64,000 nt of DNA from Teredinibacter franksiae. GTDB lineage: Bacteria; Pseudomonadota; Gammaproteobacteria; Pseudomonadales; Cellvibrionaceae. Of the stretch, positions 1-64,000 are shown piece after piece (position 1 is the stretch's first letter; each line of letters begins with the position of its first letter). The stretch is taken from contig NZ_JACJUV010000001.1 in the NCBI RefSeq assembly GCF_014218805.1, positions 930,001 through 994,000 on the forward strand. Direction: 5' to 3'. The translations under genes were made by a program, and so were the position numbers. The notes beneath the pieces were generated by a model. The model saw only the letters and a list, made by a program, of their open reading frames with translations. It did no database searches and was not told the origin of the DNA.

Positions 1-606
1 CTGTTCGCAAAGCTCGACCTATCAACAGGCCAACTTGAGCAGCTAAAACTACTACTAGAGCAACGTGAAGCGCTGGCCCTAAAAATCAAAGACGCAAAAG
101 AGTTCGGCGATGACAGCGGTATCGATAAAGATAGCCTCTGGGATATAGAAAGTGAGCTAGAAAACGTCAACACACAAATTGAGGAATTGCTGGACGATGA
201 AACTCGCCAGCGATTTACGGCACTAAAAGATTCAGATGAAGAACAAAAACACTTCAATCAATACACTCTTGGTGTCAACAGCCTATTTCCGTTAGACAAC
301 GTTCAACAGGAAGCCGTTTTATTCACCCGCTTAAAACGCAAGCAACAATTCGAAGAAAAACTGCAATCTTCGGGCTTTGATCAAGACTACCCTTTGAGTA
401 AAGAGCAGAGCGAAAAATTGTTAAAAGACCTCGAAATGGCCGCCATGCGCTACAAGCATAGCTTTCTCCAGGAAATTCGCCGAGAGTTGGATCACAGCAG
501 CTACCCAATGGATCAGTACACTCTGCTAGAAAACTATACCAATACCGAATTCAAAGAGCTTTTAAGCGCCTACCGCGAAAAAACCGAACAGCGCGGTGTG
601 TATTAA
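1..606 (+). CDS. C-terminal part of an unrecognised helical protein
   Basis: The reading frame is open from the first base of the window to the TAA at 604-606, so the gene starts upstream; the TTG at 187 is not a convincing start. The visible 201 residues are strongly charged, rich in Glu, Lys, Gln and Leu, and predicted to be almost entirely alpha-helical. Two stretches look like loose repeats of each other: a Leu/Gln-rich helix, an acidic loop, and a second long helix (about residues 1-75 and 100-175). No catalytic motif or membrane segment is visible. The product is not recognised; a periplasmic or cytoplasmic helical-bundle protein is possible, but this is a guess. Confidence 0.75.
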   Translation: MFAKLDLSTGQLEQLKLLLEQREALALKIKDAKEFGDDSGIDKDSLWDIESELENVNTQIEELLDDETRQRFTALKDSDEEQKHFNQYTLGVNSLFPLDNVQQEAVLFTRLKRKQQFEEKLQSSGFDQDYPLSKEQSEKLLKDLEMAAMRYKHSFLQEIRRELDHSSYPMDQYTLLENYTNTEFKELLSAYREKTEQRGVY

Positions 607-701
607 TACCTGACGTAAAGAAAGACTACCGTGTTTTTCCAGGTTTATAAAACCCGCATTGTTTCAAACCCAACAATACCTGATGAAACTTACCCGACCT
701 C

Positions 702-724
702 CCGACGCTGATTCCCTGCGTCGG
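702..724. terminator. possible hairpin in a convergent intergenic gap
   Basis: A perfect 7-bp inverted repeat (CCGACGC at 702-708 and GCGTCGG at 718-724) lies between two convergent genes, where a terminator is expected. No T-run follows on either strand, so the assignment is weak. Confidence 0.3.
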
Positions 725-816
725 TCTGCGTCCGTATAGTCATGCCTTGCGGCTGGCCCACCTAAAAACTAGAAGTTAGATGTAATTAAGGGCTTCCTAA
801 GCCTAGTAACACGCGC

Positions 817-3018
817 TTATAGCACCTCACTCAATCGCGACAAGCTTTGACCTACAACAATTAACGTGCCGGTCTCGGGGTTGGTCGCGGCATTACGGAA
901 ATGCAGTGTAGACCCACTTTTCAGCCTAACCCAACTCTGCCCGCCATCTTGCGAGCGCAGGATGGCACCATCTCGACCAACCAAAATCACATTCGCCGAG
1001 CCACTCTCAAATAGCGCGCTGCGTAATTCACCCGTATATTCGGGCGAACTCACATTGGCCCAATTTTTACCCCGATCAGTAGATCTAACGATGGTACCCT
1101 CTTGGCCAAAGGCCAACAGCGCACCCGAACGAGGTTCTTTTACCACTCTGCGTAAGGTATTTACCGTTGCCGACTCTGCCGCAGCCCAAGTGCTGCCCTC
1201 TTCGGAGCGCAATATTTTGCCATGGGAGCCAACCGCTAACAGGACATTACTTTCACTATCGGCATAGGCGCCATAGAGATCATTCAATGCATGAGTGTCC
1301 GCCATCAACCACGTACGACCATTATCCCGGCTAACTGCAACGCCACCCTTCTCACCAACGGTAAACATTAACGCGTTTGCTTTCGAAATAGCGCTATGCC
1401 ATAAATTCCGGTTTACACTTTCAATGGTCGAAATTTTTTGCCATGACTCGCCCGCGTCTTTAGATTCATAAACAGATCGATACAATACCTCTATCGCAAG
1501 ATAAGCATTGGTGTCCTCACTGTATAAAATTTGTGTAAATGCCTCGCCTTTACTAAATTCTCCCTGGTACACCGATACCCAACTCAGGCCATTATCCGTA
1601 GAGCGTATAATGCTTCCCGCTGGCCCCGCAGCAATAAGAACACCAGTAGCTTTATCTAAAACAATATCGCGCAAATGGGGCGGTTGATTTTTAAACGGAT
1701 AATCTACATCAATAGCAGACCAACTTAAGCCATCGTCTTCTGAGCGCCAGATGCCACCCAACTGACCAACGGCCACAAAAGTATCGGTACCCGGTATATG
1801 AATGGCCTTACGTATGTATTGGTCGATCCCAGGTCGCACCGACACCCAGTTTTCCACCGGCAACGCCGAAATACTTAACCTGTTAGACGTTGCGATAGTG
1901 CCACCTAGCCCGGCCGCCACGAACGTATTCTTCGCCTCACTGTGCATCAGCGTAGTAATACTCATATTAAATAAAGGTTTGAACACATCGGCGAACCACG
2001 TTGCCCCGCCATCACTGGAGCGAGCCATAACCCCAGAGCTACCAACCACTAAAAGTGATTTACTTTTGCTATCGTAAATAATGCTCGAAAGATAAGGAAT
2101 ATCATCACTCGGCCAGTTATTAACCCTTAAGGGAACAGGCGCCCAGCTTTGCCCTTTGTCTTTTGAAACGAGGATATCGCCCATCTGCGTGGAAAGTGCA
2201 ATAACGTCGTACTCTGGATCGTAAGCACTGCCGGTGACATAGCCTGCGGTAGGCACACGGGTTAATCGCCAGTTTTTACCGCTATCATCAGACACCAGTA
2301 ATCGGCCATGATCCGCCGCCGCGAACAACAACTCATCGTATTGATGAAAACCAACAACGTGTGGAATGTAGCTGCCTGAAGGCTGCATATCATGCTGACT
2401 AAACTCCCACTTAAAACCGCCATCGGTAGATCGCCCCGTAGTGCCAAATTGAGCACCCAAAAACACATCCCCCGTTTTCTCCTCAATAAACAATTGAAGA
2501 ATTTCAGCCTGCTCTTCCGTCGTGTTATAGGACACCAACCGCCAACTCAAACCATCATCAGACGAATACAGAATGGCATTTTGCGTACCCGCCGCCACCC
2601 ATGTCTTTTTACTTTCCACATACAGCGACGTATTTAGACGTGTTTCAGCAAGATCGGCTGCCTCTGGCAGGTTCAACTTAGCTTTACCCCAGGTTTCGCC
2701 CCGATTAGTGGAACGCAAAATAGTGCCACCCTCGCCGACCGCAATCATCACGCTGCCCGAAGGGTTCACACTGATGTCGCGCAATGTGTGAGTAACCGGT
2801 GTATCGCTACTCTTCCACACTACGCCATCACTCGAATATGCAATAGCCCCTTGCTCACCTGCGAGATAAAAGCTTTCACTTCCCTCAGCGTACTCACCGG
2901 TCATCCATTTAGGGTTAAAGACCTCAGCCCGGTAATTGGGCGTTTTTGCGCTGTTACCTGCGTCACAGGCAATAAGAGCAAAGCTAAGGAGCATAATTAG
3001 ACACAGGCGTATCGTCAT
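817..3018 (-). CDS. exported YCF48/BNR-type beta-propeller lipoprotein
   Basis: The protein has 733 residues from the ATG at 3018, which is preceded by AAGGA at 8 nt; an in-frame start 54 nt further upstream has no such signal. The N-terminus is a lipoprotein signal (hydrophobic segment ending L-I-A-C-D), placing it on the outer or inner membrane facing the periplasm, or at the surface. The rest consists of many repeats of about 40-45 residues with the S-x-D-x-G-x-x-W signature (SSDDGLSW, STDGGFKW, SQDGGQSW and others), the BNR/Asp-box and YCF48-type repeat that builds beta-propellers. At least ten such repeats are visible. YCF48-like proteins in heterotrophic bacteria often accompany exporters or glycosidases, but the neighbours here say nothing about its ligand. 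Function unknown. Confidence 0.8.
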   Translation of the reverse strand: MTIRLCLIMLLSFALIACDAGNSAKTPNYRAEVFNPKWMTGEYAEGSESFYLAGEQGAIAYSSDGVVWKSSDTPVTHTLRDISVNPSGSVMIAVGEGGTILRSTNRGETWGKAKLNLPEAADLAETRLNTSLYVESKKTWVAAGTQNAILYSSDDGLSWRLVSYNTTEEQAEILQLFIEEKTGDVFLGAQFGTTGRSTDGGFKWEFSQHDMQPSGSYIPHVVGFHQYDELLFAAADHGRLLVSDDSGKNWRLTRVPTAGYVTGSAYDPEYDVIALSTQMGDILVSKDKGQSWAPVPLRVNNWPSDDIPYLSSIIYDSKSKSLLVVGSSGVMARSSDGGATWFADVFKPLFNMSITTLMHSEAKNTFVAAGLGGTIATSNRLSISALPVENWVSVRPGIDQYIRKAIHIPGTDTFVAVGQLGGIWRSEDDGLSWSAIDVDYPFKNQPPHLRDIVLDKATGVLIAAGPAGSIIRSTDNGLSWVSVYQGEFSKGEAFTQILYSEDTNAYLAIEVLYRSVYESKDAGESWQKISTIESVNRNLWHSAISKANALMFTVGEKGGVAVSRDNGRTWLMADTHALNDLYGAYADSESNVLLAVGSHGKILRSEEGSTWAAAESATVNTLRRVVKEPRSGALLAFGQEGTIVRSTDRGKNWANVSSPEYTGELRSALFESGSANVILVGRDGAILRSQDGGQSWVRLKSGSTLHFRNAATNPETGTLIVVGQSLSRLSEVL

Positions 3019-3370
3019 GGGTGTTGTCCTTGGAAACGGGAGCGCTGACCGAAGAGAAGGTCGCGCATCCAATTATTGTTATATTTATCAGGTTTTTCGC
3101 GTACCGCAACTTGTACTACTTAATCTCACATACTATTTAATCTCACAAATTGGTCAACCATTCAAGCTTTTCGGCATTCCAATTTTGAATATGCGAATTC
3201 ATCGAATGCAAACCTGCTGGTCTCCTAACCCGCTGCTATTACACAGGGAGACAAAGCTTAATCGTCAACTCGCCCCATGCCATACAAAAGCATGACCCGC
3301 ACCCCAACGGGGAGGGCCAAAAAGAAACGGAAAGGCATTAAAACACAGATAGTAAGTACGAAGGTTATGC

Positions 3371-3950
3371 GAGAGTTACCGTCCTCCCTCACCGCCATAT
3401 ACAAAAAAACCCAGCACTAGGCTGGGTTTTGGATAACCTACTGTCATCGTATTTGGGCGGGATTGTCTCAGGCACATCCATGTGCCCAACCCTTCGGGCG
3501 CCTTCGGCGGACCAAAATGCTCCAAGCATTTAGTCGAACCACGAGAGTTCTCACCCTCCCTCACCGCCATATACAAAAAACCCAGCACTAGGCTGGGTTT
3601 TGGATAACCTACTGTCATCGTATTTGGGCGGGATTGTCTCAGGCACTTCCATGTGCCCGCCCCTTCGGGCGCCTTCGGCGGACCAAAATGCTCCAAGCAT
3701 TTAGTCGAACCACGAGAGTTCTCACCCTCCCTCACCGCCATATACAAAAAACCCAGCACTAGGCTGCGTTTTGGATAACCTACTGTCATCGTATTTGGGC
3801 GGGATTGTCTCAGGCACATCCATGTGCCCGCCCCTTCGGGCGCCTTCGGCGGACCAAAATGCTCCAAGCATTTAGTCGAACCACGAGAGTTCTCACCCTC
3901 CCTCACCGCCATATACAAAAAACCCAGCACTAGGCTGGGTTTTTTGTATA
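3371..3950 (-). repeat. 171/172-bp tandem repeat downstream of tRNA-Ser, with GGA hairpins
   Basis: Three nearly identical units begin at 3371, 3543 and 3714 (periods 172 and 171 bp), and a truncated fourth runs from 3885 into the end of tRNA-Ser. Each unit contains, read on the minus strand: an inverted copy of the last bases of the tRNA (GGCGGTGAGGGAGGG), a stem AAATGC/GCATTT with loop TTGGA (copies 3515-3531, 3686-3702, 3857-3873), a stem GGCAC/GTGCC with loop ATGGAT or ATGGAA (copies 3471-3486, 3642-3657, 3813-3828), and a terminator-like hairpin. Because the period of two units is a multiple of three, an open frame runs through the array, but its peptide is a by-product of the repeat. 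The unit may be a mobile or duplicated RNA element rather than a gene. Confidence 0.85.
3915..3946. terminator. bidirectional Rho-independent terminator after tRNA-Ser
   Basis: Stem AACCCAGC/GCTGGGTT (3921-3928 and 3934-3941) is flanked by an A-run and a T-run, so it can act on both strands; on the minus strand it lies 10 nt past the tRNA-Ser CCA end. Copies of the hairpin recur in each repeat unit near 3409, 3580 and 3753. Confidence 0.8.
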
Positions 3951-4038
3951 TGGCGGTGAGGGAGGGATTCGAACCCTCGGTGCCTTACGACACACACACT
4001 TTCCAGGCGTGCTCCTTCGACCACTCGGACACCTCACC
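3951..4038 (-). tRNA. tRNA-Ser (anticodon GGA)
   Basis: The minus strand folds as a class II tRNA: acceptor stem GGTGAGG/CCTCACC, discriminator G and encoded CCA, T-loop GGTTCGAATCC, anticodon loop CTGGAAA giving anticodon GGA, and a long variable arm. The length of 88 nt suits tRNA-Ser. The last 15 or so bases of the gene are found again, inverted, in the neighbouring tandem repeat. Confidence 0.95.
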
Positions 4039-4235
4039 AAATTGTAATTTCGCGTTTCACTACAAGCTAATATCTAACTCGAAGGCAGTACGCCTGCCCC
4101 GCCAGCTTATAGCCGAGCAATTCATAGAATCTCACCGAGGAGCTCCAGAAGGCGGCACACTCTACACAAACCTTTAGCGAAAGGCAATCTCTGGAAAATG
4201 TCGTTTTTGGAGGTAACACGTAAGATGGGGCGAAA

Positions 4236-5687
4236 CTAGCCTACGGGCAGCTCTACAAAGAAATACGAGCCTCCACCCGTGGCTGGCTTGTAGTAAATTT
4301 TACCTTTATGAGCTTCGATAATATTTTTAGTAATAGCCAAACCCAGGCCTGTTTGTTTTTCACCCGCCGTCGATTTGCTGCTAAGAACAGAAAAGGGTTT
4401 AAACAGTTTTTCCGCTTCCGGTTCAGGTATTCCAGCACCGAAATCGCGTACGCTGAGTAACAGCAGGTCACCATCTCGACTTAAACAAATATCAACCGAT
4501 GCGGCCGAATAGGAGTACTTGATCGCGTTGCTGATCAAATTATCGACAACCTGCTTGATTTTTATATCATCTAAGAAAGTGATCATACCTTCGGGTATAT
4601 CCAGCCGAAGATTGAGCTTAATTTGTTTGTTCTCAGCTTGCTCTGTATACAGCTCTACCCGCTCCTGCAAAGTGTTGCTTAGATCTACCTTGGATAAATG
4701 CAGCTCCGTTCGCCCGCTTTCTATAGCCGATACATCCAACAAGCTCTCTAATAGCTCAATCAGGCCCATGCTATTTTTGTTTATCATTTCAGCCATGGCG
4801 TTTACGCGACGATTATCTACATGCTGATGCAGTATCATTTTTGACGCGGTGTTTATCGCTGCCAGCGGGCCACGTATATCGTGAGCAGCAGTACCCAACA
4901 ACTTGTTTTTATCCTCGTTAAGTTTTTTCTGAGTAATGTAAGATTCAATACGGTCAGCGCTTCGATTGATACGACAGAGCAATTCTTCTGGTACAAAAGG
5001 CTTTACCAGGTAATCATTAGCTCCGGCTTTTATGAATTGAGCGGGCAAATTCTGACCACCCTGAGCCGATACGCCAATAATTTCAAGCTCGCTACTGCTT
5101 TTAACTTCTCGTAACGCGCCAGTTAGCGCCAAGCCGCCCATACCCTCCATAAAACAGTCGACCACGGCAATAGCGATGTCGGGGTTTCGCTCAATGCAAT
5201 CGAGAGCCTCTTCGCCGCTGGCAACCGAATGTATCTGGTAGTTCTGCCGTTTAAGCAACCTCTCCATATTGCGCCGTGCAACCCGTGAGTCGTCCACCAC
5301 CATAACCGCAAGGTTTCGATTGAGATAGATGCGATTAACAGCCCACACCACATATTCAAGGCTGAAAGCGCCGGATTTATGCGCGTAATCGGCAATTCCT
5401 CGCAACCACAGGTCCTCCTCCATCGCGCGGTCACTAACAGCGGTAAACACTATGGCCGGAATACCGGCTCTAGAAACTAACTCTACCGCTTTACCATCCA
5501 CCGCATCCGGCAAGTGTAAGTCGACAATGGCGACAAAATAGTCCTGGCCAGCCCCCTCCAATAACGCTCTGGCGGAAGCGTAGTCTTCCACAACATCCAC
5601 AACAAAACCGTGCGCCTGCTCGATTAGGCTCTTGAGCACACGCGAGAATGAGCGAGCGTCTTCAATGATTAGGATTTTTTCGGTCAT
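4236..5687 (-). CDS. REC-REC-histidine kinase (hybrid two-component protein)
   Basis: The 483 residues hold two receiver domains followed by a kinase core, the reverse of the usual hybrid kinase order. REC1 covers about 1-120 (phospho-acceptor D56 in VDLHLPD, conserved K104). REC2 covers about 126-245 (acidic D132/D133, acceptor D177, K229 in LVKPF). The HisKA helix has H269 in AAHDIRGPL, and the HATPase domain shows the N-box DNLISNAIKYS and the glycine boxes DFGAGIPE and GLGLAI. No membrane segment or input sensor domain is visible, so it is a cytoplasmic kinase probably controlled by phosphorylation of its own receivers. No partner regulator lies beside it. The adjacent divergent gene encodes a membrane coiled-coil protein of unknown role. 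Confidence 0.9.
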   Translation of the reverse strand: MTEKILIIEDARSFSRVLKSLIEQAHGFVVDVVEDYASARALLEGAGQDYFVAIVDLHLPDAVDGKAVELVSRAGIPAIVFTAVSDRAMEEDLWLRGIADYAHKSGAFSLEYVVWAVNRIYLNRNLAVMVVDDSRVARRNMERLLKRQNYQIHSVASGEEALDCIERNPDIAIAVVDCFMEGMGGLALTGALREVKSSSELEIIGVSAQGGQNLPAQFIKAGANDYLVKPFVPEELLCRINRSADRIESYITQKKLNEDKNKLLGTAAHDIRGPLAAINTASKMILHQHVDNRRVNAMAEMINKNSMGLIELLESLLDVSAIESGRTELHLSKVDLSNTLQERVELYTEQAENKQIKLNLRLDIPEGMITFLDDIKIKQVVDNLISNAIKYSYSAASVDICLSRDGDLLLLSVRDFGAGIPEPEAEKLFKPFSVLSSKSTAGEKQTGLGLAITKNIIEAHKGKIYYKPATGGGSYFFVELPVG

Positions 5688-5928
5688 AACATTAGCTAAG
5701 CGTGATCCAATTGCATCTTTAAAAGTAGCTTATCTCCGCCTAATTCGCCGGGCATCGGGTTGTTTTTTCGCCAGACACCTAAAAAGCACTCAGCTCTAGG
5801 GTAAGTGCTCTGCAAATTACCACCTGTAACACCCTACGTAGCCTTTTGAGCCCTATATATCGATTTTGACTAGTATGTGGTCCATACTTGTTTGAAACCG
5901 TGCACAAAAATGGGCTAAAGGTTTGTGA

Positions 5929-7188
5929 ATGCAGGCTTCCAATATCTACCTTATCGCCACAGCAGAAGTTGCCGTGTTACTTCTGTTGATATGCGTATTT
6001 CTGCTCCTACAAAACCGTTCTCTACGCGGCCTAGTAAAGAAGCTACAATTAAGAATGGAACAGCTCGTTGTAGACTTGCGGGCCGCTCGGTCAGCCGCTA
6101 AAACATCAAAGGAAGAGTCTTCCGCAAAGGATGTTGGCTACAAGCAAATGCTAAACAAACAGCTCGATTTTATTCGAGAACACCACGACCGGCTGGATGC
6201 AGGACAAGACCTAGTACTCGACCTAGACCCCGAAACGCCGCTACCGAGACGTGTGGCCGCTTTACGCTACGCCATCCTCCAGGCGGAAAAAGAAGCCACA
6301 GCTAACAAACTCAACGACCACGCCGACTGGAAAGTGTTGCAATCCCGTTACGAGAAGCTATTCGATTACCAAGCCGTTTACACACAGGCCCCTGAGGCCG
6401 GTGTATACCCCGAAGAAATGGACGCCCTACTTCAGGAGTTGACCGCCGCCAAGAAAAGGGTGCAAAACCTCGAGCGCTTTAAGGCACTGTACTTTGATCT
6501 AGAACAGCAGTGGGAATCCAGCAAGGAAAATGCCCAAGTTCACATGAGTCAGATCAGTGAGCTAACAGCCGAAGCCGAAAACAGCAACGAAATCGAACAG
6601 GTTCTGAAGGCTTACCAATCCAGTTATAATGTTTTTAACGACATACTTGAAGCCGGTGTCGAGGGTCAAAACATTCTTAACAGTAGCGCAACCGGTGAAG
6701 AATCCACAAGTGAAGTTCGCCACCTGAGAGCCGTTGCCGCAGACCAGCATAAAATCATCACCGAATTACAGCGTAAGCTGCGTGACTCAAACACCGCCGA
6801 AGAAAAGGAGCTAGTTGTAAATGAATTACAGGGGCAACTGCAAAAGCAAATTCGCTTTGTGCAGGAGTCTGAAACCTGTATCCAGCTACTGGAAGACGAA
6901 CTGACAACGGCACACAAAGAAGTGGAGCAACTTCAAACTCGACTCTCCCAACTGCCGGCTCTTAAAGGCAGCCTAAAAGAGCTACGCGACCAAAACGACG
7001 AATACGAACTTCAGTTTACCGCCATCAAATCTGAAAACCGACGCCTCTCCTCCAAACTAAAAGCCATCGAGGCTGCCCCCCCCAACGATACAGGCAACTC
7101 CCACAAGCTCAAAAAAGAATTGTCTGAGCTGGAATCACGCTATGCGGAGCTGGAGGAGAAGTTCCTGGACCTTAAGATGAGCCAATAA
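5929..7188 (+). CDS. membrane-anchored coiled-coil protein
   Basis: The 419-residue product begins with one hydrophobic helix (about residues 7-27, ending in LLLQNRS) and continues as long charged heptad-like helices to the end, so it is an N-terminally anchored coiled-coil protein with its bulk most likely cytoplasmic (positive charges follow the helix). AAAGG lies 8 nt before the ATG. It is not a recognised enzyme family. Its position between a hybrid kinase and an adenylate cyclase suggests a signalling or scaffolding job, but nothing in the sequence proves it. Confidence 0.8.
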   Translation: MQASNIYLIATAEVAVLLLLICVFLLLQNRSLRGLVKKLQLRMEQLVVDLRAARSAAKTSKEESSAKDVGYKQMLNKQLDFIREHHDRLDAGQDLVLDLDPETPLPRRVAALRYAILQAEKEATANKLNDHADWKVLQSRYEKLFDYQAVYTQAPEAGVYPEEMDALLQELTAAKKRVQNLERFKALYFDLEQQWESSKENAQVHMSQISELTAEAENSNEIEQVLKAYQSSYNVFNDILEAGVEGQNILNSSATGEESTSEVRHLRAVAADQHKIITELQRKLRDSNTAEEKELVVNELQGQLQKQIRFVQESETCIQLLEDELTTAHKEVEQLQTRLSQLPALKGSLKELRDQNDEYELQFTAIKSENRRLSSKLKAIEAAPPNDTGNSHKLKKELSELESRYAELEEKFLDLKMSQ

Positions 7189-7362
7189 CGCGACCACACC
7201 ATTCTCACAGCCTTTAAAAGCTATTGTTGCACTGCTCATGGGTCGCTAGAATAGCGGCCACCAATGACAACTGTTTATTGTTGTCTTAAGGCATAATGTA
7301 ATCGATTTGGTTACTGCCAATACAGTCTGTACAAGCCTTAAACACTGTTACTAGGATAATAA

Positions 7363-8754
7363 ATGGCTGAGCCCACGAATCAGGTTTCCGAAAAACTCGC
7401 AGCAGACTTTTCTCTCAGACAAAACGACGTTCGCACGCTCATCTGTATTGCGGCGGCGGGCACCTTGATGGTTAACCTCAATTGGCAGGCCATCAATATC
7501 ATTGACGCGCTAATCGCCGTCGGTATTCTCACCTATGCTGCTGCTTCATACCTGTGGCTGCGCAAACGCATATTCGACAAACAGCGCGACCTAATCTTCG
7601 ACCGGGTAATGATGCTGGATGCCTTTATTATTGGCATAGTGCTTGGCCTATCTAACTTCAGTCTGCTGCCCTCAATTCTCTTTATCACCATGATTCAATT
7701 TAACGGACTGATCAATGGCGGGGTTAAAAAGTGGCTGGCCGACAACGCGGCCTTTGTTGGGGGGGTTACCTGTACCTTTTTATTGCGCGACCCCGACTGG
7801 GTGCTGTCCGACAAACTCGAGATCAGCATCGTTAGCCTTATTGGCATCTTTACTTATTTTTGCGCCTACGCTATTTTTGTCCATACGCGCATTCGCAAGC
7901 TTATTATGCACAACAAACAATTGGTAAATGAGCAAACCCTCTACAAATTACGCACCTATAAATTGGCCCGCTATCTCACCCCTACAGTATGGAAAGCAAT
8001 TAATGAGGGGAGAGAACAAACACTCGCATCGGAGCGCAAACGCGTTTCCGTGTTTTTTTCCGATATACGTGGTTTTTCCAGCCTAGCGGAAGAGTTGGAA
8101 GCGGAAACACTCACCGATTTACTCAATACCTACCTCACGGAGATGGTAACCATTGCCACCAAGCATCGCGGCACCATCGATAAGTTTATGGGCGATGCCA
8201 TTATGGTGATTTTTGGTGATACGGGCAGTGAGGGACTAAAAGCCGACTGCATACGTTGTCTGGGTATGGCGATTGATATGCGTAAAAAGATGAAAGAGCT
8301 GCAAACACGCTGGTATAACCAAGGTATAAAAAAACCCCTACAAATCCGTATGGGGATAAATACCGGCTACTGCACGGTGGGGTCTTTTGGCACAACCCAA
8401 TATATGGATTACACCGTATTGGGTACCCACGTAAACCTTGCCAGCCGCCTAGAGTCGGCCGCTGATCCCGGCGAAATTCTTATTTCCCATGAAACCTGGT
8501 CACTGGTTAAAGATGTGATTATGTGCCGAGACAAGGGCGAGATAACCGCAAAAGGTTTCAGCCACCCCATAAAGGTATATCAGGTGGTGGACTTTCGCAA
8601 AGACCTTGGTCGGCACCAAAGTTATTTTGAGGAAAATGCTGAGGGGTTTTCCATGCATCTCGATCTCGATAAAATTCGCAACTACGACAAAAACACCGTT
8701 GTTGATGCACTCGAGAGTGCTGCCGAAAAACTGCGGGATAAAGTTATTAAATAA
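7363..8754 (+). CDS. membrane class III adenylate cyclase
   Basis: The 463-residue protein should make cAMP from ATP at the inner membrane. Residues about 25-180 form five or six membrane helices, and the catalytic CHD domain follows at about 220-400. The metal-binding aspartates are D234 (FFSDIRGFS) and D278 (FMGDAIM). Purine selection uses K274 (DKFMGD) and a threonine T355 (VLGTHVN) where most family members have Asp. Transition-state residues N358 and R362 are present, so the enzyme looks active. Lys plus Thr is the pattern of class IIIb cyclases, several of which respond to bicarbonate. A good ribosome site (AGGATAATAA) precedes the ATG. The input signal sensed by the membrane part is unknown. 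Confidence 0.9.
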   Translation: MAEPTNQVSEKLAADFSLRQNDVRTLICIAAAGTLMVNLNWQAINIIDALIAVGILTYAAASYLWLRKRIFDKQRDLIFDRVMMLDAFIIGIVLGLSNFSLLPSILFITMIQFNGLINGGVKKWLADNAAFVGGVTCTFLLRDPDWVLSDKLEISIVSLIGIFTYFCAYAIFVHTRIRKLIMHNKQLVNEQTLYKLRTYKLARYLTPTVWKAINEGREQTLASERKRVSVFFSDIRGFSSLAEELEAETLTDLLNTYLTEMVTIATKHRGTIDKFMGDAIMVIFGDTGSEGLKADCIRCLGMAIDMRKKMKELQTRWYNQGIKKPLQIRMGINTGYCTVGSFGTTQYMDYTVLGTHVNLASRLESAADPGEILISHETWSLVKDVIMCRDKGEITAKGFSHPIKVYQVVDFRKDLGRHQSYFEENAEGFSMHLDLDKIRNYDKNTVVDALESAAEKLRDKVIK

Positions 8755-8763
8755 AGCACACCT

Positions 8764-9591
8764 CTACTGTCGGGCAATACGGCACATGTTAAGTGCTGCC
8801 GGCAGGTCTTTACCTAAGTTGGGTGTCGCTCTGTATGGGTTTATATCCAAGCCCCCCCGACGGGTATAGCGCGCATAAACAGCCAAAGCATCTAACTCTC
8901 CCTGCGCCAATAGATCACAGAATATTTTCTCCACGCAGTTTTCATGAAAATCCTGATGTTCGCGAAAGGAAATAACATAGCGCAAGTAGCTTTCTGGTAA
9001 CAGTTCCCGACCAGAGTATTGAATCCACACCGTTGCCCAATCTGGCTGCCCAGTAACCGGGCAATTACTTTTAAGTAAATGGCTGTACAAGCAAACACCC
9101 TCCACTTGGGTGCTGTTAAACACCAGCATATTACTGTCGGGCCGGTAGGAATCTATCTTGCATTGAAGGTCGTCCACACAGCTGCCCCGTGGTGGCGCCA
9201 GCGCTTTTGGGTAAGCGTCTACCGGGTAAAGCGTTACCTGTACGTCAGCACCACTGGCCGCTGTAAGGTCCGCCTGTAATTGTGCTTTTACCGCCGCTAC
9301 CGACTCAAACCGCGTTTGATTAAGCGAGTTTAAATAGTATTTAAGCGATTTCGATTCAATAATGGCATCGCTGTCGGCGAGAAAAACAAATTCAGCAATT
9401 GCTACCTGGGGTTTACCGCCAGGTAATAACCACGAAACTTCGTACGCTGTCCAAATATCCAAACCGATAAACGGCGCACCTTTACCCTCGAGCAATAGGA
9501 TACGCGATTGGCTCCTCGCGATAGGCTCTAAAAGCGAAGGGTCGTAGTTGGATACATAGCTAGCCGTTTCGCCAAGCTTTATTGATGCCAT
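8764..9591 (-). CDS. queF: NADPH-dependent preQ0 reductase QueF
   Basis: QueF reduces 7-cyano-7-deazaguanine (preQ0) to preQ1 in queuosine synthesis. The 275-residue form begins at the ATG at 9591, whose bases overlap the stop of the upstream permease (ATGA), which argues against an in-frame start 90 nt further up. The length fits the long, two-domain E. coli type. Catalytic Cys177 sits in LKSNCPVTGQPDW with Asp184 nearby, and the substrate/NADPH segments ISFREHQDFHENC and RYTRRGGLDINP are intact. It is the last gene of an apparent three-gene operon after an ABC-2 transporter, a pairing with no obvious functional link. Confidence 0.95.
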   Translation of the reverse strand: MASIKLGETASYVSNYDPSLLEPIARSQSRILLLEGKGAPFIGLDIWTAYEVSWLLPGGKPQVAIAEFVFLADSDAIIESKSLKYYLNSLNQTRFESVAAVKAQLQADLTAASGADVQVTLYPVDAYPKALAPPRGSCVDDLQCKIDSYRPDSNMLVFNSTQVEGVCLYSHLLKSNCPVTGQPDWATVWIQYSGRELLPESYLRYVISFREHQDFHENCVEKIFCDLLAQGELDALAVYARYTRRGGLDINPYRATPNLGKDLPAALNMCRIARQ

Positions 9592-10364
9592 CAGGTACGC
9601 AACCTCTTTCCATACTCCAGCAGATATAGGCAATAGGAGCCTAGAACTACCAAAAATAAAACAATGCCTATAAATGCCCACGTTATATCGACATCAGACA
9701 CGCCAAGAATGCCATAGCGAAACGCATTAACCATGTAGAAAACCGGGTTCAATTTAGACACCCCCTGCCAAAATTCAGGCAGTAAACTGATCGAATAAAA
9801 CACCCCGCCAAGATAGGTGAGTGGCGTAAGTACAAACGTTGGAATTATTGAAATATCGTCAAACGAATTCGCAAATATGGCGTTAATCATACCCGCAATC
9901 GAAAACAGCACCGCGGTGAGCAGTATCACACTCACCGTTACCAACGGATCATGAATTTTGAGATCTGTAAAAAAAAGCGAAATTAAGGTTACCACCGAAC
10001 CCACAGCTAAGCCCCGCAACGAACCACCACAGACATAACCCGCCATAATAATGTAATTCGGCGTAGGGCTAACCTGCAACTCTTCAATACTTTTAGTGAA
10101 TTTCGCTGAGTAAAAAGATGACACCACGTTGGAGTAGGAATTGTTAATAACAGCCATCATGATTAACCCGGGAACCACAAACGACATATAGTCAAACCCG
10201 CCCATTTCTCCAATACGGGCGCCGATTAGGCTGCCGAAAATAACGAAATAAAGCGCCATGGTAATGACCGGTGGAATTAGCGTTTGCACCCATATTCGAG
10301 TAAAGCGGCGAATTTCTTTGGTAACGATCGTTCGAAATGCAATAAGCTGCTGATGGGCATTCAT
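9591..10364 (-). CDS. ABC-2 type transporter permease (YadH-like)
   Basis: The 257-residue protein has six predicted membrane helices and the ABC2_membrane family pattern, including the conserved segment LTPLTYLGGVFYSISLLPE before the last helices. It matches the YadH group of exporters, whose substrate is unknown. The start codon directly follows the stop of the ATPase gene and its own stop overlaps queF, so the three genes are translationally coupled. Confidence 0.9.
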   Translation of the reverse strand: MNAHQQLIAFRTIVTKEIRRFTRIWVQTLIPPVITMALYFVIFGSLIGARIGEMGGFDYMSFVVPGLIMMAVINNSYSNVVSSFYSAKFTKSIEELQVSPTPNYIIMAGYVCGGSLRGLAVGSVVTLISLFFTDLKIHDPLVTVSVILLTAVLFSIAGMINAIFANSFDDISIIPTFVLTPLTYLGGVFYSISLLPEFWQGVSKLNPVFYMVNAFRYGILGVSDVDITWAFIGIVLFLVVLGSYCLYLLEYGKRLRT

Positions 10365-11336
10365 CTACTCTTCCCCTCCTGAGCTTTGCGCATTAACCAG
10401 CCTAACGAAGAGTTCCTCTAGACGATTCACTTTATTACGCAGGCTAATCACGTCTATCCCTTGGGTAGAAAGTTGTCGAAACAGATCGTTCATCGACGTC
10501 CCACTTGCAACCGAAACCTCAAGTGTTGTGGTATCCGTTTGCTCCACCGCGTAGGTGTCAAATTGTGGCAGGCTTTCCACGGGTTGCGCCACATCCAAAA
10601 TAAAGGTTTCTCTATTCAACTGTTTCAGTAATGCTTTGACACTGGTGTTTTCAACAATTTCACCGTGATTGATGATAGCAACATTCCGGCAAAGGCTCTC
10701 AGCTTCCTCTAGGTAATGTGTTGTTAATATAATGGTGGTACCGGCTTCATTTATGTCCTTCAAAAACTCCCACATGCTGCGGCGCAATTCGATATCAACA
10801 CCTGCCGTAGGTTCATCTAAAATGAGAAGTTTAGGCTCGTGCACCAATGCGCGCGCAATCATCAAGCGACGCTTCATACCGCCACTAAGGTTACGTGCCT
10901 GCTGATTCCGTTTCTCCCACAGACCCAAATGCTTTAAATACTTTTCTGCTCGCGCCTCTGCCAGTGCCTTAGGCAAGCCGTAGTAACCGGCCTGGTTGGT
11001 GACAATATCTTTAATATTTTCAAACATATTGAAGTTGAATTCCTGCGGTACCAACCCCAATAATTGCTTAGCAGCGGAGAATTCCCGGTCGATATCATGG
11101 CCGAAGATACGCACTTGTCCGGCAGACTTTCGCACCAGCGAACACAAGATGCCAATAGTGGTAGACTTGCCGGCTCCGTTGGGGCCCAGTAACGCAAAAA
11201 AATCACCCGGCGCCACTTTTAGGTCTATACCTTTTAGTGCCTCAAATGCGTTGCCATAGGTTTTACACAGCCCACTGATATCCAGTGCCAGCTCGGACTT
11301 TTCGCTTGCTGGCGTTGCTTCTGTTAAATCATACAT
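10365..11336 (-). CDS. ABC-2 type transporter ATPase (YadG-like)
   Basis: The 323-residue ATPase energises the adjacent permease. Walker A is GPNGAGKST (about 51-59), the Q-loop is VPQEF, the signature is LSGGMKRR, Walker B is LLILDEPTAGVD, and the H-loop is TTHYLEEAE. About 80 extra C-terminal residues after the nucleotide-binding domain follow the YadG/DrrA pattern. It is the first gene of the operon with the permease and queF. A divergent gene starts only 17 bp away, so the two promoters must lie inside the flanking coding sequences or this short gap. Confidence 0.92.
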   Translation of the reverse strand: MYDLTEATPASEKSELALDISGLCKTYGNAFEALKGIDLKVAPGDFFALLGPNGAGKSTTIGILCSLVRKSAGQVRIFGHDIDREFSAAKQLLGLVPQEFNFNMFENIKDIVTNQAGYYGLPKALAEARAEKYLKHLGLWEKRNQQARNLSGGMKRRLMIARALVHEPKLLILDEPTAGVDIELRRSMWEFLKDINEAGTTIILTTHYLEEAESLCRNVAIINHGEIVENTSVKALLKQLNRETFILDVAQPVESLPQFDTYAVEQTDTTTLEVSVASGTSMNDLFRQLSTQGIDVISLRNKVNRLEELFVRLVNAQSSGGEE

Positions 11337-11353
11337 AATCGGAAAAATGCTCC

Positions 11354-11770
11354 GTGGAAAATACCGTTTCAGAATACCAAAAGTTTCATCAGCAACTGGT
11401 AGTTAACCTGCTGACACAGATTCGTCAGCTATTACCCTTTACCCGCACCGATGACCATGAACCAAGTGAGCAAGATACGCAATTTATAGAATATTTCGAC
11501 AAGCTGAGCAGCGACCTCAATGCCAGCGAAGAGGGCTACCCTCTGGGCCAATGGATTATAACCGCGATTGTTGCCCGCTACCCCCACATTACGCCTCTGG
11601 TCGCTCGCGATCTATTCTGGTTTTTCGGTGGTGATTGCCTGCACTATTTAGGCGACGAAGAAATTACAAAATTTCAAAAGCTAGACGAAAGCTTTCATAC
11701 CCAAGACTCGGAAACTGAAACCTTTGTCCCCTATGAAGAAATGCGCGAGCAGATATTTAACCTGCAATAG
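11354..11770 (+). CDS. conserved hypothetical protein, 138 aa
   Basis: The frame starts at GTG 11354 and encodes a small, acidic, soluble protein with no signal peptide or membrane helix. It contains a recognisable block, WIITAIVARYPHITPLVARD, followed by LFWFFGGDCLHYLGDEE, of the type seen in a conserved gammaproteobacterial family often found beside this ABC exporter; I know no function for it. The start is uncertain because no clear ribosome site is visible. Confidence 0.75.
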   Translation: MENTVSEYQKFHQQLVVNLLTQIRQLLPFTRTDDHEPSEQDTQFIEYFDKLSSDLNASEEGYPLGQWIITAIVARYPHITPLVARDLFWFFGGDCLHYLGDEEITKFQKLDESFHTQDSETETFVPYEEMREQIFNLQ

Positions 11771-11798
11771 CGTAAACCCTTGACGCCCCCCAACGCCA

Positions 11799-11822
11799 GC
11801 CTCTCCAGAGGCCTTTAAGGCC
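11799..11822. other. two short palindromes after the hypothetical gene
   Basis: GCCTCTCCAGAGGC (11799-11812) and GGCCTTTAAGGCC (11810-11822) are adjacent palindromes just past the stop codon. They could end transcription, but no T-run follows. Confidence 0.3.
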
Positions 11823-11879
11823 AAAAAGGCGCCATATCAGTACCACGCTTATACTGCGGTCTCAGTCGCCACTGCTCTT

Positions 11880-12394
11880 GTGCTCCGCGGCATACGACCG
11901 CCATGGCACCCAAAGCACTCACTTCGTTCGCGGGGCGAGCTCATGGCGGAAGTGCAGAAAATACAGGACGATGACAGGGATGTAATCGTTAGAACGACTC
12001 AGGAGACAAAGTCGAGCAATTTCCTGTCCTACATCCTGTGGCCGCCGTTCCCGCGCATGACGTGCACGGACGCACTAATGCAGCGATTGCATGGATGCAA
12101 TGGAGCTGCCCCTGTGCTCCACGGCATACGACCGCCATGGATGGCGGAAGTGCAGAAAATGCAGGAGCAATTTTCTGTCCTACATCCTGTGGCCGCCGTT
12201 CCCGCACATGACGTGCACGGACGCACTAATGCAGCGATTGCATGGATGCAATGGAGCTGCCCCTGTGCTCCACGGCATACGACCGCCATGGATGGCGGAA
12301 GTGCAGAAAATGCAGGAGCAATTTTCTGTCCTACATCCTGTGGCCGCCGTTCCCGCACATCCCTGTGCTCCACGGCATACCTACATCCTGTAGG
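11880..12394 (+). ncRNA. tandem 151-bp repeat with serial GGA-loop hairpins; candidate regulatory RNA
   Basis: A degenerate first copy (about 11880-12110) is followed by two near-identical copies with a period of 151 bp (CTGTGCTCC at 12112 and 12263) and a deleted remnant at 12363. Read on the plus strand, 11941-12330 holds 16 GGA triplets, most in predicted loops: GTGC/GCAC with loop ACGGAC (12062-12075, 12213-12226), ATTGC/GCAAT with loop ATGGAT (12086-12101, 12237-12252) inside an outer GCAGC/GCTGC stem, CCGCC/GGCGG with loop ATGGAT (12132-12147, 12283-12298), and a longer stem with loop AGGA (12153-12177, 12304-12328). The first copy adds ACAGGGATGT (in 11969-11988) and a CAGGAGACAA loop (11995-12014). 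The minus strand also has GGA hairpins, such as GCACAGGGATGTGC (12355-12368), so the transcribed strand is not settled. Open frames through it are repeat artefacts. Confidence 0.6.
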
Positions 12395-12428
12395 CAAAAA
12401 AAAAGCGCAACCGTTAGGTTGCGCTTTT
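12393..12428. terminator. Rho-independent terminator of the tRNA-Glu/Gly operon, usable in both directions
   Basis: Stem AAAAGCGCAACC/GGTTGCGCTTTT (12401-12412 and 12417-12428) with loop GTTA. On the minus strand it is followed by nine T residues and ends the tRNA transcript; on the plus strand four T residues follow, and it would close any RNA read through the tandem repeat. Confidence 0.85.
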
Positions 12429-12507
12429 AAAATGCTTCGCTTGATCCAATTGATGCAATCAAAACTAAAGACTTCACAGTCAGCGTACATCTCTGACTAT
12501 TCAAAAC

Positions 12508-12583
<76 letters not shown>

Positions 12584-12585
12584 AG

Positions 12586-12661
12586 TGGCGTCCCCTAGGG
12601 GGTTCGAACCCCTGTTACCGCCGTGAAAGGGCGGTGTCCTAGGCCTCTAGACGAAGGGGAC
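12586..12661 (-). tRNA. tRNA-Glu (anticodon TTC)
   Basis: The minus strand gives a 76-nt cloverleaf: acceptor GTCCCCT/AGGGGAC, anticodon loop CTTTCAC with TTC, T-loop GTTCGAACC, discriminator G and encoded CCA. It is the first tRNA of the pair and has a strong promoter about 50 bp upstream. Confidence 0.95.
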
Positions 12662-12710
12662 GCATCGGTAATTTCTGATCTGACATGCTTGTCATTTCAG
12701 AAGAGCGCGC

Positions 12711-12739
12711 ATTCTATTGAGACCGTCGTAGGCTGTCAA
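12711..12739 (-). promoter_or_regulatory. sigma-70 promoter of the tRNA-Glu/Gly operon
   Basis: On the minus strand TTGACA (12739-12734) and TAGAAT (12716-12711) are separated by exactly 17 bp, close to consensus, about 50 bp before tRNA-Glu. The rest of the gap 12662-12989 shows no gene. Confidence 0.8.
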
Positions 12740-12989
12740 CACTTTTGCCGAAGAAGTATCAAAAAGTATTAACCAAATTACAATTGAGGCATTAAGTGTC
12801 ATTTAATCATGCTGAATTGGTCTGATTCTCACCAATCTGGCGGTTATTCAATCGCGGACTCCAGAAAAAAACAACTAGAAAACAAAGACTTGGGGCACCC
12901 TCCCTCGCTCGCGCAATTTGCTTAACTGGCAATCAGCAACTAGCCTTGATAGAAGAGTAACTGGTTTCCGACGCTTCGCGAATTCGCCC

Positions 12990-13790
12990 ATGTCATCCGT
13001 CAATATTATTGCCTCTATCATTGTTTTGCTTGCCACACTGGTGTGCTATGCCTTTGTAGCGCAAACCCTGCGCCAGAAACGCGAACAGCGAAAACGCGTG
13101 CTCACAGCCTTGAAGGCCCGTTCACGCAGTTTCAAATTTATGATAAATGGCTTTCCTGAGGGCTTTCTACCGCGTGAACTGACGCTGCTGGTTCAACGCT
13201 GCCTAATAGACGTAAGTGAGCAGCTGGCTAAACTAGAGCCCCGTGAGCCCAGCCATATGCAGGACTTACAGTCAATCACCACGCAAATGACAGAAACCCA
13301 GAGAACCACAAAACCTAACAAACCGGTAATCTTGGAAAGTGCACAGCAAATTAAAGAAGTTAAAATTTGCCTAGAGGAGCTATACCGCTTTATTCACCAT
13401 CAGGAAAGCAAAAGCGCTATTAACAAAGGTCAAGCCGATAACTATCGCAATCAAATCAAAATACTTACCCTGCAATTGACCGTCGACGGCTATGTTGCAC
13501 AGGGAAAGGCCGCAGCCCAAGCAAGTAAAATCAAGCTAGCCGCGCATTATTATGACCTCGCACTTAAGCTAATAGCCCGTGAAGCACGTCCCGGGCAGTT
13601 TGATCAGCGGGTTGCATCGCTGAAAACCACCTACCGGCAGCTCATGGAGCAACTGACCACCGATGTCGATGACGACGATCATCAACCAGCTGACGAAGCT
13701 GAGCAGGCAGAACAGGAAGATATCGCCGACGAATGGGACAAGTTTGATTCTGACGAAGGAAGCTGGAAGAAAAAGCACATATACGACTAG
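12990..13790 (+). CDS. membrane-anchored helical protein of unknown function
   Basis: The start is placed at the ATG at 12990, which directly precedes an N-terminal membrane helix (IIASIIVLLATLVCYAFVA); an upstream TTG would add 24 unlikely residues. The 266-residue product then has a basic juxtamembrane stretch (RQKREQRKR), a helical cytoplasmic domain with a TPR-like pair around residues 150-215 (AAAQASKIKLAAHYYDLALKL region), and an acidic tail ending in DEWDKFDSDEGSWKKK. I do not recognise the family. No clear ribosome site is seen. Confidence 0.72.
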   Translation: MSSVNIIASIIVLLATLVCYAFVAQTLRQKREQRKRVLTALKARSRSFKFMINGFPEGFLPRELTLLVQRCLIDVSEQLAKLEPREPSHMQDLQSITTQMTETQRTTKPNKPVILESAQQIKEVKICLEELYRFIHHQESKSAINKGQADNYRNQIKILTLQLTVDGYVAQGKAAAQASKIKLAAHYYDLALKLIAREARPGQFDQRVASLKTTYRQLMEQLTTDVDDDDHQPADEAEQAEQEDIADEWDKFDSDEGSWKKKHIYD

Positions 13791-13829
13791 CAACCACTCG
13801 ATCACCAACCCCTCGCTTACCTTACTTGA

Positions 13830-14498
13830 CTACAATGTGGTCATCGAAACTATACGACTAATCTCACAATAGGGGCGGCCACACTCCTCTCGCCACTGCT
13901 TAAAGGTATCTTCAGCTTTCTTTAATTCCTTTTGTGAGGTAGGGGCTTTTTCTACAACGCCCTGTGCCACCAAGACCGCAGCAACATCTCGGGTGATCAA
14001 GAACGTATCCTTACCCACCATACGCAGAAAATAGGGCCCAGACATACCGCCGAGCTGGCTACCTCGCTTTTTTAACGCCAGCCAGAGGCCTACCGTATCC
14101 TCTACCGGCCAATCTGCCAGCCACTGACCAAAACTGCCAGCCTCTTTCGCCACATCCTGTAAAAATAGACCGTTAGCGCGAATGGACTTAATCTTACCCA
14201 AATGGCGAATAAGGCTTTTATTACTCATATGAACATCAAGCTCATCATCACTTAGCATTGCGCATAAAAAAGGGTCAAAATTATTGAAGGCTTGCTCGAA
14301 TGCGGGCCACCGCCTATCCACCATGTCATGTTTGAGCCCCGCACGAAAAATACGTAAACATAGGTTTGATAGATAATACGCATCGGACTGCTTGCGCAAC
14401 TGGCTAGCCGATTTCGCCTTGGGCAGCAAAGACTCTACCGCAGATTCCCCGCCTTTATGAAGAACGGCGGTAGCGTAAAGCTCGCGAAAACTGATCAT
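13830..14498 (-). CDS. methyladenine glycosylase-family protein (Tag-like)
   Basis: The 222-residue protein resembles the Adenine_glyco (3-methyladenine DNA glycosylase I) fold: an all-helical domain with the segment IRHLGKIKSIRANGLFLQDVAKEAGSFG typical of that family and a later GPYFLRMVGKDTFLITRDV block. The Cys/His zinc-binding residues of E. coli Tag are not evident, so it belongs to a divergent branch and its substrate is uncertain. Its ATG overlaps the stop of msrB (ATGA), implying co-translation of two damage-repair functions. Confidence 0.75.
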   Translation of the reverse strand: MISFRELYATAVLHKGGESAVESLLPKAKSASQLRKQSDAYYLSNLCLRIFRAGLKHDMVDRRWPAFEQAFNNFDPFLCAMLSDDELDVHMSNKSLIRHLGKIKSIRANGLFLQDVAKEAGSFGQWLADWPVEDTVGLWLALKKRGSQLGGMSGPYFLRMVGKDTFLITRDVAAVLVAQGVVEKAPTSQKELKKAEDTFKQWREECGRPYCEISRIVSMTTL

Positions 14499-14902
14499 GC
14501 TTCACTGTCTCCCTCTCGAAAACTCACTGAAGTAGAATTAACACAGTAGCGCAGCCCCGTCGGTTGCGGTCCATCGGTAAATACATGCCCTAGGTGGCAA
14601 CCACAGCGTTCACATGTAACTTCGGTACGTACCATACCGTGGGTACGATCTAACGTCTCGCGCACAACGCTTTTCTCCAGCGGCGCGAAGAAGCTAGGCC
14701 AGCCGCACCCGGAGTCGTACTTTTGGCTGGAAGAGAACAATGGTTCACCACAGCATTTACAATTGAACTTTCCTTCGGCCTTGTGCTCCCAATATTTTCC
14801 AGAAAATGCTGGCTCAGTTCCCTTTTCTCGACAAATACGGAACTCTTCTGGCGTGAGCTTAGTACGCCACTTATCATCGTCATTTTTTTGCTGATCTGAC
14901 AT
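14495..14902 (-). CDS. msrB: peptide methionine-R-sulfoxide reductase MsrB
   Basis: MsrB reduces the R form of methionine sulfoxide in proteins using thioredoxin. The 135-residue product has the two zinc-binding pairs C48/C51 and C97/C100, the possible resolving C66 (SGCGWPSF), and catalytic C120 in RYCVNSTSVSF, so it is complete. AGGAG lies 7 nt before the ATG. It is the first gene of a two-gene operon with the glycosylase-family gene and is divergent from alaA. Confidence 0.96.
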   Translation of the reverse strand: MSDQQKNDDDKWRTKLTPEEFRICREKGTEPAFSGKYWEHKAEGKFNCKCCGEPLFSSSQKYDSGCGWPSFFAPLEKSVVRETLDRTHGMVRTEVTCERCGCHLGHVFTDGPQPTGLRYCVNSTSVSFREGDSEA

Positions 14903-14936
14903 AATCTGCTCCTCTTAATTACGTTAACCTCGTTGA

Positions 14937-16160
14937 ATGAAGATGCCACAACTTAAAAAATCCGAAAAGCTTAACGGCGTTTGCTACGATATTCGCGGGC
15001 CGGTACTTGAACACGCCGTGCGCCTCGAAGAAGAAGGCCATAAAATCCTCAAACTTAACATCGGCAATCCAGCGCCTTTTGGTTTTGATGCTCCGGACGA
15101 AATCATAGCCGATGTGATACACAATATCCGCAATGCACAAGGCTATACCGAATCTCGCGGTTTATTTGCCGCACGCAAGGCCATTATGCAAGAGTGCCAA
15201 AGGCTTCAGGTTCCAGGTGTGGATATTGACGATATCTTCCTTGGTAACGGTGTAAGCGAATTAATTGTCATGGCCAACCAAGCGCTGCTCAACGATGGCG
15301 ATGAAGTGCTAGTGCCATCACCCGACTACCCCCTGTGGACCGCCGCCGTGAACCTTGCTGGCGGAAATGCTGTTCATTATCTCTGCGACGAACAAAGTGA
15401 CTGGTTTCCCGACCTAAACGATATTCGCCAAAAAATTACCGCTAAAACCCGAGCGATTGTCATCATCAACCCCAACAACCCAACGGGCGCGGTATACAGC
15501 CGCGAGCTGTTGGAGCAAATCGCTGTACTGGCCCGAGAACACAACCTGGTTATTTTTGCCGACGAAATTTACAGCAAAATCATTTACGACGATGCCAAAT
15601 TCATTCCTATGGGGCAAATTGCCCAAGATGTAATCTGTGTAACTTTCAACGGACTATCCAAATCCTACCGATTGGCAGGCTTCCGTTCTGGCTGGCTGAT
15701 TCTCAGTGGAGCCAAGGAGCGAGCGTCAGATTTCATGAAAGGCATCGAAATGCTCGCCTCCATGCGCTTATGCGCCAATGCGCCCGCCATGTACGCCGTA
15801 CAAACAGCGTTGGGCGGCTATCAAAGCATCAAGGAGCTTATCCTCCCCGGTGGGCGCTTGCGAGAACAGCGTGATATTGCCTGGCAAGAACTCACAAAAA
15901 TACCCGGCGTTAGCTGTATCAAGCCCAAAGGTGCCATTTACCTGTTCCCTAAAATTGATCGCAAACTGTACAATCTTGAAGACGATCAACAGTTAATTCT
16001 GGATTTCCTGATACAGGAGCGTATTTTACTGGTACAAGGAACGGCTTTTAACTGGAAAGAGCCCGATCACTTCCGCATCGTGTTCCTCCCCCAGGTGGAA
16101 GATCTCAAGCACGCCATAGCAAGTTTCGGCCGTTTCCTACAAACACGACGTAAAACCTAA
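14937..16160 (+). CDS. alaA: alanine-forming aminotransferase AlaA
   Basis: This is a 407-residue class I/II pyridoxal-phosphate aminotransferase of the AlaA (YfbQ) type, which makes alanine from pyruvate and glutamate. The PLP lysine is K242 in NGLSKSYRLAGFRSGW; other landmarks are NPNNPTGAVYS, FADEIYSKIIYDD and the substrate-binding FRIVFLP near the C-terminus. The N-terminal block LNGVCYDIRGPVLEHA is characteristic of AlaA. Two in-frame ATG codons (14937 and 14943) could start it. Confidence 0.92.
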   Translation: MKMPQLKKSEKLNGVCYDIRGPVLEHAVRLEEEGHKILKLNIGNPAPFGFDAPDEIIADVIHNIRNAQGYTESRGLFAARKAIMQECQRLQVPGVDIDDIFLGNGVSELIVMANQALLNDGDEVLVPSPDYPLWTAAVNLAGGNAVHYLCDEQSDWFPDLNDIRQKITAKTRAIVIINPNNPTGAVYSRELLEQIAVLAREHNLVIFADEIYSKIIYDDAKFIPMGQIAQDVICVTFNGLSKSYRLAGFRSGWLILSGAKERASDFMKGIEMLASMRLCANAPAMYAVQTALGGYQSIKELILPGGRLREQRDIAWQELTKIPGVSCIKPKGAIYLFPKIDRKLYNLEDDQQLILDFLIQERILLVQGTAFNWKEPDHFRIVFLPQVEDLKHAIASFGRFLQTRRKT

Positions 16161-16189
16161 AACCGATATGCAGGAGCACTTACTAACAA

Positions 16190-16633
16190 ATGGATAATTT
16201 ACATATTCATGATTTTTGTCGGGACACAGCCAAAGCGCTGTCAAAACTGTATGCGAACTTCCCGCAAAAAATCATTCTGTATGTAGAGGATATTGCAGGC
16301 CCAGACACACCCGATGAATTTGGCCTACATAGTTCAAGATTCCAAGCCGGATTTCACACGTTGCTGTGGTTAACTGAAACAGACTACATCCAATATTTAC
16401 AAGCCATACGTCAGGAAGCCATCGAAGATGCAACACTCAGTCATCGCTGTTTCACTTTTTTAAGTGGTCCAGACGACCATTCTAAAAAAGCCTTGGCGGG
16501 TGAAGAAAATGTAACCCGCCCCACTTTAAATCGCCGTATCGATACCCTTCGTGAGCACTTAAACAACATGAGCTCAGACAAATTAACGGCACTTGTACTG
16601 CGCTACATGGAAGAATCAAGGCAGTTTCAATAA
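16190..16633 (+). CDS. hypothetical protein, 147 aa
   Basis: A small soluble protein with no signal peptide, starting at ATG 16190 behind AGGAG at 12 nt. It starts 29 bp after alaA, so it is probably co-transcribed. The C-terminal third (RPTLNRRIDTLREHLNNMSSDKLTAL region) is helical. No family recognised. Confidence 0.7.
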   Translation: MDNLHIHDFCRDTAKALSKLYANFPQKIILYVEDIAGPDTPDEFGLHSSRFQAGFHTLLWLTETDYIQYLQAIRQEAIEDATLSHRCFTFLSGPDDHSKKALAGEENVTRPTLNRRIDTLREHLNNMSSDKLTALVLRYMEESRQFQ

Positions 16634-16790
16634 CCCCCAGCCCGCTAACTTACTTCAGTAGCCAACAGTCGGTTTTCAATGACTCAGCGTCGCCTTTTAC
16701 TTGTCAAGCCACCTGCTTGTGTGGCACGATTTTCAACACCAGTACCTTCGTTCAGTAATTGAGCTAAAGTCATTTAAGTAGTACCCGTAA

Positions 16791-16889
16791 GTTTGTTAGA
16801 ACCCTGATCTATATTAACGTTGTATTCGCTCCCTTAACGTTAATATAGCCCCGGTTCTCAAACTGGCTATGCGGATGTAAATGAGAACC
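16791..16889 (+). promoter_or_regulatory. nested and competing inverted repeats in the leader of the GGDEF-EAL gene
   Basis: The 302-bp gap 16634-16935 holds a perfect 13-bp inverted repeat (CTATATTAACGTT at 16809-16821 with AACGTTAATATAG at 16836-16848). It is enclosed by an imperfect outer pair (GTTTGTTAGAACC at 16791-16803 with GGTTCTCAAAC at 16853-16863). The right arm GGTTCTCA (16853-16860) can alternatively pair with TGAGAACC at 16882-16889. Such mutually exclusive stems are typical of switchable leaders, but protein operators or chance are possible. Confidence 0.45.
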
Positions 16890-16935
16890 GCTTAGCCCTC
16901 TAGCGACACGCTTTCCCCAACTTTGGTTGTAACAA

Positions 16936-19113
16936 ATGCCCGGGATGACCTATTACGCACTCTTAGCCTCCGATGCCACCCTGGTTGTCGTAACATTCTT
17001 ATTACTTGCCCTGCTGGCAAGGCGGCGTATGGACCTTCGCTCTCGCGGTTATGTCAGATCAGTAGCGCTCATCAGTACCGGCGTGTCTATTGTCGCTATC
17101 GGCGCCCTCTTTCACTTGTACAAAACGATTGTCGTAGCGCCCACATCACTCTCTCCGGGGGCAGGTAATAGTCATTACGTTGTACTACTGGCTTCCATAG
17201 CGGCGGGTGCTCTGCTGCTATTTCTGGGGCTGGAGGCGCTGATAAATCGCGTTATTCCGAAATCCTCACAAAAATTGACGGAACTACGTGAAATTCGAGA
17301 ACAATTGTCGACCTCCAACAACGAACTTGCTGAACTTATTGCCTCCCGCACTCAGGAACTGGAAATTAACACCGAAACCCTGAGGCAAATACTCGAAGAT
17401 CAACAGCTTTCCCGAAGAGCTCTTCTGCAGAGCGAAGCAAAATTTCACACACTTTTCGATCGCAGCCCCGCGCTGTTTGTGACCGTCGATAGCCTACACG
17501 TTATCAGCGACATTAACTTATACGGTGCAAAAGCACTCGGCTATGACGTCAAATCACTGGTTGGCGAACCTTTCTCAAAAATCGTATCCATGGAAGACGC
17601 CGATAAGCAGCAAGAATTCATCGACTACTGTTTCACCAGCACCGAAAACAAACTTGAAACTGACCTCCGTATGGTCCGCGACAACACCGAAAAACTATGG
17701 GTGAAAATTACCGCCAGCATTGTTCGCGATGAAAATGAACCAGACCGCCTGCTAATTGTTTGTCAGGACATTACCGAATCAAAAAAATTAGCCGAAAGCC
17801 TTTCCTATCAAGCCCGCCATGACGACCTGACGGGGCTATTTAATCGTCGTGCACTAGAAAGCTTTGTCGATAAGGCCGTCGCCAAGAATACTTCTGATCA
17901 AACGTTAGCGCTAATCTATATGGATATAGATCAGCTTAAAATCGTGAATGATACCTGCGGACACTCAGCGGGTGACGAGTTGATTAGGCAGCTGGTACAA
18001 AAAATTAATGAGCATAGCAAAGCATTCGATTTCTTTGCGCGAACCGGTGGTGATGAGTTTGCCTTAGTTCAGCTTAATACAGACATTCACAACGCCGTAG
18101 AAGTGGCTGAAATTGTGCGCAACACCATTGAAGACCATGTATTTAAATGGAAAGAACTCACCTTTCGTCAATCTGTGAGCATCGGCGTTGCACTCACGTC
18201 CCACGACATTCGCAATATGGGAGAATTATTCGTCGCGGTCGATGCCGCCTGCTTTACCGCAAAACAAGCCGGGCGAAACCGTGTGGTGGTCCACGAAGAA
18301 ACCTCTGGGGTACTCAACGAAAATCGCAATGAAATGCTTTGGGTGAGCCGATTACAAAGCGCCTTGATGCAAGACCGGTTTGAGCTCTATTTTCAGCCCA
18401 TTCTGGCGTTAAACGATATTCACTCTGGCTACATTCACTACGAAGTGCTACTGCGATATGTCGACGACGACGGCACTCATATTTCGCCCGACAATTTTTT
18501 ACCTGCAGCCGAGCGCTTCGGTATCACCAACCAGATAGATCTATGGGTGCTTACCACTACGCTTGATTATTTGCATAAAAACCCCTCCCATGCACAGGCA
18601 CTGTCCTGTTGTTCCATAAACCTAAGCAGCCACTCACTGTCTAGCCATCAATCACGTATGGCAATTAAGCAACTGGTGATGACCGCGGAATTTGACCTCA
18701 ATAAAATTTGTTTTGAAATTACCGAAACTAGCGCGATTCACAATATGGAAGAGGTTGAACAATTTATCCGCGAACTTAAAACGCTTGGCTGTCGTTTTGC
18801 ACTGGATGATTTCGGTACGGGTTTCTCGTCTTTCGGTTATCTGAAACGACTGGAAGTCGACTACATAAAAATAGATGGGTCTTTTATTCAAGATATCACC
18901 AACGATAAGCTTGGACGCGCCATGGTCAAAGCCATGAATGCCATCAGCAAAGAACTTGGTATCACAACAATCGCCGAATATGTAGAGAACCTAGAAATTC
19001 GGCGTGAACTTCAGGAACTCGGTATCGACTACGGCCAGGGCTTCGGCTTAGCCAAGCCCAAGCCTATTGATAAAGCAAAAGAGTTCTACGCCCTTACGCA
19101 GCGTCAATCTTAA
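16936..19113 (+). CDS. membrane PAS-GGDEF-EAL c-di-GMP signalling protein
   Basis: The 725-residue protein starts at ATG 16936. Three membrane helices lie within the first 100 residues, then a short coiled coil (about 110-160), a PAS domain (about 165-285), a GGDEF domain and an EAL domain. The diguanylate cyclase motif is canonical (GGDEF at 371-375). The phosphodiesterase motif reads E503-V-L-L-R in place of EALLR, with DDFGTGFSS and the KIDGSFI block intact, so both activities are possible. The PAS domain implies a small ligand or redox input. It is transcribed alone behind an unusual leader and is convergent with the next gene. Confidence 0.92.
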   Translation: MPGMTYYALLASDATLVVVTFLLLALLARRRMDLRSRGYVRSVALISTGVSIVAIGALFHLYKTIVVAPTSLSPGAGNSHYVVLLASIAAGALLLFLGLEALINRVIPKSSQKLTELREIREQLSTSNNELAELIASRTQELEINTETLRQILEDQQLSRRALLQSEAKFHTLFDRSPALFVTVDSLHVISDINLYGAKALGYDVKSLVGEPFSKIVSMEDADKQQEFIDYCFTSTENKLETDLRMVRDNTEKLWVKITASIVRDENEPDRLLIVCQDITESKKLAESLSYQARHDDLTGLFNRRALESFVDKAVAKNTSDQTLALIYMDIDQLKIVNDTCGHSAGDELIRQLVQKINEHSKAFDFFARTGGDEFALVQLNTDIHNAVEVAEIVRNTIEDHVFKWKELTFRQSVSIGVALTSHDIRNMGELFVAVDAACFTAKQAGRNRVVVHEETSGVLNENRNEMLWVSRLQSALMQDRFELYFQPILALNDIHSGYIHYEVLLRYVDDDGTHISPDNFLPAAERFGITNQIDLWVLTTTLDYLHKNPSHAQALSCCSINLSSHSLSSHQSRMAIKQLVMTAEFDLNKICFEITETSAIHNMEEVEQFIRELKTLGCRFALDDFGTGFSSFGYLKRLEVDYIKIDGSFIQDITNDKLGRAMVKAMNAISKELGITTIAEYVENLEIRRELQELGIDYGQGFGLAKPKPIDKAKEFYALTQRQS

Positions 19114-19115
19114 CG

Positions 19116-21269
19116 TTACAGAACGTTTCGAAACACCAGCATTTTTAACGCACGCTCAGGAGAAACGTCGGGGAAACTTGGGCTCTGATCCAAGCGTTGT
19201 TCAAAACCAAACGCTTCAGTGTTTTCGGTTACCCAGTTTTTTAAATCGCTGGCGCTAACCTCAGGCGCATTACAGCAGGCCAGAAAGCAGCCGCCCTTGG
19301 CAACCAAAACATCCATCTTCCTGAGAACCTTAACGTAATCGCCATTAGCGACAAAACTGCCTTTTTGATAACTCGGCGGATCAATAATAACCACATCAAA
19401 GGGCCCTTCCCTTTTTAACTTACCCCAAGATTTAAAAATATTGTGCGGCAGAAACTTTACACAAGCTCCCTGAAGATTATTTAATTTATGATTATCGCGA
19501 CCTATGGCTAGCGCTTTTTTGCTCATATCAATATTAATGACTGAATCCGCACCCGCCGCCAACGCCACAACCGAAAAAGCGCAAGTATACGAAAACAAGT
19601 TAAGTACGCGCTTTCCATCCACCTGTGCTTCCAACCATGCTCGCGCAGGTTCGATATCAAGAAAGAAACCCACATTTTGCTGATTGGCCGACAACTTAAA
19701 TTGAAGCGCTTTACGCTGCGCAACCCAGGGCTGTTCAAAAACGCCAAATTCAACCGAAATCGGTGCGCCAGTTTCAAACCGACGCTGTACCATCACAGCG
19801 GCCAAACTTAGCTGATCGCGAAAACCACTTATCTGCTCAACAAGCGCGGCAATGAAACCTGCAGGAGGCTCTCGAAATACAGTAACCAGCAAATTAGGCG
19901 CAAAATAATCAACACAACACCATTCCAAGCCCACCCAGTTACCACCCCGTCCATGGAATAACCTGTGGCTATCAAAGTGGCTATCAGAGTACCCCAGCTT
20001 ATCAAGCCTAGTTTTACATTGTTCGATAACCGTAGTAACCAAATCGTTGATATTGCCAGCCTCTTGCCCTTTGGCAATACCCTGCCAACCCAGCGGATAT
20101 AGTACGACATCTTGATAACCGCAGATTACCGGTATAAAACCGGCCCACTCCGTATCTAACACAGAGTCAGCCGAGTCTATTAAAAGTGGTCGTTTTTCTA
20201 GGCGTTCCAACTTTGTTTTTGTTGCAACTACCCAGGTATTAATTTTCCCCACCAACGATAAAAAATCAGGTGATAGCTGCTGATTTCCTCTGCCAATAAT
20301 ATGACCCTGCCCTCCAATCGCCGTAACCGCTAATCGAACATTTTGTCCAAACGGTTTTGCATGCTGCAAAAGCTCGCTAGCATTCACATCTAAATCAAGC
20401 ATTTTCGCAGGGTTATCCGGCCCGCAAATAGCTACATCAACGCCCAACAACGTCGATTCTAACCCTAGCTCTTTTTGTATAAACTGGGTAGTGGAACCCG
20501 GACCAAACACCAGCAGTGTATTTTCTTCTAACATTTCAAGACGCGCGCGAATTTCGTCGGCAATATTAATGAGCACCAGCTCTTCCAACTCCATACCACC
20601 TTGCTTAACCGCTTGCACAAATTGGTTTTCAGCTGGCACCAGCATCTCGCCAAAATGTCGGCTTTTAACCCGCCCTTCACGAAAGGCAACTTCATCAATA
20701 TCTCGTACTTCAGCCTCAATTAACGCGGTTAACTGCCCTGTTATTAACCTTTTCACAATCTCTGCCGCTGGCTGAGGTGCAACCGCAAACACCCCGGAGT
20801 GCATTTTAACACCCGCTGGAATACCCAACACCGGCACTCGCGTACCCACCACACGGCACACATCCCGAGCTGTGCCATCGCCACCCACAAATATGAGCAA
20901 ATCAAGTTTCAGCGTTAACATAGCAAGAAGCTGTTGATGCGTATCGACGGCCGTAGTCTTTGCACAAATGGATGGCACGGTAAGCTCATGGGGTATATTG
21001 AACGCTAGCAAATAATTCAGCCCCATTACCCCCGGAGCACTTACAAATAGCGGCAGCTGTTCCGGCCCAAGCTGCTCGACAAGTTCCGCCAAAAACTGCT
21101 GTGCCCTAGCGGGCGCCCTCAAGGGCAGCTCACCAGAATGCGCTCGCGCCTGAATCTGCTGGTCGTCACTACCTTTATTGGCCGCTGGGCCACCAATTCC
21201 AGCCAAAGGATTTACCAAAAAACCTATACGGATATCGGCCCGCGCATCGAACGTTGAAACCTGTTGCAC
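19116..21269 (-). CDS. NAD-kinase-like domain fused to a SAM-dependent methyltransferase
   Basis: A single 717-residue frame starts at GTG 21269 behind AAGGA. Residues about 12-400 match the ATP-NAD/AcoX kinase family (IGFLVNPLAGIGG at the N-terminus, phosphate-binding FVGGDGTARDV around 127-137, IPAGVKMHSGVFAV). Residues about 407-717 form a class I methyltransferase of the RlmI-like Methyltrans_SAM group, with an N-terminal substrate domain (FHGRGGNWVGLEW), SAM motif I VLNLFSYTCAFSVVALAAGA (about 555-574) and IIDPPSY. Both halves keep their key motifs. No stop or frame break separates them. The two activities have no known common pathway. It is the last gene of the epmC operon, 12 bp after pdxB. 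Confidence 0.82.
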   Translation of the reverse strand: MQQVSTFDARADIRIGFLVNPLAGIGGPAANKGSDDQQIQARAHSGELPLRAPARAQQFLAELVEQLGPEQLPLFVSAPGVMGLNYLLAFNIPHELTVPSICAKTTAVDTHQQLLAMLTLKLDLLIFVGGDGTARDVCRVVGTRVPVLGIPAGVKMHSGVFAVAPQPAAEIVKRLITGQLTALIEAEVRDIDEVAFREGRVKSRHFGEMLVPAENQFVQAVKQGGMELEELVLINIADEIRARLEMLEENTLLVFGPGSTTQFIQKELGLESTLLGVDVAICGPDNPAKMLDLDVNASELLQHAKPFGQNVRLAVTAIGGQGHIIGRGNQQLSPDFLSLVGKINTWVVATKTKLERLEKRPLLIDSADSVLDTEWAGFIPVICGYQDVVLYPLGWQGIAKGQEAGNINDLVTTVIEQCKTRLDKLGYSDSHFDSHRLFHGRGGNWVGLEWCCVDYFAPNLLVTVFREPPAGFIAALVEQISGFRDQLSLAAVMVQRRFETGAPISVEFGVFEQPWVAQRKALQFKLSANQQNVGFFLDIEPARAWLEAQVDGKRVLNLFSYTCAFSVVALAAGADSVINIDMSKKALAIGRDNHKLNNLQGACVKFLPHNIFKSWGKLKREGPFDVVIIDPPSYQKGSFVANGDYVKVLRKMDVLVAKGGCFLACCNAPEVSASDLKNWVTENTEAFGFEQRLDQSPSFPDVSPERALKMLVFRNVL

Positions 21270-21281
21270 TTATTAATTCCT

Positions 21282-22391
21282 TTATCGCACGTTAAAACCC
21301 AACGCCTGATAGAAAGCCTTTTCTTCGGGCGCAGCGTTTTGAATAACGTAATGGGAGAATTCCCGTCGTTTAGGATAGTGTTTTCTCAGCAGGTCAAAAT
21401 CCACAGCCAAATTACTTCGCTTTTCTCTTAGATGCTGATCATCATCTTCAATGCCATGGGTTTTTAAAATTGCATCGACAATATTGATTGCCTCCAATAA
21501 TTGCGGTTCACCAAACACTTTACGGCTGGTATGCGCTAGCTTTTCTGACACCGTCGCTTCGTCTATACCCATCCAATCGGCGAGCGCGCGATATATCATT
21601 AACGAACCATTGGTTCTGCCCTCAAAACTGTACCCCGCAATATGGGGCGTTGCGACGCTGACATACTCTAGTAACTGCGTGTCCAACTCAGGCTCGGGCT
21701 CCCATACATCAAGCACAGCGCGAATGCCGTTAGGATTGCCACTGTCAAAATGTGCTAATAATGCCTGGTTGTCGATCACCTCTCCTCGGCCGGCATTTAA
21801 AAGAACGGCACCCTGTTTTAATCGCGAGATAAAATTGCCATCGAGCATGTGGTACGTAGAGTGAGGCCCCTCGCGCGTAAGCGGGGTATGGGTGCAAATG
21901 ATGTCACAATCAAACAACGACTCCCAAGAAGAAAGGTCGGCAATATTCTCTTTGGTTAAAAAGGGATCATAGCAAGCACAGTGGAAACCTGCGGATTTTA
22001 GCACTCGGTAAAGTCGGCCACCCACATTCCCGCAGCCAATAATACCAATTTTTAGATTGGTATCGACAAGCCCTAGATGGGCCAGTGCAGCAAATACGTA
22101 TTGAACAACACCATAGGCATTACAACCCGGTGCACTAGAAAATTGAATGTTTCGATCGGTGAGGTATTGTTTATCTAGATGGTCAGTACCAATCGTGCAA
22201 GTGCCTACGAATTTAACCGCGCTATTATTCAACAAGGCCTCGTTAACGTTGGTTACAGACCGAACCAAAAGTACTTCTGCATCTGCCACATCATCAGCTG
22301 ATATCTGTCGGCCAGGCCGTGTAATCACCTCGCCTAAAGGGCTAAATAATGCTTGAATCAATGGTATGTTTTCATCTGCAACTATTTTCAT
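21282..22391 (-). CDS. pdxB: erythronate-4-phosphate dehydrogenase PdxB
   Basis: PdxB oxidises 4-phosphoerythronate in the deoxyxylulose-dependent pyridoxal-phosphate pathway. The 369-residue product has the 2-hydroxyacid dehydrogenase layout: NAD-binding GIIGCGNVGGRL (about 115-126), catalytic-site segments LLNAGRGEVIDN and HIAGYSFEGRTNGS, and the C-terminal PdxB dimerisation domain ending with YHxxREFSHYVI-type residues. Its ATG overlaps the upstream exonuclease stop (ATGA). Confidence 0.95.
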   Translation of the reverse strand: MKIVADENIPLIQALFSPLGEVITRPGRQISADDVADAEVLLVRSVTNVNEALLNNSAVKFVGTCTIGTDHLDKQYLTDRNIQFSSAPGCNAYGVVQYVFAALAHLGLVDTNLKIGIIGCGNVGGRLYRVLKSAGFHCACYDPFLTKENIADLSSWESLFDCDIICTHTPLTREGPHSTYHMLDGNFISRLKQGAVLLNAGRGEVIDNQALLAHFDSGNPNGIRAVLDVWEPEPELDTQLLEYVSVATPHIAGYSFEGRTNGSLMIYRALADWMGIDEATVSEKLAHTSRKVFGEPQLLEAINIVDAILKTHGIEDDDQHLREKRSNLAVDFDLLRKHYPKRREFSHYVIQNAAPEEKAFYQALGFNVR

Positions 22392-23284
22392 GTTGTTAAT
22401 CTATTCAGTGAAGTTTCAAAATTTTGGCCGAAGCCCAAGACCTTGGACAATGCAAAAAGAGCGGGGAGATTTGGTTTTTTCCGATTGACGGTAAATCGCC
22501 GCCCCAAGGGAGCATTCTCTACCAACTGTGTCAATTGCAGCGCCATTTCTATCTGAGTTTTATGGCGCTCAATCTTATCCGCGAGAGAAGCCGCACCACG
22601 TATTGGTAAATGGGGTATTGCACTAATGTTATTCCTCAGCTGAATCCAGTTATCAAAGTGACTCAGGAGCGTGCCAGCTGTTTTAGACCCTACCCCAGGA
22701 ACCCCCGGAATATTGTCACTGCTATCGCCCACCAACGCTAAATATGCAGCCACTTGATGGGGCGCCACACCCAGCTTCGTTTTTACCGCAGAAGCATTCA
22801 TTTTCTCGCCCTCTGGAGCATCCCAAAGGCTGTCGCCCTCTCGCTGAACCACCTGTGATAGATCTTTATCGCGGGAAACAACGCAAACGCCCAATTTTTT
22901 TCTCCGACATTTTTTTGCCAAAGCTGCAATTAAGTCATCTGCCTCATAGCGATGCGAAGCATAGCTACTCACGCCCATAAGCTCGGTAATCTGTTTGCAG
23001 GCTTCTAACTGATACGCCAGCGCTTCATCTGGTAGCGCACGACTGACTTTATAATTTTCATAAATATCATTTCGAAAACAACTTTTTAAGCTTTCATCAA
23101 AACAAGCCGCCACGTATCGTGGGTTTTGTGTTTGTAAAAACCGAACCAACCATTGACTATAGCCGTACACGGCCGAAGTGGAGTAACCATTTTCGGCCCA
23201 CCAGTTATCAGGCAAGGCAAAATAGTAGCGAAAAATATAGATAGAAGCATCAATAAGAAAAGCTGTGGGCTGGCGAGCGCTCAC
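22388..23284 (-). CDS. 5'-3' exonuclease of the PolA N-terminal/ExoIX family
   Basis: The 298-residue protein matches the FEN/5' nuclease fold: N-terminal LIDASIYIFR, acidic cluster RYEADDLIAAL and VSRDKDLSQVV, and the helix-hairpin-helix DNA-binding segment GDSSDNIPGVPGVGSKTAGTLL. The metal-binding aspartates appear intact. It has no polymerase domain, so it is a stand-alone flap or RNA-primer nuclease resembling E. coli Xni. Its GTG start overlaps the epmC stop and its own stop overlaps pdxB. Confidence 0.9.
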   Translation of the reverse strand: MSARQPTAFLIDASIYIFRYYFALPDNWWAENGYSTSAVYGYSQWLVRFLQTQNPRYVAACFDESLKSCFRNDIYENYKVSRALPDEALAYQLEACKQITELMGVSSYASHRYEADDLIAALAKKCRRKKLGVCVVSRDKDLSQVVQREGDSLWDAPEGEKMNASAVKTKLGVAPHQVAAYLALVGDSSDNIPGVPGVGSKTAGTLLSHFDNWIQLRNNISAIPHLPIRGAASLADKIERHKTQIEMALQLTQLVENAPLGRRFTVNRKKPNLPALFALSKVLGFGQNFETSLNRLTT

Positions 23285-23859
23285 AACGCTTCCAGCGTGT
23301 AATTGTCTAGGTCGAGATACCCTTGAATACCATAGTCATCAGACAACGCCTGCATAAACGTCAGCGCGCGTGTATTCACGCCCTCAGTACAGTACTTTTT
23401 CGCCTGTTCAACAATATTGCATTTAAACTCGCCGGAGGCGCCAAGCCCAGCCGTTACGTTGTCTGCGCTGACGCTAAAACGATGTCCGCAGGCGCGGTTA
23501 AAAAGCCACTCCAGTGCCTGGGGCTTTATTTCCACCGCTTCGAAAAGAGCCTGTTGTTCATGTGTTCTGCCATCGGGCGCATACCAATAGCCATAATCCG
23601 CAAGCTTTCGCCGCTCTTTACCGGCAATACACCAGTGACTGATTTCGTGTAAGGCGCTGGCAAAGTAGTCTCGCGTGAATATCACCTTTGCTTCGCTATA
23701 CTCAGATGCAGGCTGATAAAAAGGTTCAATTGCCCCCCCCTGTAGCAAGGTTTTTTCAGTTGTTCGAAAGCACCTATTGAAAAGCTCAATCAGCTGAACA
23801 CAGCAAAACCGTTGCTCATTGCCGGCGGCATGTACGGGGTTCTGAAAGTTAGTGGTCAC
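23281..23859 (-). CDS. epmC: elongation factor P hydroxylase EpmC
   Basis: EpmC (YfcM) hydroxylates the beta-lysylated lysine of EF-P, the last modification step that relieves ribosome stalling at polyproline. The 192-residue protein has the family's metal-site motif H71-E-I-S-H75-W with the conserved GKERRKLADYGYWYAPDGR stretch and a downstream EQQALFEAVE helix. It is the first gene of a four-gene operon with the exonuclease, pdxB and the kinase/methyltransferase fusion. A hairpin CTGTTCG/CGAACAG (23919-23937) lies upstream. Confidence 0.93.
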   Translation of the reverse strand: MTTNFQNPVHAAGNEQRFCCVQLIELFNRCFRTTEKTLLQGGAIEPFYQPASEYSEAKVIFTRDYFASALHEISHWCIAGKERRKLADYGYWYAPDGRTHEQQALFEAVEIKPQALEWLFNRACGHRFSVSADNVTAGLGASGEFKCNIVEQAKKYCTEGVNTRALTFMQALSDDYGIQGYLDLDNYTLEAL

Positions 23860-24084
23860 AGGATAAAACGTTCACTTTAATGAAATAGACTGACGCCGAT
23901 ACTCGCCGCCAACAACGCCTGTTCGATAGCCGAACAGCCCGGAAAAATATTTTGTACCTAGGTGTTGTGTTCCCATTTAACTACCTATACTGTATCTTGA
24001 GATGGTTCATCAAATCATCCTGTCCTGCCCGTCATTGATGGCTCAACATGTGGCATTCAAAGACCTCAACCAGGAGGTGGTATT

Positions 24085-24786
24085 ATGAAGACCTCAAACG
24101 CCGGTCACAACTCGGATAATGTGATCGATCTCTTTTCGGGGAGCCCCTACTCCTCTGTCAACGACTCTCGTGTCATTCGCCTCGCCCCCGAACTCGATGG
24201 ACTGGAAATGCTTTACTCCAACGAAGCCAGTGGAGACAAGTATTTCAGCCTAAAAATTCTATGCTGGGGCTTACGTGCAAATGGTGAAGTTGTGGGGATG
24301 GTACCTTGGCTGAACGACCTCGTCGCCTGCCCAGATATTGAAGACCCACTAAACGGTGCCTGGGAGGGCTATTACGACCCCGGTATTGACGAGATGTTTT
24401 TCGATGCGCCCATTCACAAAATAGTAGAAGTCGAAACCGCTGCAGAGTACTACGAACTGGAATGTGAAAACGCTAACGATGTAGTACAGGAAGTTCCCGA
24501 CATTATCGGCACGCACGCCGTACTCACCGGCAAAAACGAAAATAGCTTAACCCTACAGGAAGTCGTGAGCTGGCGTCTGTTCTTCGATGGTACTATTTGC
24601 GGCATGCTGGTGGACGAAAACAAAGTGGAAAGCACTCCTGTGCTACCCGGAGATAGCTGCTTGTATCCGGCACAAACACAAGAGAGATTCCGTTATTTTT
24701 TCCAACATCACATAGCCAACAAAATAAAATCTCAGGACCCAGAAGCTATGGCGGCCATTTCGATGCTAGTCGAAGAGTCCTCTTAA
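24085..24786 (+). CDS. conserved hypothetical protein, 233 aa
   Basis: The start is firmly set by AGGAGGTGG six bases before ATG 24085, one of the strongest ribosome sites in the window. The acidic, soluble product has a central domain (LKILCWGLRANGEVVGMVPWLNDLVACPD) and a second block (LQEVVSWRLFFDGTICGMLVDE) that look like two copies of one beta-rich module. There is no signal peptide or membrane helix. The family is not recognised. The strong translation signal suggests an abundant protein. The 272 bp after it hold two inverted repeats (GGTTCA...TGAACC at 24849-24876, GGGGC...GCCCC at 24877-24894) and no gene. Confidence 0.8.
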   Translation: MKTSNAGHNSDNVIDLFSGSPYSSVNDSRVIRLAPELDGLEMLYSNEASGDKYFSLKILCWGLRANGEVVGMVPWLNDLVACPDIEDPLNGAWEGYYDPGIDEMFFDAPIHKIVEVETAAEYYELECENANDVVQEVPDIIGTHAVLTGKNENSLTLQEVVSWRLFFDGTICGMLVDENKVESTPVLPGDSCLYPAQTQERFRYFFQHHIANKIKSQDPEAMAAISMLVEESS

Positions 24787-25058
24787 TATGTTCAGCAATA
24801 ATGGGTTCAGAGATAGCAGCTTCAGTAACTTAGCCTCGTCAACATAAGGGTTCAGCTAGTTAACGTCGGTTGAACCGGGGCGAATAAAAGCCCCATTGCC
24901 CGGCCCCAATGGCCATGAGCAATTAACAACTCCACAATTGCTGGAGGCACACCCGCACCGATGCTTGGCAACTTTTAGGCTTGCTCATCTATCGGTGGCT
25001 ATACCCTATGAGTTTTCTCCCTTTACGAGAAACAGGTTAGCTTCCCCCTTTGATTCAC

Positions 25059-25319
25059 TTAATCGCCGCCTTTACGTACCCAAAACCGGTAGCGCTCACC
25101 CTCCTCTAGCTGCTTCTCTAAAGGGTGATTGAGAAAGGTGCAAAACTTGGGTATATCTCGCAGGGTCGACGGATCGGTTGCCAACACTTCGATTAGCTCG
25201 CCTTTTGCTACATCCCGTACAGCATTATGTAACATCATCACCGGCTCCGGACAGGTAAGGCCACAAGCATCCACCACCGCCGCAACGTTGGTTAATATTT
25301 CATCATCTATCTTGTTCAT
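25059..25319 (-). CDS. tusA: TusA-family sulfurtransferase
   Basis: The 86-residue protein has the TusA fold signature DACGLTCPEPVMMLHNAVR, with the persulfide cysteine C23 in CPEP, followed by the acidic/Thr segment VLATDPSTLRDIPKFC. TusA hands sulfur from IscS to the TusBCD relay for 2-thiouridine in tRNA and to molybdopterin synthesis. The gene stands alone. Confidence 0.93.
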   Translation of the reverse strand: MNKIDDEILTNVAAVVDACGLTCPEPVMMLHNAVRDVAKGELIEVLATDPSTLRDIPKFCTFLNHPLEKQLEEGERYRFWVRKGGD

Positions 25320-25525
25320 GAGAGCAATTCTGGTGGAGTTGCACTACATTGGCAAAATTTTTTTTCAATTCATTGACCTGTCTTTGTTTACGCTAATATT
25401 TACTGCACTATATTAGGCAACGATATTAGGAACCAATCCAGCAAATACATTATTCAGGTGTTGCATTTAGGCGAGGTAGCCCCCTGAATAGATAACAGCC
25501 ATTAATCACCGACAGGGCCAAAATC

Positions 25526-25807
25526 ATGGTACACGTACTCATAGAGCGTAGCTTGCACGAAGGTCAGCTCTCCACCTACCTTGAGCAAGCTAAAATTGCA
25601 CTGCAAAAAACTTATGTGGTACCGGGCTTTATTTCAGGAGAAGCCTTCGCCAATATCCAAGATGAAAACCACCGCTTTCTGCTATGCAAATGGAAATCCC
25701 TTGAAGACTGGCAGCGCTGGTCCACCGGTACGGAACGAAAAGAGGTGCTCAGCGCCGTTCATGCCATTCTTCGCCAGCCTGAAAAAATTTGCGTGCTCGA
25801 AAACTAG
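25526..25807 (+). CDS. small ABM-domain (antibiotic biosynthesis monooxygenase-like) protein
   Basis: The 93-residue product fits the ferredoxin-like dimeric ABM fold: VHVLIERSLHEGQ at the start, a central PGFISGEAFANIQDE strand-turn and the typical LLCKWKSLEDWQRWS segment. Such proteins are monooxygenases or simply small ligand-binding dimers; no cofactor residues can be assigned. AGGG lies 8 nt before the ATG. Confidence 0.8.
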   Translation: MVHVLIERSLHEGQLSTYLEQAKIALQKTYVVPGFISGEAFANIQDENHRFLLCKWKSLEDWQRWSTGTERKEVLSAVHAILRQPEKICVLEN

Positions 25808-25894
25808 AAAGTAACTGATTAAATCTAGCGGGTCTCGACTTAAACTTTGTCAGCGGCTCTATGAACAGCAAGCGCTTAGTACTTCAACGGCCAC

Positions 25895-25917
25895 GCAGAT
25901 AGCTTAGCGCTATCTGC
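25895..25917. terminator. hairpin between convergent genes
   Basis: Perfect 9-bp stem GCAGATAGC/GCTATCTGC (25895-25903, 25909-25917) with loop TTAGC, located just between the converging ABM-protein gene and rlmM. It lacks a long T-run but is well placed to stop both transcripts. Confidence 0.5.
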
Positions 25918-25923
25918 CAGCCG

Positions 25924-26985
25924 CTAAAATAATTGTAGGTGCCCCGTAACCTCTTCGCGGTCATGGTAGAGCTGTTTAAAACGTAATTGATGCTGAATGC
26001 CAGCATCCTCCAACGCATCGACGATTATAGCCTTGCACTTGTGTACTTCTTGATAGCGCTGCTTCATTGGCAGCTTAAGGTTAAAAACCGCTTCACGGCA
26101 CCAGCGCTCTCTACCCCAGCGAGCAATCATACTGGCGACCTTAGAAGGCTTATCAGCAATATCACACACCAACCAATCAACCGGTTTTGCCGGCTGATAG
26201 GCAAAACCATCCACCAAGTGATGCCTAACCTGGCCAGAATCCATGAGAGCCGGTGCCATTGGCCCGTTATCGACGGCGTCAACAAACATGCTGCGACGCA
26301 CCAATTGCCATGTCCAACCACCGGGAGCCGCACCAAGATCTACAGCCTTCATACTGGGCGCTAAACGCGTATCCCATTTTTTTGCTGGTATGAAGTGATG
26401 CCAGGCCTCCTCCAGTTTTAGGGTAGCGCGACTGGGGGCCTCCTTCGCTAGCCGCAAGCGCGGAACACCCGCTGTCCAAGGGCTGACATTCTGGATAAAA
26501 CAGAGTCCCGTAAAGGCCGCTTGCCCGGAGGTGAAGACCAGCTGACCTCTTAACCCATGCTCCGTGGGTTTATCTACCACCATCGCCTTATGTAGGTGGT
26601 GTGCCACGCCTTTCGCCAGTCTTGACAGCGCTTTCCCGTCGTTGGTATCCAGTACAATTGACTCGATAGATCTCAGACCGGCCTGCCCAAGGTCGGCCAA
26701 AAAGGGCAGCATCCTCAATTTCAGCGGAGTCACCCTGTCTGCCGGGTTAAGATCTTCCTCTAGTCCTGGCGACAAAAACCAATGCCGGATAAAAATGAGT
26801 TCTTCGAACGGGTAATCACGTAACAAGGCAAACGCCTGCTCAGGCTGCTGAACCACAAACTGCACATAGCCTGTGTCTGCTTTAGCTTTTACATACCCAG
26901 CAACGTCTTGTAACCCACAGACATCGACAAGCTCTGCTGCCACCTCCTTCTCAAAGCCAATCCGGCACAAAGCCACTATTTCCAC
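25924..26985 (-). CDS. rlmM: 23S rRNA 2'-O-ribose methyltransferase RlmM
   Basis: RlmM methylates C2498 of 23S rRNA. The 353-residue protein has the family layout: N-terminal RNA-binding THUMP-like half (about 1-170), then a Rossmann-fold methyltransferase with SAM motif VDLGAAPGGWTWQL and the later NLKLPMKQRYQEV block, giving the 2'-O-methyltransferase K-D-K-E catalytic set. The GTG start at 26985 is supported by AGGGGA six bases upstream. Confidence 0.95.
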   Translation of the reverse strand: MEIVALCRIGFEKEVAAELVDVCGLQDVAGYVKAKADTGYVQFVVQQPEQAFALLRDYPFEELIFIRHWFLSPGLEEDLNPADRVTPLKLRMLPFLADLGQAGLRSIESIVLDTNDGKALSRLAKGVAHHLHKAMVVDKPTEHGLRGQLVFTSGQAAFTGLCFIQNVSPWTAGVPRLRLAKEAPSRATLKLEEAWHHFIPAKKWDTRLAPSMKAVDLGAAPGGWTWQLVRRSMFVDAVDNGPMAPALMDSGQVRHHLVDGFAYQPAKPVDWLVCDIADKPSKVASMIARWGRERWCREAVFNLKLPMKQRYQEVHKCKAIIVDALEDAGIQHQLRFKQLYHDREEVTGHLQLF

Positions 26986-27174
26986 AGATTTCCCCTGTTA
27001 ATATCAAATTCGCGCAAGAATACGTGCATGGCTCATCGTTGAACAAGTACTATAGGTTGTTTCTATATCAAAAAAAGATGCGACCTAAGGCTTGGAGCGT
27101 TGCAATAACCTCACAAAGCACCTTTAATTTAAAGTCTGTCTACACTATTCAAGCAAGGACTGTTAGGTAGTAAG

Positions 27175-30100
27175 TTGATTAATAATCGATCAAGGGCAAT
27201 ACCCAACAAACAAAAAAGCCCCCTTATACTCACCGTGTTACTTTTACTCTGCTTTACTTCGGGCTGGGCTCACTCGCGTATTCCCCCGCAAGTGAAATTT
27301 AAACCTATTTTAGCCAACGAACTCGAAAAGCTCGCCTACGTCAATGCTATCGCACAGGACAAAGATGGCTTTATTTGGATAGGCGCCATTCAAGGGCTCG
27401 CCCGCTACGATGGCTACACACTCAAAACCTATACCTACGACGAAAATGACCCCACATCTATAAGTCACAACTGGATTAAACAACTAACGCTAGATAGTGA
27501 AGACAACCTCTGGGCTGTTTCCCAGTTTGGTGTGTGCCGCTACCAAGCGCTCATCGACAAGTTCGACTGCATTGAAAAAACCGGCGAGGGGGTAAACAGC
27601 AAAATCAGAGCCGCCATATTCTCTATGCTTGAAGATACACAGGGGAATTTCTGGGTAAGCACTTCCGAGGGGTTAAAAATACTCGACCCCGCCTCCAGAA
27701 CGTTCAACCCCGTTCCTCAACATCTGCACGAAATATTAAGCCCTAGCGCAAACTCCGAGGCCAATGTCGTTCACCAGATGGTACAGCACCCCTCGGGTGA
27801 CCTGTGGTTTGGCCTGCAAGGTAATGGCGTGGTGCGCTATACCCCCTCCACCCAAGCCATTAAGCACTTTCGTTCCCAAGACAAAGAACCAAACAGCCTG
27901 CCCGCAAACAAAATTCGCGAGCTGTTGATCGACTCCAGAGGCGACCTTTGGGTGGGTTCTCTTGGAGGAGGAATTGCCCGATTTAACAGTAATACCAACG
28001 AATTTATTCGTTTCAAACACAGCAACAATGAAAAGGCCGATACCGTTTGGGACATTATTGAAGATGAAAGCGGCATTTTTTGGATTGCCGACGGCACAGG
28101 TGTTCACCTTTATGACCCCGAAACCAGCGCTTTCCGCGAGTACAACTATGTAGAAGGGGCGCAGGATGGCCCTGGAAACTTTGTTGGGCGAGACCTCTTT
28201 ATCGATAACGCCAAAGGCATTTGGGTAGGTTACTTCCCAAGCGGGGTCGATACCGTAGATTTACAAGCCTCGGAATTTCTGAATTACCGCCACAATCCCG
28301 GCGATAGTACGTCACTGCCTGACGGCGGCGTACTGGCAACTCTGGAACAAGCAGACGGAGACATTTGGGTTGGCTGTGGGTTTGGCCTAGGTAGGCTCGA
28401 CCGAGAAACCGGTGCCTTCAAACGCTATGAACACGACCAAAACGACCCTACCAGCCTCAGCGGTAGCACCCCGCTAGATATGGATATCGGGCCAGACGGA
28501 AGCCTCTGGGTAGGAAGTTGGGACAGAGGGTTAAATCACAAAGCGCCAAACAGCGACGTTTTTAAACGCTACGCCTACGACCCAGCCAAAGCTGAAACCC
28601 TCTACGGTCGCGAACCCTGGGCCGTGCGCTTCGATAAGTACGGAAATCTTTGGGTGGGAACAGAAAAAGGCGTAAACCTGTATCGACCAGATACTGACGA
28701 CTTTGAGCGCGTCATGCCCACAGACCAAGCCGGTGCTAAACTGCAAAGCCTGTATGTACGCCATATATACAGTGACTCCAGCGGGATTATCTGGGTCGCA
28801 TCGTTCAACGGCCTTTATAGCATTGACCCAGTCACAAAACGTTATACCGGACACTACAGCCATAACCCCGACGACCCAGAATCACTGAGTTCAAATCAAA
28901 TTCTATCGATCCTTGAGGACAGAAAAGGCTTTTTGTGGGTGGGTACCGGTGGTAATGGTTTGAATAAACTCAATCTCAGCACCGGTAAAAGTCAGCGCTT
29001 TGGTGTTCGCGATGGGTTGCCCAACCCAACCATAACCGGGCTTATAGCTGATGGCGCCGGGAACATGTGGGTCAGTACCTACAAGGGCCTGTCGCGTTAC
29101 AACCCCCATACGGGCGAGTTTCAAACCTACGACAAACTCGACGGTACTTTGGGTAACCTTTACAACCGCAACTCGCCTTCCCTGCTAAGCACCGGCGAAT
29201 TGGTATTCGGTGGCTCTCGCGGGCTCACCATCTTCGACCCCGAACAGCTATCCAACAACACAAATATTCCCCCGGTTGTAATTACCGAGCTTTCCATCTT
29301 TAACAAGCCTGTAACCATGGGGCCAAAAAGTCCGCTAACACAATCTATTGCGAAAACAGAAAGCCTTAAGCTTAGCTATACGCAATCGGTGTTTTCATTT
29401 GAATTCGCCGCGCTAAGTTATCGGTCTCCCGGCGAGAACCAATATGCCTACCGCCTGAATGGTTTCGAAACTAACTGGAACTACGTAGGCAACCGCCGCT
29501 CAGCCACCTATACCAACCTAGATCCCGGTACTTACGTCTTCGAGGTAAAAGCCTCGAACAACAGCGGTATTTGGAACGAAAAACCCACTCGCCTCACCAT
29601 TGTCGTATCACCCCCTTGGTGGCGCTCCATATGGGCGTACCTAGCCTACATCCTAGCGGCTATAGCACTGGCCTTGCGCGTACGGCAAACCAGTTTAGAA
29701 AAGCTGGCAACGGAGCGAAAAAATCTCGATCATGAACGCGCTATTGTAAAACGTCTAAAAGAAATTGACGTGATGAAAGATGAGATTAACCGCGAACTCG
29801 ACAGTAAAGTCGCCAAACGAACAGAGGAATTGCGTCGCGAGCATGAAAGGCTGTTGTCCACGCAGAATGAGCTCAAAATGCTCAATACAAAGCTGGCCGA
29901 TGTAAGCGTAACGGATCAGCTTACCGGTTTAAAAAATCGACGTTTTCTCTACCAAACCATCGAAGAGGATGCGGCAATTGTTAGCCGACAATACCGGAAT
30001 TTCCCAGACGGACTAAATCTGGACGATCTAACCTTCGCACTTCTCGACATCGACCACTTTAAGGAAGTCAACGATCGCTATGGTCACAGTACTGGCGATA

Positions 30101-30567
30101 AAGTACTCGTGCAGCTCAGCCACATACTGCAGCAGGTATTGCGGGAGTCAGACTATATTGTGCGCTGGGGTGGTGAAGAATTTGTGATTGTTATCCGGCA
30201 CCTACCAAGGAAGCATGTCACCACCATAATCGAGCGTTTAAGAAACATCATTAAACAGCACGAGTTCGTTATTAACACCGAACTCACCCTCAAGCAAACC
30301 TGCTCAATTGGCATCGCCTCCTACCCGTTCATAGCAAAAGAGCCCACCCAGGTGGATTGGGAGCAAATTATAAAAATTGCCGACCGAGCCCTCTACTCGG
30401 CAAAATCTTCCGGTCGCGATTGCTGGGTATGGCTGGAACCAGGTCCACGCCAACTCACCGCAGAGGCTCAAATCGATGCCATCGAAAAAGACAATATCGC
30501 AAGAAGCCTTAGCGAAGGAGAGCTAAGCGTGACCAGTTCCGTTAATATCGACGAACTCGCCTGGTAG
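27175..30567 (+). CDS. two-propeller periplasmic sensor fused to GGDEF diguanylate cyclase
   Basis: The 1130-residue protein begins at TTG 27175, preceded by AGGTAG and followed by a clear signal peptide (PLILTVLLLLCFTSGWAHS). The periplasmic part (about 30-740) is made of Reg_prop repeats (DKDGFIWIGA, DSRGDLWVGS, DRKGFLWVGT and others) forming beta-propellers, then a Y_Y_Y domain (about 745-820), one membrane helix, a coiled coil and a GGDEF domain with an active-type GGEEF at 999-1003. The layout is that of the hybrid two-component sensors that bind oligosaccharides in Bacteroidetes, but with a c-di-GMP output. The next gene, in the same direction, is a GH9 glycosidase, so a plant cell-wall sugar is a reasonable ligand guess. 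Confidence 0.92.
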   Translation: MINNRSRAIPNKQKSPLILTVLLLLCFTSGWAHSRIPPQVKFKPILANELEKLAYVNAIAQDKDGFIWIGAIQGLARYDGYTLKTYTYDENDPTSISHNWIKQLTLDSEDNLWAVSQFGVCRYQALIDKFDCIEKTGEGVNSKIRAAIFSMLEDTQGNFWVSTSEGLKILDPASRTFNPVPQHLHEILSPSANSEANVVHQMVQHPSGDLWFGLQGNGVVRYTPSTQAIKHFRSQDKEPNSLPANKIRELLIDSRGDLWVGSLGGGIARFNSNTNEFIRFKHSNNEKADTVWDIIEDESGIFWIADGTGVHLYDPETSAFREYNYVEGAQDGPGNFVGRDLFIDNAKGIWVGYFPSGVDTVDLQASEFLNYRHNPGDSTSLPDGGVLATLEQADGDIWVGCGFGLGRLDRETGAFKRYEHDQNDPTSLSGSTPLDMDIGPDGSLWVGSWDRGLNHKAPNSDVFKRYAYDPAKAETLYGREPWAVRFDKYGNLWVGTEKGVNLYRPDTDDFERVMPTDQAGAKLQSLYVRHIYSDSSGIIWVASFNGLYSIDPVTKRYTGHYSHNPDDPESLSSNQILSILEDRKGFLWVGTGGNGLNKLNLSTGKSQRFGVRDGLPNPTITGLIADGAGNMWVSTYKGLSRYNPHTGEFQTYDKLDGTLGNLYNRNSPSLLSTGELVFGGSRGLTIFDPEQLSNNTNIPPVVITELSIFNKPVTMGPKSPLTQSIAKTESLKLSYTQSVFSFEFAALSYRSPGENQYAYRLNGFETNWNYVGNRRSATYTNLDPGTYVFEVKASNNSGIWNEKPTRLTIVVSPPWWRSIWAYLAYILAAIALALRVRQTSLEKLATERKNLDHERAIVKRLKEIDVMKDEINRELDSKVAKRTEELRREHERLLSTQNELKMLNTKLADVSVTDQLTGLKNRRFLYQTIEEDAAIVSRQYRNFPDGLNLDDLTFALLDIDHFKEVNDRYGHSTGDKVLVQLSHILQQVLRESDYIVRWGGEEFVIVIRHLPRKHVTTIIERLRNIIKQHEFVINTELTLKQTCSIGIASYPFIAKEPTQVDWEQIIKIADRALYSAKSSGRDCWVWLEPGPRQLTAEAQIDAIEKDNIARSLSEGELSVTSSVNIDELAW

Positions 30568-30758
30568 CCCTCTCGGCTAAGGCCTCATTCAAAGGCTCCT
30601 ACCTAATAGTAAAATCGACTATAATCAGAATAGGATATTGGTAAACTCATAGCAAAAAATGGCTTCGGCACTTACTTCATACAGCCCAGGTTAGGTAATA
30701 TTCCAGCACATCACTGCTTTCCGCTCTGCTCTTATCCTCAAACGATTGGCGTGAACAT

Positions 30759-33254
30759 ATGAACGTCCTGCTTATTAAAATACTCAAACTCACCTCATCG
30801 CTACTCCTTGCGATGTTGCTGCTAACCCAACAAACCCTTGCTGCCCCCGCGCAACTTACCCTCAACAATCAGGAATATTTTGAATCACAGGGGTTTGATG
30901 TACTGGTTTTCAACAACTGGTATAACGGCCTATTCGACGACTCCAAAATCAGTGGTGTAGAAGTGATACACCACGGCGAGCGCCGCGCAACCAATGGTGA
31001 TGTACGCCTCAACGCCACCCCCGAGCAGTGGGATGCAATACCGGTATTTATCGAGCGTAAAGTCGATAGGGCCGCGGGCGTAATCGAAGCCTTCGCCCAT
31101 TATCCCAAATTCAATTTTAGCTATTCCGTTCGCGTGCAAACCTTAAAAAACGGCGTTCACATTAGCGTGAACATCCCCAAGCCCTTGCCTCAGGCATTAG
31201 TCGGAAAAGCCGGGTTTAATCTGGAATTTTTACCGGCCAGCTATTTCGAGCAAGCCTACTTAATGGATGGTGCTCCGGGGCTATTCCCACTCTACCCCTC
31301 CGGCCCCAAGGAACAAAACAATCTACAGTCGCCACAAACCATGGCTCGCGGCCACAAGCTGGTATTGGCCCCAGGAAATTCGGATTACCAAATATCAATT
31401 GAATCTAAAGATGCACCACTTGAATTGTTCGACGGCCGAAGTAAAGCGCAAAACGGTTGGTTTGTGGTTCGCAGCCTATTACCGGCCGAAAAACAAGGCA
31501 AGGTTTTACAGTGGACACTGAACGCTAATGTGCAAAAAAACTGGCTGCGCAAACCCGTCATAGGTCATTCGCAACTGGGCTATCACCCCGCCCAAAAAAA
31601 AGTTGCGGTGATTGAACTAGACAAACGAGATACGCGTAAACAAAGCGCAAGTCTTGTGCGCGTAATGGACAACGGCACAAATAAAGTCGTACTTAAATCA
31701 CGCCCCAAACAGTGGGGGCGCTACAAACGCTACAACTACCAAGAATTTGATTTTTCTGGTATTAGCGAGCCAGGCATTTATCATCTGCAATATGGCAAGA
31801 CTAAAACGGCACCCTTTATTATTGACAAGCAGGTTTTCAAAAAGGCATGGCACCCCAGCCTAGATGTATTTCTTCCGGTGCAAATGGATCATGTGTTAGT
31901 AAACGAAGCCTACCGCGTATGGCACGGCGCGTCGCATTTAGACGATGCGCTGCAAGCACCGGTTAACCATACGCATTTCGACCTCTACGCCCAAGGGCCA
32001 ACCACCGATACGCCCTATAAGCCCGGAGAACACATTCCCGGATTAAATATTGGCGGCTGGTACGATGCCGGCGACTACGATATTCGTACTCAAACCCAAT
32101 ACCAAACCGTACTCGCACTGGTAGACGCCTGGGAAACGTTTCGCCCACAACGGGATGTAACCCTCGTAGACTACACAAAGAAGGCTGTAGACCTCCATGT
32201 GCCCGATGGCAAAGTCGATATTCTTCAACAAATAGAACATGGCACACTCGCGCTAATTGCACAGCACCGAGCCCTCGGCCACGCAATACCCGGAATTATC
32301 GTGCCCAAAATCACCGAATACACACACCTAGGTGACGGTCTTACCATGACCGACAATCAGGTTTACAACCCGACAATGAAAGCAGAAGAAAGCAACGGCT
32401 TAGAAAGCGGGAAATTTGATGACCGCTGGGCCTTTACCTCGGAGTCAAGCAAGCTGAATTACGGCTCCATTGCCGCACTAGCCGCCGCCAGCCGAGCCTT
32501 GAAAGGCCATAACGATGAACTTGCTCAGGAATGCTGGCAAACGGCACAGCAAGCCTGGCAAAAAGAAAAAACCCGCGATCCGGTGGTGTTTAATCACGGT
32601 AATACCACCGGTGGAGCGATTGAAATCGAACGTTTCAACGCCGCAGTAGAAATGCTGATATCCAGCAACGGCAAGCCAGAGTTTCTCATGGTTGTGCAGC
32701 ATTCGCTGATCGATATAGAAAAGCGTTTCGTATTTACGGCCAATAAACTGTTAAAAGCCTTTCCCTACATGGATAAATCACACCAACAAAAAGTACGGGC
32801 AATGGCCCAACGCTACGCCGAAACCTTGAGAAAAAACCATCAGCAAAACCCCTACGGTGTCACCATCACTGAGGGTGGCTGGGCAGGTAATGGAACTATC
32901 CTCCTCACCGCATCGGGGCACTACGCGCTGCACAGAGCTTTCCCTGATTTGTTCCATCGCGAAGACGTATTTCGCGGTATGAACTACCTGCTGGGAAACC
33001 ACCCCTATTCCGACATTTCCTTCGTCTCAAACCTAGGGGCACAATCGAAAAAAGTGGCCTACGGCATGAACCGCGCCGATTTTTCATTTATATCTGGAGG
33101 TGTGGTGCCAGGAGTGCTCATGGTGAAACCAGACTTCCCCGAAAACAAAGAGAACTGGCCTTTTTTCTGGGGAGAAAACGAATATGTGGTGAACGTTGGT
33201 GCCTACTTTATTTTTCTAGCCTTAGCTGTACAGGATTTAGCAGAAGACGCCTAA
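30759..33254 (+). CDS. secreted GH9 glycoside hydrolase (endoglucanase type)
   Basis: The 831-residue protein has a signal peptide (cleavage near residue 28) and should hydrolyse beta-1,4-glucan outside the cytoplasm. Residues about 30-255 form a domain I do not recognise, about 262-358 the immunoglobulin-like CelD_N domain (IGHSQLGYHPAQKKVAVI), and about 365-831 the GH9 barrel. The catalytic base pair is D436/D439 in GGWYDAGDYD, and the general acid is probably E808 in GENEYVVNVGAYF. No carbohydrate-binding module or linker is present. It is 191 bp after the propeller-GGDEF gene. Confidence 0.9.
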   Translation: MNVLLIKILKLTSSLLLAMLLLTQQTLAAPAQLTLNNQEYFESQGFDVLVFNNWYNGLFDDSKISGVEVIHHGERRATNGDVRLNATPEQWDAIPVFIERKVDRAAGVIEAFAHYPKFNFSYSVRVQTLKNGVHISVNIPKPLPQALVGKAGFNLEFLPASYFEQAYLMDGAPGLFPLYPSGPKEQNNLQSPQTMARGHKLVLAPGNSDYQISIESKDAPLELFDGRSKAQNGWFVVRSLLPAEKQGKVLQWTLNANVQKNWLRKPVIGHSQLGYHPAQKKVAVIELDKRDTRKQSASLVRVMDNGTNKVVLKSRPKQWGRYKRYNYQEFDFSGISEPGIYHLQYGKTKTAPFIIDKQVFKKAWHPSLDVFLPVQMDHVLVNEAYRVWHGASHLDDALQAPVNHTHFDLYAQGPTTDTPYKPGEHIPGLNIGGWYDAGDYDIRTQTQYQTVLALVDAWETFRPQRDVTLVDYTKKAVDLHVPDGKVDILQQIEHGTLALIAQHRALGHAIPGIIVPKITEYTHLGDGLTMTDNQVYNPTMKAEESNGLESGKFDDRWAFTSESSKLNYGSIAALAAASRALKGHNDELAQECWQTAQQAWQKEKTRDPVVFNHGNTTGGAIEIERFNAAVEMLISSNGKPEFLMVVQHSLIDIEKRFVFTANKLLKAFPYMDKSHQQKVRAMAQRYAETLRKNHQQNPYGVTITEGGWAGNGTILLTASGHYALHRAFPDLFHREDVFRGMNYLLGNHPYSDISFVSNLGAQSKKVAYGMNRADFSFISGGVVPGVLMVKPDFPENKENWPFFWGENEYVVNVGAYFIFLALAVQDLAEDA

Positions 33255-33264
33255 TCGCATCGTT

Positions 33265-33957
33265 TCAATCACCGCCCAAGCAACGGTTGACGAATTCACC
33301 CGCGCCTGCCGCTGCGCACCCGATTAACTGTCCTTGGGTTAAACCGCTGCGCTTCAACGGCTTAAAATCGTGATCACCGCTTTCCAGCCAGTTAATGCTG
33401 ACAGCCTTACTCAAACCATACCCGCTTACTGCTTCGGGCTTGCCGAACGGGTCTCGTGTTCCGTGGAAAATACACAGGGGCTTGCGCAGAGTTTTTAAAT
33501 GCTCGACCCGAGTATTGTCGGGTTTTGCTGGTGGATGAAACGGGTAACCGAAGCACACACCGGCGATCAAACGCTGTCGCCATTGGCGGAATTGCTGCTG
33601 CTCATCCGCCATAACCAAGCTGGCGGAACGCCCGCCCATGGATTTGCCGCCCACAACCAGGGGCAAATCAGTTCGAGCGGCAACAATTGCTATAACCTCT
33701 TGCCAGTGCTCCAATAAGCGTGGCATTCGATTGGGTGGCGACTTTTTCCCAGTAATGCGACGCTGCTGCATATAGGGAAACTCAAAGCGCACCACCGTAA
33801 AAATATCACCCGCAAGCTTTTGTGCCATAGCCGCCATAAAGTCTGATTCCATTGAGGCACCGGCCCCGTGAGCCAACAGGAACCAAGCGCGAGCTTCGCC
33901 AGCACAGTGATTCACCAGAACGGGCATATCTGCCCAGTATTCAATGGGAGTAATCAT
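33265..33957 (-). CDS. alpha/beta hydrolase (TEX30/KANL3-like family)
   Basis: The 230-residue protein has the oxyanion-hole region LLAHGAGASMESDFM, the nucleophile elbow VGGKSMGGRSASLV, and a late HDFKPLKRSG segment for the catalytic His, consistent with the small alpha/beta hydrolases often listed as DUF or TEX30-like. Substrate unknown. It follows yheU by 15 bp and is likely co-transcribed. Confidence 0.85.
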   Translation of the reverse strand: MITPIEYWADMPVLVNHCAGEARAWFLLAHGAGASMESDFMAAMAQKLAGDIFTVVRFEFPYMQQRRITGKKSPPNRMPRLLEHWQEVIAIVAARTDLPLVVGGKSMGGRSASLVMADEQQQFRQWRQRLIAGVCFGYPFHPPAKPDNTRVEHLKTLRKPLCIFHGTRDPFGKPEAVSGYGLSKAVSINWLESGDHDFKPLKRSGLTQGQLIGCAAAGAGEFVNRCLGGD

Positions 33958-33972
33958 AAAAAAGGGCGTTGA

Positions 33973-34203
33973 TCAGGCCTGACTGGCCGCTCGATAAGAC
34001 TCTGCTGTAACCAAATTCACGGTTTCAGTTGCTTCATCGTAGGTAATAAGTAAATCACCCGCATAAACCTGAGACAATAAATTGAATACTTTCTCTTCCA
34101 GCGACAGCTCGGTTTCGCCATAATCGGTACCCTCCCGGGTGACAACGGATTCGAGCAAGCCCTTTAGCACTTCCTCTGTTAGTTTTTCCGGGGATATGAC
34201 CAT
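33973..34203 (-). CDS. yheU: YheU (UPF0270) family protein
   Basis: The 76-residue protein fits the YheU family: start MVISPEKLTEEVLKGLLESVVTREGTDY is close to the family pattern with conserved REGTDYGE, and LVTAESYRA at the end. Function unknown. In E. coli yheU is next to a hydrolase gene (yheT), and here too a hydrolase follows. Confidence 0.88.
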   Translation of the reverse strand: MVISPEKLTEEVLKGLLESVVTREGTDYGETELSLEEKVFNLLSQVYAGDLLITYDEATETVNLVTAESYRAASQA

Positions 34204-34331
34204 GAACGTGTACCTAGTTTGAACCCAGTTAAAGTGTCAGCACTTTTGAGCGCGTACACTATTATAAAACGGCGCTAATACGTAACGGTACTAACGATAA
34301 AAACGACACTTCTATCTGCGAGCGACCCACC

Positions 34332-34850
34332 ATGTTAAAAAATCAGATCATTACTCTTTTAAGCGACGACAAACCCGGCATTGTTGAATCTATCGCAAGC
34401 GTTATTACCCGCCACAATGGCAATTGGCTAGAGAGCCAACTAGCTCAGTTGGGCGGCAAATTCGCCGGTGTCATTCGAGTACAGATAGAAGAAGAAAAAC
34501 TACAAGCGTTACGCGAAGCACTTGAGCAACTCTCAAGCCAGCAAATCCGCGTTTACCTAGACGACTGCAGTGAACAAACGGCCTCTACCGCTAACAATCT
34601 CACCCTATCCTTCCACGCAACAGGCCCCGACCGCCCCGGCATTGTACGGGAAATATCCAGCACTTTGGCGCAGTATCAAATCAACCTAGAAAAACTCGAC
34701 ACCCGCCTTTCCAGTATGCCCTACAGCGGTGACCCTCTTTTTGAAGCCGAAGGCTCTATGTCTGTGCCCCCCGGGCTAGATCGTCACCAATTGGAGGAAC
34801 GCTTGGACGAGATTGCCAACACCTTGGCAATGGATATCTCCCTAAGCTAG
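34332..34850 (+). CDS. GcvR-like protein with two ACT domains
   Basis: The 172-residue protein has two ACT domains: the first begins LLSDDKPGIVESIASVITRHNGNW, the second FHATGPDRPGIVREISSTLAQYQINLEKLDT. This is the architecture of GcvR, the partner that inhibits the activator GcvA of the glycine cleavage operon, and of related amino-acid-sensing regulators. Whether it controls gcv here cannot be seen. Confidence 0.85.
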   Translation: MLKNQIITLLSDDKPGIVESIASVITRHNGNWLESQLAQLGGKFAGVIRVQIEEEKLQALREALEQLSSQQIRVYLDDCSEQTASTANNLTLSFHATGPDRPGIVREISSTLAQYQINLEKLDTRLSSMPYSGDPLFEAEGSMSVPPGLDRHQLEERLDEIANTLAMDISLS

Positions 34851-34892
34851 TTCCGTACCGAATAGCGGTGTTTTTGCCACCGCCCGAGAGAG

Positions 34893-35282
34893 TTAGCGGT
34901 CGAGCCGCTCAATTTCAATATTAATGGCATGCGTAGATATCTGAACTTCGTATAGCGAAAACATGAGTGAAACCGCAAGTGACACTAAGCTGGCACCAAA
35001 TAAACCATGTCCCAACATAATCCAGCTGAGAAACAGCGAGAACATTGACAGGGTACAAAGTAGAAAAGCCACCACACCAAACACCTGCATTGCGCGAATA
35101 ATCTGTAGTCGAGACCGCAAATTACTGATTTGCCTGCGTACGATGTCGTCCGAGCCCGGATCGTCAAGCTTACTCAATTGGCGAATAACGGAGGCCAGGG
35201 TCACAAACCGATTGGTATACGCCAGCAGCAACAGTGAAATCGCCGGAAACAGGAGGCTGGGAGTGGTAATAGTCATTTCCAT
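34893..35282 (-). CDS. DUF2721 small membrane protein
   Basis: From the ATG at 35282 the protein has 129 residues; a frame start at 35330 adds 16 polar residues not typical of the family, and the ATG at 35276 is also possible. DUF2721 features are seen: the opening TTPSLLFPAISLLLLAYTNRF helix, a polar helical loop, and two further membrane helices. Function unknown. Confidence 0.82.
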   Translation of the reverse strand: MEMTITTPSLLFPAISLLLLAYTNRFVTLASVIRQLSKLDDPGSDDIVRRQISNLRSRLQIIRAMQVFGVVAFLLCTLSMFSLFLSWIMLGHGLFGASLVSLAVSLMFSLYEVQISTHAINIEIERLDR

Positions 35283-35355
35283 AGGTTGTCTCTCGTAATA
35301 ACCGGGCTCGAACTCGTTATATTCAGGCATTCCGGAAAGCCGTCATTTGGGTACA

Positions 35356-35387
35356 GCCTAGCAAGGCTTATTACGGCCTTGCTAGGC
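35356..35387. promoter_or_regulatory. perfect 12-bp inverted repeat between divergent genes
   Basis: GCCTAGCAAGGC (35356-35367) and GCCTTGCTAGGC (35376-35387) are exact inverse complements with an 8-base spacer. They lie between two diverging genes, so a terminator is not expected; an operator or an RNA hairpin is possible. Confidence 0.5.
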
Positions 35388-35555
35388 CTGAAAAGGCAAC
35401 CAGCCGCCACGTCTAGCTCAAACCCTTGCCGGGCCACCTAGAAGCTAAAAGCAATAAATAGAGGTGCTCATTAGTCGCCCCAGTAAAAACGCGGTATTAT
35501 TACCTATTAAAGGACCGGTTTTTACCGATTATAAAACTCAGAATAATATAATCCG

Positions 35556-37229
35556 ATGTATCACAACTACTTTGGTCTCAAAGAACAGGCATTCTCCATT
35601 GCCGTAAACCCCCGCTATCTGTATATGAGCCAACAGCATAAGGAAGCATTGGCACATTTGCTCTATGGCGTAAAAGGCGGCGGCTTCGTTTTACTATCTG
35701 GCGAAGTGGGTACCGGTAAAACCACCATAATCAAATGCTTACTGGAGCAACTGCCAGACAATACCGACATCGCCATCGTGCTCAATCCCATGGCAGATGT
35801 CACTAATATGCTTAGTACCATCTGCGAAGAGCTAGGTGCTGAATACGACAACTCAAAAATAAACGTTAAAGACCTTACCGATTCCCTCTATCAATATTTG
35901 CTGAACAACCATACAAACGGCCATAACACCGTTCTTTTGATCGACGAAGCCCAGCTGCTCTCGCCCGAAGCATTGGAACAAATTCGCCTGCTGACCAACC
36001 TCGAAACAACAACCCAAAAACTGCTGCAAATAATTTTGGTAGGGCAACCCGAACTAAACGAACTACTGGCGCAGCCACGTATGCGTCAGTTATCGCAACG
36101 CATAACCGCGCGCTTTCACTTGGTACCCCTAAGCCTTCAGGAAACCCACCACTATATTGCCCACCGGCTGCAAGTTGCGGGGATGCCTGAAGGTCGCAAC
36201 CCCTACCCGCAGGCCATGGTACGTAAAATTCACCGCTTTACCGGCGGCGTTCCTAGGCTGATCAATATTGTCTGCGAACGGATGTTAATCGGCGCCTATG
36301 GTCACAATAAACCGATAGTCGATATCCAAATATTTAAACTCGCCTGCAGTGAAGTAGTGGGCAGTATGGAACACCTGCCAGTAAAACGCACACCACTGCA
36401 AACCACGCTACTCGCCGCTGGCGCCGGTGCTGTAGGCGTACTGGTACTTACACTGCTGACTTGGGCGTTCTGGCCGAAAGCTAACCCTGCTGCCGTCGAA
36501 ACAGCACTCAGCAAAACAGCTTCCGAGGCCCCCACAACTGAACAGCTATCTGTGTCGAAGCCCATAGCCGCTTTGCTCGAAACCGAGAACGATACAGACC
36601 CAACCCATGCAAGACAATTTGGTGATACGCGTGATTACAATGTAGATAACTACACCGAAGCCCAATTTCGTCTTTTTACTTATCTTGGCTTTAATCCCTC
36701 GGCTGAAAAACATCCATGCTGGGAGCTGGCGAATGAACAGATTCAGTGTAAAACCGTTTCACTCGATACTTGGGAATCACTCGCCGAGCTAAACCGGCCA
36801 GCTGTTCTTGTACTGCGAACACCTGAACGATTTACCTCCCACGCCGTTATCACCGGCATTGGTAGACGCGAAGCGCAAGTCGTTACCGAAAACGGCGAAA
36901 GCTTGCGTATTCCGCTGGCCGAGCTTGGACCACTGTGGACAGGTAAAGCTTTTTACACATGGAAAAAACCAGAAGGCTTTTCCGAACCCATTGTTCAGGG
37001 CATGCGCAGCCGAACCGTAAAGTGGGTTGCAGAGCAATTCGCAACCCTCGACCAGCGGGAGCAACCCTTAACCGGTTCGAATTTTACCCGGCTACTGCAA
37101 CAGCGCGTGAAAATATTTCAGCGCAGTCATGGTTTAAAAGATGACGGGATTATCGGTGAGCAAACCCTGATGAAAATTAACGAAGTGTTAGGCTTCGACA
37201 AGCCTCTAAACTCACTCGACGACTTGTAG
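35556..37229 (+). CDS. gspA: type II secretion ATPase GspA (ExeA-like)
   Basis: GspA helps the secretin GspD assemble through the peptidoglycan. The 557-residue protein begins with MYHNYFGLKE and an AAA domain (Walker A GEVGTGKTT, about 49-57; Walker B VLLIDEAQLL), then a membrane helix (about 281-305) and a periplasmic part that ends in a peptidoglycan-binding domain (HGLKDDGIIGEQTLMKI). It is followed 8 bp later by gspB. The rest of the type II system is not in the window. Confidence 0.93.
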   Translation: MYHNYFGLKEQAFSIAVNPRYLYMSQQHKEALAHLLYGVKGGGFVLLSGEVGTGKTTIIKCLLEQLPDNTDIAIVLNPMADVTNMLSTICEELGAEYDNSKINVKDLTDSLYQYLLNNHTNGHNTVLLIDEAQLLSPEALEQIRLLTNLETTTQKLLQIILVGQPELNELLAQPRMRQLSQRITARFHLVPLSLQETHHYIAHRLQVAGMPEGRNPYPQAMVRKIHRFTGGVPRLINIVCERMLIGAYGHNKPIVDIQIFKLACSEVVGSMEHLPVKRTPLQTTLLAAGAGAVGVLVLTLLTWAFWPKANPAAVETALSKTASEAPTTEQLSVSKPIAALLETENDTDPTHARQFGDTRDYNVDNYTEAQFRLFTYLGFNPSAEKHPCWELANEQIQCKTVSLDTWESLAELNRPAVLVLRTPERFTSHAVITGIGRREAQVVTENGESLRIPLAELGPLWTGKAFYTWKKPEGFSEPIVQGMRSRTVKWVAEQFATLDQREQPLTGSNFTRLLQQRVKIFQRSHGLKDDGIIGEQTLMKINEVLGFDKPLNSLDDL

Positions 37230-37237
37230 CCACATCT

Positions 37238-38080
37238 ATGTCACTGATTCTCGACGCACTCAACAAAGCTGAAACCGAACGCCAAAAAATAGACACCCGG
37301 CCTGGCTTGGACAGCCAACACAACTCCATACCGCCAGCCCCAAGCGGCCTATCGACTCGCCATAAAATGGCGATAGCGATTTCACTCGCGTTACTGATAA
37401 CCCTTAGCCTAATTGTGTATTTTTTTGTTCGCTCACCCTCTGAAAATAGTCACGCTACAAACAGTCAGCCTATAAAGAGTCAAACTATAAACTCGCCTCC
37501 CGCCGAACAGGTAAAAGCCCCAACTAAAAAACAGCCTCCACTGCAACCCGCATCAAACAGTAAGCAACAGCACGTTGTAAAAGCCGAGCGAAAAAGCCCG
37601 GCAATAAAAACAAACCCAGCGGCAGCAGAACCAAAGACTAAAACTGTAGCAAAAGCCAACGGTGAAGTCAGTGCGCTATATGAAGAACAAAAGCAGGTGG
37701 TAACTACTGTAGCAAGCGCACCCAAAGTCTCAGCCACAGCCACGGTCACAACGACCCAAAAACCACCCGCGCCGAAACCTACACCCAAGCCAGCTCCGGC
37801 AACAACAAAGCATCCAACCCTTGCCGACTTTGATTCAGTTGGCTCTATCCGCACCCTTCCCTGGACATTACAAGAACAAATCCCAACCCTGAATTACGAA
37901 CAACATGTCTATATTTCAGACAATCAGGGCTATGTGGTTATCAATGGCACTAAACGGAAGCGCGGACAAAAAATCGAAAAAGAGTTAGTGCTAGACGGCG
38001 TTTTACAAGATGGCATAATTCTACGCTATCAAAACCAATTATTTAAAATGCCTGCACTGAACAGCTGGATTAACATGTAA
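37238..38080 (+). CDS. gspB: type II secretion protein GspB (ExeB-like)
   Basis: The 280-residue partner of GspA has the conserved start MSLILDALNKAETERQK, a membrane helix (about 45-66), a Pro/Thr/Lys-rich linker of about 120 residues and the C-terminal GspB domain (LPWTLQEQIPTLNY, VVINGTKRKRGQKI). In Aeromonas the pair positions the ExeD secretin. It converges with the MSHA locus; the hairpin CTTCTCT/AGAGAAG at 38121-38140 lies after it. Confidence 0.92.
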   Translation: MSLILDALNKAETERQKIDTRPGLDSQHNSIPPAPSGLSTRHKMAIAISLALLITLSLIVYFFVRSPSENSHATNSQPIKSQTINSPPAEQVKAPTKKQPPLQPASNSKQQHVVKAERKSPAIKTNPAAAEPKTKTVAKANGEVSALYEEQKQVVTTVASAPKVSATATVTTTQKPPAPKPTPKPAPATTKHPTLADFDSVGSIRTLPWTLQEQIPTLNYEQHVYISDNQGYVVINGTKRKRGQKIEKELVLDGVLQDGIILRYQNQLFKMPALNSWINM

Positions 38081-38270
38081 GTATCACCCACACAATTCTG
38101 CATAGGTTAACAATAGGTTTCTTCTCTATGAACAGAGAAGTGCGGTGAGAAGTACGATGAGAATTTGAATCAGCATTCTATTGCTCACGATTAGGCTTTG
38201 CATACTTCCTCCTGCATTTCCCGACACCCAACGGCCTTAGTAGAGGAAATAAAACAACAAAGCTCATGCG

Positions 38271-41200
38271 TTAATTTAAAACCTCCTGCCAATAAATAAT
38301 TCTGTCGTGCCCTCGATAACTGCCAAAGGTATAGGTCGCCGGGGGTAACGCACTGTCTGAAAAATCACCATCACTATTCCAGTCGAAGCGTAACCAAGGG
38401 TAATTCGTTAAATCCACATCCACTTGAAAATCCCCGGTATTACCTGCGCCGGGAGCGGTAAAAAAATGGCCGGCAGAGCCGCTTTGAAAATTAACCGCGC
38501 TACCGGAAATATTGGCGTAAGTCCCGGTTGTGATCCCACCGCCCACTGCCACAACGCTATTTGCCGGTATCGCAATAGAGCCGGAGGGGTAGGCTATTTC
38601 TGTAAGATCTATCGCGGTACAGCTATCGTCATCGCTCGCGAGCCAATTACTACCGCTCCAGTACTCAGTTACAAACTCTACGGGTAAATTAGCTGTTTCA
38701 GGGCCAAAAGCATCGCTCAAACGCAAACGGCCAAAATACACACTGGTTTGGCCGAGCAAGACATGATCGTCGGTTGTATCGTTATCCACGTCGAGGTCGA
38801 AATCACCGCTGTCGAAGCCAATCGCATCGGCATCAGCCATGTCCACCCCAAGACTCACGGCATTGAAGGGGCCATCTGGAGAAGTATTACGCTGTAATGC
38901 AACTAAGGCATCCACTTCACCACTGCCATCATTCCATACCACCAATGTTGTCGCGCTAATGCGCGAAGACAGCGGTGTAGGAACCACGGTATCAATTGCG
39001 CCATAGCTCGATACGCCAACACTGCTACCGGGGTTCCACTTTGCAAACGCACCCGTGTAATTTTGTGTTTGCGTACCCAGCGCACTAAGCGCCGACAAGG
39101 TATATTCCACCTCAAAAGGCTCTTCCATATAGCTGAAACCACCGCTATTACAGGCAGGTGTCAGGGTACCTGAAGACAGCTCAAAACGCGCTGGAGTAAA
39201 ACGCCCTACATAGCCAGAACGGCCCTGTATACGAGAAGCAATGGCTGTTCCTGCCCCTAGGTAGTCAATCCCCATAGTACTAGCCAAAACGCCAGCCGAT
39301 AATTCAATAATACCTACCTCATCAAAATACAGCGTATTGGTTTGTACCCCACCGGGGCCAAAGGAAAATATTTGGCGCCCATCGGCAGGCGGGGTATCAC
39401 TGCTTCCTAGACCGGGGTCAGCTCCTCCAACGGGTAAAACTTTATAGGCAGCCAACTGAGCCCCCGCGCCGGTTGGCAACTCTGTACCGTAACCCGAAAC
39501 CACAGCGTTGTTGGCCAGGTTGGCATTATTCGTGGGGTCGTTATCATCGTGCCCATCGGCAATACCGTTATCGTCCTGATCATCTGCCGTTTGCCACGCT
39601 ACAGGCCAAATGGAAGCCGCAAAATCTTCGCCCGCCACCGTAAAGATATCGCCATTAGCATCGGAAGCACCAGGGTTAGCGACGACCTCAAGGTAGAACC
39701 CAAATGGCCTAGCAACAAAAACATCACTCGCTCCATCAATAGTGTCATCCGAAAATCCGGATACATCATCTCGAAAGCTGAGGGAGTAACGGCCCACGTC
39801 AGAAGCCAGCAGGGTAAAATTAGCGGAGCCATCAATAAACGGCAAAGTGAAATCAGGGGTAGCCGGCGCACTATTCGTCAAAGCTTTCGTACTGGTGTTC
39901 GTTGCGTTAGTCACTTCAGGTGCAGCCGTACCCGGGTCTTCCGCCGCACGGTTCATCCATACTTTTATATTTGCAACGTCGTACTCAGTCGCCACACTGC
40001 ACTGAGCGTCCGCCGGGTTAGCGGGATTGCGCTGCCACATCTCCACAGTGAAATCGTGACGACGGCCCACCACCACATCGTTATCGAGAGAGTCTACCCC
40101 GACACTGCTTACCACAAATGCATTATCGCTGAAGACTACATCCGTGGACGTGGAGATCACCCCCCCTCCGCTGTCTTCCACGGTAATCGTCAGGGTTTCT
40201 GCGTGACTGTTTGCCAAAGATAGCACAATACTCCCATCGTCAGTGCCATCTCCATCCGCCGCATCAGAATCAAAATCATAGCTCGCCGCTCCGGAATCGG
40301 CCGCACCAGGGATTAATGCATTCTGGGTTGTTACGTCAGCCCAATCACCGTTGTTCGTTGACGTAGTCAAATCAATCGAACCACCGTAGTCAGTCAATAT
40401 GTTATTGCTACTGTCACGAGCGGTAATGGTTATATTAAAAGGGCTGCAGGTTGAGGCGGTACCCGCACCGACCTCGATATCAAAATGATCGAGTGACGGC
40501 AGCAGTGTACAAGGATGCGTATCATTCATTACCGCTACAACATCCGTAACACTTAGTGGGCCCGCATACATTCTTACTTCGTCAATTAGCCCATTAAAGC
40601 GACGGCTATGAAAATCTAAATCTGTTCCAATATGTACGGGGTCATCATTAAAGTCTATACCTCCCGTATTCGTATTCGTGCCACGCTCGACACCATCAAT
40701 ATATAGAAACTGCTCGCCTGACCTATAGGTAATTGCAATGTGGTGCCAACCGTTAAGTGGAACCGCAATGGAAGAGGTTAGCTCTCGGCCACCACCTCCC
40801 CACCACCAGTTTATCCGGCCACTACCGTTTAAATGAAATTCAAAATGTGTATCTTTCGAAACAATGGTTGCCAAATCCGCTGTTGCCCAAGAACGAGGGT
40901 AAACCCAAGCGGTTACGGAAAATTCGTCAACATCTAATATCGAACCTGTACCTGGGTCGTCGATTTGAACAAACCCATCGCTTGTTCCATTAAAATCACC
41001 TGAACCGCAGGTTCCCGGATTACCGGTAATGGCAGGATTTAACGATTGAGTGGTTGGCAGTGGCCCGGTATCGACGACACGCGCACGGCCGTGCAATCCA
41101 TTACCCGAATTATCAAACACGTCATTGGCTACACCACTCCATGAAGATTCATCCAACTGCCATTCAGAGATCAAATCTGGAGTAGTGTAGGCGGGATCGC

Positions 41201-41972
41201 AAAAGCCATCAAAATTTGTATTCGCCACTGCATTGGCATCGTAGGTGACGGTTGAAGGGCTATTGAGCACTATGTCGTCATCGGACGTTATCGCGCCGGT
41301 TACCTGCGCACCACTCCCAAGCGTTATGTCGTTTCTCGAATAAATAATACCGTTTACAGAAGTATTGGAATCGAGCCGTACCCTATCACGAGAAAACAAA
41401 AAGACGTAGCGGTCACTGTTCGCAGTATTAATCCTGGCCGAATCGTTCAGCGTCACCTGATCGCGCACATAAATTACCGCTGTACCTGGGCCTGAAACAA
41501 TAATTTCTGATCCTGAATGCATAACAATATCGTCCCGAAAATGATAGACCCCGGGGAAAATAGTGAGCGTAGAATTTGACCCCAAAGTTAGGTCATCGTA
41601 GTCCCCAGGCGGCAGAGTCGCGGATTGATTAGCGCCTATCGTAATGTCGTTGTTTGAATTCGGAAAAGAATTGTAATCAACCTGTGGCACAGAGCTACCA
41701 GACTCTATACAGGAAACACCACTACAACTCGTATTAGGCCCGGCGAAATCAGTAAAGCTCTGGCTTTGAATAATATTGCCGGGGGTGTTTACCAAACTTG
41801 AACCCCAGTAAAAGGTCACCGTTCCTGAGTTTGTTGAGTTTTGTGCAGCGCCATAAAAAACTTCGTTACAATACTGAGCAAGTGCACCATTGGATATGAA
41901 TAACAAGGAAATCCAAACGCACCCTATCAGCACTAAAGGTACTAACTCATTTTTTTTTCGCTTTATTTCCAT
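38271..41972 (-). CDS. mshQ: MSHA biogenesis protein MshQ with LamG and DUF6701 domains
   Basis: The large exported protein (1233 residues from ATG 41972; a GTG at 41978 is also in frame) has a signal peptide (LVLIGCVWISLLFISNGALAQ), a beta-helix-like region (about 95-250, the LPPGDYDDLTLGSNSTLTIFPG type), a LamG jelly-roll domain (about 265-490, with VTAWVYPRSW and WHHIAITYRSGEQFLYIDG) and a C-terminal DUF6701 region (about 600-1235). It is the last gene of the MSHA locus and is thought to be a pilus tip or adhesin-type component, its LamG domain suggesting glycan binding. Confidence 0.9.
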   Translation of the reverse strand: MEIKRKKNELVPLVLIGCVWISLLFISNGALAQYCNEVFYGAAQNSTNSGTVTFYWGSSLVNTPGNIIQSQSFTDFAGPNTSCSGVSCIESGSSVPQVDYNSFPNSNNDITIGANQSATLPPGDYDDLTLGSNSTLTIFPGVYHFRDDIVMHSGSEIIVSGPGTAVIYVRDQVTLNDSARINTANSDRYVFLFSRDRVRLDSNTSVNGIIYSRNDITLGSGAQVTGAITSDDDIVLNSPSTVTYDANAVANTNFDGFCDPAYTTPDLISEWQLDESSWSGVANDVFDNSGNGLHGRARVVDTGPLPTTQSLNPAITGNPGTCGSGDFNGTSDGFVQIDDPGTGSILDVDEFSVTAWVYPRSWATADLATIVSKDTHFEFHLNGSGRINWWWGGGGRELTSSIAVPLNGWHHIAITYRSGEQFLYIDGVERGTNTNTGGIDFNDDPVHIGTDLDFHSRRFNGLIDEVRMYAGPLSVTDVVAVMNDTHPCTLLPSLDHFDIEVGAGTASTCSPFNITITARDSSNNILTDYGGSIDLTTSTNNGDWADVTTQNALIPGAADSGAASYDFDSDAADGDGTDDGSIVLSLANSHAETLTITVEDSGGGVISTSTDVVFSDNAFVVSSVGVDSLDNDVVVGRRHDFTVEMWQRNPANPADAQCSVATEYDVANIKVWMNRAAEDPGTAAPEVTNATNTSTKALTNSAPATPDFTLPFIDGSANFTLLASDVGRYSLSFRDDVSGFSDDTIDGASDVFVARPFGFYLEVVANPGASDANGDIFTVAGEDFAASIWPVAWQTADDQDDNGIADGHDDNDPTNNANLANNAVVSGYGTELPTGAGAQLAAYKVLPVGGADPGLGSSDTPPADGRQIFSFGPGGVQTNTLYFDEVGIIELSAGVLASTMGIDYLGAGTAIASRIQGRSGYVGRFTPARFELSSGTLTPACNSGGFSYMEEPFEVEYTLSALSALGTQTQNYTGAFAKWNPGSSVGVSSYGAIDTVVPTPLSSRISATTLVVWNDGSGEVDALVALQRNTSPDGPFNAVSLGVDMADADAIGFDSGDFDLDVDNDTTDDHVLLGQTSVYFGRLRLSDAFGPETANLPVEFVTEYWSGSNWLASDDDSCTAIDLTEIAYPSGSIAIPANSVVAVGGGITTGTYANISGSAVNFQSGSAGHFFTAPGAGNTGDFQVDVDLTNYPWLRFDWNSDGDFSDSALPPATYTFGSYRGHDRIIYWQEVLN

Positions 41973-42066
41973 AATCACTTTAGGGCATCTCTATTACGGT
42001 TTTCAAACTTAAGCTAGTAGTCTTACTTCCACCTATACCCAACGTCAAACCTGAAGTCCAGGCCAT

Positions 42067-42489
42067 CTATTCATAATATGTTGAAACTTCTATTTCACGC
42101 TCACCCAACAGCTGGCCCGCACCGCATCCAGCAACACTGCTAATGTTAAAAAAACTGATCGTATCTTCAGCATTTACACTGCGACTACAGCTAACCGTCG
42201 CCCGACACAAATCCAAACCTGGTGCGGTAAAGACAATTTGTGGGCCACTCGATATATTTCCGCAATTACTATCAGCTTGTGCTCTGGAATTTGCAGTATC
42301 AAACAGCTGATATACACCGTACTGGGCACCACTCTCCGCTGCATAAAAGGCCTGCACTGAAAGCCCTTCAATTGTTGCCTGAGAACCCGATTGAGCACTC
42401 AGCCGACTAACGGCAATAGCCAAAAAAGAAATACCCACAATCAGTATCAATGCCAAGGGAATTAAAAAGCCTTTTTGATTAGGGTACAT
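42067..42489 (-). CDS. mshP: MSHA pilus minor component MshP
   Basis: The 140-residue protein starts with a prepilin-like N-terminus (QKGFLIPLALILIVGISFLAIAV) but without the usual E5, as in MshP/PilX-type minor pilins, and has two cysteine pairs. It overlaps mshO by 11 bp and precedes mshQ. Confidence 0.85.
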   Translation of the reverse strand: MYPNQKGFLIPLALILIVGISFLAIAVSRLSAQSGSQATIEGLSVQAFYAAESGAQYGVYQLFDTANSRAQADSNCGNISSGPQIVFTAPGLDLCRATVSCSRSVNAEDTISFFNISSVAGCGAGQLLGEREIEVSTYYE

Positions 42490-43306
42490 TTCTCACCAGC
42501 ACCTTACCGTCTAGCGCTACCTGATCACCACGCTCGGAAAATGTTAGGGCTATAATCACCGCTGTATTGCGCTCTTCAACACCAGGGGAAAGTAAAAATG
42601 CCTGGGTGTTGGTGGATACATCTTCTGCCAACAGCAACGTACGGGACCCGCCCGGGTCACTGTCCGTTAAAACCGAGTCCATGCCGTAATCACCATATTG
42701 ATACAAACCGCCACCCATTAAACAAAATCGGTTGGGTGAGTCGGTCAAAAACAACCGACCATTAATTGAATTTCGAATAAAACGATGCGAAGTACCCAAG
42801 GGTACAGACGAATGAATGCCAGCGCTTAGCGTTCCTGCGGTCGCTTTGGCGGCCGGTAGCGTAGCCACATAAATATCATTGGGCAACATTGCACCAATCA
42901 CCACATAGCTGGGGCTGCGACTTCCAACGCTAAAAGGTGCTGTGCTTATAGCGGTTGTAAGGGGCGCATTATTGACTGAATCTGCAACGGGATTTAAATA
43001 ATTCGCCCCCGTCATAATAGGCAGGTACTCCAAGCAATTCCCGGTTCCGCTCACACGCACACTGTTTGGTAGCGCATTACGCAATTGACGCGTTATCTGT
43101 TCAATGCTGGCACGCCCACGAGAAATCATTTTACTGCGTCGCTCAGAGTCGTTATAGCTATCGACAGCCGACACGATAAACTGACTGCCAATGACAGAAA
43201 CAATCCCCACAATAACCAAAACAGCAATCAATTCGACCAAGGTAAAGCCCAATTGCTTATACCTGGCTAGCCCCCTGAGGGGTTGATGTATAACGGAGAT
43301 TTTCAT
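42479..43306 (-). CDS. mshO: MSHA minor prepilin MshO
   Basis: The start is set at the ATG at 43306 behind GGAG at 8 nt, giving 275 residues; an upstream in-frame start at 43363 would overlap mshD by 44 bp. The type IV prepilin motif is LG/FTLVELIAVLVIVGIVSV after a 19-residue leader. It is a large minor pilin expected to prime MSHA assembly. Confidence 0.9.
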   Translation of the reverse strand: MKISVIHQPLRGLARYKQLGFTLVELIAVLVIVGIVSVIGSQFIVSAVDSYNDSERRSKMISRGRASIEQITRQLRNALPNSVRVSGTGNCLEYLPIMTGANYLNPVADSVNNAPLTTAISTAPFSVGSRSPSYVVIGAMLPNDIYVATLPAAKATAGTLSAGIHSSVPLGTSHRFIRNSINGRLFLTDSPNRFCLMGGGLYQYGDYGMDSVLTDSDPGGSRTLLLAEDVSTNTQAFLLSPGVEERNTAVIIALTFSERGDQVALDGKVLVRNVP

Positions 43307-43319
43307 TGTCACCGCTCCG

Positions 43320-43802
43320 TTAAAAATTGGTGCGGTAAGCACTGAGAGTGAGGGTGTCGCCACCAGGCATACCCACGGTAACGGTTATACGACGCGCCTG
43401 CTCTACCGGTAACACCGGGTCACCCAGCTCATCTCCGGCGTTCACTACGGTTACGCTAACCGGGTAAAGTGGGTAGGCGTTATCGGAAAACCCGGCATAA
43501 TCACCGACATCGTCAAAATCACCATCGGGGGAAATGCCTAAACAGCTAGGTCCATCAGCAGAACCACATGCTGGAAAACCACCCGTTGGCGTATTTTCGT
43601 CAAACTTCCTCGACATAATTTCGTCAAGTTGCGATTGTGCGACTTCTAAGGCTTTTACCCTAACAACCGGGTCTACAGAGTTGACAACGCTTTGACTAAA
43701 CACCATTAACAACGCGGTCAGCGCAATCCCCATAACCACTAAAAACATAATGGTTTCTACCAGGGTAACGCCGAATTCGCAGTTAATGTTAGAACTTTTC
43801 AT
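43320..43802 (-). CDS. mshD: MSHA minor prepilin MshD
   Basis: The 160-residue protein has a short leader and the processing site FG/VTLVETIMFLVVMGIALTAL with the conserved Glu at position +5. Its C-terminal half is rich in Gly/Asp with one disulfide-type cysteine pair. It lies between mshC and mshO, as in other MSHA loci. Confidence 0.9.
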   Translation of the reverse strand: MKSSNINCEFGVTLVETIMFLVVMGIALTALLMVFSQSVVNSVDPVVRVKALEVAQSQLDEIMSRKFDENTPTGGFPACGSADGPSCLGISPDGDFDDVGDYAGFSDNAYPLYPVSVTVVNAGDELGDPVLPVEQARRITVTVGMPGGDTLTLSAYRTNF

Positions 43803-43853
43803 GGTGCTTTCGTTATCACAAAAAGTGGAGGGATTCGCATGTAGCAGGCGCTG

Positions 43854-44261
43854 TTAACGCACATAGCCAGACGCATCAACAGAAATAGAAACAACTCTGC
43901 CGTTTTGGCTTAGCTGCAAACCTGCGCCAGTAGTATGCCCTAGCCTGTCATACGCGAATGTTACCGCCGACAAGGTTTGGCCGTTCACCAGCTGCACAGG
44001 GTACTGCACACCACCAAAAGATACGCTGGCGTTGCCCAGCTGAATATCGACCTGATTCGCCGACGTAATCACTTCCACGCTGGCGCGACGTGTCATCGCT
44101 AATTGTTGAGCAGAATAAAAAGCCGCGACAATGGTGTCACGGCTTGCTTGCAGTTGTAGGGTGTCGCTAGGCACCAGCCGGGTTAATACTGATACCGAAA
44201 GTATTCCGACAATAACCAATACAGCTATCAGCTCAACTAATGTAAAGCCCTGTTGTTTCAA
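43854..44261 (-). CDS. mshC: MSHA minor prepilin MshC
   Basis: The 135-residue protein has leader MKQQG and prepilin helix FTLVELIAVLVIVGILSVSVLTRL, then a GspH/FimT-like globular part (YSAQQLAMTRRASVEV). It is 53 bp after the major pilin gene mshA. Confidence 0.9.
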   Translation of the reverse strand: MKQQGFTLVELIAVLVIVGILSVSVLTRLVPSDTLQLQASRDTIVAAFYSAQQLAMTRRASVEVITSANQVDIQLGNASVSFGGVQYPVQLVNGQTLSAVTFAYDRLGHTTGAGLQLSQNGRVVSISVDASGYVR

Positions 44262-44314
44262 CTGTGAGTTGCCTCAAATATTGGTTTTTCCAACGTACAC
44301 TATCACAATCCTAA

Positions 44315-44716
44315 TTAGGGATTAGGCGTTGCTGAAATCAAAGCAAAATTAGCCGTATCAGCTGAGGCCGTGTGGGTTACCGTGCAAGTAGCAATTTCTC
44401 TATCGGCAATTACTCCCGCCGGGGAAAGTACATAGCCCGTTGGCATCACCTCGCCAGCTAACAGAATCGCAGCTTGTGTGCAGTCAGTAACCGTCTCAGG
44501 AGCATCGGCCGTTAAACCCGCTTCCTGAGCAATATCCACCGCGTGGTTAAGCGCCGACGCGCTCTCTAAGCTGCCAGCAATGCTGTTTGTAGCGGCCGTC
44601 TGTGCTTCATCCGAAAGGTCGATAAACTTGGGAACAGCGGTAGCTGCCAAAATACCCAAAATTACCAATACAGCGATTAACTCAATAAGAGTAAAACCCG
44701 ATTGTTGTTTTTGCAT
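44315..44716 (-). CDS. mshA: MSHA major pilin MshA
   Basis: The 133-residue prepilin has a 7-residue leader (MQKQQSG) and the conserved mature start FTLIELIAVLVILGILAATAVPKF. Two cysteines (near residues 79 and 111) can form the C-terminal disulfide loop. The 158-bp gap upstream is AT-rich, contains a TTGACA hexamer (minus strand, 44844-44839) and holds no gene, so mshA probably has its own promoter, as expected for an abundant subunit. TGGAG lies 8 nt before the ATG. Confidence 0.93.
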   Translation of the reverse strand: MQKQQSGFTLIELIAVLVILGILAATAVPKFIDLSDEAQTAATNSIAGSLESASALNHAVDIAQEAGLTADAPETVTDCTQAAILLAGEVMPTGYVLSPAGVIADREIATCTVTHTASADTANFALISATPNP

Positions 44717-44874
44717 AGCGTTGTCTCCACGTTCTAAAAAAATAAAAAATTATTCATTACTATTTCTGCAACCTGTACAAACTAGATGAACAAGTCACTG
44801 CAAGTCATTCATTTAATTGCCACTATTGTACCGTACATTGTCAATTAGCTGACACTTTTTGTCCGACTAAACTA

Positions 44875-45435
44875 CTATTTTTTTGGACTAAAAATATTAA
44901 CTTTCCCATTAGTTACATCATAGTCGAAGAAATATTGTTCGTTTTCTCCTCTTGCTAACTCATATCGGCAAATTCGACCTTTTATAGAGGAAATTCGAAA
45001 ATCTTTCGCTATTTTTGCTTTATCTTCCTCAATTGAACCGGCAATAACTGTGCCAGGAGCGTTCTTAAACACACCGTGCCATAATGCCTCGCACTCCCTA
45101 GGGGTTTGATTCGTAGACCGAACAGAGGTTCGAACACCCGCAGAGGCCGGCCAGCCGTTTTCGTTTAAATAGATGACAACACCATCGAGCTGAAGTTGTC
45201 GCGACTTACGAACCTTGCCTTCGCCATATAAGTTTTGCACAGTACGAGAGAAAGTTGCCCCCTGAAAACGGACAAGTGACTCTTTCGAATCTTCAATTGT
45301 GTCGAAGTAATACCTAAACCCTATCATTGCGAGAAAACCTATAAGAATTAGCACCAAGCAAAACTCCAATAGACTGAACCCAAATGGCTTCAGACCTAGG
45401 CCTTCTCTAGAGCTCACTCTAGGCACCTTCATCAC
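44875..45435 (-). CDS. prepilin-like protein in the mshF/mshB position
   Basis: The 186-residue protein has a leader of 19 residues and a pilin-like segment G/FSLLEFCLVLILIGFLAMIGFRYYFD with the conserved Glu. It sits between mshG and mshA where Vibrio has mshF and mshB; it resembles neither strongly, so I give no symbol. Its ATG overlaps the mshG stop. Only one such gene is present, so this locus lacks either mshF or mshB. Confidence 0.8.
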   Translation of the reverse strand: MMKVPRVSSREGLGLKPFGFSLLEFCLVLILIGFLAMIGFRYYFDTIEDSKESLVRFQGATFSRTVQNLYGEGKVRKSRQLQLDGVVIYLNENGWPASAGVRTSVRSTNQTPRECEALWHGVFKNAPGTVIAGSIEEDKAKIAKDFRISSIKGRICRYELARGENEQYFFDYDVTNGKVNIFSPKK

Positions 45436-46658
45436 CCCCCCGTTTGCACTTCATACATACTCCAAATTGGGAGGAAAATGCCAAGCGCGAGAACGGTTAC
45501 AAATATCGCCATGACAATAATCAGTATCGGCTCAATACGGTCGGTTAAGGTTTTTAAATCGTACTCTACTTCCCGCTCATAAAATTCGGCCACCTCGGCT
45601 AAAAGCTCCTGTACTTGGCCGCTTTCTTCTCCAACGGCGACCATCTGTAGTACGAGGGGGGTAAATATGTCTGCCTGCAGGTGTGTTCTCAGTAGGGTAT
45701 CGCCACGCTCTACACCTTGGCGAATGGCATTTACCTTACGTGCTAAGTATACGTTCCCCATAGCGGCGGAGCACAACCCAAGAGACTGATTTATGGGTAC
45801 CCCTGCCCGTAACATCAAGCTGAAACTTCGTGCATACCGCGCCATAGATGCCTGCTCGATGAGGCTGCCAACGATGGGCAGTTGCAATTTTTTCTGCCCC
45901 CACTGAAGCTCGCCTTGCTCTGTATTAACGTAGTAAACAATTCCGCCAACGGCAACTATTGTGCCTACAATCAAGTACGGCCAATAATTGATAAACACAT
46001 TAGACGTACCGATAAGAATTTTGGTCACGATCGGAAGGTCAGCGCCAAACTTGCTAAACATCTCAGCAAAAGCCGGAATTACCATAACGTTGATAACACC
46101 GAGAGCGACAACCAACGCAAAAACAACAAAACTAGGGTAGCGTAACGCCTGCTTCACCCGTTTACTCGTCTCGTCATCACGCTCTAAGTAAAACCCAATT
46201 TGATGAAATACCTCATCTAATTTACCACTGGTTTCACCTACGCTTATCATGCTCACAAACAATGAATCAAATACCGTCGAATGGTGTTGCATCGCTCGCG
46301 ACAAGCTCATACCCGCTTCCAAACGATCGGCAATATCATTCAGCACATCACGAAAATGTTCATGCCGAATACTCGCCGCCAAACCCCGCATACCACGGGT
46401 TAGGGGGATACCTGCGCGGGTAATCGTAAGCATTTGTCGACAGAACATAACAAGGTCAACAACGCGGACCTTATCGGCCCCCAAAAATGAATTAATTCTT
46501 TTTACATAGGACTCACCGAGAGAAACCTCAGAAATTTTTAACGGCGTTATTCCGCGCCCGGCTAACTGAGCGGCTACCGCATCAGCCGATGCCGCCGTCA
46601 ATTGGCCATCTATTGACTGGCCCTGGTTGGATCTGCCTTCGAATCTAAACTCTGGCAT
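45432..46658 (-). CDS. mshG: MSHA inner-membrane platform protein MshG
   Basis: The 408-residue protein is a GspF/PilC-family platform protein with two T2SF domains (about 68-190 and 270-395), each followed by membrane helices, and three membrane segments in total. It anchors the ATPase MshE at the inner membrane. It is 6 bp after mshE. Confidence 0.93.
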   Translation of the reverse strand: MPEFRFEGRSNQGQSIDGQLTAASADAVAAQLAGRGITPLKISEVSLGESYVKRINSFLGADKVRVVDLVMFCRQMLTITRAGIPLTRGMRGLAASIRHEHFRDVLNDIADRLEAGMSLSRAMQHHSTVFDSLFVSMISVGETSGKLDEVFHQIGFYLERDDETSKRVKQALRYPSFVVFALVVALGVINVMVIPAFAEMFSKFGADLPIVTKILIGTSNVFINYWPYLIVGTIVAVGGIVYYVNTEQGELQWGQKKLQLPIVGSLIEQASMARYARSFSLMLRAGVPINQSLGLCSAAMGNVYLARKVNAIRQGVERGDTLLRTHLQADIFTPLVLQMVAVGEESGQVQELLAEVAEFYEREVEYDLKTLTDRIEPILIIVMAIFVTVLALGIFLPIWSMYEVQTGG

Positions 46659-46664
46659 AACGAA

Positions 46665-48413
46665 TTAAGCGTCCTCTGTATACTCGGCCACTTCAGACAA
46701 GCTTTCATCCTCAATTTGTGCCGATACACGCAGTACTTCTTCAAGTGTGGTAACACCTTCAATAGCGAAGTTAAGCGCACTGGCGCTCAATGGGCGATAA
46801 TGCTTACTGCGGTGTGCGGCATCATTAAATTCTCTTACGCTATTGTCCCTTAACGCATTCGCCATCACTGAATTGATTTCCAGTAATTCAAAAACACCAA
46901 TTCGACCTCGGTACCCAGTGTTATAACAATGCGCACAACCCATACCGTGTTTAAACGTTACTGAGCTAAGATCGACGCTTGGCAGCATCGCTTTAACAAG
47001 GCTTTGCTCTTGTTCGCTCAACGCATAGGGTTTAACACAGCTTTCACATACACGTCGAACAAGGCGCTGAGCAATAATAGCCTTTAAACTGCTAGCAACC
47101 AGGTAAGGGTCTACGCCCATATCCACCAGACGTAACGCCGATGTCACAGCATCATTAGTATGCAGTGTTGAGAGCACCATATGGCCCGTCATGGCGGCCC
47201 GCAGCGCTATTTCCGCAGACTCTGCATCTCGAATCTCTCCCACCAACAGAATATCCGGATCCTGTCGGAGACTGGCGCGCAGTACGGTACCAAAATTCAA
47301 ACCAATTTTATCGTGCACCTGCACCTGGCTGATGCGAGGCAAACGGTATTCAACGGGGTCTTCTACCGTAATAATTTTATTTGCTGGTGTATTTAACTCT
47401 GAAAGCGCGCCGTAGAGTGTGGTGGTTTTACCACTACCCGTTGGCCCCGTAACCAGCACCAAGCCATGAGGGCGAGTAATAATATGACGAAAACGGTCTA
47501 TATAATGTTGCGGCATACCCACCTTTTCTAGGGGTAAAACACCTTGAGTGTGATCTAGCACACGCATTACCACCGACTCACCAAACTGAACAGGCATGGT
47601 AGACAATCGCACATCGATGTTGTGGCCGCCGACCTTCAGATTAAACCGACCATCTTGCGGTAAACGCTTTTCGGCGATATCTAAGTTCGACATTAATTTC
47701 AACCGCACCACCAACGCGCTGGCAATGCGTTTTTCGTTCATCACCTGCTCTACCAACATCCCGTCTATTCGCTGACGAATACGCAGCACGGTCTCGTCGG
47801 GCTCAATGTGAATATCAGAAGCACGGGTATTAATCGCCTCTTCAAATATTTTTTGCAATAGTTTTACAACCGGCGCATCGGTATCCGTTGCATCTGTGAC
47901 AATGTCGGATAAGTCAACAGAATCAGCCTCGAGTTCATCATCTAACTGTTCTGCAAGCGATGCAATTTCATCGGCTCGGCTATAAGCGATATCAAGAATA
48001 TCGAGCAATTCAGATTCGCGCACGACCGCCGGCTTTATCGGCTTATCCAAAACCTTTTGGATTTCGTCAATACAAAAAATATCCGTGGGGTCAGACATTC
48101 CCAGCAGGTAACCATCGGCGTCACTGCGTAAAATCATAACCCGGTAACGCCTTGCTAAAGTTTCTGGCAAGGAAGAAACTAAATCACGATCGAAGCTGTA
48201 GTGTTTCAATTCAATAAAGGGAATATCAAGCTGGCGGGACAACAATGACAGCAGTGCATTTTCTTCAACAAAGCCCATATCCACCAATTGACGCCCCAAT
48301 TTGCGCCCGGTGGTCTTCTGTTCCTTTAGCGCCTGCTCCAGCTGTTCCTGACTGATCAGCTGCTGTGCAACTAGCAAGTCGCCCAGACGTATTCTTTTTG
48401 GTTCGGCATTCAT
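46665..48413 (-). CDS. mshE: MSHA assembly ATPase MshE with c-di-GMP-binding domain
   Basis: The 582-residue ATPase polymerises the pilus. Its N-terminal MshEN domain has the two RLG-type motifs known to bind c-di-GMP: RIRLGDLLVAQQLI (8-21) and RKLGRQLVDMGFV (37-49), each followed by the conserved helix. The ATPase core shows Walker A GPTGSGKTT, Asp box, Walker B VGEIRD, HMVLSTLHTND and the zinc-binding CxxC pairs CESC and CAHC. In Vibrio cholerae MshE binds c-di-GMP through these motifs and so couples pilus activity to that signal. Confidence 0.95.
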   Translation of the reverse strand: MNAEPKRIRLGDLLVAQQLISQEQLEQALKEQKTTGRKLGRQLVDMGFVEENALLSLLSRQLDIPFIELKHYSFDRDLVSSLPETLARRYRVMILRSDADGYLLGMSDPTDIFCIDEIQKVLDKPIKPAVVRESELLDILDIAYSRADEIASLAEQLDDELEADSVDLSDIVTDATDTDAPVVKLLQKIFEEAINTRASDIHIEPDETVLRIRQRIDGMLVEQVMNEKRIASALVVRLKLMSNLDIAEKRLPQDGRFNLKVGGHNIDVRLSTMPVQFGESVVMRVLDHTQGVLPLEKVGMPQHYIDRFRHIITRPHGLVLVTGPTGSGKTTTLYGALSELNTPANKIITVEDPVEYRLPRISQVQVHDKIGLNFGTVLRASLRQDPDILLVGEIRDAESAEIALRAAMTGHMVLSTLHTNDAVTSALRLVDMGVDPYLVASSLKAIIAQRLVRRVCESCVKPYALSEQEQSLVKAMLPSVDLSSVTFKHGMGCAHCYNTGYRGRIGVFELLEINSVMANALRDNSVREFNDAAHRSKHYRPLSASALNFAIEGVTTLEEVLRVSAQIEDESLSEVAEYTEDA

Positions 48414-49966
48414 CGGTTATTCATAGACCCCGCGATTTTTTGTTGTTCAGCCAATACCTGCAAAGCCTCCACTCGCTTTCGCGCATACTCTTCGACACTC
48501 GCCCCCAAATCCCTAGCCCGTAAAACCTGCTGAAATGACGTTAGCGCATCAGCCCGCATACCCAACGCATCGGCCGATACCGCAGCACCCAACCAGTAAT
48601 CAACCTTTTGCCTATCCAGTGAAAGAAGGTAACTATATTGACCTAACGCCAACTCGTGCTCCTTAAAGTGTTGATATATGGCCGCGAGCAAACTACTCGA
48701 CTGCTCAACGAGCTGTCGCTCCTGTTTCGAATAAGAGCCCCCCATTTTCACCATAGCTGTAGCGTCAGCTTCAAGAAGCAACCGCGCAGCCGCCAAATTA
48801 TCTTCAGCCACCAGCACTCGGGCCTGCAAATAATGCTGCAACCGTGTATTGCTCTGCACCGTCGCCGCAAGGCGTGAAGCCGAAGCCGTATTGCCTTCCT
48901 GTAGGTACAAATCAAATAAAGTCAGGCGACTTTTTTCGGCTGCGGGAGTCTCGAGTAAAAACTTTTCTAAGCTGGCAATCGCCAGGTAACGATCACCGGC
49001 GATAAAACGCTCCCGCTCACGCTCCGAGGTTTGCTTATCAACCGTTGCCAGTGTGCGACGAATAGAAATGCTGGTTGCACCACCCTGTATTTCTGCAGTG
49101 ACCACACTATCTATAACTTCAGCATTAGCGCCTGAACGCTCACTTAACTGGATCAACTGTTGTTGATAGTCATCGTTCTGCGGTAGCTGCATACCCAGCT
49201 GATCCGCGCGCGCTAGTAACTTCTGTAGCTTTGTAAGATTATTAACCGCAATACTGGCTTCAATTATTTGCGCATAATTCTGTTGAATTAAGGACAAGCG
49301 ATTGTCAACTACCTGCGAGCTGGGAGCTATTCCTCTTAACTCGGCCAAGTAAAACCACGCACTGTTCTTGTCTGGCAAAGTTAATCGTTGCGCGGCAATT
49401 GCTGAATCAATTTTTTGCAAAAGCACCTCAATAGAATCCCCTTGCCCGCGCTGCGGCGGCTCAACACGTTGATGTTCTGCAAGCTCCTGCTTATCTAACG
49501 CTTCAAGGACTAAAGTCTGCCCATGGCCTTCCCCAAGGTTAGAGCTATCGCCTGCGGTATCATATTGCGGGTTGGGTTGACTTTTTATGGGTAGAGCATC
49601 GGATGCTGTTTTTGCCTCAACCAGAACGCTGCCGGTTTTAGCCTTGCCGTTAGCCTTGACCAACCTTTCAGTGGCGTTCACGCTCAACGAGCTAACACTT
49701 ACCGATTCTAGAGCAGAACCCGCGTTATATCCGAGCGAGCCTAGGGGCTGCTGGGCTTTATTGACACCGAGGCCAGGCTCACCTAACAAGAAACGATAAC
49801 CGGTATAAAGACCGAAACCCGCCAACAGTAAAACCATAAACATAACAGGAATGCGTATACCACGGGTTAAGTTGGTTGAATTATTTGCTGGCGAAATAGG
49901 TGTACCACTGGCCGCAGCCGTATTTCTCGCATCCAAATCTTTCAGAGCTTCGTTTATCAGGCTCAT
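48410..49966 (-). CDS. mshN: MSHA biogenesis TPR protein MshN
   Basis: The 518-residue protein has the conserved start MSLINEALKDLDAR, a membrane helix (about 37-60), a low-complexity linker and C-terminal TPR repeats (about 300-510). The start resembles that of GspB, as expected for the partner of an ExeA-type ATPase; here the partner is MshM, encoded 3 bp upstream. Confidence 0.9.
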   Translation of the reverse strand: MSLINEALKDLDARNTAAASGTPISPANNSTNLTRGIRIPVMFMVLLLAGFGLYTGYRFLLGEPGLGVNKAQQPLGSLGYNAGSALESVSVSSLSVNATERLVKANGKAKTGSVLVEAKTASDALPIKSQPNPQYDTAGDSSNLGEGHGQTLVLEALDKQELAEHQRVEPPQRGQGDSIEVLLQKIDSAIAAQRLTLPDKNSAWFYLAELRGIAPSSQVVDNRLSLIQQNYAQIIEASIAVNNLTKLQKLLARADQLGMQLPQNDDYQQQLIQLSERSGANAEVIDSVVTAEIQGGATSISIRRTLATVDKQTSERERERFIAGDRYLAIASLEKFLLETPAAEKSRLTLFDLYLQEGNTASASRLAATVQSNTRLQHYLQARVLVAEDNLAAARLLLEADATAMVKMGGSYSKQERQLVEQSSSLLAAIYQHFKEHELALGQYSYLLSLDRQKVDYWLGAAVSADALGMRADALTSFQQVLRARDLGASVEEYARKRVEALQVLAEQQKIAGSMNNR

Positions 49967-49969
49967 TAA

Positions 49970-50836
49970 TTACACCCCACCAGCTAGCTTCGACCAGCGG
50001 CAATGCCAAGCTACGAACTTACCGGTAATACGTGTTTCAGATGTATCGGCGATCGCAGCTGCCACCTGCGTAACACCGACACGCGTCAAACCCTTGCCAT
50101 AAGCACTGATCAACGCCTTATGCGCGAGAATATTAATTAAACGTGGAATACCGCCTGAACCAATGCCCAATAACCAGAGCGCCCAAGGGCTAAACAAATG
50201 CTTATCGCCACCTGCGGAATCTAATCGATGGCGAATATAATCGGCAACCCCCTCTCGAGAAAATGGCCGTAGATATTCCGAAAAAATTATACGCTGTTTT
50301 AGTTGGCGTAAATCTGGGCGAGAAAGCAAAGTATCCAACTCAGGCTGACCTAGCATCACCACCTGTAACAATTTCCGTTTCTCAGTTTCTAAATTGGTAA
50401 GCAAGCGCAAGCTTTCAATTGTTTCACGCGGCATCGCCTGAGCTTCGTCAACCACTAAAACCACCTGCTTACCATGATGAGCCAATTGCATTAGCTTTCG
50501 GTAAATGGAGGACAAAAGAATATGCGCCTGCATTTGTGGGTTATAGTCTGCACCGATTTCCTGTGCAATAAATGCTTTAAGTTCTTCAGGGGAGAGATAG
50601 GGGTTAGGGATGTAGGCTGTTACAAAATGGGTTCTAAGGCGCGAAAGTAAAATTCGACACAGCAGCGTTTTACCGGTACCAACTTCACCCACAATCTTGA
50701 TAAAACCTTCGCAATGCTGAAGCGCCACCAACATCGTATTGAGCGCTTCACGATGGCTTTGCTGATTAAGAAAAAACTGCGTGTCGGGCGTCAGCGAAAA
50801 GGGGTGCTCATCCAAGTTGAAGTGTTGGTGGTACAT
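49970..50836 (-). CDS. mshM: MSHA biogenesis ATPase MshM (ExeA-like)
   Basis: The 288-residue AAA ATPase has Walker A GEVGTGKT (50-57), Walker B VVLVVDEAQAM and the arginine-rich KQRI region. It lacks the peptidoglycan-binding tail that GspA (at 35556) carries, although both start with MYH and share the same core, so the two are paralogues assigned to different envelope machines. Confidence 0.93.
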   Translation of the reverse strand: MYHQHFNLDEHPFSLTPDTQFFLNQQSHREALNTMLVALQHCEGFIKIVGEVGTGKTLLCRILLSRLRTHFVTAYIPNPYLSPEELKAFIAQEIGADYNPQMQAHILLSSIYRKLMQLAHHGKQVVLVVDEAQAMPRETIESLRLLTNLETEKRKLLQVVMLGQPELDTLLSRPDLRQLKQRIIFSEYLRPFSREGVADYIRHRLDSAGGDKHLFSPWALWLLGIGSGGIPRLINILAHKALISAYGKGLTRVGVTQVAAAIADTSETRITGKFVAWHCRWSKLAGGV

Positions 50837-50856
50837 ACTATTCCCCCGCGACCAAT

Positions 50857-52635
50857 TTAATTATCCCGCCCGCGGTATTCGTCCGACATCAATCCCATAC
50901 GGTTAGACGTGCGTAGCAACTCCTCCTCCCATGTTTGGTCATCAACCACAATTGGACGCATTAAAATAACCAACTCTGTTTTAACATTGCGCGTTTCCAT
51001 GGTTTTAAACAATCCGCGAATCACCGGAATATCACCTAATATTGGTTGCTTACCCACAACGTCAACGGTTATCTCCTGCATCAAACCACCCAGAACGACA
51101 ACCTGACCGCTTCTCGCCCTTACTATACTGTCTGACTCACGCACGTCACGCAGGGCCAACGGTAACGTGAAGAATTCATCGCCAAATTGTATTTCCTTCA
51201 ATTGGTCTTCCACGTCACTTACAATGGGGTGAACATGAAGAATAACGTCACCGTCTGCGGCAATTTGCGGTGTCACATCAAGAGCAATGCCACTAAAGAA
51301 AGATTCAAGATCAATTTGCGGCGTATTTTGAATACTTGCCGCGGTAGCCGTTGTGTTGTTCGAAATACCGGTAACAAAAAACTCATCTGAACCTACACGA
51401 ATAATCGCCTTCTGATTATTAACGGTAGATATCCGCGGGCTAGACAGCACCTGTACATTGCCCTGTGTTTCAAGTAAATCAAGTAACTGGGTGAGATCAA
51501 TAACGTCCAACACTGCCGACACAACCGAATCAGTATCGTCAAAAACCAACCGGCTAGACTCGGCAAATGTAGACAGAATTCCGCCGCTGAGACTACTGCC
51601 CGCCTGATCCAATGTAGAGTTCCCGCGCGTCCTCACTCTTTCCGAATGCAGTGAACCGCTAATTGCGCTCCAGTCAATGCCCGCCTCAAAACCGTCGTTG
51701 AGCCTAACTTCCAAAATTTTGGTCTCAAGTACAACCTGACGCTTAACGCTCAACTCTGAACGTTCAAGGAAATCGCGCACGGCACTTAGCTCATTAGGCA
51801 TGGCTTTAACAACGACCAAACCAGACTGCGGGTTTGTCATTACCATACGACCATCGCTACCAGCATCAACAATAGCCGAAAGGGTTTCGTAAATAGAGCC
51901 CCAAAAATCGGTTTTATTCAGCGTTTGCACCCGCGCTCCCGGCGTTAAAGCTCCGGAGGAGCCACTAGAGCCCGATTTCGATTCTTCAATATACCCAAGG
52001 AGGCTTCCAGACCCATCACTCTGATTGGAACTACCTCCAGAGGAGCGGCCATTACTATTACCGCTATCAGAAGATGAAATTTTACCAATACTAACGCTAG
52101 TATCGCTAACACCAACACGCTTGATATCGAGGTAGTTAATTGGGAATACTTCTGTGCGTAGCTTTCGCGAAAAAATAGTATAAATACCGTTGGTTAACTT
52201 ATATTCATAGCCGTACACATCTCGCGTTACACCCAGCACTTCGGCAATGGTGACATTTTTTAATTCCAGAGAAATAAAACCTGTTACCTCTGGATGCGCC
52301 ACAACGTTAATACCAGAATCAGCGACCAAACTTAGAAAGAACGTACGCGCAGGCACACGATTCACTGAAATATCAAATCGCTCCAAGGCTGAACGCGTTG
52401 GCTTGCTAACGCCACCAAGACCCGCCGCATTATTGAGTAAGCTTGTTGAAATTTCGGAAGGCGGCTGATTTTGCATTTGAGTGTACTGCTCAGCTTCAGC
52501 AATAGATGCCTCCATCATCTGCTCCGCAGCCGTTGGCCCCTGAGGGGGGGTGCTGGAACAGGATGACAGCAATAGCCCCAGGGAAAACCCTGCCAGTAGC
52601 CTACGCTTCGAGAAATTGAACTGGATTGCCTTCAT
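50857..52635 (-). CDS. mshL: MSHA secretin MshL
   Basis: The 592-residue protein forms the outer-membrane pore for the pilus. It has a lipoprotein signal (LLLSSC, Cys at about 26), an N-terminal STN-like/secretin N domain (about 80-165), a Ser/Gly-rich loop (about 185-230) and the C-terminal secretin domain with VLSSPRISTVNNQKAIIRVG and GQVVVLGGLMQE. It follows mshK by 19 bp. Confidence 0.94.
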   Translation of the reverse strand: MKAIQFNFSKRRLLAGFSLGLLLSSCSSTPPQGPTAAEQMMEASIAEAEQYTQMQNQPPSEISTSLLNNAAGLGGVSKPTRSALERFDISVNRVPARTFFLSLVADSGINVVAHPEVTGFISLELKNVTIAEVLGVTRDVYGYEYKLTNGIYTIFSRKLRTEVFPINYLDIKRVGVSDTSVSIGKISSSDSGNSNGRSSGGSSNQSDGSGSLLGYIEESKSGSSGSSGALTPGARVQTLNKTDFWGSIYETLSAIVDAGSDGRMVMTNPQSGLVVVKAMPNELSAVRDFLERSELSVKRQVVLETKILEVRLNDGFEAGIDWSAISGSLHSERVRTRGNSTLDQAGSSLSGGILSTFAESSRLVFDDTDSVVSAVLDVIDLTQLLDLLETQGNVQVLSSPRISTVNNQKAIIRVGSDEFFVTGISNNTTATAASIQNTPQIDLESFFSGIALDVTPQIAADGDVILHVHPIVSDVEDQLKEIQFGDEFFTLPLALRDVRESDSIVRARSGQVVVLGGLMQEITVDVVGKQPILGDIPVIRGLFKTMETRNVKTELVILMRPIVVDDQTWEEELLRTSNRMGLMSDEYRGRDN

Positions 52636-52654
52636 AATGATTCTTTTCCGCCTA

Positions 52655-53011
52655 CTATTTGCGCATTTTTTTTACGATACTAGGTCTTAACTGAACTACT
52701 CGCGTTTGACCATTCCGTCGGTAGGTAACACTTTTGTCGTGCACTGCCACAATGGTTGCGCCATCGACTACACTGCCGGCCACCACCGTTTTTCCATTCA
52801 CTATCGCCGTCACCCGCTCGGTGCTACGAAACACCGCCTGCAGCACGAGGGACTTTTGTGTAGTACTGACAACCTTGTAAGCCAACGGCATAGTCGGGTC
52901 ACGCAGCTTTTCTTGATTTTCTCCACCCTCATTTGCAGCAAGCGCTTGAACGCTGACTGTCAGTGCAAAAGTAAAAACAAAATAGCTAAACTTATGGGCG
53001 CCTCTAATAAT
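52655..53011 (-). CDS. mshK: MSHA biogenesis protein MshK, unusual start
   Basis: The protein is identified by position and by the C-terminal block LRDPTMPLAYK...VLQAVFRSTERVTAIVNGKTV typical of MshK. A signal peptide (SYFVFTFALTVSVQALA) is expected near the start, but no ATG, GTG or TTG lies just before it. The coordinates assume initiation at ATT 53011-53009, which has AGAGG 9 nt upstream. A TTG at 53128 is the next possible start and would add about 40 residues that look untranslated; the full open frame reaches 53350, overlapping mshJ by 89 bp. Confidence 0.7.
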   Translation of the reverse strand: MIRGAHKFSYFVFTFALTVSVQALAANEGGENQEKLRDPTMPLAYKVVSTTQKSLVLQAVFRSTERVTAIVNGKTVVAGSVVDGATIVAVHDKSVTYRRNGQTRVVQLRPSIVKKMRK

Positions 53012-53261
53012 TGATTTTAGCCTCTGCCCGATCTGACAAGCCTTAATGTAAGACGGACTGCGCGGTGGAAGGCTGGTTGCCTCCCCAAGCAGGCCAATGC
53101 TGCAATAAGGTTTTCCAAGCCGCGTCAATTCGGGCTTTGCGTGCGATTTATACAAAGCGTTAAAGTTTTTTACCAGGCCACCAGCATGCCTGTAAATTTT
53201 GCCTTGCACACGTATTACACACATAGCCAGAGGCCAAAAGTAATTAATAGAATTGCCCTTA

Positions 53262-54047
53262 TTAAACACCCAGCACCCCCCGGTCTGTAGAGAGGGTATA
53301 CACTTCGAGCGTAACCACCGCACCCGGGTATCGATCAACTTGGTATTCAATGTTTTCCCAAAACAGCTTCCAATTAAGCGCCTCGAGTTTTTGTAAATAC
53401 GCTATAACAGAAAAGTATTCGCCCTTTAGCGTAATTTTTACCGAATGCTTGTAAACACCAATAATACGCTCCTCTTCCATGCGCTCGTCACCAACATAAC
53501 GAGCCTGATCCTCTTCATACAAATCTTCGGCGAGTGCAACGGCTTCATCCTCCTCGCTTTGCCCTGTAGGCTCACGCTTTTCCTGAGCTAACTGAAGCTT
53601 AACCGGCGCTTTCGATTCCATACCCACTAACTCGAGCTGGTCGCTTTCTCGCAGTACATCGTGTAATACCTGTGGTAGCTGATCGGCAGACAATAGTCCA
53701 ACCGACATTTCTTGCAATTTTTTATTTGCTGCTTGCAATTGTTTTTCCAGCCGAACAATTGTTCGACGCTTAGCTGCGTTGGGGTCATTATTGATCGCCA
53801 CAACCAACATCTTCTCTTCTGTTGATAGTGTTTTGAGCTGTACATTCGCAGCCTCAAAACGTTTCACCAACGCATCGCGGCGTTTGTTCAAATCGCCGGC
53901 GAACGCCAGCTCCCATACTAGGTACACCGACAACAGTACGCCCGCGGCTAGTAGGATTTTTTCGCGCTGCTGAAGTGCCGCAAATTTCGCAGCAATGCCA
54001 TCCCACCGTTCAGTCACCTTTTCAGTTACACTGGAAGAAAGGCTCAT
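53262..54047 (-). CDS. mshJ: MSHA biogenesis protein MshJ (PilO-like)
   Basis: The 261-residue protein has one N-terminal membrane helix (about 31-49, ILLAAGVLLSVYLVWELAF), a coiled coil and a ferredoxin-like periplasmic domain ending with the MshJ-type LEALNWKLFWENIEYQVDRYPGA. It belongs to the PilO/GspM-like inner-membrane alignment complex with MshI. It overlaps the preceding gene by 4 bp. Confidence 0.88.
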   Translation of the reverse strand: MSLSSSVTEKVTERWDGIAAKFAALQQREKILLAAGVLLSVYLVWELAFAGDLNKRRDALVKRFEAANVQLKTLSTEEKMLVVAINNDPNAAKRRTIVRLEKQLQAANKKLQEMSVGLLSADQLPQVLHDVLRESDQLELVGMESKAPVKLQLAQEKREPTGQSEEDEAVALAEDLYEEDQARYVGDERMEEERIIGVYKHSVKITLKGEYFSVIAYLQKLEALNWKLFWENIEYQVDRYPGAVVTLEVYTLSTDRGVLGV

Positions 54048-54676
54048 TTCTCCTCCCCTTTCACAGCTAACCGGTAAACTGAATCGTACCCAAGAGTAAA
54101 CAGGTGGTACGTCGAATTTTTATCGGCCGCTACACTAAGTAAACCAAAGTTTACGTGGGCAAAAGTTGGCTCCTGACGTAACTGTTGAATATAGGTGGCG
54201 ATATCTTCAGGTTGCTCGGTAACACCTTTTACCTGCAACAACTGGCCACCGCGCAAACGCGGGCTCATGGAAAATTTCTGCAGGGAAATACTATCAAAAG
54301 ACTGACGAGCCAAACCCTGAAAGGCCGTAGAAAAACCTTCAGAATTCCCTAGGTTTTGCCATTCAATAATCTTTTCGACCTGCTGCCGACCAATTAAAGC
54401 CGTGCGCAGGTAATTAAGCTGTAATTCTACCTGGTCGTTTTTAAACGGGCGCGACTGAGCTTTAAATTTTTCCATTTGCTTCTGCGCGGCAAGCTGCCGA
54501 TTCTCCAACGCTACCGTTTGTTTTTCCAGCGAAGCTAAATTAGCAACCGCCACAAAATAAAAAATTACGTAAATGGCGATAATGCCAACGAAAGATGCCA
54601 GCAGACTACTAGCGGTTAACCACTCTCGCTTGGTGCGAAATTCGGGAAGATACAAATTAACCTGTTGCAGGCTCAT
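54044..54676 (-). CDS. MSHA biogenesis protein MshI2 (PilN-like)
   Basis: The 210-residue protein starts MSLQQVNLYLPEFR, the motif through which PilN-type proteins bind the actin-like partner (here MshI1), then a membrane helix (about 22-45), a coiled coil and a periplasmic domain. It overlaps both neighbours by 4 bp. Confidence 0.88.
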   Translation of the reverse strand: MSLQQVNLYLPEFRTKREWLTASSLLASFVGIIAIYVIFYFVAVANLASLEKQTVALENRQLAAQKQMEKFKAQSRPFKNDQVELQLNYLRTALIGRQQVEKIIEWQNLGNSEGFSTAFQGLARQSFDSISLQKFSMSPRLRGGQLLQVKGVTEQPEDIATYIQQLRQEPTFAHVNFGLLSVAADKNSTYHLFTLGYDSVYRLAVKGEEK

Positions 54677-55680
54677 TGTTTAATACCCCCGCTCTTCTCG
54701 TAATCGGCAGCAACTTGCTCGCGCAGAGAACCGCCCAAGGCTGCGATACAGGAGTGCAGCATATTACTTTCCAGGCCTTCATCAGAGGAGACTAATTTCG
54801 CCACATCAAAATATTTAACAGGGACATTAATACCGCGCACAATATCGATGGGGATCTTGTCTTCGCTTATGTTTTCTCCACACACAAATAATGCCGACGG
54901 TGGTATTTGCCCCATTTGGCGCTCGAAATAGTCTAGAGAGCGCTGTACTTCCAAATTAAAAGTGTCGATGGGGATATCATCCAACAAGCCACCACCATAT
55001 TGAATTTGAAACTGCCGGGACAAATACATATTGCCATTACGAAATAGCGATACAACACCCCGGCCTTCCTGCAATCGTACAATAGCGACCCCTCGACTTT
55101 CACCACCTACAGGCTCAAATAAATACGCCAAGTTTCGCAGGGCTAATTCGCCAATATCGATGGATTCTAACTTCAAGCCAGAGGATTTCAGTATGGCAAC
55201 CAGTTGGGAAACCCGGCTAAGCTCTGTAACCACAACGTATGCCATGGTTTTTCCGCCACGGGCTCCATCGGCAGGAAGTAAAAAAACATCAACGGCCGCT
55301 TTTTCGACAGGGATGGAAATGAGGTCTTTAATTCGCCAGCGAATTGCGTCGCGCATTTCAGCTTCTGGAACATCGGGCGCTTCAACCAGCAATAATTGGT
55401 AATCGGCATTGGACAATACCACTGTACAGGGCGCGTTTTGCAAGCCGCTTTTTTCTACCCAAGTGGCAAGCGCTGCACTTCTGTCTGCGTTTGAGGAGGC
55501 ATCCAGCAGAACGGACGTGGAAGAAATTTGAGGGCTAAAACGAGCCCCGCCAACAGCGTCTGAAGATTCTGTCTGAGGTAGCAAATCACGGCAGACAACA
55601 ACAGCCAACCCTTCGGACTGAACTTCGATTCCAACCTGTATTTTGCCGGCACCGGCTTTCGCTAATAATTGTTTAATCAT
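54673..55680 (-). CDS. mshI: MSHA biogenesis protein MshI1 (PilM-like)
   Basis: The 335-residue cytoplasmic protein has an actin-like ATPase fold of the PilM/GspL type, with conserved IRWRIKDLISIPVEKA and a later GGLLDDIPIDTFNLEVQRSLDYFERQM region. It binds the N-terminal peptide of MshI2. It is the first gene of the MSHA locus; the 138-bp gap to the divergent trmL must carry the main promoters (several TATA-like hexamers, none decisive). Confidence 0.88.
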   Translation of the reverse strand: MIKQLLAKAGAGKIQVGIEVQSEGLAVVVCRDLLPQTESSDAVGGARFSPQISSTSVLLDASSNADRSAALATWVEKSGLQNAPCTVVLSNADYQLLLVEAPDVPEAEMRDAIRWRIKDLISIPVEKAAVDVFLLPADGARGGKTMAYVVVTELSRVSQLVAILKSSGLKLESIDIGELALRNLAYLFEPVGGESRGVAIVRLQEGRGVVSLFRNGNMYLSRQFQIQYGGGLLDDIPIDTFNLEVQRSLDYFERQMGQIPPSALFVCGENISEDKIPIDIVRGINVPVKYFDVAKLVSSDEGLESNMLHSCIAALGGSLREQVAADYEKSGGIKQ

Positions 55681-55818
55681 TCTAAACTACCTGAGCGCCC
55701 CTCTCAGCAGTCCAATAAGTTACACTGGCCTTGTACGCTATACACTTATAGCCAATAGAACTTAGTATAGACTTTACTTTCACTTGTGTATGTAAGCCCC
55801 TAGTAACATTTAATTTTT

Positions 55819-56301
55819 ATGCTCAACATTGTACTTTTCGAACCAGAAATTCCGCCCAACACGGGGAATATCATCCGTCTTTGCGCCAACACCGGTTGCC
55901 AACTGCATTTGGTTGAACCACTTGGTTTCGTTCTGGACGACAAACGCCTACGTCGAGCAGGGCTCGATTACGGCGAATGGAAAGATATTCAAATTCATAA
56001 AGACTGGGAAGCCTTCCTTGCTTGTAAGAGTGACGCCTCGATTTGGGCTTTATCCACTAAGGGTAGCTCAACCCATTCGCAGGCCACCTTTAAAAAAGGC
56101 GATTACCTGCTATTTGGCCCAGAAACACGAGGGCTTCCGGCCGAGATCCGCCATTCGCTGCCTGCTCAACAGGTATTGCGTATACCCATGCTGGCTAACA
56201 GCCGAAGCATGAATTTGTCGAACGCGGCAGCCGTAATGATCTTTGAAGCATGGCGCCAGCTCGACTATGTGGGCGCACAACTTGCTGCACCCCCGCGCTA
56301 A
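55819..56301 (+). CDS. trmL: tRNA (C34/U34) 2'-O-methyltransferase TrmL
   Basis: The 160-residue SPOUT methyltransferase methylates the wobble ribose of tRNA-Leu. The trefoil-knot motifs are intact: [18 protein letters not shown] at the N-terminus, [11 protein letters not shown], and [19 protein letters not shown] near the end. No Shine-Dalgarno sequence is visible upstream (AT-rich), but the family start [17 protein letters not shown] is clear. Confidence 0.95.
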
Positions 56302-56317
56302 CATAATGAAAAAGTAT

Positions 56318-56794
56318 CTAGCGAAGCGCAACGGTAATCCGCTTACTGCCAGACCGAAGGCTTACGGTAGAAGCGCTGGTACAAGCAGAACAGTTACGGG
56401 TTGTAATTTGACCTTCACCATTTAGACAGGCACACACAAAGTCAGTACCGTTGGCCTTTATGCCCAGCCGTCGATGAAGATCGATTCGCCAAAGCACGTT
56501 ACTAGTGGTGCAATTAGCCGCCGTCGACTTGCCACTGACATCGCGAATGCTTAACTCCGAATCAGACCGACAGATAACAACAACCGGCTCGACGGATTTA
56601 CCCTGTAAACTATTTTGGTAGGCCGCCGATTTAGCGCGACTAAAGGCCTCAGTGACATGATTTTCGCCTTCCAGTACACGGTTACGGTTTACCCTGTCAG
56701 ACGCAAAGGAAAAGCTGACAACCGATAGCACCCCTAAAACACAGACTAATAACAGCCCTTCAACTAAGGAAATACCGGGTAGCTTTATATCCAA
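56318..56794 (-). CDS. FimT/GspH-like minor prepilin
   Basis: The 158-residue protein starts at TTG 56794 with AAGGGGA 8 nt upstream. Prepilin leader MDIKLPG is followed by ISLVEGLLLVCVLGVLSVVSFSFASD, then a GspH/FimT-like domain with four cysteines. It overlaps the preceding prepilin gene by 10 bp. These two prepilins are outside the MSHA locus and convergent with trmL; they may belong to a type IVa pilus whose other genes lie elsewhere. Confidence 0.85.
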   Translation of the reverse strand: MDIKLPGISLVEGLLLVCVLGVLSVVSFSFASDRVNRNRVLEGENHVTEAFSRAKSAAYQNSLQGKSVEPVVVICRSDSELSIRDVSGKSTAANCTTSNVLWRIDLHRRLGIKANGTDFVCACLNGEGQITTRNCSACTSASTVSLRSGSKRITVALR

Positions 56795-57255
56795 CCGTTT
56801 TCCCCTTGCATACAGCCCGCGGAGGAGCGCACGTTGCCGGTTTCCAGCGAGATAACACAGCCCTCCAGACTCCCCACCCCCCTAGCGACAAGCTTGTAAC
56901 CCGCCTGAGGCTCAGAGGCTGCAGAAAAAACAAATTGAGTTTCCGACGATGCTGGGGCCCAACGGGCATAGAGCGAGCGGATGTTATCCTGGCCGCCCAG
57001 CTCGGGGTATTCACTGTACTGATTATAAAACTGCTCGAAGCGTAAACTGAGCGCAATGAGATCACCTTGTGCGGCACCTATGCGCAACTGCTCCACCGAA
57101 CCCTGGTAGGACGGCACGGCCATCGCCGCAATAATGCCAACCACAGCAGTAGCTACCAACATCTCGATAAGGGTGAATCCGCGTAGGAACTGAGCACTGC
57201 GACAGTGACTCACTGGATGACTAGCACTTGGACGATTGAACTGAAAATTAAACAT
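56785..57255 (-). CDS. PilE-like prepilin
   Basis: The 156-residue protein carries RG/FTLIEMLVATAVVGIIAAMAVPSY with the conserved Glu, and the PilE-type block FEQFYNQYSEYPE with a cysteine pair near the end (C-V-I-S-L and SAGC). The leader of 26 residues is longer than usual, so the start could be an in-frame codon nearer the processing site. First of the two-gene pilin pair. Confidence 0.87.
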   Translation of the reverse strand: MFNFQFNRPSASHPVSHCRSAQFLRGFTLIEMLVATAVVGIIAAMAVPSYQGSVEQLRIGAAQGDLIALSLRFEQFYNQYSEYPELGGQDNIRSLYARWAPASSETQFVFSAASEPQAGYKLVARGVGSLEGCVISLETGNVRSSAGCMQGENGWI

Positions 57256-57855
57256 CGTACCCCCAAAAGAAAGACCTAATTTGGCTTATCGGCCCCACCG
57301 CGACATACGTCCAGTCATCCATCTCCATCTGGCAAAGCCCAGATAAACGTCGAAGCGTTCCACCGGCCAACTCTTTCCACCCCACAAAACCAGCACTTAA
57401 GCACCGGATGACAGCAAGACAAAAAGCGACACAGGTCACATTTTTACCCTAAAAGCATTAAAGTTCAACCCTAAAAACTAGTTTTTTAGCATTAACCTTA
57501 TTGCACAGCAAGCTAATACGAAAGTGTCGACGCGTTTAACTGGAGCGCTACAGTCGGCACCGCTTTATGCGAATCACAAAAAAGTGTATCGCTTGGGAGG
57601 CTCAGCTCCTCACCCAACCATAACCGTGCACCATGCCCGAATGGTTTAGCATTACACACTCAAACACACCAATGTAACCGGTTAACTTTTCACTTAAATA
57701 GGGTAGGATAGGCACTGCTCATTATTGCCCGAACGCCGAGCAAACTCATAATATATACACTTACGGTGAAGCCGCTAAACATGCCCTCGCATAGCTGTAC
57801 ACGCTAGGCAACGCTTTACACGAAAACAACCAATAATAAGTTCCAGGAGAGCTAG
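57256..57855. promoter_or_regulatory. 600-bp gene-free region before the GH26 gene, with LacI-like palindromes
   Basis: No open frame of gene quality is present. Three palindromes stand out: ACTGGAGCGCTACAGT (57539-57554; centre AGCGCT, 7 of 8 half-site positions matching, resembling operators of LacI-family sugar repressors), TGTAACCGGTTAAC (57673-57686; centre CCGG, LacI-like), and CTAAAAACTAGTTTTTTAG (57471-57489). They precede a mannanase gene. Confidence 0.5.
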
Positions 57856-58923
57856 ATGTTCAAACCCTCTGTAATTCACAAAATTGCCCTACTCTTGAGC
57901 GCAGCGCTTTTTGCACTGTCGACAGCAACATGGGCTGCACAGAATCCCGTTACACCAAACGCCTCCAAAGAAGCTCGAGAACTCTTAAAGTATCTCCACA
58001 AAATTTCAGGTAAAAAAATACTGACGGGCCAGCACAACGCCCCTCTTAACGGCTCTAACCGAATGGCTGGTATGCATAAGCAAACGGGCGAATACCCCGC
58101 TATTTTCGGTCAGGATTTCGGCTTTAGTGAGCCCGGCTCCTGGGACGGCATTAACTTCCGTCAAAACATCGTCGATGAAGCCATTCGACGCCACGAAGAA
58201 GGGTTTATTAATACCCTCATGTGGCACGCCGTGGTGCCTACCATGGACGAACCCGGCACTTTCAAAGAAACAGTTCAGGCTAAACTCTCCGACGAGGAAT
58301 GGAAAGCGCTGACCACTCCAGGCACCGATTTAAATGAACGCTGGAAGTCACAGGTCGATGTTATTGCCTGGCACCTCAAGCAATTACAGTATGCCGGGGT
58401 CCCTGTACTTTGGCGGCCCTATCACGAAATGAATGGTTTCTGGTTCTGGTGGGGTTCCCGTCAGGGTTCTGAGGGCTACGCCAAACTGTGGCGCATGATG
58501 TTCGACCGCCTAGTAAATTTCCATAAGCTAGACAACCTGATCTGGGTATGGAATGCCAATGAAGTAAAAGAAAATGTACCGGCGTACAAACTGTTCTACC
58601 CCGGGCACGATGTTGTCGACGTACTGGCTACAGACGTTTACAGCAAACGCTATGACGACGACAACTACAATCAATTGGTTGCTCTTGCAGAAGGCCGCCC
58701 AATTGCTTTGGGTGAAGTAGGCGGGCTACCCACCCCTGAAACGCTCGACAATCAGAAAGACTGGGTGTGGTTTATGAGCTGGCGTGACCCAGACAACTTC
58801 TTCTGGAACGATGGCGACTCCTTGCGCGCATTATTCAAATACAAGCGTTCCACGTCTTGGCATGAGTTACCCGGCGTAAAGCAAAAAGGCCCTGTACGGC
58901 TTCATACGCCTGTATTGAAGTAA
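57856..58923 (+). CDS. secreted GH26 beta-mannanase-type enzyme
   Basis: The 355-residue protein starts at ATG 57856 behind AGGAG, has a signal peptide (cleavage near AWA-27) and a single GH26 TIM barrel. The acid/base is E191 in WRPYHEMNGFWFWWG and the nucleophile E287 in ALGEVGG, both in the standard GH26 contexts, so it should cleave beta-1,4-mannan or gluco/galactomannan in the periplasm or outside the cell. No carbohydrate-binding module is present. Confidence 0.93.
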   Translation: MFKPSVIHKIALLLSAALFALSTATWAAQNPVTPNASKEARELLKYLHKISGKKILTGQHNAPLNGSNRMAGMHKQTGEYPAIFGQDFGFSEPGSWDGINFRQNIVDEAIRRHEEGFINTLMWHAVVPTMDEPGTFKETVQAKLSDEEWKALTTPGTDLNERWKSQVDVIAWHLKQLQYAGVPVLWRPYHEMNGFWFWWGSRQGSEGYAKLWRMMFDRLVNFHKLDNLIWVWNANEVKENVPAYKLFYPGHDVVDVLATDVYSKRYDDDNYNQLVALAEGRPIALGEVGGLPTPETLDNQKDWVWFMSWRDPDNFFWNDGDSLRALFKYKRSTSWHELPGVKQKGPVRLHTPVLK

Positions 58924-58969
58924 CTATTAATGTAACTATTTACATATCACGCATCACGTAACTTTTTAT

Positions 58970-59003
58970 ACGTTGGCCCCAACCTATTGGAGCCAACGTT
59001 TTT
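58970..59003 (+). terminator. Rho-independent terminator after the GH26 gene
   Basis: Stem ACGTTGGC/GCCAACGT (58970-58977, 58992-58999) followed by five T residues, 46 bp past the GH26 stop. Confidence 0.8.
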
Positions 59004-59018
59004 CGTTTAGCGTGCTCA

Positions 59019-60653
59019 TTATTCAGAGTCCTCCAAAATCCGGCTGTCCAGCTCGTCAACAGACGGCTGGATAGCGGTATCCAATTCCAGAGGCTCGTCT
59101 ATTGGCTCGCCTTCCTCCGTGGTGGCTTCACCTTCATTTTCATTCACATCTTCGACATCGGATTGCAAGCCTAGGTGATAAGCCGCAAACCCAGGGTACA
59201 TGACTTGGTTTAACGCCATACCAATCACCCGCCCCTCTAGAGGCGCGGTTACTTCATCACGCTGATTAGTGATTGGGTCAGTTATTACCCCCAACAACTC
59301 TCCCGCAGCCACGCGGTCGCCTAAATTGACCTCGCTAAACAATATACCTCCAGAGGTAGCGCGCACCCACTTAGACTGGTAGTACACCGGCTCGGAAGGC
59401 AACTTCCAAAACGGGCGACGGTCGAGCATACCTAACCCATCCATCAGGCTTTCGACACTCTTAATGCCGTGGGTTACGGCAGTCTTCTGTAACTGATGAG
59501 GCTGGCCAGCCTCCAGGGTGACGGCCGGAATACCACGCTCCACAGTGGCTCGACGCAAGCATCCGGGCGCACCCTCGCTGTGAACCACGACAATAGAACC
59601 CATTTTTTTCGCTAGCTCGGCCACCTCGGGAATCAATAAATTGGCGCGCAACTGCGGCAAGTTTGTGCGTTTGAAAGAACCGGTGTGAAGATCCACCAGC
59701 AGGTCGCAATGACTAATTACTCCCTCAAAAAAGGAGTGCGCTATACGAGAAGCAGAACTACCATGGCTATTACCGGGGAAGTAACGATTGAGGTCACGAC
59801 GATCAGGTAAATAACGCGAAGAACGCCGAAACCCCTGAAGGTTGACGATCGGCACTCCAATCACCGTGCCCGCCAGCTCTTCGGGCTCAATGCTGTAAAG
59901 TAAGTGTCGCACAACCTCAATACCATTAAGCTCGTCGCCATGGGTTGCCGCCGTAAGACACAGCGTTGGCCCCGGCTTCGCGCCACGCACCACCAACACC
60001 GCGGTGGGCGCCGATATTCCCATAAAAGACACATTCGGTGTCCACGACAAGCGAGTGGAGGTCCCGGGTGGAACCTCGTTATCCAACAATATTAGCGGCT
60101 CCTGGATTGCGGCTTGCGGCTGCGCCTCGCCGTCACGGGTTATACTGGGTTCGACAATGGGTGCTGTGCCCACAGAAGGAACGACTAAAGGCTCCAGCTC
60201 GGCCGTGTGAGTGGCGGCCGGCATTGGCGTCGCCAGAGGTGTTGTCACCACCTCCTTCAAATCAATATGTTCGGCTTTTTTCAGCTCGCTTTGCGGAGAT
60301 TCTTTTTCATCAGGTTCGGCGGTGCCAGTCGCCCCCTCCCCAACGCCCTCCTTAAGTTCATTTCTGGCCTCAACGACGGTCGAGGTTGCTTTCTGAGCAG
60401 TGCCAACAGCCGATTGTGCTTTCTCCCCAAGTATATTTTTGCTTTTTCCTTGAGCGCCGACAGAAGCCTTTGCTTTGACCTGGCTCTCTACGTTAGCTGG
60501 CGCCGCGCGGACTGTGCCAACCGCAGCTTCGGTCTTTCGCTCCGGCGTCGCATTCTCTTGCTCTAGGCTAACAGCCTCATCAGCCGCGACGTTACAGGTT
60601 AGCAAGCACGTACATACAATTAGTATGCAACGTATACGGCACAACTCAATCAT
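59019..60653 (-). CDS. exported AstE/AspA-family zinc hydrolase with long low-complexity N-terminus
   Basis: The 544-residue protein has an N-terminal signal peptide (ILIVCTCLLTCNVAADEA), about 165 residues rich in Ala, Glu, Lys and Pro with no predicted fold, then a succinylglutamate desuccinylase/aspartoacylase domain (about 200-500). Zinc ligands H238 and E241 (ATHGDELNG) and H323 (DLHTGSF) are present, and R277/R278 lie in the conserved GFRRSSRYLPDRRDLNR segment. The C-terminal beta-domain is followed by an acidic tail. Cytosolic AstE and AspA lack such an exported, disordered N-terminus, so the substrate may be an extracellular or envelope acyl compound. Confidence 0.85.
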   Translation of the reverse strand: MIELCRIRCILIVCTCLLTCNVAADEAVSLEQENATPERKTEAAVGTVRAAPANVESQVKAKASVGAQGKSKNILGEKAQSAVGTAQKATSTVVEARNELKEGVGEGATGTAEPDEKESPQSELKKAEHIDLKEVVTTPLATPMPAATHTAELEPLVVPSVGTAPIVEPSITRDGEAQPQAAIQEPLILLDNEVPPGTSTRLSWTPNVSFMGISAPTAVLVVRGAKPGPTLCLTAATHGDELNGIEVVRHLLYSIEPEELAGTVIGVPIVNLQGFRRSSRYLPDRRDLNRYFPGNSHGSSASRIAHSFFEGVISHCDLLVDLHTGSFKRTNLPQLRANLLIPEVAELAKKMGSIVVVHSEGAPGCLRRATVERGIPAVTLEAGQPHQLQKTAVTHGIKSVESLMDGLGMLDRRPFWKLPSEPVYYQSKWVRATSGGILFSEVNLGDRVAAGELLGVITDPITNQRDEVTAPLEGRVIGMALNQVMYPGFAAYHLGLQSDVEDVNENEGEATTEEGEPIDEPLELDTAIQPSVDELDSRILEDSE

Positions 60654-60769
60654 TCACAAACTCCAGACATTACGAGGGAAAACACACTATTTTTATCATA
60701 TACCGCTTTTCGCTGATGTGCTCCAGACGTCTATAACCGCAACTCGCAATAAAGTGGCGTGCCGCAGAC

Positions 60770-60800
60770 TTGTTCAGAAGCCCCCATATTCTGTTAGAAT
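60770..60800 (+). promoter_or_regulatory. possible promoter of rnb
   Basis: TAGAAT (60795-60800) is a good -10 box 32 bp before the start codon; TTGTTC (60770-60775) is a possible -35 box at a wide 19-bp spacing. Confidence 0.4.
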
Positions 60801-60832
60801 CGCGGCTTCGTGAAATCAAGGACAAGCAGTCG

Positions 60833-62812
60833 ATGCTCGACAATACTACCCTCTCCCAACTCTCTCAGCTTAAAACTAACATTCAGGCCTCCAAAGAATA
60901 CGCCGAGGGCACCGTCGCCGGTACTAACGGCCGCTTTGGATTTGTTCGGCTAGAGGATGGTCGCGATGCCTTTCTTTCACCAGAAAAAATGCAACGCGTT
61001 ATTCCGGGAGACAGAGTAAAAGTTAGCCTGAAGCAAAATAGCAAAAATCAACTGGAAGGCGACCTTGAAACAGTTTTAGAACAGTCGCTTACTCGCTTCC
61101 TAGGGCAGTATCGCGTAACCAAGAAGGGTCATTTCGTTGTTCCCTTGGGTGATGCACCGGGCATGAAATCATCCCCTATCAACCGCTGGATATTTCTGCC
61201 ACCTAAAGGTCGTTCACGCTGTAAAGACGGTGATATGGTGGTAGCAAAACTGCTGGAACACCCATTTAAGGACGGCAAAGCCTCAGCCAAAATCTTGGAA
61301 CGTATCGGTTCCGAGAGCGACGCCTATATTGAGCGAAAATACACTATTGCCAAATATGACCTGCAGCCCAGGCTCAACGAAAATGCGCAAAACCAAACAA
61401 CAGCCATAGAAAAAGCCATTACCTCTAAAAGTTTTGGCGAAGGCCGTACTGATCTCACTAACCTTACGTTTGTCACTATCGACGCCGCCTCAACGCGCGA
61501 TATGGACGATGCCCTGTATTTAGAGAAAAAAGTAATCGAGGGTGTCGAGCAATACCACCTCAAAGTCGCCATTGCCGACCCAGCCTTTTTTATTACGCAA
61601 AAATCTTCCCTAGCGCAAAGCGCACAAAAAAATGGCCAAAGCCTATATATGCTTGGCGGCGGTGTCCCCATGCTGCCCGACAGCTTGGCCAATGACTGCT
61701 TTTCTCTAAAGGCTGAAGAAGAGCGCCCGGCTTTAGTTTGCTCGCAGGTTTTTGATGCTGAGGGAAAACTGCTCGAATACCATTTTGAAAAAGCCGTAAT
61801 CCGCTCGCACTTTAAGCTCAGCTATATCGATGTAACAGCGCTACTAGAAGGCGACAGCGACAACGAAATCAACCAGCTACCCGCTGATACCCAGCAAATG
61901 TTGAACAACCTGGGCGAGTTTACCGAACGCCGTACACGCATACGAAAAAAAGATTTTCTTGTAGGCGAAGACCAGCTCGAGTACGACATTCAACTGTCAA
62001 ACACAGGAAAAATTGACAAACTTTCACCGCGCACACGCACCCGCGCACACAAAATTGTTGAAGAAGCCATGCTTGCAACCAATTTATGTGCCGGTGAGTT
62101 TTTGCAAAAACACAACACTGGCTTGTTTACCAGCCACAGTGGATTCCGCGAAGACAGGCTCGGTGAAGTAAAAGCCTTGTTAAAAGAAGAATCGGTTGAA
62201 CATCCAGAAAATTTACTTGAAGCAGACAGCTATATTGCCCTCATTAAATCGTTAATGGCCTCCGACAAGGCCCACCTCGTATCGCCCTTGCGTCGAATGA
62301 TGCCTTCTAGCGAACTAAGCTTGGCTGCAACGCCTCACCTAGGCATGGGCATGCCGGTATATGCCACCGTCACCTCCCCCATCCGTCGCTACGCAGACCT
62401 CTACAACCACTGGGCCATTAGTCAGCTGTTAACCGATAGCGCGTTTACACCCATAACCACAGAAAACCTGGCAGCGGTGAAGAGCGCACTGCAACAAAGC
62501 CGCCAGGCCGACCGCGAACTATACCAATGGCTGATTTGCCAGTACGCACAAAAATTTGTGGGCACAAGCGGTAAAGCCAAGGTACGCATTGTCACCCAAC
62601 AAGGCTTTGGCGCGCGCTTAATCGATTCCGGTGTCGATGGCTTTGTGCTCTTCCCTAAAAAGCAGGAAAAAACGTTCGATGCTAAACGCATGACAATCAC
62701 AACTCAAGGCAATACCTACGCACTGGAAAACGATGTAGAAGTGAAAATTGAGAGTGTGGACATGGAAAAACGCCGAATAGCTTTTAGCGTTATCGGCCCT
62801 GAGGCTGATTAA
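60833..62812 (+). CDS. rnb: exoribonuclease II (RNase II/R family)
   Basis: From the ATG at 60833 (AAGGA 10 nt upstream; an in-frame ATG 63 nt earlier lacks it) the enzyme has 659 residues, near the 644 of E. coli RNase II, which degrades RNA 3' to 5' processively. Domains in order: cold-shock domains (about 25-170), RNB catalytic domain with VTIDAASTRDMDDALY holding the metal-binding aspartates (about 215-560) and the family signature TSPIRRYADLYNHWA, and an S1 domain at the end (about 575-655). It is transcribed alone. Confidence 0.92.
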   Translation: MLDNTTLSQLSQLKTNIQASKEYAEGTVAGTNGRFGFVRLEDGRDAFLSPEKMQRVIPGDRVKVSLKQNSKNQLEGDLETVLEQSLTRFLGQYRVTKKGHFVVPLGDAPGMKSSPINRWIFLPPKGRSRCKDGDMVVAKLLEHPFKDGKASAKILERIGSESDAYIERKYTIAKYDLQPRLNENAQNQTTAIEKAITSKSFGEGRTDLTNLTFVTIDAASTRDMDDALYLEKKVIEGVEQYHLKVAIADPAFFITQKSSLAQSAQKNGQSLYMLGGGVPMLPDSLANDCFSLKAEEERPALVCSQVFDAEGKLLEYHFEKAVIRSHFKLSYIDVTALLEGDSDNEINQLPADTQQMLNNLGEFTERRTRIRKKDFLVGEDQLEYDIQLSNTGKIDKLSPRTRTRAHKIVEEAMLATNLCAGEFLQKHNTGLFTSHSGFREDRLGEVKALLKEESVEHPENLLEADSYIALIKSLMASDKAHLVSPLRRMMPSSELSLAATPHLGMGMPVYATVTSPIRRYADLYNHWAISQLLTDSAFTPITTENLAAVKSALQQSRQADRELYQWLICQYAQKFVGTSGKAKVRIVTQQGFGARLIDSGVDGFVLFPKKQEKTFDAKRMTITTQGNTYALENDVEVKIESVDMEKRRIAFSVIGPEAD

Positions 62813-63505
62813 CACTTGTTTAGCAGGGAATGGCCATATAAAAACGGCCAGCTCCCCCTGCCCGCTCTCCACCTCCATACCGACAGCATAAGGGTTAAAA
62901 ACAAAAAAAAGAAAGAAATCACTCAAAAGAAAAGTACTTTTGATGGATAAACAGAAACAGTAAAGACCGCCGAAGACGTGAAATAATTAACCAAACGATT
63001 TAAAAGTTTACTTTAACTTTCGTATCACCGAAAAAGGGTTGTACTCAACAACCCTTTACTCTTACCTCAAATACCTCTAGCCAAGCACACACAACCCCCA
63101 GCACTCACCATTTTGGTGCGACCACTAACAATTAAAAAGTAAAACAAGAATTTTTATTTCTGTCCAAGCACAGTTTTGTGTCTACTACGCCCACCCTTTG
63201 CACCACAAGCAAACACTACAAGCGGCGTCCTCTGTTCTAGTTTGAATCACCACTAGATGTAACTATCACCAAAGCGGTGCATCAGAACTTCTCCTAAGCA
63301 AACAAAAACCCCAAGAAATCGCTCTTAGGCTACTGATTTTTAAGTACTTTTTTGATTTCCCCATCAGTTGGCAAGGGAATTGCCATTATCTCCATGTATT
63401 CATGACTCACAAATAATATTTTTAAACGCTGGTTTTGCTCGCACAGTTTCAACGCACAAATAACGAGCGCCATCCAATAAACACCTAATGACCTGGGGTT
63501 AAACA
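62813..63505. other. 693-bp region without a convincing gene
   Basis: The region is AT-rich (over 60% A+T). A stem GGGTTGT/ACAACCC (63036-63054, loop ACTCA) is flanked on the minus strand by five T residues, so it could end a minus-strand transcript; a weak hairpin GGCC(at 62832)...GGCC follows rnb. A minus-strand open frame at 63330-63557 (75 aa) overlaps the next gene's start and has no ribosome site. The region is long enough to hold a leader for the substrate-binding protein gene, but no known riboswitch pattern was recognised. Confidence 0.5.
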
Positions 63506-64000
63506 ATGGGACTAAAGATTTTTTCATTTCACAGACTTTCAAATTTTTCTGCGGCAATAATAACGGCGTTATTGCTGATAGTTACAACTTTAAGTTCACA
63601 TGCCGAAGAGCTAGAACTTGAAAAAGATGAACTGACTTTCGGCTTTATAAAACTGACCGATATGGCTCCACTGGCCATTGCCTACGAACAGGGCTTTTTT
63701 GAAGACGAAGGACTATTTGTAACACTGGAAGCGCAAGCCAATTGGAAAGTATTACTGGACGGTGTTATCGACGGTAAGCTTGACGGTGCGCACATGCTTG
63801 CGGGCCAGCCTCTAGGAGCAACTATCGGTTACGGCACCAAAGCCCACATCGTTACCGCCTTCAGTATGGATTTAAACGGTAACGGCATCACCGTTTCCAA
63901 CGACATTTGGAAACAAATGAAGCCTAATATTCCAGTCAAAAATGGCAAGCCCGTTCACCCCATCAGCGCAAGCGCGTTAAAGCCGGTTGTCGAAAAATAC
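63506..64000 (+). CDS. nitrate-type ABC transporter substrate-binding protein (partial)
   Basis: The gene starts at ATG 63506 and runs open to the window edge (165 codons). A signal peptide ([17 protein letters not shown]) is followed by [30 protein letters not shown], the start of the NrtA/CmpA (nitrate or bicarbonate) binding-protein family, with [20 protein letters not shown] as the first ligand-site block. NrtA is expected to precede nrtB and a nitrate-reductase operon beyond the window. The choice of nitrate over other anions is inference. Confidence 0.85.

Follow-up and report, generated by a model that had tools for sequence, protein, structure and literature searches.

Introduction

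What is the tandem array of GGA-loop hairpins that lies directly behind a tRNA operon of Teredinibacter franksiae? The array occupies positions 11880-12394 of a 64,000-nucleotide stretch of the genome, which is referred to throughout as the window. A preliminary description of this DNA proposed two identities for it: an RNA that sequesters CsrA/RsmA in the manner of CsrB, RsmY and RsmZ, or a member of the structured RNA class TwoAYGGAY.

The array and its surroundings

The core of the array is a 151-bp tandem repeat at 12014-12360, with 2.3 copies and 98% matches according to Tandem Repeats Finder. When read from the sequence, the whole array spans 11880-12394, with degenerate sequence at its left end and a plain unit at its right end, in agreement with the earlier account of two near-perfect 151-bp units with degenerate ends. 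On one side it is flanked by a gene of 138 aa (11354-11770, + strand), the product of which belongs to no Pfam family at E<=0.001. On the other side is the Rho-independent terminator (12401-12428, - strand) of an operon encoding tRNA-Glu and tRNA-Gly (12508-12661, - strand), and the array begins directly past the T-tract of this terminator. The preliminary description had GGA hairpins followed by a terminator. This order holds weakly, as the strong T-tract, with nine T, is on the - strand and precedes the array, whereas on the + strand, where the terminator follows the array, there are only four T.

GGA occurs 16 times on each strand of the 515-nt array. In dinucleotide-shuffled arrays, the mean on the + strand is 7.6 and the maximum is 13. 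The count of 16 given previously for the + strand is thus correct, but it belongs to 515 nt instead of 390 nt: 12004-12394 contains 12. The motif CANGGANG is present seven times on the + strand and once on the - strand, while shuffled arrays contain a mean of 0.4 and a maximum of 3 for both strands together. This places several GGA loops of the CsrA consensus on one strand, a statement about sequence that does not imply a single transcript. In the entire window there is no enrichment of CANGGANG, with 30 observed versus 21-34 in ten shuffles. As RNA, each strand of the array folds more strongly than all 100 shuffles (z of -4.7 for the + strand and -6.0 for the - strand).

The repeat unit and its family

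The array is composed of units of approximately 50 nt that follow a common plan: hairpins A and B each have a GGA loop and are separated by a linker (TATG), and hairpin B is surrounded by a GCNGC-type stem. The linker distinguishes subtype T (gTATg), subtype D (tAATg) and subtype V (cTTATg). The uninterrupted unit closest to the terminator is of subtype T and lies at 12342-12397 on the - strand, where it scores 75.6 bits with R1, a covariance model of the unit built from 20 hand-picked examples. Its hairpin A (12380-12394, - strand) is CCTACA-GGA-TGTAGG. Its hairpin B (12355-12368, - strand) is GCACAGGGATGTGC, that is, GCACA-GGGA-TGTGC, which matches CANGGANG and is located exactly where a - strand GGA hairpin had been described. 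The AYGGAY-type hexaloops mentioned in the preliminary description are present as well.

The unit is not confined to this locus. Searching the genome with 12014-12360 returned 22 matches, and R1 found at least 56, making the unit a multicopy palindrome as expected of a REP element; this number is a lower bound because 59 of 1017 candidates were scored. At E<=0.01, matches were found in 52 of 97 genomes, and at E<=0.001 in 89 of 369 gammaproteobacterial genomes, where strict filters were used and no more than 15 candidates were scored per genome (both counts include T. franksiae itself). In addition, a scan of named genomes with the pattern ACAGGATGTANGTATGCCG produced 11 loci, including ones in Marinobacterium, Agaribacterium and Teredinibacter waterburyi. 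One of these (L088) looks like a chance match within a gene. The same cluster of units is present in T. waterburyi (L094) and in a congener (G002; L097). No description of ~50-nt units with two GGA hairpins was found in the openly licensed literature.

The hairpins are real in that their stems covary, as sought by comparing units for compensatory changes. In alignment A1, which consists of the 20 units picked by hand, two-sided changes affect 10 of 16 pairs, and the covariation score of 0.450 compares with 0.158 +/- 0.019 in shuffled alignments, none of 500 reaching it. In A2, which contains 79 distinct matches, the score is 0.441 versus 0.140 shuffled, although this alignment was made to the model and leans to it. 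For module 1b, a second type of element in the array that is explained below, ten hand-picked copies show covariation in 7 of 16 pairs (0.315 versus 0.106 shuffled). The rows of A1 and A3 were chosen by hand. When one best hit was taken from each of 59 genomes with matches, GGA was kept in both loops in every case, with a distance between GGA starts of 25 nt in 36 hits and 26 nt in 23, although a model trained on such loops favors them. One second match (L115) has GGGG in hairpin B.

Covariation also bears on whether the array encodes a repeat protein. Open frames of 230 codons (11880-12572, + strand) and 153 codons (12029-12490, - strand) run through it. The stems, however, covary base pair by base pair, and the period of 151 cannot be divided by three, which puts successive units in different reading frames. 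Coding by either frame is therefore extremely improbable.

Comparison with known RNA classes

The array resembles CsrB, RsmY and RsmZ in its serial GGA hairpins with CANGGANG-type loops. It differs from them in lacking a model or promoter match, in carrying GGA hairpins on both strands and in having many dispersed copies. The covariance models of CsrB and RsmY/RsmZ do not match the region, either at the gathering score or at E values up to 10, and the genome as a whole contains no CsrB, PrrB_RsmZ or TwoAYGGAY match at E<=0.001. A CsrB or RsmZ gene was consequently rejected. One congener (G004) has a single CsrB match of 26.5 bits, which is below the cut-off of 71.

Membership of TwoAYGGAY (RF01731), which is listed for gammaproteobacteria in PMC2864571, fared no better. 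Units of the array and RF01731 share two hairpins with AYGGAY-type loops, and RF01731 matches were found in 5 of 19 genomes searched, three of them over the cut-off. The matches in relatives contain two GGA hairpins, several of which appear by eye to be flanked by long inverted arms. The array has no long outer arms: its units are ~50 nt long, tandem and nested, with the GCNGC-type stem around hairpin B in their place. Since the region fails the covariance-model test, with no RF01731 match even at E values up to 10, and the genome-wide search was equally negative, it is very unlikely that the array belongs to this class.

At several TwoAYGGAY matches (L055-L064), the long inverted arms vary from copy to copy. 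Perhaps RF01731 is a repeat element too.

The seat behind terminators

The position of the array past a T-tract is part of a pattern. A unit was considered to be directly behind a terminator when at least five T ended no more than 4 nt away and the stem was -5 kcal/mol or better. By this rule, 17 of the 59 best-per-genome hits are so placed (a T-tract rule gave 11 of 59), as are 12 of 16 loci in the window's genome, these being the distinct ones, with tandem duplicates left out and L008 and L096 counted as one. Two loci, L004 and L005, fail for the sole reason that their T-tracts have four T. When the hits are divided by subtype, 14 of 16 subtype-T units are directly behind a terminator, compared to 2 of 32 for subtype D and 1 of 11 for subtype V, or 3 of 43 for the latter two together. 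The seat behind a terminator is decided by the linker. Of the 11 loci from the pattern scan, eight were read as following a terminator T-tract directly, unlike L087 and L095.

Group IIC introns are known for landing behind terminators in a specific orientation. The units share this orientation-specific seat and differ in being ~50 nt long; there is no Rfam intron at gathering score in the window.

A separate arrangement was seen at L068 (9003-9045), where a two-hairpin unit apparently lies within the loop of the terminator hairpin itself.

A second tandem array is present in the window at 3383-3943 and 3897-3975, with a period of 171 bp and 3.3 copies, and is located directly behind tRNA-Ser. 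A long, perfect inverted repeat runs across the terminator of this tRNA and takes in the tRNA 3' end; with ~33 bases paired when folded, it looks as though the end of the tRNA had been copied back on itself. The 171-bp units repeat the inverted tRNA end, the terminator and a GCACATGGATGTGC-type hairpin. Elsewhere, at L053 (G000:C8, 1067-1276), one of the two csrA genes of the genome precedes tRNA-Ser(GCT). The 3' end of this tRNA is likewise present as an inverted copy across the terminator, and ~60 nt farther on a unit with two GGA hairpins is situated on the opposite strand.

Units inside units

Two further subtype-T units, at 12191-12288 (- strand; R1, 30.7 bits) and 12040-12137 (- strand; R1, 26.2 bits, together with sequence reading), are each interrupted in hairpin B, at its GGA loop. 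In the covariance alignment, the first of these outer units has 52 unaligned nt in this loop. The insert is a 51-nt subtype-D unit in the opposite orientation, one copy at 12210-12260 and the other at 12059-12109 (+ strand; R1 matches at 12209-12264 and 12058-12113, 59.9 bits each). A second element, module 1b, is 50 nt long and consists of a CCGCCATGGATGGCGG hairpin and an AGGA hairpin. At 12130-12179 (+ strand), it lies between the linker and hairpin A of an outer unit, and its second intact copy, recognized from the sequence and from comparison of empty and filled forms, is at 12281-12330 (+ strand). On the left, the degenerate material at 11896-12028 (+ strand) reads as another module 1b that would have been split twice: in its first hairpin by 11906-11942, and in the GGA loop of its second by module 3, a 46-nt element with two GGA hairpins (11969-12014, + strand).

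Further support for insertion into loops comes from arrays in which hairpin B occurs both empty and filled, of which there are eight. The filled form is longer by 51 nt in the window, L002, L004, L006, L008 and L013, by 48 nt in L089, where the sequences flanking the two forms are slightly different, and by 47 nt in L093. For module 1b in the window, one empty and two filled copies differ by 50 nt. L015 and L090 have only filled hairpin B within the locus. Hairpins thus sprout from other hairpins, since units of the same size and plan lie within GGA loops of resident units or next to their hairpins. This does not extend to subtype D in general. Outside arrays, complementary flanks of at least nine pairs were found in 4 of 31 cases against 5.75% in the mismatched-flank control, which was not taken as enrichment, and hairpin loops as the general target of subtype D were accordingly rejected.

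Occupied and empty sites in congeners

Comparison with relatives, as proposed in the preliminary description, found the array missing from all seven congeners examined (G001-G007). Each has the gene for tRNA-Gly (75-76 of 76 bases), followed by a terminator, and the unit model detected nothing within ~1.5 kb on either side of the site (~3.2 kb) in any of the seven. In G004, the gene order was read to match that of the window on both sides. A second locus, behind the terminator of a conserved gene, was compared in G001, G004, G005 and G007. Here, the window's genome carries a run of 4.3 units of 50 bp that are nearly identical. G004 and G005 are empty, G007 has no units behind the terminator, and G001 has a diverged array in the corresponding position. 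Thus, at both the tRNA-Gly site and the second locus, occupied and empty orthologous sites exist, as they do for mobile elements. The array was gained in the lineage of the window's genome.

At the second locus, G007 carries a tandem array of GGA hairpins of unrelated sequence before the terminator (L188).

How the units may be mobilized

Short extragenic palindromes that are clustered, lie 3' of genes and have covarying stems are typical of REP elements of the GTAG/CGTC families, as described in PMC3733652, and the units share these properties. One explanation is that they are REP elements mobilized by a RAYT, a Y1 (HUH) transposase that moves them as folded, single-stranded DNA. The conserved palindromic structure and orientation-specific placement are consistent with this, and so is the distribution within the genus: four genomes with Y1 have 56, 12, 10 and 20 unit matches, while four without it have 2, 1, 0 and 8. 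Separation this complete would occur once in 70 by chance if kinship is ignored. Against this, no GTAG-type tag was seen by eye beside the units when compared with the description in PMC3733652, none of the 29 Y1 loci of the genus has a unit within ~1.5 kb, and G002 has its eight matches without any Y1 match. Relative to the REP families as outlined there, the units have two hairpins each, GGA loops and no nearby Y1 gene, they nest, and one subtype lies exactly behind terminators. Mobilization by a RAYT is unlikely, and a Y1 transposase as neighbor of the unit was rejected.

The possibility that spaced pairs of units form the ends of larger transposons was also rejected; ten such regions were taken and their units located, and no transposase was recognized when the ORFs of three were inspected by eye. 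Plasmid and phage collections contain no unit match at an E value of 1e-5, and no target-site duplication was established at units, where the search was not systematic.

Do the units bind CsrA/RsmA?

The proposal that the units form a CsrA/RsmA sponge states that they are kept because their hairpins bind CsrA, and it may coexist with the repeat-family reading. The transcripts would come either from read-through of the tRNA terminator (- strand) or from the 3' end of the gene of 138 aa (+ strand). A unit has the size of a single dimer site, with its two GGA loops ~22 nt apart. Its loops agree with the CsrA/RsmE consensus A/UCANGGANGU/A, as given in PMC6849547. In PMC4894983, two GGA hexaloops 21 nt apart in the Campylobacter flaA mRNA are discussed as a CsrA-titrating site, close to the optimum of 18 nt, and according to PMC4066749 a single CsrA dimer is able to span sites separated by 10 to 63 nt.

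In addition to the excess of CANGGANG in the array and the constancy of both GGA loops and their spacing, every one of the 59 best-per-genome hits has at least one CANGGANG; 31 have two, and 51 do if the triloop CAGGAYG is counted. The balance of G.U pairs and A.C mismatches on the GGA-bearing strand also fits, as G.U exceeds A.C by 41 to 19 in A2 and by 13 to 4 in A1. However, the units used to train the model had GGA loops, its scoring favors G.U pairs, module 1b has three G.U versus five A.C, and the GGGG of the L115 match departs from the pattern.

The genome has two csrA genes, which is like T. turnerae, for which two are reported in PMC2699552; both genes of T. franksiae lie outside the window, which bears out the earlier statement that no csrA gene is in it. 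Across genomes, csrA was found in 82 of 89 with units and 231 of 280 without (Fisher p 0.028, kinship ignored), and among more complete genomes in 74 of 76 versus 206 of 238 (Fisher p 0.006, kinship ignored). Conversely, csrA was not found in seven of the 89, picked from the csrA list by eye, two of which are 95-98% complete.

A GacA-type box has the form TGTAAG-N6-CTTACA. With up to three mismatches, there are 24 such boxes in the window versus 25 expected, and none between 9292 and 13851. A consensus scan found no sigma-70-type promoter match for the array itself, and the terminator should limit any transcript of the - strand. As subtype D and module 1b face the other strand, no single transcript carries all sites. 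The opposite orientation of the inner units, the terminator ahead of the array and the lack of a promoter match all argue against a gene dedicated to a sponge RNA.

A precedent for a less dedicated role exists in the E. coli tRNA-linked repeats RrA/RrB/RrF, which likewise carry GGA hairpins past the terminator of an operon for stable RNA, are produced by read-through and are bound by CsrA in vitro, according to PMC8144298. These repeats contain 18-19 bp of the upstream tRNA 3' end, whereas the array has no tRNA-Gly 3' end: the last 10 to 18 bases of this tRNA are absent from both strands of 11771-12440. In T. franksiae, agreement of the loops with the CsrA/RsmE consensus CANGGANG makes a CsrA decoy plausible, and putative read-through transcripts might act as weak CsrA/RsmA decoys, an RNA function that is tentatively proposed. 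That the units are retained for CsrA binding is likewise possible and, on balance, doubtful.

Discussion

With its copy number, covarying stems, GGA loops and terminator seat, and with empty sites in congeners and empty and filled copies in one array, the array is probably one locus of a new, REP-like family of dispersed palindromic repeats that nest in each other. A subtype-T unit would settle directly 3' of a terminator T-tract, here that of the tRNA-Glu/tRNA-Gly operon. Subtype D and modules 1b, 1c and 3 would then settle in the GGA loops or beside the hairpins of resident units, and the composite units would multiply in tandem, for which unequal recombination or slippage is the simplest route. 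We infer that an enzyme acting in trans inserted the units as DNA or copied them from RNA, and that the fold of the GGA-bearing strand is probably the one that matters. The role of read-through transcripts as weak CsrA/RsmA decoys would be the least certain step.

A broader and more speculative idea is that the units represent a gammaproteobacteria-wide mobile class of ~50 nt, which lands on terminator and GGA-loop hairpins, nests in CsrA-type loops, and exploits or tunes CsrA/RsmA. Such an element would be a selfish repeat with a single binding site for a CsrA dimer as its conserved body.

Nesting in GGA loops, together with the subtype-specific terminator seat, provides a handle for finding the mobilizing machinery. 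The family may also be relevant to TwoAYGGAY, an unexplained class whose matches in relatives share the two-hairpin plan. If the units do bind CsrA, the repeat family would give a genome dozens of CsrA sites, many of them behind terminators, and models of this global regulator would have to include the load of repeat sites.
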